Below, piece by piece: positions 1 through 21,031 of a stretch of 21,031 nucleotides of DNA (the stretch's first letter is position 1; each line of letters begins with the position of its first letter). This DNA comes from a virus: positions 1-21,031 of the IMG/VR virus record IMGVR_UViG_3300044825_003108; one strand, 5' to 3'. The position numbers were made by a program, and so were the translations under genes. The notes under the pieces were generated by a model. It ran no database searches, was not told where the DNA came from, and was given only the letters and a program-made list of their open reading frames with translations.

Positions 1-1402
1 ATGTGTCGTTGGTCAATGTAATCTGAGAGGCTGGGGTATTTAGCGATTTATTAGACTGTATGGATACGCCGGAATCCTCTACCAATACAGAGGAAGCCGG
101 GAACGTGCTGTTTGCCGCCACCATTACCGCCCTGTCATTATATGCGTAAACACTGCCATAGGTCACCGTGTCCGTAAAATGCAAATAAGCCCCTACGGTC
201 GGGTTCATAAAAAACCCGTTGTTGATATTGTTCCTCGGGTTGCTTAAAAAAGTGGTCGTGTTTGTCCTTCCCCTTGTGATCCCCGCCGTCGTGGATACCA
301 TGGCCGTAAAGTTTGCCATGCTGTCCAGACGGAAGGTATTGGAGTTTGCGTCTATCGTAACGCTACCATTGGGTAGGGTGTCTATCAAAGACTTTGAAGC
401 GCCGATGTCGTCTGTGGTAAGGACGCGTTTTGTGCCGATCAGGATGGTATCTTGGAAGCGGCCTTTGCCGTTTACGTCGAGTTGGTATGCAGGCGTGACG
501 GTGTTTATACCCACCTTGGAATCCGACTTTTGCACAAAGATGGCAGAGGCACTGTCTATGTTGTTGTACACGTGAAAATTGTCGCTTGCCCCGACCGATC
601 CGAGCGACCAAATGACCGTATCCGCTTTTGCCAAAAGAACTTTCCCGGAAGCGATTGTGCCGTTATTGATTTTGATAGCCGCTAATACAGTCGGGCTTTT
701 GATTTCCAGCATAGCTGTCGGGCTGCTTGTGCCAATGCCTAACCTATCGTTTGCCGCGTTCCAATACAAAGCAGAATCCCCACCTATAGAATCACTACTT
801 GTAAAATATGCAACACGTCCCGACGCTCCCGTGCCAGCGGATGACAAGCCGAAAGCAACCGTGCTATCTTTCCAGTGCCCTGCAAGGGAATCGTAGACAA
901 GGAATGAATTGTTCTTGACAAGCGAGGCGACAACGTCCCGTAGGTCTGACAAGGAATCCCGCATAAGGCTGTCAACCTTGAATGTCAGGCTTGACAAGAG
1001 TAGGGCTTGTAGCTGAGTGGAAATACCGTTCGCGTTGTCGGCGGCTATCATAGGCAGCCCGTAGTTGGTTGTCGGCCTTGTCAGCAAACCGCTGCCGCTT
1101 GGCCGTGCTGACAAGCCGCTGTTTTGCACAAAGCGAACGGTCGCCTGTATAGTTGTCGCAGCCCAGACAGAATCCACTGTATAGGTCGCGCCCGTGGCAA
1201 GATAAAGGCGATCGCCGACAAGTATCTGGTTTGCCCGGTAAACGCCTGACAAGTCGTTGACATATACCGTCCCTTGGAACTTGCCGCCACTTACGGTGTC
1301 CATGTTGGCAAACGTGGCCACGCCTGTAAAGATTCGGTTAATGGTGTCCTGCGAAGATGCGCAAAGCGGCAAAAGCAGCAGGAAGGGTAGTATGTACTTC
1401 AT
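1..1402 (-). CDS. Tail fibre-like protein, N-terminal 467 aa (cut by left edge)
   Basis: An open frame without stops runs from the ATG at 1402 to the left edge. The N-terminus MKYILPFLLLLPLCASSQ again resembles a signal peptide. Then follow a beta-rich region, a possible short coiled coil (MRDSLSDLRDVVASLVK, about 147-163), and repeated fibre-type motifs: RLGIGTSSPTAMLEI at about 220-234 and KVGINTVTPAYQLDVNG at about 297-313. Such GIGT.SP...L.V motifs are common in Bacteroidota phage tail fibres and surface proteins, often ahead of a C-terminal self-cleaving chaperone domain, which would lie outside this window. Host recognition is the likely role. Eight GACAAG and one CTTGTC lie within 843-1253. 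Confidence 0.75.
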   Translation of the reverse strand, partial: MKYILPFLLLLPLCASSQDTINRIFTGVATFANMDTVSGGKFQGTVYVNDLSGVYRANQILVGDRLYLATGATYTVDSVWAATTIQATVRFVQNSGLSARPSGSGLLTRPTTNYGLPMIAADNANGISTQLQALLLSSLTFKVDSLMRDSLSDLRDVVASLVKNNSFLVYDSLAGHWKDSTVAFGLSSAGTGASGRVAYFTSSDSIGGDSALYWNAANDRLGIGTSSPTAMLEIKSPTVLAAIKINNGTIASGKVLLAKADTVIWSLGSVGASDNFHVYNNIDSASAIFVQKSDSKVGINTVTPAYQLDVNGKGRFQDTILIGTKRVLTTDDIGASKSLIDTLPNGSVTIDANSNTFRLDSMANFTAMVSTTAGITRGRTNTTTFLSNPRNNINNGFFMNPTVGAYLHFTDTVTYGSVYAYNDRAVMVAANSTFPASSVLVEDSGVSIQSNKSLNTPASQITLTNDT

Positions 1403-3300
1403 TAGAAATTGGCTTTTACAATATACTGTCCAAAAGATTGCATCCCGGTCATACGGCTAAGAACAGAACCGCCAGAGATGGTCGGGTGCGTTACCTGCCA
1501 GCCAGCGCCTTGGGCTAATTGCTGTACGTTCCACGGCGATGCTTTTTCGATAATAGTGATAGCCGGGACAAAAGCAATGGCCTCTGTCTGGTTGATGTTG
1601 TTCGGAAGCGAGGTAAAGGTAACGGTAATGTCCAAAGTGCCGTCAACCTTTAGATCGTCCGTATCGGCTGAAAACGTATAGCTATAAATGCGGGCGTTGG
1701 CAGGGACGGTAATGGTGTACGCCCCAGCGCTCCCTGTTACCGTAGGCGCTGTACCGGTATAAATTATGACCATTTCGCCGCCCGTGGAGACCGTTGACTT
1801 TAGGAACGAATAGCCGCCAGAAGTTGAGGTCGTAGAAAGTGCGAGCGTTCCGCCTGTCATGGTAAAGTCGGATGAAATAGATATTTCCTGCGCTTGTCCG
1901 TAGCCGGAAGAAAAGCGGCCTACGAGTTTGTTTTGATTCATCCTTTCTGGAACAGATGGGTACCACATCCAATACGTGCCGTTTGATACCAACATGACCG
2001 GCTTTGTAATGTCAATCAAGCCGGTGGTTGTGAAACTCGTAGGACTGTCGTAGCGGCCAATGCTATTATCAAGGCCGGCAATGCTTACTTGATACGAACT
2101 TGTGATTGGGTACACATACACTGTCTTGCCTTTTGTTGCCGCCGTAGGTGGGTATAGTGTAAGTGTAAGCGGGAACGAGGCAGCAAGCATTTGGATGTGC
2201 AGTTCGTCGTACTTTAAGATAGTGTCTGTGTCTATTTCTTGGCTTGCCGTATACGCCTTATGCGCCGTAAACGTGCTTTTTACTTCCGCAGCGCTATTAT
2301 ACAAATCCCGCATTTCCCAGTAGTAGGTGCCTTCATACAAAATCCCTGTCAATTTCTTTGCAACGGTCACAGCCTCAGAGGAAACCGTTGTAGTTGCAAA
2401 CGGCGTTGAGGAGAATTTTAGGATGCGCACGGCGTCGCAGGTGATGGTGTTTGTGTTTGTGCTTCCTGCTGGGTAGTAATAAATCATTTTGCCCGCATAA
2501 CTGGAATCAGGGATCGGCACCTTTAGGCTTGTGTTCCCTGTTTCGGCTTCGGCATAGACTGTGTAAATGTCGGTGTTCCTAAAGGTCGTATCGCTAAAGA
2601 CCACGTTTGCGCTGTTGATCGTCTGCGAGGCGGTACGTTTAGACGAGGCGGCGGCGGCACTGGGGGCTAACGGGGAGCTAACCAACTGCCATTTATAGCC
2701 GCTGGTCTGAAGGCCGTCCGTACCTACGAACCTATAATGCCCGGGGATTGCGCTATAAGAGCCTACAAAGGCCACAGACGTACCGGAAACCGTGCATAGT
2801 GTTCCAGATACGGTTGCAGATGAAATGCTTGCAGATGGCCCCAAATACACGTATAGGTCAATTACTTTGCCCATGGTCGAAGCTCCGGGCGAAGGGAGCG
2901 TAATGGTTGACCCGGACGGCGTGGAATTGGTTTCGTATTGCACAAAGATATAGTCATACTTTGCGACCGTGTCCGCCGGGACGGAATACGACTGGCTAAC
3001 GACTGCCCGGGCATAGCTTTGCGAAGTCATGCTAAAGGCTTGGGCGGGCAGCTTTACACAAGTTGTGCCCGTCGTTTTGGTAATGCAGACGCTGTCGCCC
3101 ACGATTGCGAGCGACTGATCCATGAACTTCTTTATCGTAGTCAGGCTTGCTTTGCGCGTAAGGCCATAGCGCTGCGAATAGACCTCGAACGTGCTGTCCG
3201 TTACCGTGGTCAGTTCCGGGAACGTGTTAGGGCGTACCCATTGCGCGGAAGCCTGCAAGGAAAGGAACATTGCGGCAACGGCCAATATCTTGGTTCTCAT
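1402..3300 (-). CDS. Signal-peptide-bearing tail or surface protein with three internal repeats, 632 aa
   Basis: The N-terminus (MRTKILAVAAMFLSLQASAQ) has a basic start, a hydrophobic core and an ASA site, as in a Sec signal peptide. After a short linker come three related segments of about 105-115 residues: 96-210, 221-335 and 347-450. Each has an S/T-SQ start, a central strand with Y or T next to D or I, a GK[VMT][IV]-Y motif and a closing Y.W element (YKW, YYW, YWMW). Residues 455-632 form a beta-rich, glycine/threonine-rich C-terminal domain. The repeats suggest a receptor-binding or fibre-associated protein. Its stop overlaps the next ATG as TAATG, so the two are coupled. The secretion signal is unexpected for a virion protein, because tailed phages assemble in the cytoplasm. 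Confidence 0.75.
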   Translation of the reverse strand: MRTKILAVAAMFLSLQASAQWVRPNTFPELTTVTDSTFEVYSQRYGLTRKASLTTIKKFMDQSLAIVGDSVCITKTTGTTCVKLPAQAFSMTSQSYARAVVSQSYSVPADTVAKYDYIFVQYETNSTPSGSTITLPSPGASTMGKVIDLYVYLGPSASISSATVSGTLCTVSGTSVAFVGSYSAIPGHYRFVGTDGLQTSGYKWQLVSSPLAPSAAAASSKRTASQTINSANVVFSDTTFRNTDIYTVYAEAETGNTSLKVPIPDSSYAGKMIYYYPAGSTNTNTITCDAVRILKFSSTPFATTTVSSEAVTVAKKLTGILYEGTYYWEMRDLYNSAAEVKSTFTAHKAYTASQEIDTDTILKYDELHIQMLAASFPLTLTLYPPTAATKGKTVYVYPITSSYQVSIAGLDNSIGRYDSPTSFTTTGLIDITKPVMLVSNGTYWMWYPSVPERMNQNKLVGRFSSGYGQAQEISISSDFTMTGGTLALSTTSTSGGYSFLKSTVSTGGEMVIIYTGTAPTVTGSAGAYTITVPANARIYSYTFSADTDDLKVDGTLDITVTFTSLPNNINQTEAIAFVPAITIIEKASPWNVQQLAQGAGWQVTHPTISGGSVLSRMTGMQSFGQYIVKANF

Positions 3301-3322
3301 TGGATGATGGTTTTTTACGGTA

Positions 3323-3344
3323 CAAAAATACGGGCATATTGCCC
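3323..3344 (-). promoter_or_regulatory. Promoter with palindrome for the tail operon
   Basis: TATTTTTG at 3330-3323 fits TAnnTTTG and lies 22 bases before the ATG at 3300. Directly upstream, GGGCAATATGCCC (3344-3332) is a perfect dyad with a 3-base centre, in the position of an operator. TTTA lies 21 bases upstream of the -7 element, a weak match to the -33 box. Confidence 0.6.
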
Positions 3345-3374
3345 AAAAAAGTAAACCAAAGGGGTTGTAAAACG

Positions 3375-3403
3375 AAAAGCGCCGTATAGGTATGGGCGCT
3401 TTT
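3375..3403. terminator. Bidirectional hairpin terminator
   Basis: AAAAGCGCC and GGCGCTTTT form a perfect 9-bp stem with an 11-base loop. T tracts result on both strands. On the minus strand it closes the 283-aa gene, 35 bases after its stop, and precedes the next promoter. Confidence 0.75.
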
Positions 3404-3438
3404 CTTTAACATAAAACCTCTTAAAACCTGTAATATCC

Positions 3439-4290
3439 TTATCCCAAAGTGTTCTTTAGTACTGCAAACAGGGAAGCGCCTTCTGTGGTTGTCTTAAACC
3501 AGCGGGCAAGCGAGGCGTTGGCCGCTTCTGCGGAAATGCCCTTTGGCGCTGCGTAAAATTCCTGCTTGGTTTCTGCCCACTTGTAGCTGTTGTTGCGCTT
3601 GTCCAACTGGATGGATTTTACTTCCAAGGCTTTTTCGATTGCGCTCACATATTCGCCGAGGTTGGAGATGACCTCGATTGCGGACATGACTTTTTGCGCT
3701 TCCTTTTCGGCGTATTCGACAAGTTTCAAACGTGTTACCTGCGTCATGTCGCCCGCTTCGCCCACGCCCAACTGTGCTGCCAAAAGCAGGACGTCGTCGT
3801 CTTTGAGCTGTGCCACGGCCTTTACCGCATCGGCTGAGAAGGATTTTGCGTCCACCTTGGTCTGTGCCACGGCGTCGTCGTTTACCTGCTCAAAGTAAAT
3901 CTTTGCGCTTTTGTCGCGGTGTGGGTTTGAGCCGTTGTAATTGCACAGCATGAGGTATTGGTACGTCAGCAAGTCGTTTGCCGGATAGCGCCCGTTTTCG
4001 TCGGGGCGGATGATGATGTGGCCGGAATGGTCAAAGTACACCATCGGCATAATCGGTTCCCCGGAGCTTGATACGTTGTGCACGTTTGCGATCGGGTAGA
4101 CGTCGTTGGTCTTCGGGTCAACGATGCGGTCTGTCTTGGGGATCGCCGTCATATAAGGAAAGCGGTACGTCTTGTTGGCTTTGTCATAGTACTTCCCGCC
4201 TACGACAAATTTGACGGTTTGGCCGGTAAGTTTTGGTACCCGGTCTAATACCTCTTTTGGGAGGTCGTTGTATTGGTCTGTTACAAACAT
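3439..4290 (-). CDS. Unknown structural-region protein, 283 aa
   Basis: I do not recognise the family. The first half is beta-rich and polar (KFVVGGKYYDKANKTYRFPYM, IANVHNVSSSGEPIMPMVYF, GHIIIRP). The second half is helical (KAVAQLKDDDVLLLAAQLGVG, KLVEYAEKEAQKVMSAIEVI). No export signal is visible. It lies between the capsid and tail genes, where connector or head-completion proteins usually occur, so a virion role is probable but not shown. The leader begins with AAGGAAAAAAGAACT, a possible weak Shine-Dalgarno (AAGG) at some distance. A bidirectional hairpin follows. Confidence 0.75.
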   Translation of the reverse strand: MFVTDQYNDLPKEVLDRVPKLTGQTVKFVVGGKYYDKANKTYRFPYMTAIPKTDRIVDPKTNDVYPIANVHNVSSSGEPIMPMVYFDHSGHIIIRPDENGRYPANDLLTYQYLMLCNYNGSNPHRDKSAKIYFEQVNDDAVAQTKVDAKSFSADAVKAVAQLKDDDVLLLAAQLGVGEAGDMTQVTRLKLVEYAEKEAQKVMSAIEVISNLGEYVSAIEKALEVKSIQLDKRNNSYKWAETKQEFYAAPKGISAEAANASLARWFKTTTEGASLFAVLKNTLG

Positions 4291-4311
4291 AGTTCTTTTT
4301 TCCTTGTGCCT

Positions 4312-4347
4312 TAAAAAAATGGGGGTCGGCCTTCACCCACCGACCCC
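4312..4347 (-). terminator. Terminator between the 147-aa and 283-aa genes
   Basis: GGGGTCGG and CCGACCCC form an 8-bp stem on the minus strand, followed by CA and seven T. The T run ends 22 bases before the next ATG, with no promoter element in between. It could be an attenuating or processing hairpin rather than a complete stop. Confidence 0.78.
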
Positions 4348-4384
4348 GTCCATAGGTAGCGAAACCCCTGCGCTGAGCGGGGGA

Positions 4385-4828
4385 TTATTTGCAGAGCTTT
4401 AGCCCGAGGCGCGTAGTGGAACTAAAGGCGACTGTCGAAGGATCGTTCACACGAATACGGTAATAAGCGTAAGTATTCGTCTGGGTAAGCGTGGTATCGT
4501 TCGTGGCAGTCCAAGTCCAAGACGTAATATCATCCCATAGCGCGAGGCTTGCCGGGTAGTTACTGCCTTGAAAGGTAAAGCCAGCGTCATCGGTGCCCGA
4601 GCTTTTGACGTGCTCGATGTGGAAGATCGCTTTGGAATCCTCCTTGAACGGGCGGTTTGCGTTGACGGTGATGTACTTGTCGGCGTTTGCGCTGTCACGC
4701 GTAATTGCCGTCGGGTATATCAACTCGTTGGAAAGCCAAGCGCCGCCCGTCTGATTGGTGCTGGACTGGAAAAGCAGGCCAAGGAGCACGATAACGAGGC
4801 CGGCCAGATAGAGATACGACTTTTTCAT
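4385..4828 (-). CDS. Exported or membrane-anchored hypothetical protein, 147 aa
   Basis: I do not recognise the family. The ATG at 4828 begins MKKSYLYLAGLVIVLLGLLF, a basic start and a hydrophobic segment of about 16 residues, typical of a signal peptide or signal anchor; longer starts would read through the leader and terminator. The remaining 120 residues are beta-rich, Thr/Asn-rich and weakly charged (DITSWTWTATNDTTLTQTNT), as in extracellular or virion surface domains. It lies directly after the capsid gene, where decoration or head-completion proteins are common, but a membrane segment is unusual for those. Its 5' leader is an unusual run of (A)n C (CAAAAACAAAAACAACG). It is followed by another terminator. 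Confidence 0.7.
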   Translation of the reverse strand: MKKSYLYLAGLVIVLLGLLFQSSTNQTGGAWLSNELIYPTAITRDSANADKYITVNANRPFKEDSKAIFHIEHVKSSGTDDAGFTFQGSNYPASLALWDDITSWTWTATNDTTLTQTNTYAYYRIRVNDPSTVAFSSTTRLGLKLCK

Positions 4829-4855
4829 ATCGTTGTTTTTGTTTTTGTTGGTTTG

Positions 4856-4886
4856 AAAAACCGGGGCGGTACAAATCCCGCCCCGG
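4856..4886 (-). terminator. Strong terminator after the capsid gene
   Basis: CCGGGGCGG and CCGCCCCGG form a perfect 9-bp GC stem on the minus strand with an 8-base loop, followed by TTTTTC. It lies 34 bases beyond the capsid stop. No promoter element is visible between it and the next ATG at 4828, so partial read-through may feed the downstream genes. Confidence 0.85.
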
Positions 4887-4920
4887 GTACAATGCACATG
4901 ATACACTTGGATGAAAACCT

Positions 4921-6297
4921 TTACACGAGGTCAACGGCCATAAAGTGCTGTTTGCCCAGCACTTGTAAGCCTTGGCGGCACTCGTACACAATCTTGCGGA
5001 CGCTCTCGCCGGACGTTGCCACGCCGTCTGCAAGGCCGCCCAGCGAGATTTCGCGGTAGCGGGTCTGTGCATCGGTCGTTGCGTTGCTTTGGTTGGAAAG
5101 CGGCATTTTGATGTAGCGCGTCATAAAGCGCGGCAGCGACTGCCCGTCCGACGTGCGGATGTTGTCCATCGGCAGGAACCATGCCCGGCGCTCGAAGCCG
5201 GCAGAACCTGCGAAGTTCACAAGCACGGGGTGGTCGAAGAACGGAAGGCGCTTTTTGGTAAAGCGGAAGTCGTAGAGCTTGAACGCATCCACGCCGAGGT
5301 CAATGTCGCGCCCATCCACGTTGAAGCGGGCATACGGCGAAACGGCGTCGGCGTTGGTCAGGGCGTTGAGCATGTTGTCATGGGCGATGCTCATTTCCGA
5401 ACCCATCAGGATCATGTACTCACGCGGGGCGCGTGCCTTTGCCAGCAGGCGCGTGATGTCCGCGTAGTTGGTCGTGTTGATGCCGGCAGCCGGGGCAACG
5501 ATACCTTCCTCAGCGTACTGGTTCAGACCCTTGGTCGTGGAAACCACTTTGCCGTCCACGTCGGTGATGGTGTTTGCGCCCACCGTGTCGTTGAACGTGT
5601 CCGTGGACTGACGCCCCAAAATCATGGCGGCACTAACGGCGCTCAGGAACTTTGCGTACACTTGCGCCTGCTCATACGAGAAGTAGTAGGACTGCCCGGC
5701 GTGCTCAAATTCCGCAATGGAACCCATTTCGATGTCCGTCACCTCGTAGGTTTCTTTGAAAATCTGGATGTGGTTGCTCTCCTTGGAGATGCTGTACCGG
5801 CGTGCGCTGGGCTCGGAAGAACCTTCGCCTGCGGCGTTGGAAAACACGGAGAGTTTGTCGCTCGTGGCAAGCGCCAAAGAGGCGTTGTCAATCGAGATGA
5901 CGTGCAGTTCCGTGGTGCCGTTGAGCGTGATCGAGCCGTAGCTGGACTTGGACTTGATGTAGCCCACTTTGCCGTTGGGGCAGATGACAAGCTCGCCTGC
6001 TCGCACCTTTGCAAAGTCGGCAGCGGATACCGTCACTTTGGGCGCAGAGGTAGAAAAGCTGCCAGAGGTGCTGACCGCCGAAACGGTGACGTTCACGGAA
6101 AGCTCCTCGTTGATCAGGTTGTGGTATTCCACTTGGGCGGACGGCTCGGAGCGCTGCATAAGCTCAAGCATTTCCAAAAAGGACAAGTCCTCGTTGGTCA
6201 CATTGAGCACTTTGTTTAGGATCTCGCGGCGGTCCACCAAGTTGGGGACCATCAACGTCGAGACGTAGTTTTTGTTGGTAGTGCCAAAAGTAGGCAT
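4921..6297 (-). CDS. Probable major capsid protein (HK97-type fold expected), 458 aa
   Basis: This is the likely shell protein. The call rests mainly on position after portal and scaffold and on capsid-like character: no export signal, moderate helix content (an N-terminal arm about 1-60, then FSYEQAQVYAKFLSAVSAAMIL, resembling the spine helix region) and a balanced composition. A beta-rich insert at about 68-165 (GELVICPNGKVGYIKS, ITLNGTTELHVISID) could be an insertion domain. The C-terminal part (LPFFDHPVLVNFAGS, TRYIKMPLS, KIVYECRQGLQVLG) resembles the terminal strands of capsid proteins. A strong terminator follows directly, as suits a highly expressed gene. If the GroES-like protein is functional, this is the obvious folding client. 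Confidence 0.75.
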   Translation of the reverse strand: MPTFGTTNKNYVSTLMVPNLVDRREILNKVLNVTNEDLSFLEMLELMQRSEPSAQVEYHNLINEELSVNVTVSAVSTSGSFSTSAPKVTVSAADFAKVRAGELVICPNGKVGYIKSKSSYGSITLNGTTELHVISIDNASLALATSDKLSVFSNAAGEGSSEPSARRYSISKESNHIQIFKETYEVTDIEMGSIAEFEHAGQSYYFSYEQAQVYAKFLSAVSAAMILGRQSTDTFNDTVGANTITDVDGKVVSTTKGLNQYAEEGIVAPAAGINTTNYADITRLLAKARAPREYMILMGSEMSIAHDNMLNALTNADAVSPYARFNVDGRDIDLGVDAFKLYDFRFTKKRLPFFDHPVLVNFAGSAGFERRAWFLPMDNIRTSDGQSLPRFMTRYIKMPLSNQSNATTDAQTRYREISLGGLADGVATSGESVRKIVYECRQGLQVLGKQHFMAVDLV

Positions 6298-6309
6298 GGT
6301 TGGTAAGTT

Positions 6310-7317
6310 TTATCGTTTTTTGTTAATCGCCCCCATCAGCGATTCCGCAAACGAGTTAGGCGAACTTGGCCTTACTTCGCCGGGCTTTGCCGGGTTTTCA
6401 AGCTCGTCCATAATCTTTCCCGTTGCGGCGTTCTTTCCGGAGGAATACAATAGCGCCTCAAACCCTTCGGGGTCTAAAGCATACGCCACTACCTTTGCCC
6501 AGCGCTGGAAGTCAACCGGGTTTTTGGTGTCGTTCGTGGCAAACAGGTTGAAAAAGTCCGGGTCGCTGGTCAGGGCGGCTGTGAATTTGTCCTTGTCTTT
6601 GATCTTGTACGACAGTTCTTGGTCAGCTTTCCCAACCTTGATTTCGCCGCTTTCCAATGCCTTGGACACAAACCCGTTGCCTTTGACCATCTTGTCCCAA
6701 GCCTCCGCTTCGCTTTGCGCCTTCTGGCGTGCCTCCGCATCTTTGGCTTCTTTTTCGGCCTTTATTTCCTGCGCCGTTTTGCGTTTGCTTTTGGCTTGTT
6801 CCTCTTGGAACTGCTTTCGGTACTCATTGGCTTTTCGCCGGATTTGGGCGTCGCGCACCTGCTTTTCGCTCGCGCTGTCCTCGTCATCCTCGAACACCTC
6901 GACCTCTTCGCCAAACGTCGCTTCAAAATACTTCTTTACCGCCTTTTCAAAGGCAGCGCCTTGCAGCTCAGGCCATTCCTTTTTAAGCCCGGCACGGATT
7001 ATATCCGTATCCGCCATGGCCGAAAAATCGGTTTTGGCCAACCGCACGCGCTCAAGTTCCTGTTGTAGAAGGTCTTCGATGTTCTCATCGTTGCCTACGT
7101 ATGAATCCAGAAACTGTTTTACAAACCCATCCTCTAAGAGCGCTTTGAACGGGTCTTCTGTTTGTTGCGCCGCGCCCTGTGGGGTTTCGCCGCTTGTTTC
7201 CTGTGGCGTTTCCTCCCTTTGTTCGGGCGCTTGTTCCGGTGCTTGTTCTACCGGGGCGTCGCCTTGCTTATCGGTAAGCCCGATCAGCTCGGCAACGTTT
7301 TTGCCAAATATTTCCAT
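6310..7317 (-). CDS. Probable scaffold protein, 335 aa
   Basis: This probably guides capsid assembly and leaves before maturation. It sits between portal and capsid genes, where scaffolds usually lie. The protein is very polar: residues 20-55 are a Glu/Gln/Pro-rich disordered stretch, 58-145 are helical and end in an acidic run (EEVEVFEDDEDS), and 150-210 form a highly charged likely coiled coil (RRKANEYRKQFQEEQAKSKR). The C-terminus is basic (MGAINKKR), which often serves to bind the capsid protein. No protease motif is visible, so the scaffold would be expelled whole or cut by another enzyme. It begins 10 bases after the portal stop and ends 12 bases before the capsid start. Confidence 0.75.
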   Translation of the reverse strand: MEIFGKNVAELIGLTDKQGDAPVEQAPEQAPEQREETPQETSGETPQGAAQQTEDPFKALLEDGFVKQFLDSYVGNDENIEDLLQQELERVRLAKTDFSAMADTDIIRAGLKKEWPELQGAAFEKAVKKYFEATFGEEVEVFEDDEDSASEKQVRDAQIRRKANEYRKQFQEEQAKSKRKTAQEIKAEKEAKDAEARQKAQSEAEAWDKMVKGNGFVSKALESGEIKVGKADQELSYKIKDKDKFTAALTSDPDFFNLFATNDTKNPVDFQRWAKVVAYALDPEGFEALLYSSGKNAATGKIMDELENPAKPGEVRPSSPNSFAESLMGAINKKR

Positions 7318-7327
7318 TTGTTCCCTT

Positions 7328-9616
7328 TTATTTTAATGTGTCCGATGCTACCTGTGCCGGGTTGCGGCTTTCCTTTCGTACCGCAGCCATGGTTTCTGCA
7401 ATATATTCTTTGCTTTCCGCCCTTAGTTGTTCGTTGGTCAAAGAGGCGTCCGCAATCATTTTGTTCTTTACAAACTCCGCTTCCAGCCTCATTTGCTCGA
7501 CCGCCATCGCCTTTTGGATTTCGGCGTTTAGCAACTCCATCTTGAGCTGGTATTCCAGTTGCAGGGTTTTCCGCTTTTCTTCCTCCGCGATCATGGCGCT
7601 TTGCTGCTGTACCTGAGCGTTTTGTTGCTGCATGGCCATGGCCTGCTGCTCTGCCCGTTCGCGTTTTTTGCGCACCTTATAGGCTAAAATAGCGTTCGCC
7701 GTTTTCAAAGAGCGCAATGATTCGATCATTATCGCATCGTCAATATCTACCTGCCCCGCGTCTATGAACTTCTCCAAACGCATCTTAAACGCCGCCCGTT
7801 CGTCAGGGGTCGGCACCGGGTCTAAGAATATACCAAACTCGATGCTCGAAAGTTGCAAGTTGCCTTGTGACATAAAGTCCAAGGTAGGTTTGCCGAGCGA
7901 ATAGAGGTACGTCTTGTTGACGTTCCCGGAGCGCGCAACGCTTTGTATGCGAAGCGAAATGCTTTCCGACAAAGACTGCATAATTTCCCGGTCGGCCTCC
8001 AAGATACCGTATAGGCTATTGTTCGTGGCCTCTATCCCGGCGTTTACCGCTGCGGAATACGTGCGCTGGCCTGCAAAGGAATCTGTTACCTCATTAAGCC
8101 CGATCACGTCCCGCAAAAGCTGGATGTTCTGCTGGATGATGCTAAAGTACTCTTGTGCCTGTGCCCCGATACCGCCTTCCAGTTCCGTGATAGGCCGGTA
8201 ATTGGAGACATTACCTTCCATGTCTTTTAGACGGTAATAGACATTCCCAGTGCTCTCGTAAACGTCTATCAGGTCTTTGGCCGTGAACTGCTGCCCGCCT
8301 TTGCCGATAGGCACGTCTTCCAAAGCGCCCACCTCTATCATTATGCCCTTCGGCTTTGCCTTTGCCACAACGTGCTGCAAGCGGTAATAGGCAAGGTTGA
8401 TGTTGTCCACCACGTTCATGCTTTGCTCCACTTTGCCTACGCAGGACATATCGAAGTAGTCAAAGTTAGGGCCGAACAAGTGAAAGGAAAGCGAGGTTTC
8501 CTGCAAGGCGGAACGCTTGCGCTTCATGTTGGTGACAAGCCCAAAGCCGAACAGGTAGTCGGTACCCATTATCCATTTGGCTTTGTAAACGACCTTGACA
8601 AGTTTTGTCTTTGCGCCCTTGTCGGGGCTTGTCCTTGTCAAATGCCTGTTGCCGTACTTGTCAATGCTTTCCTCGTATGACAAGGGGTTGTATGACAACC
8701 ACTCCAAGTCCAAGACGCGCACCTTTGCGTCGCGCATGTTGGACTGTGCCCAGAGGTTGATACCGTTAAAGGCGGATTCACCGTTGACCGCTTTTGCGGC
8801 AACATCTTTTAGTTCTTCCTCAGTCAACTCCCCGTTGCACATTTCGGCCAAATCCTGCAAGTTGACCTCTATGATTTCGCCGATAAACTCCGCATCCTTA
8901 AAGTCGCGGCGCGTAACACGGGAACAGATCATGTTGGCCGGGTTTACTGCCCTGACCTTTATGATGCCGTCTTGGTCAACGTATTCCTTTACGCCGCCTA
9001 TGCCATAGTCGAACAGGCAGCGCTTTACCTCTGCCCGGGTCTGATCCATGTTGTTCATCAAAAACACCTGCTGCATCCATTGTTCCATCTCGGTTGCAAG
9101 CTGGTGTTTAAAGGAGTACATCTTTTGTATCTCCAACTCCTCTAAATCAGCAGGCTCGTTTTCTTTTTGCCGTACCGGCGATATGTCCACCATCTCCGGG
9201 GCAACCTTCTTTAGTTCTTCGCGAAGCCGGATTTTGGCTTCCTGCTCTTTGAAGTACTTTTTGATTTCGCCCTGTGATTTTGGGTCTATCGGGGTTGCAA
9301 GGATGTCGTAATCCGAGCGCTTGGTGATTGATAAAGCAAGTTCACGGAACTTGGTCAAGATGGCAAGCGGCTGCCAGTTCATGTTGGAGTACGACGGATC
9401 CGGGCTTTCGTCTGCCTTTAGCACTTTCTTATAGCGGCTAATGCTTTGTTTTGAAAGGGCATAGTCCGTCAGTTCCCGATACTTGTTTCGGTTGGAATAC
9501 AACGAGTTCCAGCCGCCAGAGGAAAAGGACTGCCATGCGGCACGGCAATATTCCAGCGCCCAAGGTTTGTCCTTCTTGCGCGGGTCTATACCGTCTTTTG
9601 GAAAAATTGGCTGCAT
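7328..9616 (-). CDS. Portal protein, 762 aa
   Basis: This is the likely dodecameric portal through which DNA enters and leaves the capsid. Evidence is the length, the position before a scaffold-like and a capsid-like gene, and portal-like features. These include an N-terminal region with many aromatic helices, a central portion (SMNVVDNINLAYYRLQHVV, then QAQEYFSIIQQNIQLLRDVIG and RTYSAAVNAGIEATNNSLYG) typical of large phage portals, and a C-terminal stretch from about 650 rich in Gln and Glu that should form a long helical barrel or coiled coil. Such a long C-terminus recalls crAss-like portals, but this is a resemblance by eye. It is the first gene of a unit with its own promoter. A dense patch of GACAAG/CTTGTC hexamers lies at 8534-8684. 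Confidence 0.85.
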   Translation of the reverse strand: MQPIFPKDGIDPRKKDKPWALEYCRAAWQSFSSGGWNSLYSNRNKYRELTDYALSKQSISRYKKVLKADESPDPSYSNMNWQPLAILTKFRELALSITKRSDYDILATPIDPKSQGEIKKYFKEQEAKIRLREELKKVAPEMVDISPVRQKENEPADLEELEIQKMYSFKHQLATEMEQWMQQVFLMNNMDQTRAEVKRCLFDYGIGGVKEYVDQDGIIKVRAVNPANMICSRVTRRDFKDAEFIGEIIEVNLQDLAEMCNGELTEEELKDVAAKAVNGESAFNGINLWAQSNMRDAKVRVLDLEWLSYNPLSYEESIDKYGNRHLTRTSPDKGAKTKLVKVVYKAKWIMGTDYLFGFGLVTNMKRKRSALQETSLSFHLFGPNFDYFDMSCVGKVEQSMNVVDNINLAYYRLQHVVAKAKPKGIMIEVGALEDVPIGKGGQQFTAKDLIDVYESTGNVYYRLKDMEGNVSNYRPITELEGGIGAQAQEYFSIIQQNIQLLRDVIGLNEVTDSFAGQRTYSAAVNAGIEATNNSLYGILEADREIMQSLSESISLRIQSVARSGNVNKTYLYSLGKPTLDFMSQGNLQLSSIEFGIFLDPVPTPDERAAFKMRLEKFIDAGQVDIDDAIMIESLRSLKTANAILAYKVRKKRERAEQQAMAMQQQNAQVQQQSAMIAEEEKRKTLQLEYQLKMELLNAEIQKAMAVEQMRLEAEFVKNKMIADASLTNEQLRAESKEYIAETMAAVRKESRNPAQVASDTLK

Positions 9617-9633
9617 GTATTGTCCTTTGGGGG

Positions 9634-9641
9634 CAAAGATA
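9634..9641 (-). promoter_or_regulatory. Promoter -7 element for the portal-capsid operon
   Basis: TATCTTTG fits TAnnTTTG, 17 bases before the portal ATG. It follows directly after the tRNA terminator, so a new start of transcription is expected here. The upstream element is weak: ATTG lies 22 bases further up. The 5' leader would be about 10 bases. Confidence 0.6.
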
Positions 9642-9701
9642 AGGGTACGTGTTTAAAACCGTGCAATACACGGGGAAAGGCTGCGGATTTTCCTATAAAG
9701 C

Positions 9702-9728
9702 AAAACGCCCGAGGTGTTGCCCCGGGCG
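9702..9728 (-). terminator. Rho-independent terminator after the tRNA
   Basis: On the minus strand a 9-bp GC-rich stem (CGCCCGGGG with CCTCGGGCG, one G.U pair) has the 5-base loop CAACA and is followed by TTTTGCTTT. It begins 28 bases after the tRNA 3' end and separates it from the portal promoter. Confidence 0.8.
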
Positions 9729-9756
9729 CTGTGAAAAAATCATTCACCTCATTTTG

Positions 9757-9828
9757 TCATGGGGGCGGGAATCGAACCCGCGATCTCTGGGTTATGAGCC
9801 CAGCGAATTACCGCTTTTCTACCCCACA
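9757..9828 (-). tRNA. tRNA-Met(CAT), initiator-like
   Basis: A 72-nt cloverleaf folds by eye. The acceptor TGTGGGG pairs with CCCCATG, the D arm begins GAA and ends TTC, the anticodon stem is CTGGG/CCCAG with loop CTCATAA, the T stem is GCGGG/CCCGC with loop TTCGATT, and the discriminator is A. Three features point to an initiator: three G:C pairs at the base of the anticodon stem (29-31 with 39-41), A11:U24 in the D stem, and no Watson-Crick pair at 1:72 (U.G). CCA is not encoded. It has its own promoter and terminator. An Ile-type tRNA with modified CAT is less likely given these hallmarks. Confidence 0.88.
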
Positions 9829-9930
9829 ATTTAAGCCCGCCACATCCGCTAACACACGCCGAGTGCACAAAGCCGTTTTAGCGTAAAAACGATCAGGCGC
9901 TTGCGGTCTGCATGGCAGGCTTTTCAGTTT

Positions 9931-9962
9931 CAAATATAAAGGGTATTTGTTTTATTTCCAAA
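9931..9962 (-). promoter_or_regulatory. Bacteroidota-type promoter for the tRNA unit
   Basis: On the minus strand TTTG at 9962-9959 is followed, after exactly 20 bases, by TATATTTG at 9938-9931. This matches the Bacteroidota -33 TTTG and -7 TAnnTTTG elements. Initiation would fall near 9925, giving a leader of roughly 100 bases before the tRNA. Confidence 0.7.
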
Positions 9963-9969
9963 CAACCTA

Positions 9970-10030
9970 TGGACTTTTTTATAGACTTTTTTATAGTCCA
10001 AATGCTGTTATTTCACCCTGTTTGGACTAT
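9970..10030. repeat. Cluster of GGACT/AGTCC inverted and direct repeats
   Basis: ATAGTCCAAA at 9993-10002 is the exact reverse complement of TTTGGACTAT at 10021-10030. The 18-base spacer contains the stop of paralog B. To the left, GACTTTTTTATA occurs twice in tandem (9972-9983 and 9984-9995), flanked by GGACT and AGTCC. The result is a series of half-sites of the same core. The cluster ends just upstream of the tRNA promoter's TTTG (9959-9962), so operator sites controlling that promoter, or an RNA structure at the operon end, are both possible. Confidence 0.55.
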
Positions 10031-10325
10031 CACTTTCCTGATGTCGGGAAGATGATAAACCCTCAAGGGTGGCAATACCTTTGCGCAAAACGCCAATAAG
10101 GCTGTCGTAATGGCCTAACAACTCCTTTAAACAGCCTATCCTGTACTCGATAAGCTCACGTAGTTTTTCCTCGGCCTCTTTTTTTGTAGCCGCGTAATAT
10201 AAAACTGAGCCATCTTTGTAATGACGCCCCCTGCCTACCGTGACAAATTCAGGTTTGTTTTTAATCGGGAAAGCGTCGGGGTTTTCTTTGACCTGAAGTC
10301 TTACTTTGTCTATCTGGTACATCAT
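10008..10325 (-). CDS. Small coiled-coil protein, paralog B, 105 aa
   Basis: This is a relative of the preceding gene: MMYQIDKVRLQVKENP, then YYAATKKEAEEKLREL and a long helix (GCLKELLGHYDSLIGVLRKG). It differs in a shorter central loop and a polar C-terminal tail (SSSRHQESDSPNRVK). The function is unknown. The start overlaps the upstream stop by 4 bases, so the two are coupled. A perfect 10-bp inverted repeat spans its stop codon and continues into repeated GGACT/AGTCC elements downstream. Confidence 0.7.
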   Translation of the reverse strand: MMYQIDKVRLQVKENPDAFPIKNKPEFVTVGRGRHYKDGSVLYYAATKKEAEEKLRELIEYRIGCLKELLGHYDSLIGVLRKGIATLEGLSSSRHQESDSPNRVK

Positions 10326-10621
10326 GGCCGTTCTGTTTTTTCGGTTTCAGAGACAAGCGCCATAAGGCGGCTTTTCGCATAGAGCGCCTGAGATTCGTGC
10401 CACTCAATCTCCTGCTTTAGTTTTTCAATCTTGGCCGCTTTTAACTCCGCTACCTTTGCCTCGGCTTCCTCCTTGGTCTCGGCGTAATAGTTCCATTCGG
10501 TGTCTTTCCCTTTGCGCCGTACCCGGATAGGGCTCATTTCCTGTACGTAACAATTTGACAGGGGGCGGATGTTTGGCGCTTCCTTTATCTCAAAGCTGAA
10601 CTTGTTTACTTCGTACATCAT
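10322..10621 (-). CDS. Small coiled-coil protein, paralog A, 99 aa
   Basis: The function is unknown. The protein begins MMYEVNKFSFEI, has a beta-rich first half with a basic patch (IRVRRKGKD), then WNYYAETKEEAEAKVAEL leading into a helix of about 40 residues likely to form a coiled coil. The next gene encodes a clear relative with the same MMY start, the YYA.TK.EAE.K..EL motif and the same architecture, so this is a tandem duplication. Two consecutive ATG codons begin each copy. The stop overlaps the first ATG of the next gene. The layout would suit a small dimeric binding or regulatory protein, but no known domain is recognised. Confidence 0.7.
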   Translation of the reverse strand: MMYEVNKFSFEIKEAPNIRPLSNCYVQEMSPIRVRRKGKDTEWNYYAETKEEAEAKVAELKAAKIEKLKQEIEWHESQALYAKSRLMALVSETEKTERP

Positions 10622-10625
10622 GTGC

Positions 10626-10768
10626 TTTTTGTTTTTCTTTTGTTTTCTTCTAAAATAAATTTAAGCAAAACAAGATACTGAAATACAGTTGCTTGTGGTT
10701 TTTTGTTTCTTAATTTGCTTCTGATTTGTTTTTTTTTAAGAAACGGTTTTAGTAGTAAATATTCCGCC
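10626..10768. promoter_or_regulatory. AT-rich intergenic region with two dyads, possible control region
   Basis: This region between the Dam-type gene and the paralog pair has long A/T tracts. It holds an imperfect 25-bp dyad (CAAG..ACTG.....CAGT..CTTG) at 10671-10695. It also holds a perfect 9-bp inverted repeat, GTTTCTTAA at 10705-10713 and TTAAGAAAC at 10736-10744, with a 22-base spacer. Neither is followed by the T tract of a minus-strand terminator. I see no full TAnnTTTG element; TTGTTTTG at 10666-10673 misses by one base. An operator or promoter region for the next two genes is the simplest reading. Confidence 0.4.
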
Positions 10769-11287
10769 TCAAGCACCTATAAAGATAGCGCCGTACTTGG
10801 AAAACTCATTCGCAAATGCTTGTACACGATCCCCTATATAGCATATCATTTGCCCTTGTAGCGGGCTTTGGGCTGGGCCAGAACTGGAATCGTAGAACTT
10901 GATACGGCCTTTTGGAAAACATACGGCAGTACTGGCTTCTAATAATTTCTGACCCCATGCGGTCTCTGTGCCATTGTTGACTAAGACTATCGCCTGTTTT
11001 ATGTTTGATTTTTCATCTATCAGCTTTTGAATAAAACGCTTTATCAATGGCTGACCGTAAGGCGGGTTCAAATAAACATTTGCGTGCCATTTATGTAATA
11101 ACCCGTCATCTTGTTTTGTGAATATTTTTTCGGCCCTAATCCAGAAGTTTGCCGTTTCGCACGACGCTGGATCAAGGTCTATGCTACCCATGACTGAGCG
11201 TGCGCTCTCTATGTAGCACGGAGGCGTGTACCATTCCTCGTTTCCGGAATTATTTGATACATGTGGTTTTTTGATTTCTGTTTGCAT
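10769..11287 (-). CDS. Phage N6-adenine DNA methyltransferase (Dam family), 172 aa
   Basis: This is a SAM-dependent adenine methylase of the phage Dam family (the Pfam 'Dam' type). The ATG at 11287 begins just before the conserved region. EEWYTPP at 17-23, IDLDPAS at 36-42, ANFWIRAEKIFT, DDGL and the catalytic LNPPYG at 73-78 follow the family order, then QAIVLVNNGTETAW and the family end motif GRIKFYD. It is of normal size. GATC is a common target for relatives but is not shown here. It lies 48 bases after thyX and ends at an AT-rich control-like region. As the third methyltransferase in the window it strengthens the case for heavy DNA modification. Confidence 0.9.
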   Translation of the reverse strand: MQTEIKKPHVSNNSGNEEWYTPPCYIESARSVMGSIDLDPASCETANFWIRAEKIFTKQDDGLLHKWHANVYLNPPYGQPLIKRFIQKLIDEKSNIKQAIVLVNNGTETAWGQKLLEASTAVCFPKGRIKFYDSSSGPAQSPLQGQMICYIGDRVQAFANEFSKYGAIFIGA

Positions 11288-11334
11288 GTTTTTATTTGTG
11301 CACCAATTCGTTGGCCTCAACGATATGGTTTTCC

Positions 11335-12045
11335 CTATTTGTCCCTTACCACGCCCAGCACGCCGCGCTCAAAACCAAATGCCCGTAGGCTGTGGATGAA
11401 CGGCTGTTTGGGTATGTCCCAGACTTGGTTAATCATTTCCTGTCCGATGTTGCGCACTTCCCTTTGCGCCCCCTTATGGTTGCGAAGCCCTTGAAAGTGC
11501 ATAAGCGAACGGAAATTGAACGACACGTCTAAATGCACTTGTGCGCATTGGAGTTTCGCATACCGGGCGCTTTCCTTTGCCCGCTGCTTTCCGTGCGTGG
11601 GCATTAACTGTGCCAGTGCCTTTCGGTAAAACGCGTCCGAGCGGTCGGCCAGTTCCTGTAATTCCGCCCTCAAATTGTCCGGCCAGTCGTCAGGGAGGTA
11701 TACATTGCTGCGCTTTATCTCCTTATAGCGCGCCGATTCGCCGTTGATGGAAACGCCGATACGGTGCTTTAGGAAGTGCTTGTGCGTTGCATCGTCTACG
11801 AGTAGGCGGAAGTGAAAAAGGCTTTTCTCAAACGGCGTAGTATGGTTGTGCATGGCCAAAAATGCCAATAGTTCCGGCATTTTACGGGCACGCCTTTTTT
11901 CCTCAATTCCAAAGAGGTGTCCTATGCGTTCCAGAATATCAAACGGCAAAGCATCTTCGCCGTCATCCATGGTAGAAGTCCATGCGGAGAGCGCGTGTGT
12001 TTTGTCGCTGCCATAGTACCCAATCAAATCTACCTTATTCCTCAT
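11335..12045 (-). CDS. thyX: Flavin-dependent thymidylate synthase ThyX, 236 aa
   Basis: It converts dUMP to dTMP using methylene-tetrahydrofolate, FAD and NADPH, so the phage can make thymidylate without the host enzyme. NHTTPFEKSLFHF at 67-79 matches the N-terminal family motif. The signature region is KHRIGVSINGESARY at 93-107: the usual RHR is KHR, and one extra residue separates it from the SxNxxSxRY part. The second dUMP-binding region, NFRSLMHFQGLRNHKGAQREVR, at about 177-198 is well conserved. The length is normal for ThyX. With the dNMP kinase and MazG domain it forms a nucleotide-supply set, although it lies beyond the terminase. The altered signature may be lineage-specific rather than inactivating. 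Confidence 0.92.
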   Translation of the reverse strand: MRNKVDLIGYYGSDKTHALSAWTSTMDDGEDALPFDILERIGHLFGIEEKRRARKMPELLAFLAMHNHTTPFEKSLFHFRLLVDDATHKHFLKHRIGVSINGESARYKEIKRSNVYLPDDWPDNLRAELQELADRSDAFYRKALAQLMPTHGKQRAKESARYAKLQCAQVHLDVSFNFRSLMHFQGLRNHKGAQREVRNIGQEMINQVWDIPKQPFIHSLRAFGFERGVLGVVRDK

Positions 12046-12337
12046 ACCATTTTGATTTTTTGGCCGGCTGTTTGTATTTGATCTTTACCGCCCCTTTTTC
12101 GATGTATTCCCTTAGCCCGTTTTCCAAATTAAACCCGGCCTCGGCTGCAAACTTAGGGTTTATCGCCGTCATTTCGATGTAAAAGCTAAAGTCGCTTTTG
12201 TCCATAGAGGACTTGACGCGGAACATCTTACACCAGCGGGGATCCATCATAAGCCCTTTTTGGAACGATTCGTACACCTTCCGGTCTTGGCACCAAACAA
12301 AGACGTGCGTGCCCGGGTCTTTGTCCAATAGGCTCAT
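12035..12337 (-). CDS. Hypothetical protein, 100 aa
   Basis: I do not recognise the family. The ATG overlaps the preceding stop as ATGA, and the end overlaps thyX by 11 bases. It has a beta-alpha-like start (THVFVWCQDRKVYESFQKGLM), a central strand (SDFSFYIEMTAINPKFA) and a lysine-rich tail (KYKQPAKKSKWYEE). Two cysteines are present but not in a metal-site pattern. Coupling to thyX suggests co-expression but does not reveal the role. Confidence 0.7.
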   Translation of the reverse strand: MSLLDKDPGTHVFVWCQDRKVYESFQKGLMMDPRWCKMFRVKSSMDKSDFSFYIEMTAINPKFAAEAGFNLENGLREYIEKGAVKIKYKQPAKKSKWYEE

Positions 12338-12630
12338 AGCTCGCGGTTGGTTTTGGCCGCCAAAAACTGGTACATCGCCCCGGGCGAACCAAAGCGTTTG
12401 GGCATACCGTACTTTACCCGTTCGGCTTCGATGATTTCGGCGGCCTGTCCGTAGCTGATATTGAACTCGGTGGACAAATTCAGGATCGTCTCCTTCATCT
12501 TTTGGCTGTCCTGTATGGCATAGATATGCCTGATAGCGGCCTGTACGTCCTCGTTTGCCACGTTTAGCTGTGGCATGGAATTGAGCGCCATTTCAAAGCG
12601 CTGCTGCTTGGTGGCTGGTTTCTTTCTCAT
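12334..12630 (-). CDS. Hypothetical protein after terminase, 98 aa
   Basis: I do not recognise the family. It starts 11 bases after the terminase gene. The N-terminus is basic (MRKKPATKQQRFEMAL), followed by helices; EFNISYGQAAEIIEAERVKYG could be a DNA-binding helix-turn-helix-like segment. A small terminase role is possible from size and position, but this is speculation. The stop overlaps the next start as ATGA. Confidence 0.7.
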   Translation of the reverse strand: MRKKPATKQQRFEMALNSMPQLNVANEDVQAAIRHIYAIQDSQKMKETILNLSTEFNISYGQAAEIIEAERVKYGMPKRFGSPGAMYQFLAAKTNREL

Positions 12631-12641
12631 GTGCTTATGCT

Positions 12642-14720
12642 CTATAAAAGGTCTCCGATTTCCAAAATGCGGATAGGTTTGTCCGCTTGTTTTCTTAACA
12701 AAATCTTTGAATCCGCCAACAGCGTATAGCCAGAAGCCATCGCCGCGTCGAACTCTTGTGTATCGTCAATGTCAAAGTTAGCCCAATCTTTCAACAATTC
12801 CAAGAAATATACCTTGTGGATATTATCATAAATATACTTTTCTATCATCTCGCACATCGCCTGTGTGGTGCGCTTTGAGGCGGCGATCCCGTAGTTTTTG
12901 TTGCCTTTGACCTTCATCAAAAAGTTCTGCACGCGCTCGTTTTCAAAGTAGCCGACCATGCCGATCTTGTTGTTTTCTATCAAGCCCTGACAGCCGTATA
13001 GGAAAAGCGTAATGAACACATCCTCATAAAACTGCTCCACTTCGCTTGTGCGGTAGATATATTGAAGGACAAACATATCCGATATGTCCGGCTGCAAGGG
13101 GTCGTGTTTTCGCTTTACATAAAACGCCGCATCGGATTTTTGCCTGCCTTCCACGCGGGAGTGTGAAAAGGGGTCTATGCCACAGACGTACATATCCGTG
13201 CCCATTGGCCGGTAATCCACCTTATACGACGTGTTGTCGGCCTCTGACAAGGGGTTGACAGGGTGCGGGTAGTCCTTGACACGAAGCCAGCGGCCTTTTT
13301 GCGTCGGCACCCATTTAACCTCGCTGCCATACGTTTTCCAGACATAGTTGCCGCGCTCGACAAGTTGCTCCTGTCGCCACGCGACAAGGTCAATTTGGTC
13401 GGATATTTTGATGGTGTCAAACACGCTTTCGCGTGACAAGAAGCGGAACGCCTCTTCGACAGTCAAAGGTTCTTTCCTGACAAGCGAGTTGTACGACATG
13501 GCGTCATCGGCATACGCCTTTCGCTCCGCTATTATCTCATCGCGGTTTGCCGACTTATCACATTTGCCATACTTGTCACGGTTTCGCGCCTCATCCGCTG
13601 GGAGGAAAAACCGGAACAAACCGGTCTTTGTGCGCCGTGTCCCGTCATCCAGCTTTAGCTGATCGGAGTCCGTATACATCTTGACATACATATCCGTTGA
13701 GCCTTCGATTTCCTCAACGGTAGAGGTCAACATCGCTTTGCCTTTAATCTTGCCGTCAATGATCAAACAGAACTTGACGATGTTCCAGCGCTCGTACACA
13801 TCCACGCCGACTTGGGTCTTAAAGACCTCATCGCCTATGTAGCGCAAAAGTTTTGTACCGTCAAAGGCTGTTTCCGAGGATGAACGGTGTTCTATCCAGC
13901 CGCCAAGGTAGTCGTTGCGGCGAAAGGCTTCCGTATCTACCTGCTTAGGTTTAAAGATCAGTGTGTTGTTGATATTGTTCAAACGCCGCTCATCGTGGTT
14001 TGGCTTAAAAAAGTCCGGTAGCCGGGCAAAGGTGCGGATAATGCCGTCTTTAAAGACCACTTTGGCGGCATCTTCCGCCGTCTTTGACTGTATCCCTAAA
14101 TTGGAAAATCCTGCCCGCATTACAGGTTCAAGGCCAAACGCCACGCTCTTTGCCGTTTTCCCGTCGCGGCGCTTGGTCAGCTTCAACACACCAAAGCAGT
14201 TGGGGTTTCTAAGGCAGTGCTCGGTAAAGAGGAAAAACTGCCGATCGGATTCCCGAAAAGTCGGATAGCCCCTATTGCCGTGCGCTGCGATAAAGCACCA
14301 TTCCAGATAAAAGTAATGCAGGCCGGTAATATAGGTAGGCTCTCCCGTAGCGCCGTTGGCAAACCAGCAACCGGACAGGCGGCGCACCCAAGCGCCTTGA
14401 CGGAACGCCTCTATATAAGGGTCAGAATACCCCGGGTCTTCAACCTGCTTTGCTTTTTCCTCTGCAATTTTTTGCTCATAATCCGAAGGAAGACCCGTGC
14501 GCACCCAGTAAAAGTCATCCGGTTCCGGGTTCTTTTTTTCAACGCCCAAAAAAACAAGCCCATCTCCAAAGGGGTCGCGCACGTACCCCACAGGGGGGAT
14601 AGCGGATTGCACCCCTTGCACGATTTCAGAAGACCAGCCGTCCGGGACGGGACAAGATACATAAGCGTCTTTGCCTTCCCCGACAAGCGACCAAGGTTTG
14701 TTGTCAGGCACGTTTGTCAT
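12642..14720 (-). CDS. terL: Terminase large subunit, 692 aa
   Basis: This is the ATP-driven motor and nuclease that packages DNA into the prohead. The start is the ATG at 14720, overlapping the upstream stop; an upstream extension to 14789 would only duplicate coding of that gene. The ATPase shows a Walker A-like TKRRDGKTAKS at about 182-192 and a Walker B-like YIGDE at 294-298. The RNase H-like nuclease begins at CGIDPFSHS (Asp516), continues with GLIENN (Glu582), and ends with DDTQEFDAAMASG (Asp653 or Asp658), which supplies the expected acidic triad. The length is large for terminases but similar to those of crAss-like and other gut Bacteroidota phages, which is a family-level impression. 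The portal is unusually about 3 kb downstream, with accessory genes in between. Confidence 0.9.
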   Translation of the reverse strand: MTNVPDNKPWSLVGEGKDAYVSCPVPDGWSSEIVQGVQSAIPPVGYVRDPFGDGLVFLGVEKKNPEPDDFYWVRTGLPSDYEQKIAEEKAKQVEDPGYSDPYIEAFRQGAWVRRLSGCWFANGATGEPTYITGLHYFYLEWCFIAAHGNRGYPTFRESDRQFFLFTEHCLRNPNCFGVLKLTKRRDGKTAKSVAFGLEPVMRAGFSNLGIQSKTAEDAAKVVFKDGIIRTFARLPDFFKPNHDERRLNNINNTLIFKPKQVDTEAFRRNDYLGGWIEHRSSSETAFDGTKLLRYIGDEVFKTQVGVDVYERWNIVKFCLIIDGKIKGKAMLTSTVEEIEGSTDMYVKMYTDSDQLKLDDGTRRTKTGLFRFFLPADEARNRDKYGKCDKSANRDEIIAERKAYADDAMSYNSLVRKEPLTVEEAFRFLSRESVFDTIKISDQIDLVAWRQEQLVERGNYVWKTYGSEVKWVPTQKGRWLRVKDYPHPVNPLSEADNTSYKVDYRPMGTDMYVCGIDPFSHSRVEGRQKSDAAFYVKRKHDPLQPDISDMFVLQYIYRTSEVEQFYEDVFITLFLYGCQGLIENNKIGMVGYFENERVQNFLMKVKGNKNYGIAASKRTTQAMCEMIEKYIYDNIHKVYFLELLKDWANFDIDDTQEFDAAMASGYTLLADSKILLRKQADKPIRILEIGDLL

Positions 14721-14971
14721 AGCGCAGGGCGTATCCAGAGGGTTTTGGAGAAGTCTTCGGGTTCTTCCGTAAAGCCGTGGCTGTAACAATTATCGCCATA
14801 CCAGTAAATGCCGTGTTTATACGTAGGCATTTCAGCGCCGAAAATGATTTCCCCTTCCATGTCAATAGAGGCATACATAGCGTCCTGCGGCCAGAACTCC
14901 AAAGGCACCGGGAATTTAAGCCCGTGTTCGTTTGTCAGGAAGGTAAGTTCCAGCGTTTCTTTACTTGTCAT
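14717..14971 (-). CDS. Hypothetical protein, 84 aa, coupled to terminase
   Basis: I do not recognise the family. The start is the ATG at 14971, an 11-base overlap with the preceding gene; an in-frame upstream extension would run in the wrong frame of that gene. The sequence is aromatic and acidic (LEFWPQDAMYASIDMEGEIIFGAEM, in two beta-like strands, then HGIYWYGDNCYSHGF). Its TGA overlaps the terminase ATG as ATGA, so the two are probably translationally coupled. It could be a packaging accessory protein, but nothing in the sequence proves this. Confidence 0.7.
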   Translation of the reverse strand: MTSKETLELTFLTNEHGLKFPVPLEFWPQDAMYASIDMEGEIIFGAEMPTYKHGIYWYGDNCYSHGFTEEPEDFSKTLWIRPAL

Positions 14972-15200
14972 CGCTTTTGGATTTATCGGCTTGGCATGAC
15001 AAGCCGTTGTCATAATCCGGTAGGGATTTTGACAAGTAGGCTTCGTACTCTTTTCTCGCCACGGCAAGTGCCCAGATAGCCCCTGCCTCGAACGACAAGA
15101 TGTTTTGCTGCCAGAGGGGTTCCATGTTCGGATAAGTTGTCGCCACGTGTTCCATTGCGACAAACAAAATCCTGTCTTTGTCAATTACATCAACTACCAT
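14961..15200 (-). CDS. Hypothetical protein, 79 aa
   Basis: I do not recognise the family. The ATG overlaps the end of the preceding gene by 7 bases. It has an amphipathic helical body (KDRILFVAMEHVATTY, then FEAGAIWALAVARKEYEAYL) and a polar, lysine-rich tail (CQADKSKSDDK). It sits in the tight chain of genes leading to the large terminase. The DNA carries three GACAAG hexamers between 14998 and 15099 and one CTTGTC at 14964. No function can be inferred. Confidence 0.65.
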   Translation of the reverse strand: MVVDVIDKDRILFVAMEHVATTYPNMEPLWQQNILSFEAGAIWALAVARKEYEAYLSKSLPDYDNGLSCQADKSKSDDK

Positions 15201-15832
15201 ACATCATCATCATAATCGCTTGTCAGGTTGGCGACAAGCTCAGGTGACCAATTTAGTTTAGACCCGACAAGTTCCTCTAACTGCTTGTCATCGCCGTATA
15301 TCTTTGCATATAGGCTTTCCAGTTCCTCGCTTGTCGCCTTCATAAACTTCCTTAACCCGTCTTTGACCGTTAAAGCATCCAAGACTTTTTTGGTATCCAT
15401 CTTGTCGCTTTCCTCGACAATGGCAAACATCTTTTCCACGCACTCTTGAAAGAAGTTCTCCAAAGCCGCTATCCGGGAAAAGTCGCGGTTGTGCTGCACC
15501 TTTAGCATCTGCACCACTATGTCCACGTAAACGGGGCTTGATAGCGCAAAGATTTGTGTTGCGTGCGAATACTCGTTTGGTAGCGTAAGGTCAAAGCCAG
15601 CTAATTTAGCGGCCACGGCCTTACGCTCTTTTACCTCCTGTATGCGCTTAGGCAGGGGGCTGTTCGCGTCGTACATATAGGCAAAATACGCCCCTAAACG
15701 CAACTTGTCCGCTTTGTTTGCCCGGAAACGCTTTATTGCCTCCAGCTCCTCTAAGTTGGTATCGGCCAAATCTTTGGCCTTATAGACGCGCCAGCGCATC
15801 TTGCGAAAATCGCTGTCTTTGAAGTAACTCAT
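15194..15832 (-). CDS. Hypothetical protein upstream of terminase, 212 aa
   Basis: I do not recognise the family. The ATG at 15832 overlaps the kinase-fusion stop as ATGA. The protein is highly helical and charged, for example LEELEAIKRFRANKADKL and ALENFFQECVEKMFAIVEES. It has a hydrophobic middle (TQIFALSSPVYVDIVVQML) and an acidic end (SDYDDDVW). By position it could be a small terminase subunit or another packaging factor, but I see no clear helix-turn-helix, so this stays a guess. Its coding DNA is rich in GACAAG/CTTGTC hexamers between 15219 and 15406. Confidence 0.75.
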   Translation of the reverse strand: MSYFKDSDFRKMRWRVYKAKDLADTNLEELEAIKRFRANKADKLRLGAYFAYMYDANSPLPKRIQEVKERKAVAAKLAGFDLTLPNEYSHATQIFALSSPVYVDIVVQMLKVQHNRDFSRIAALENFFQECVEKMFAIVEESDKMDTKKVLDALTVKDGLRKFMKATSEELESLYAKIYGDDKQLEELVGSKLNWSPELVANLTSDYDDDVW

Positions 15833-16848
15833 GCTTTTCGGTACCTCGGCCCTTTTTGGATTTTGCCGTCTTTGACGATGAAGTAATAGCCGTCTTTGCA
15901 CTCATGCACTGTTCCGCGCACTTCTTCTGCGTAGGCGTCTGCTTCCGCTTTATCAGAAGTTGACTTTGTGCCATTGGCAAGGTAGAGCCTTTCAAAGCCT
16001 TCGCGCAGTTGTTGCTTTGTCATGCCATAAGAGATGGCAGCGCCCAGCGCCACCCAGACCAAGTCCAGAAGTTCTTGTCGTAAGTGCATATCGCCCCTTC
16101 CTTCCGATACCATTTCCGCTGCCTGTAAGACCTCGTTGCTTTCCTCATGCACCAAGCGGATATAAAGGAGCAGGTTATCGAGGCGGTTTTTTTCTAAGAT
16201 GCGGAAGTTGTCCTGCCAAGAACGGACAAAGCCGTCTATCGTGCCGTCGGGCATTTCCGGGGACGTGCTTTGTTTTTGAGGCATAACGACAGCCCAGCAG
16301 AGGTTGTTGATTTTCTCATAGAGTTCCTCCAAAGTCCCGTCGTTTTTGATCAGATACCCGGGGATAAGCACCGTATCCTCGCTTTCATGCCCGTCGCTAA
16401 CAACCCCTTTGCGCCGGATTTGGACAATAATCCCGTTATTGCTGATTACCCAGTCGGCTTCGTTTGCAAAGCGAAGATCGCTTATCAGGATGTAGCACTC
16501 ATGGCCGTGCTCTGTAATCGCAAGGTTTTCTATTTTTTTTTGTAGGCATTTGATCCAGATGCGCTTGTCAAAGGAGTTGCGCAGGGCGTCCGTGCCCATC
16601 TTCTGTATCACCTGCCGGTTGGTCAGCCCCTCGAACATAGCGCTCGGGGCATTTTTGTATTCGGCAACGTCCAAGAAAAACTCGCCGGTGATTGCACGGT
16701 ACGCCTCTTTTAAGGGTTCTGCAAAACTAAGCGTATATACCGCCGCCTTGGGCGAGTTCTTTTGTATAAAATGCCGTACCGCCCTCATGGCGGTAGATTT
16801 GCCGCTTTGTGCCAAGCCGCAAAATGCAATGATTATAGGTTTTTGCAT
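15829..16848 (-). CDS. Deoxynucleoside monophosphate kinase fused to MazG/PRA-PH-type pyrophosphohydrolase, 339 aa
   Basis: Residues 1 to about 185 match phage dNMP kinases of the T4 gp1 type, which make dNDPs from dNMPs with ATP. The P-loop GLAQSGKST is at 11-19, NRQVIQKMGTDALR at 77-90, and the typical ISDLRFANEADW at 122-133. After a linker rich in Gln, Ser and Pro, residues about 203-339 match the all-alpha NTP pyrophosphohydrolases. EESNE at 235-239 and ELLD at 259-262 give the metal-binding EExxE...ExxD pattern, followed by ANGTKS and a terminal DGKIQKGPRY, which resembles the tail of phage PRA-PH/MazG proteins. One chain therefore carries both a dNTP-building and an NTP-cleaving activity. 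Met189 could allow separate translation of the second domain. The stop overlaps the next ATG as ATGA. Confidence 0.85.
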   Translation of the reverse strand: MQKPIIIAFCGLAQSGKSTAMRAVRHFIQKNSPKAAVYTLSFAEPLKEAYRAITGEFFLDVAEYKNAPSAMFEGLTNRQVIQKMGTDALRNSFDKRIWIKCLQKKIENLAITEHGHECYILISDLRFANEADWVISNNGIIVQIRRKGVVSDGHESEDTVLIPGYLIKNDGTLEELYEKINNLCWAVVMPQKQSTSPEMPDGTIDGFVRSWQDNFRILEKNRLDNLLLYIRLVHEESNEVLQAAEMVSEGRGDMHLRQELLDLVWVALGAAISYGMTKQQLREGFERLYLANGTKSTSDKAEADAYAEEVRGTVHECKDGYYFIVKDGKIQKGPRYRKA

Positions 16849-17162
16849 ATCAGTTGTTTTTCTTTTTTGTTTACCACCTTATCCGCTACCTTACAAAAGC
16901 GGTTGTAATAATAAGCATTTATCCTAAACGCCGCCCGGGTAAGTTCCCCGGTGATGGGCGCTTTGACAAAGTGTAAGTACAACATATACACCGCGAAAGG
17001 GTCATGCTGTTCTGGATATAAAAGCATCTGCCCAATATCCGTAAACGGTATTTGCACGCCGTATTTTGCACAGTGCTGTTCCCAGTAGCGTTGTAGGGAC
17101 TTTCCCAGCGGGCTATCTGCGGTATACCTTGTAGGGTTTTTTGAGCTTTGATTTTCCCCCAT
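16833..17162 (-). CDS. Hypothetical helical protein, 109 aa
   Basis: I do not recognise the family. The ATG at 17162 is preferred; an in-frame TTG at 17195 would only lengthen the overlap with the preceding gene. The N-terminus is polar, and the body is mostly helical with many aromatics (KSLQRYWEQHCAKYG, AVYMLYLHFVK, AAFRINAYYYNRF). It ends with a lysine-rich tail. No export signal or catalytic motif is visible. It overlaps the start of the kinase fusion by 16 bases, so its translation is probably coupled to that of the nucleotide enzyme. Confidence 0.65.
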   Translation of the reverse strand: MGENQSSKNPTRYTADSPLGKSLQRYWEQHCAKYGVQIPFTDIGQMLLYPEQHDPFAVYMLYLHFVKAPITGELTRAAFRINAYYYNRFCKVADKVVNKKEKQLICKNL

Positions 17163-17319
17163 AGCACAGTGCAAAGAATTTCTTTTCGCCTTCAAACGAA
17201 TATCCGGTACAGGACTTTTCGTTTAAGGCCATGACCACGTAATCTTTTTCTAAACCTTCATGCCCTAAGCGAATAAGATCGCCTATTTGCACGCGCTCTC
17301 CTTTGTTAAGCTCTCGCAT
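17113..17319 (-). CDS. Small basic hypothetical protein, 68 aa
   Basis: I do not recognise the family. The ATG at 17319 lies within the end of the preceding gene. The composition is beta-rich (GERVQIGDLIRLG, KDYVVMALN, CTGYSFEGEKKFFAL) with a basic tail (KSKLKKPYKVYRR). This would suit a small SH3-like or OB-like barrel, but that is only a guess from pattern. The preceding and following genes overlap it by 37 and 50 bases, so only the middle is uniquely coding, which lowers certainty. Confidence 0.55.
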   Translation of the reverse strand: MRELNKGERVQIGDLIRLGHEGLEKDYVVMALNEKSCTGYSFEGEKKFFALCYGGKSKLKKPYKVYRR

Positions 17320-17528
17320 GGCTTGATAATCCTAAAATGCGTCATCGCAAAATGGTATGACTTATCGCCCGAGGAAATGACATTTGCTATTTCCAGAGGA
17401 TCGGTCAAGATGTTGCTGTCTTTTGGCCGCCAGAGCATACCGCTTGAGATGAGCCAGCCGCGCTTTAATAGGCTTTGGATTTGATCAAACCGTGGCCTTG
17501 CCGGGGGATACCATTCTCTTATTTCCAT
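17283..17528 (-). CDS. Hypothetical protein, 81 aa
   Basis: I do not recognise the family. The ATG overlaps the upstream stop by 10 bases. The sequence shows an aromatic, proline-rich start (REWYPPARPRF), a helix-like QIQSLLKRGW, and WRPKDSNILTDPLEIANVI. It ends with a polar tail over the start of the next gene, an overlap of 37 bases. This dense packing supports both reading frames as real phage genes. No motif suggests an enzymatic role. Confidence 0.65.
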   Translation of the reverse strand: MEIREWYPPARPRFDQIQSLLKRGWLISSGMLWRPKDSNILTDPLEIANVISSGDKSYHFAMTHFRIIKPCESLTKESACK

Positions 17529-17749
17529 TCCTTGTATTCCGTTAAGGGTTTGTAAACCTTCATAGGCCAGTCGGTGACAATAGCCTCTTTGCCGTTTTCC
17601 TGCAAAACAACCTTTGCCTTATCCGCTTTCCATTTGGAGACGCCGTCTTTTACAACGCCTTGGACATTGTAAAACCCAAGCACATCATATAGCCGTGCCC
17701 CGACTTGGATTTTTGAAGGAAGCGTTGCGTCTTTGACAAAAGCGGTCAT
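17519..17749 (-). CDS. Hypothetical protein, 76 aa
   Basis: I do not recognise the family. The start is the ATG at 17749, which overlaps the upstream stop as ATGA; longer in-frame extensions would lie inside the GroES-like gene. The protein alternates short beta-like segments with lysines (KIQVGARLYDVLGFYN, then KAKVVLQENGKEAIVTDW), consistent with a small beta barrel. It shares the translationally coupled cluster running from the GroES-like protein to the kinase fusion. No catalytic motif, cysteine cluster or membrane segment is visible. Confidence 0.7.
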   Translation of the reverse strand: MTAFVKDATLPSKIQVGARLYDVLGFYNVQGVVKDGVSKWKADKAKVVLQENGKEAIVTDWPMKVYKPLTEYKEWK

Positions 17750-18390
17750 AGTATCCCTAATATTTCGTGCGTGTAGACAAAGTCGTATTTCCTTCCATCT
17801 ATCTCTATCCATTCCGCTAAGCGCTCCATATATGCTACCTTTTGCCCCGCACCGAACTTTTCTCGCATCCCATCGGAGCAAGAAACCACATAGCCGTGCG
17901 CTATTTTTTTGCGGTTGTTGACAGCGATCAGGACGCGGCTTTCAAACTCTTTTTCCTCTTCCGGGCGGATAATCACCTTACCAGAGATAGCCTCAAAGCC
18001 GTCAATGGTTTTGAGCGCTACCAAGTGGTGCACCGGCACACGGTAAAGATAGTGTTTTTCTGTGGTATCAAAAAGGTTTTCATCGTCACAGGCAAGGTAG
18101 GAGAAATACACCACATCGCCTTTTTTCAAAACCTTAACGCTTTCCTCTAAGCCTTTGGCCGTCAGCCCGCCAAAAGGGGTGTTGGACGCAATGCCAAAAG
18201 CCGTGGTAAACTTCATGGGCAGGGCAACAATCATGCCCTCAACGGGCTTTAAATCGTTTACCTCAGTGCCTTTTAGCACAGGGGCTAAGATGTAGCCGTT
18301 GCCCAAACGTTGTTCTTTGTCAACCGCGATGATGTAGTGGTTGGATGGGACGGACATTTTTTCAAGTTCTTGAATTTCCTTTGTTTCCAT
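17746..18390 (-). CDS. Tandem GroES-like (co-chaperonin fold) protein, 214 aa
   Basis: The C-terminal part, residues 136-214, follows the GroES pattern: a first strand GKVIIRP, a possible mobile-loop segment ESRVLIAVN, then HGYVVSCS, GAGQKVAYM, IEIDGRKYDFV and a final HEILGIL. Residues 17-128 repeat the pattern in diverged form: NHYIIAV, GYILAP, EGMIVALP, LKKGDVVYFSY, YLYRVPV and HHLVALK, with an insert of about 30 residues. It thus looks like two GroES domains in one chain, as in plant Cpn20. GroES caps GroEL, and phage versions such as T4 gp31 help fold the capsid protein. No GroEL gene is visible here, so the host chaperonin would be the partner. The fold call is by eye. The stop overlaps the next start as ATGA. 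Confidence 0.6.
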   Translation of the reverse strand: METKEIQELEKMSVPSNHYIIAVDKEQRLGNGYILAPVLKGTEVNDLKPVEGMIVALPMKFTTAFGIASNTPFGGLTAKGLEESVKVLKKGDVVYFSYLACDDENLFDTTEKHYLYRVPVHHLVALKTIDGFEAISGKVIIRPEEEKEFESRVLIAVNNRKKIAHGYVVSCSDGMREKFGAGQKVAYMERLAEWIEIDGRKYDFVYTHEILGIL

Positions 18391-18393
18391 TGT

Positions 18394-18439
18394 GTAAAGA
18401 TATAAGGCTAAAAAAGTTTTTGCTGGGCGGTGTGAGCCT
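18394..18439 (-). repeat. 46-bp repeat, copy 1 (end of 391-aa methyltransferase)
   Basis: It aligns with 19605-19650 with 42 of 46 bases identical by hand, including 28 consecutive bases. It encodes the methyltransferase C-terminus (AHTAQQKLF) plus the stop and the promoter-like TATCTTTA before the GroES-like gene. Confidence 0.85.
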
Positions 18440-19583
18440 TTATTCGTTGAACGGCTATATCCCAGTATTCTTTTGTCATTTCGCTGCCTATCCAGTTAAA
18501 CCCTTCCTCGTGCGCTGCAATTAAGGTAGTACCGCTGCCTGTGAACGGATCGTACACTACCCCACTGGGAGGCGTTACCAACCTGCATAAGTACCGCATT
18601 AAGTCAATAGGCTTTACCGTCGGGTGCGTGTTGCCCTGCCCGCGTTCGCCTTTGTCGGCTTTGGCTTGGTAGAAGAAGCGGGCAGCGGAGCCGGAATCGC
18701 CGTATTCGATATTATGTTCACCATCGCCGCCTAAGCCAAACAAACCTTTGGCTTTTTTTCTTATCGAACCTGTCCCGCTCGCTGTCTCTGGAAACATCCC
18801 CACCACTTCCTCGCTTCCGTCGTGGATTAGGTTGGCGGGGAAGCGGCCAAGATTGGTCAACTCCCCCGACGATGTAGCGCCAGTTGATGCACCCGACATA
18901 CTTTTGGGGGCTACAACGGTTTTTGTCCTAACCATGACAGGGCGCTGCTCTGCTCCTATCCTACACCCATCTATATTTATCCCGCCTGTGCCCCATGTCA
19001 ACACGTTTTCCGCTACTGTGCCCTGTAAGGGTTTTCGGGCAACTGTGATAGTTTCAACAGCGGGCTTCAATGCTGTGCCCCAGCCGTCCCATTGTTGGGC
19101 TTCCGGGGTTGCGGGGGCGGTAAGCATTGCTTGTTGATGAGGGTTGTCGTTGTTTAACAGCCTTTGCATCCCAGTGTTTCCTTTTTGATGATTAGGACGA
19201 GATGATGGACTAATCCCCACCACCTCCCTTTCCGCTCCAGCGGCTTTGTCTATGGCTTTAGAGATATTATGGCTCTTGCTAAACCCTTGCCCATATACCC
19301 ACATAATCATATCCCTGATTTCAAACCCTGCATCTTCAATACGCACGGCCATGCGGTGTTGTGTACGGGTTCCTGCGAAGGCCAACAAGTGCCCACCGGG
19401 TTTCAGTACCCGTAAACACTCCTGCCATATTTCGATACTGGGCACATCGTAGTCCCATTTTTTCCCCATGAAAGCAAGGCCATACGGCGGGTCGGTAACG
19501 ATAGCGTCTATGCTGTTGTCCTGCATACGCTTCATAGTTTCAAGGTTTGGCTCGTGGTATACGTTGTTGATTAGGTTTTCCAT
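18408..19583 (-). CDS. DNA methyltransferase, beta class, 391 aa
   Basis: This is a second SAM-dependent DNA amino-methyltransferase. The catalytic DPPYGLAF begins at residue 31 and the SAM-binding DPFTGSGTT at residue 345, again in beta-class order. THPTVKP precedes the SAM motif, as is usual for the N4/N6 methylase family. The roughly 200-residue middle part, which contains WGTGGINIDGCRI and RFPANLIHDGSEEV, resembles the insert of larger phage site-specific methylases and probably reads the target. No restriction endonuclease is adjacent, so this is a solitary methylase, consistent with anti-restriction or epigenetic marking. A TATCTTTG promoter element lies 22 bases before the ATG. The C-terminal AHTAQQKLF and the DNA after it are a near copy of the upstream methyltransferase's end. 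Confidence 0.92.
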   Translation of the reverse strand: MENLINNVYHEPNLETMKRMQDNSIDAIVTDPPYGLAFMGKKWDYDVPSIEIWQECLRVLKPGGHLLAFAGTRTQHRMAVRIEDAGFEIRDMIMWVYGQGFSKSHNISKAIDKAAGAEREVVGISPSSRPNHQKGNTGMQRLLNNDNPHQQAMLTAPATPEAQQWDGWGTALKPAVETITVARKPLQGTVAENVLTWGTGGINIDGCRIGAEQRPVMVRTKTVVAPKSMSGASTGATSSGELTNLGRFPANLIHDGSEEVVGMFPETASGTGSIRKKAKGLFGLGGDGEHNIEYGDSGSAARFFYQAKADKGERGQGNTHPTVKPIDLMRYLCRLVTPPSGVVYDPFTGSGTTLIAAHEEGFNWIGSEMTKEYWDIAVQRIKAHTAQQKLF

Positions 19584-19604
19584 ACAGTGTATGTTTATAG
19601 AGGT

Positions 19605-19650
19605 GCAAAGATATAACGCTAAAAAAGTTTTTGCTGGGCGGTGTGGGCTT
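19605..19650 (-). repeat. 46-bp repeat, copy 2 (end of 203-aa methyltransferase)
   Basis: This is the second copy of the repeat at 18394-18439. It spans the last codons and stop of the 203-aa methyltransferase and the TATCTTTG element. The identical gene ends point to a duplication or exchange joining methyltransferase cassettes. Confidence 0.85.
19606..19613 (-). promoter_or_regulatory. Promoter -7 element before the 391-aa methyltransferase
   Basis: TATCTTTG fits TAnnTTTG, 22 bases upstream of the ATG at 19583. It overlaps the region just past the stop of the upstream methyltransferase. No -33 TTTG at a proper distance is visible. It belongs to a 46-bp repeat also found before the GroES-like gene, where the same element is degraded to TATCTTTA. 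Confidence 0.5.
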
Positions 19651-20230
19651 CTACCCTTTTCATAGCAGCGGCGAAATACTCCGGGTCAAGTTCGCAGCCT
19701 GTCAAGTCATAGCCGTAGTCGTGGCAGGCAATGGCGATGGATGCGCTGCCAAGATGCGTGTCTAAGATTTTATCGCCGGGTTTAGCGTAGTTGTGTAAGA
19801 GCCATTTGTATAGGGCGACGGGCTTTTGGGTGGGGTGGATGCGTTTGCCATCAACTGTATAAAAACCTCTTTCGCCTGCTGGTTTAGTAAAAAACATTTT
19901 AGCGGGCTTATCTATTGTACAAGTTGCTATTTCTACCATTGCAAAAGTTAGTTTTTCGGGTTGATGCTTATCCCATACTATAAAACCCTTGCATGGCCAT
20001 AATTCTGCAAAATAATTTCCACCCCAAACTATCTGATGCTTACTGACTCTTTTTAATTCAATAAAATATCTTGTTGACGGTCTTTCGTTATCCCATTTTT
20101 TACCATCATTAAATACTCTCATTTTATCCATCCCTATCCCATACGGCGGGTCAACAATAGCTAACTGAAAATACCCATCAGGATACCGCGCCATCATCTG
20201 CATACAGTCTTCGTTCGTTAGTGTGAGCAT
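19619..20230 (-). CDS. DNA methyltransferase, beta class (N4-cytosine or N6-adenine), 203 aa
   Basis: This should transfer a methyl group from S-adenosylmethionine to an exocyclic amine of adenine or cytosine in phage DNA. The catalytic motif DPPYGIG is at residues 27-33. It is followed by HPTQKP near 132 and then the SAM-binding strand and loop DTHLGSASIAIA near 158-169; this order marks the beta class. At 203 residues it is short, with a small target-recognition segment. The sequence motif it methylates cannot be read from the protein. The coding DNA for residues 1 to about 122 is clearly AT-rich, whereas the rest has the GC content of its neighbours, which suggests a recombinant gene. The last 9 residues, AHTAQQKLF, are identical to the end of the next methyltransferase. 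Protection against host restriction is the likely role. Confidence 0.9.
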   Translation of the reverse strand: MLTLTNEDCMQMMARYPDGYFQLAIVDPPYGIGMDKMRVFNDGKKWDNERPSTRYFIELKRVSKHQIVWGGNYFAELWPCKGFIVWDKHQPEKLTFAMVEIATCTIDKPAKMFFTKPAGERGFYTVDGKRIHPTQKPVALYKWLLHNYAKPGDKILDTHLGSASIAIACHDYGYDLTGCELDPEYFAAAMKRVEAHTAQQKLF

Positions 20231-20250
20231 ATCCTTTGTGCTTTTGTGTT

Positions 20251-20742
20251 TTAGTTCATCCTCTCTATCCCAAACGGCACGCTCTGGCCGTTTGTATCGT
20301 AGCGGCCTATCATTTCGCCGACGATTTCACAGTAGTTTAGGCCGGTGTTTTTGATGAGCCAACCGGCTTCCTGTTCGGAATTTGCTACGATGTCGGGTCC
20401 AAAGTAGGTTTTTATCTGACCGTCTATTGGATCAACGGCTTCTATTTTTGTGACGTAAGTTTTTGTCGCTGGGAAGAGGGCGCTGTCAATGTGAATTTTC
20501 GTTTGGCCGGGGATTGCCTCTTTTTTTTTGTTGGTTGGTTGGGCTTTGTTGATGAGGCTTGGGAGGTAGTTGACCGAGAAATTGTGAAGCGCCCTTCTAA
20601 GGCTTTGCAGCTTTTCGTATAGGCTGCTGGTTGGTTTTTTTGGGGGGAGTTTTAGATAGTCCGGTAGGTAGTTGAGGACTACTTTGGAGCGGAACTGTAC
20701 GTGGAAACGCACGCGGTGGATGCTACGTTCTTTGTCGTTCAT
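20251..20742 (-). CDS. Hypothetical protein, 163 aa
   Basis: I do not recognise the family. The ATG at 20742 is preferred over an in-frame TTG two codons upstream. The N-terminus is basic (KERSIHRVRFHVQFRSK), followed by a proline- and lysine-containing stretch (LKLPPKKPTSSLYEKL) and a helical segment. The C-terminal 80 residues look like a compact alpha/beta domain (TKTYVTKIEAVDPIDGQIKT), ending in a segment rich in polar residues. It is the first complete gene of the strand and is followed after 20 bases by a methyltransferase. The upstream gap is very AT-rich, with TATATA repeats near 20784-20796, and may carry a promoter, although I see no good TAnnTTTG match. No function is proposed. Confidence 0.7.
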   Translation of the reverse strand: MNDKERSIHRVRFHVQFRSKVVLNYLPDYLKLPPKKPTSSLYEKLQSLRRALHNFSVNYLPSLINKAQPTNKKKEAIPGQTKIHIDSALFPATKTYVTKIEAVDPIDGQIKTYFGPDIVANSEQEAGWLIKNTGLNYCEIVGEMIGRYDTNGQSVPFGIERMN

Positions 20743-20803
20743 TGGCAAAGGCTTTTAGAGGTTTTCGCAAAAAGTGAATTACTATATAGGTATATATTAC
20801 CCT

Positions 20804-21031
20804 TTAGCAACTCAAACAAATAGAAAGAAAAGGATCAGAATCCCTACCCATTTGGTCGGATGGGGTCGCAAAAAAAAGGTTTCTGTTTTGCAACTTATTG
20901 AAAATCAAAGACCTGTCTTTCAGATAAGAAGCTGTTTTGGCCTGTCCTGAAACGGTCAACTCAGCGCCTTTACCCATAGCGCGACCGTCTTTGGAACGGC
21001 GCAGCAGTTGGATAGCAGGAACGATCCTGTC
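20804..21031 (-). CDS. Partial hypothetical protein cut by the right edge
   Basis: An open frame enters from the right edge and ends at a TAA at 20804-20806, giving the last 75 residues of a protein. The first 45 or so residues look coding, with mixed charged and hydrophobic residues (for example KDGRAMGKGAELTVSGQ). The tail is less convincing: it follows a run of eight T on the coding strand and ends in a cysteine- and serine-rich stretch. The start lies outside the window. I do not recognise the family. The T run could be a slippage site or a sequencing indel, so the true C-terminus is uncertain. About 60 AT-rich bases separate it from the next gene. Confidence 0.45.
   Translation of the reverse strand, partial: DRIVPAIQLLRRSKDGRAMGKGAELTVSGQAKTASYLKDRSLIFNKLQNRNLFFATPSDQMGRDSDPFLSICLSC

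Follow-up and report, generated by a model that had tools for sequence, protein, structure and literature searches.

A single initiator-type tRNA gene in a phage genome raises the question whether it yields a working initiator tRNA during infection, and how its unusual acceptor end bears on such a function. The gene considered here lies in the window, by which we mean the whole 21,031-base virus record IMGVR_UViG_3300044825_003108 of IMG/VR. The window encodes a portal protein (phrog_6547), a terminase large subunit (phrog_6681) and a capsid-type protein, as well as ThyX, a nucleotide kinase, a GroES-like protein and DNA methyltransferases. Its tRNA gene is situated between the terminase and portal genes, which are common to the relatives of this phage (L002/L152, L003/L151, L153 and L155; terminase 72-75% and portal 86% identical to those of the window). 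Most matches to the window terminase are Flavobacterium and Cellulophaga phages (28% identity to the terminases of Flavobacterium 'elemo' phages), suggesting that the host probably belongs to the Bacteroidota; the window itself is part of the genome of a probable Bacteroidota podovirus. A portal profile search of 395 Bacteroidota genomes, performed without a positive control, gave no match. At most phage genes here no obvious Shine-Dalgarno sequence is found.

The tRNA Gene and Its Class

The sole tRNA that ARAGORN identified in the window has a CAU anticodon and lies on the minus strand (9756-9828); Rfam model RF00005 placed a CAU tRNA on the same strand at 9757-9828 with 62.8 bits (E 9.6e-12). 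The tRNA gene is real, and is described as follows:

9757..9828, minus strand: initiator-type tRNA-Met (CAU), 72 nt, CCA not encoded (ARAGORN and Rfam; log-odds +35.7 bits)

Its sequence reads UGUGGGG UAGAAAAGCGGUAAUUCG CUGGG CUCAUAA CCCAG AGAUC GCGGG UUCGAUU CCCGC CCCCAUG A. The acceptor stem comprises U1.G72, G2.U71 and U3:A70 followed by four G:C pairs, and the D stem consists of G10:C25, A11:U24, A12:U23 and an A13.A22 mismatch. In the anticodon arm, GGG 29-31 pairs with CCC 39-41 below the loop CUCAUAA, and at the 3' end A73 is followed by CAA. The cloverleaf (-24.1 kcal/mol) is not the predicted minimum-energy fold (-26.7 kcal/mol). A first-pass annotation, made from the letters of the DNA, had named the CAT anticodon, the three G:C pairs, A11:U24 and the absence of an encoded CCA, all of which are borne out; it was silent on the second wobble pair, G2.U71, and on the D-stem mismatch.

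The gene was compared with 58 CAU tRNA genes from Bacteroidota genomes, comprising 21 initiators and 37 elongator-type or Ile2-type genes. These split cleanly into two groups, class labels having been assigned from GGG:CCC together with a purine at position 11, and the remaining features separating along with them. All 21 initiators have A11:U24, GGG:CCC at 29-31:39-41, G2:C71 and a mismatched 1:72, whereas the 37 others have C11:G24 without exception, never GGG:CCC, and a G1 whose partner is C or U. The window tRNA, with A11:U24 and GGG:CCC, has all features that separate the two groups on the initiator side, except the 1:72 mismatch and G2:C71. Position-wise log-odds, derived from this small training set of 58, gave +35.7 bits for initiator; leave-one-out values were +46.6 to +75.1 for the initiators and -107 to -17.7 for the elongator-type genes, and with so small a training set a value close to zero, for example +4.0 for a tRNA in L004, is not interpretable. 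An elongator tRNA-Met or a tRNA-Ile2 (CAU) is thereby ruled out (+35.7 bits against an elongator-type maximum of -17.7), and by its sequence the window tRNA clearly belongs to the initiator class, as had been proposed.

Bacteroidota tRNA-fMet and the window tRNA further share A73, the loop CUCAUAA and, usually, the lack of an encoded CCA, which is missing from most Bacteroidota tRNA genes (PMC5143459). The loop and adjacent pairs are identical to those of the 21 Bacteroidota initiators sampled. The difference lies at the acceptor end, where 1:72 is mismatched and 2:71 is G:C in 21/21 and the phage tRNA has wobbles at both. Across the whole gene, the closest of the sampled host initiators is 81% identical.

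The Acceptor End Is Atypical for an Initiator

The U.G at 1:72 had been listed among the hallmarks of an initiator; the pair is present, but it is not a normal initiator feature. In a published set of 4438 bacterial initiators, 98.6% are mismatched at 1:72 and the other 66 all have U1-A72, with no wobble pair at this position (PMC5143459), and none of the 21 Bacteroidota initiators sampled has U1.G72. As U1-A72 is the sole non-mismatch among the published initiators, U1.G72 is atypical rather than a hallmark.

From the IMG/VR contigs among the matches listed (L006-L125), we also assembled a set of 93 distinct initiator-type tRNAs. Within this set, again among the matches listed, U1.G72 occurs in three tRNAs, G2:C71 in 90 and G2.U71 in none; the 21 host initiators all have G2:C71. 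U3:A70 is found in 3/21 host initiators, as in the window tRNA. One relative with an 86% identical portal (L162) carries, elsewhere in its genome, an initiator-type tRNA with U1.G72, A11:U24 and GGG:CCC as in the window, but with G2:C71.

In E. coli, the unpaired 1:72 end is the main determinant of formylation, assisted by A73, G2-C71, C3-G70 and G4-C69 (PMC9976931), and a G72G73 mutant was charged and not formylated (PMC2268962). G2:C71, C3:G70, G4:C69 and A73 are minor determinants and do not define the class; the window tRNA keeps G4:C69 and A73 and deviates at G2.U71 and U3:A70. The combination of U1.G72 and G2.U71 would probably weaken formylation, not abolish it.

A Watson-Crick or wobble pair at 1:72 was found in 27 of the 93 viral initiators among the matches listed (17 U:A, 6 A:U, 3 U.G and 1 G.U), compared to 66/4438 (1.4%) of the bacterial ones (odds ratio 27, Fisher p 3e-25). 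This comparison ignores phylogeny, the hosts are unmatched and the search pattern covers only part of initiator diversity, and we therefore treat the apparent excess of paired ends in viral initiators as a lead. When the longest open frames of 20 of these contigs were searched, 12/20 matched PHROGs, and the frames include terminase, portals, capsid protease, tape measure protein and DNA polymerase, suggesting that many of the contigs are true phages. If phage initiators do tolerate a paired 1:72, they would offer natural variants for testing the role of formylation and of the end mismatch in initiation while a cell is infected; such variants would matter most in the Bacteroidota, where obvious Shine-Dalgarno sequences are scarce at the phage genes here.

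Occurrence of Initiator tRNAs in Phages

A strict initiator pattern matched at least 120 IMG/VR stretches, and BLAST against isolate phages matched 383 and 512 records, many of them only in part or at other tRNAs. Isolate phages with initiator-type genes include Caulobacter phage CcrBL9 (annotated tRNA-fMet, stem UGG:CCA), Mycobacterium phage ValleyTerrace, Prevotella phage Lak-B8 and Bacteroides phage LoVEphage. The view that initiator tRNAs are less usual in phages is therefore not upheld, and one further example by itself changes little.

The genes of these four phages resemble the window tRNA in their CAU anticodon, A11:U24 and G:C-rich anticodon stem, but in CcrBL9, ValleyTerrace, Lak-B8 and LoVEphage position 1:72 is U.U, A.C, U.U and C.A, respectively, and all have G2:C71, in contrast to U1.G72 and G2.U71 in the window. 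The LoVEphage and ValleyTerrace genes lie within tRNA clusters, whereas the window gene is alone in its fragment. Solitary viral initiator genes also appear to be common (35 of the 76 loci of at least 8 kb, among the matches listed, have a single tRNA), to be read with caution as the loci are fragments. The exact D-arm and anticodon-arm pattern of the window tRNA matched no other viral contig.

A Probable Single-Gene Transcription Unit

Around the tRNA gene, the following features were identified:

9931..9962, minus strand: Bacteroidota-type promoter motif TTTG-N20-TATATTTG, the sole match in the window, with a putative promoter role suggested by its position
9829..9930, minus strand: structured leader RNA from the promoter motif to the tRNA, with a homologous stretch in L002 and L003
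9704..9730, minus strand: intrinsic-terminator-like hairpin of 11 pairs followed by TTGCTTTATA, also present in the transcript fold
9634..9641, minus strand: TATCTTTG motif before the portal gene, probably a separate promoter

The pattern TTTG-N17-23-TANNTTTG, searched over the whole window, has one match where 0.77 is expected by chance, a count that is not significant alone. The match ends 102 nt upstream of the tRNA on the right strand, for which the chance is roughly 0.003 (a rough estimate), and it is this position, not the number of matches, that makes the motif credible. Downstream, the terminator-like stem (9730-9704) has 8/11 G:C pairs. With the promoter motif and terminator-like hairpin flanking the single gene, the tRNA likely forms a one-gene transcription unit, in agreement with the first-pass annotation. 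At the place equivalent to the TATCTTTG motif before the portal gene, the relatives carry TATATTTG.

The Leader and tRNA-Like Elements in Relatives

Local alignment of the 102-nt window leader with L002 scored 21.8, against 8.4 +/- 1.4 for shuffled sequences (0/1000 as good), and the leader folds more stably than shuffled sequences do (z -2.1 in the window and z -2.8 in L002). The leader consensus contains two pairs changed on both sides, in what are in effect two independent sequences. A leader model (R1) matches only the window, L002 and L003 records, from which it was itself built; searches with this model and with a leader pattern yielded no further members, and scanning the leader permissively against Rfam yielded chance-level matches and nothing more. 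Two candidate homologues, the L004 leader (58/1000 shuffles as good) and a second L002 hairpin (26/1000), were not accepted. Theta ribozymes lie 3' of phage tRNAs and are thus a poor fit to a 5' leader, and a literature search on ribozymes adjoining phage tRNAs returned nothing usable.

In L002 (12800-13005) and L003 (10120-10325), a tRNA-like element comes after the homologue of the window leader (9930-9829). This element retains a 7-pair acceptor stem, a D arm with A11:U24 and the T arm, with an enlarged, aberrant region replacing the anticodon arm, and scores 20.8 bits with a tRNA-Sec model, below threshold. The window tRNA itself has no orthologue at the equivalent place in the relatives.

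Further tRNA-related structures were observed in this group of records. L002 contains at approximately 14200-14330 a long hairpin, GCCCGGGCAGGATTCG...CGAATCCTGTCCCGGGC (fold z -4.75), with a 3' arm that looks like the T arm and acceptor strand of a tRNA. Two related phages, L163 (G004:11257-11394) and L164 (258-355; G008), have tRNA-Leu-like genes whose middle regions are enlarged or aberrant. The minus strand of L004 (3843-3989) carries a non-initiator tRNA-Met (U11:A24, U73) and, ahead of it, a tRNA-like gene whose anticodon loop is short or odd (CTGGG TCGCT CCCAG); a TACCTTTG motif and then a structured leader come before the two.

Function of the tRNA

We consider it fairly probable that the gene encodes a working initiator tRNA that adds to the host tRNA-fMet pool during infection. 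Host RNA polymerase would transcribe leader, tRNA and trailer from the gene's own promoter and stop at the terminator, after which RNase P would cut off the structured leader and host enzymes would trim the trailer and add the CCA. The mature tRNA would be charged by MetRS via its CAU anticodon, and A11:U24, the G:C-rich anticodon stem and the weak end pair would steer it toward formylation, toward IF2 and into the P site of the ribosome, for use at start codons. This reading is based on the complete fold (62.8 bits), the initiator features (+35.7 bits) and the flanking promoter and terminator motifs, and on the initiator-type tRNA of L162, the many phages with initiator tRNAs and the similar absence of an encoded CCA from most Bacteroidota tRNA genes (PMC5143459). 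Counted against it are the departure of U1.G72 and G2.U71 from the formylation determinants (PMC9976931, PMC2268962), A13.A22, a cloverleaf that is not the minimum-energy fold and the lack of a same-place orthologue. The tRNA had also been suggested to bias initiation toward phage messages, and nothing in its sequence makes it selective for these.

Alternatively, the tRNA could replace an initiator tRNA destroyed or modified by host defence, through VapC-type anticodon-arm cleavage, acceptor-end toxins or tail-cutting nucleases; the altered acceptor end would then be what allows escape. Enzymes attacking initiator tRNA are known (Winther and Gerdes 2011, cited in PMC10264068), and the acceptor end is unlike that of every host initiator sampled. 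We nevertheless consider this unlikely, since the loop and three adjacent pairs are those of host initiators and would leave the tRNA open to a VapC-type cut at that site, and since the phages of one host, whose VapC cuts tRNA-fMet in the anticodon, are reported generally to avoid encoding this tRNA (PMC10264068). The proposal that phage tRNAs evade anticodon nucleases was inferred from changes in the anticodon loop relative to the host (van den Berg et al. 2023, PMC10264068). The window tRNA could likewise replace an attacked host tRNA, but it has no such changes, and the resistance to host tRNA cleavage put forward in the first-pass annotation is thus not supported by a loop and three G:C pairs identical to those of the 21 host initiators. 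We know of no such tRNA-fMet-attacking nuclease for the host of this phage.

That the gene is a decaying passenger, host-derived and drifting with little function, would account for the wobbles at 1:72 and 2:71 and the D-stem mismatch, and the gene is absent or replaced in close relatives. The core initiator elements, T arm and A73 are all intact, however, with an Rfam score of 62.8 bits, and the promoter and terminator motifs are kept, which makes decay an unlikely explanation. Although tRNA genes are frequent phage integration sites, it is highly improbable that the gene is an attachment site, copied from the end of a host tRNA-fMet gene and retained for integration, as it lies between terminase and portal genes common to relatives, is at best 81% identical over its whole length to a sampled host gene, has acceptor changes found in no host, and is accompanied by no recognised integrase among the proteins scanned.

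Beyond the working initiator tRNA favored here, a more speculative and rather improbable proposal is that phage initiators have relaxed the 1:72-mismatch rule, with the window tRNA as an extreme case adapted either to evade acceptor-end surveillance or to function when scarcely formylated, and with the conserved leader as a functional RNA in its own right.

Methyltransferase Genes in the Window

PADLOC, run on the window, reported methyltransferase models and nothing else. Two neighbouring DNA methyltransferase genes of the N6/N4 type (PF01555) are located at 18408-20230, and a third methyltransferase gene (Dam, PF05869) at 10769-11320.
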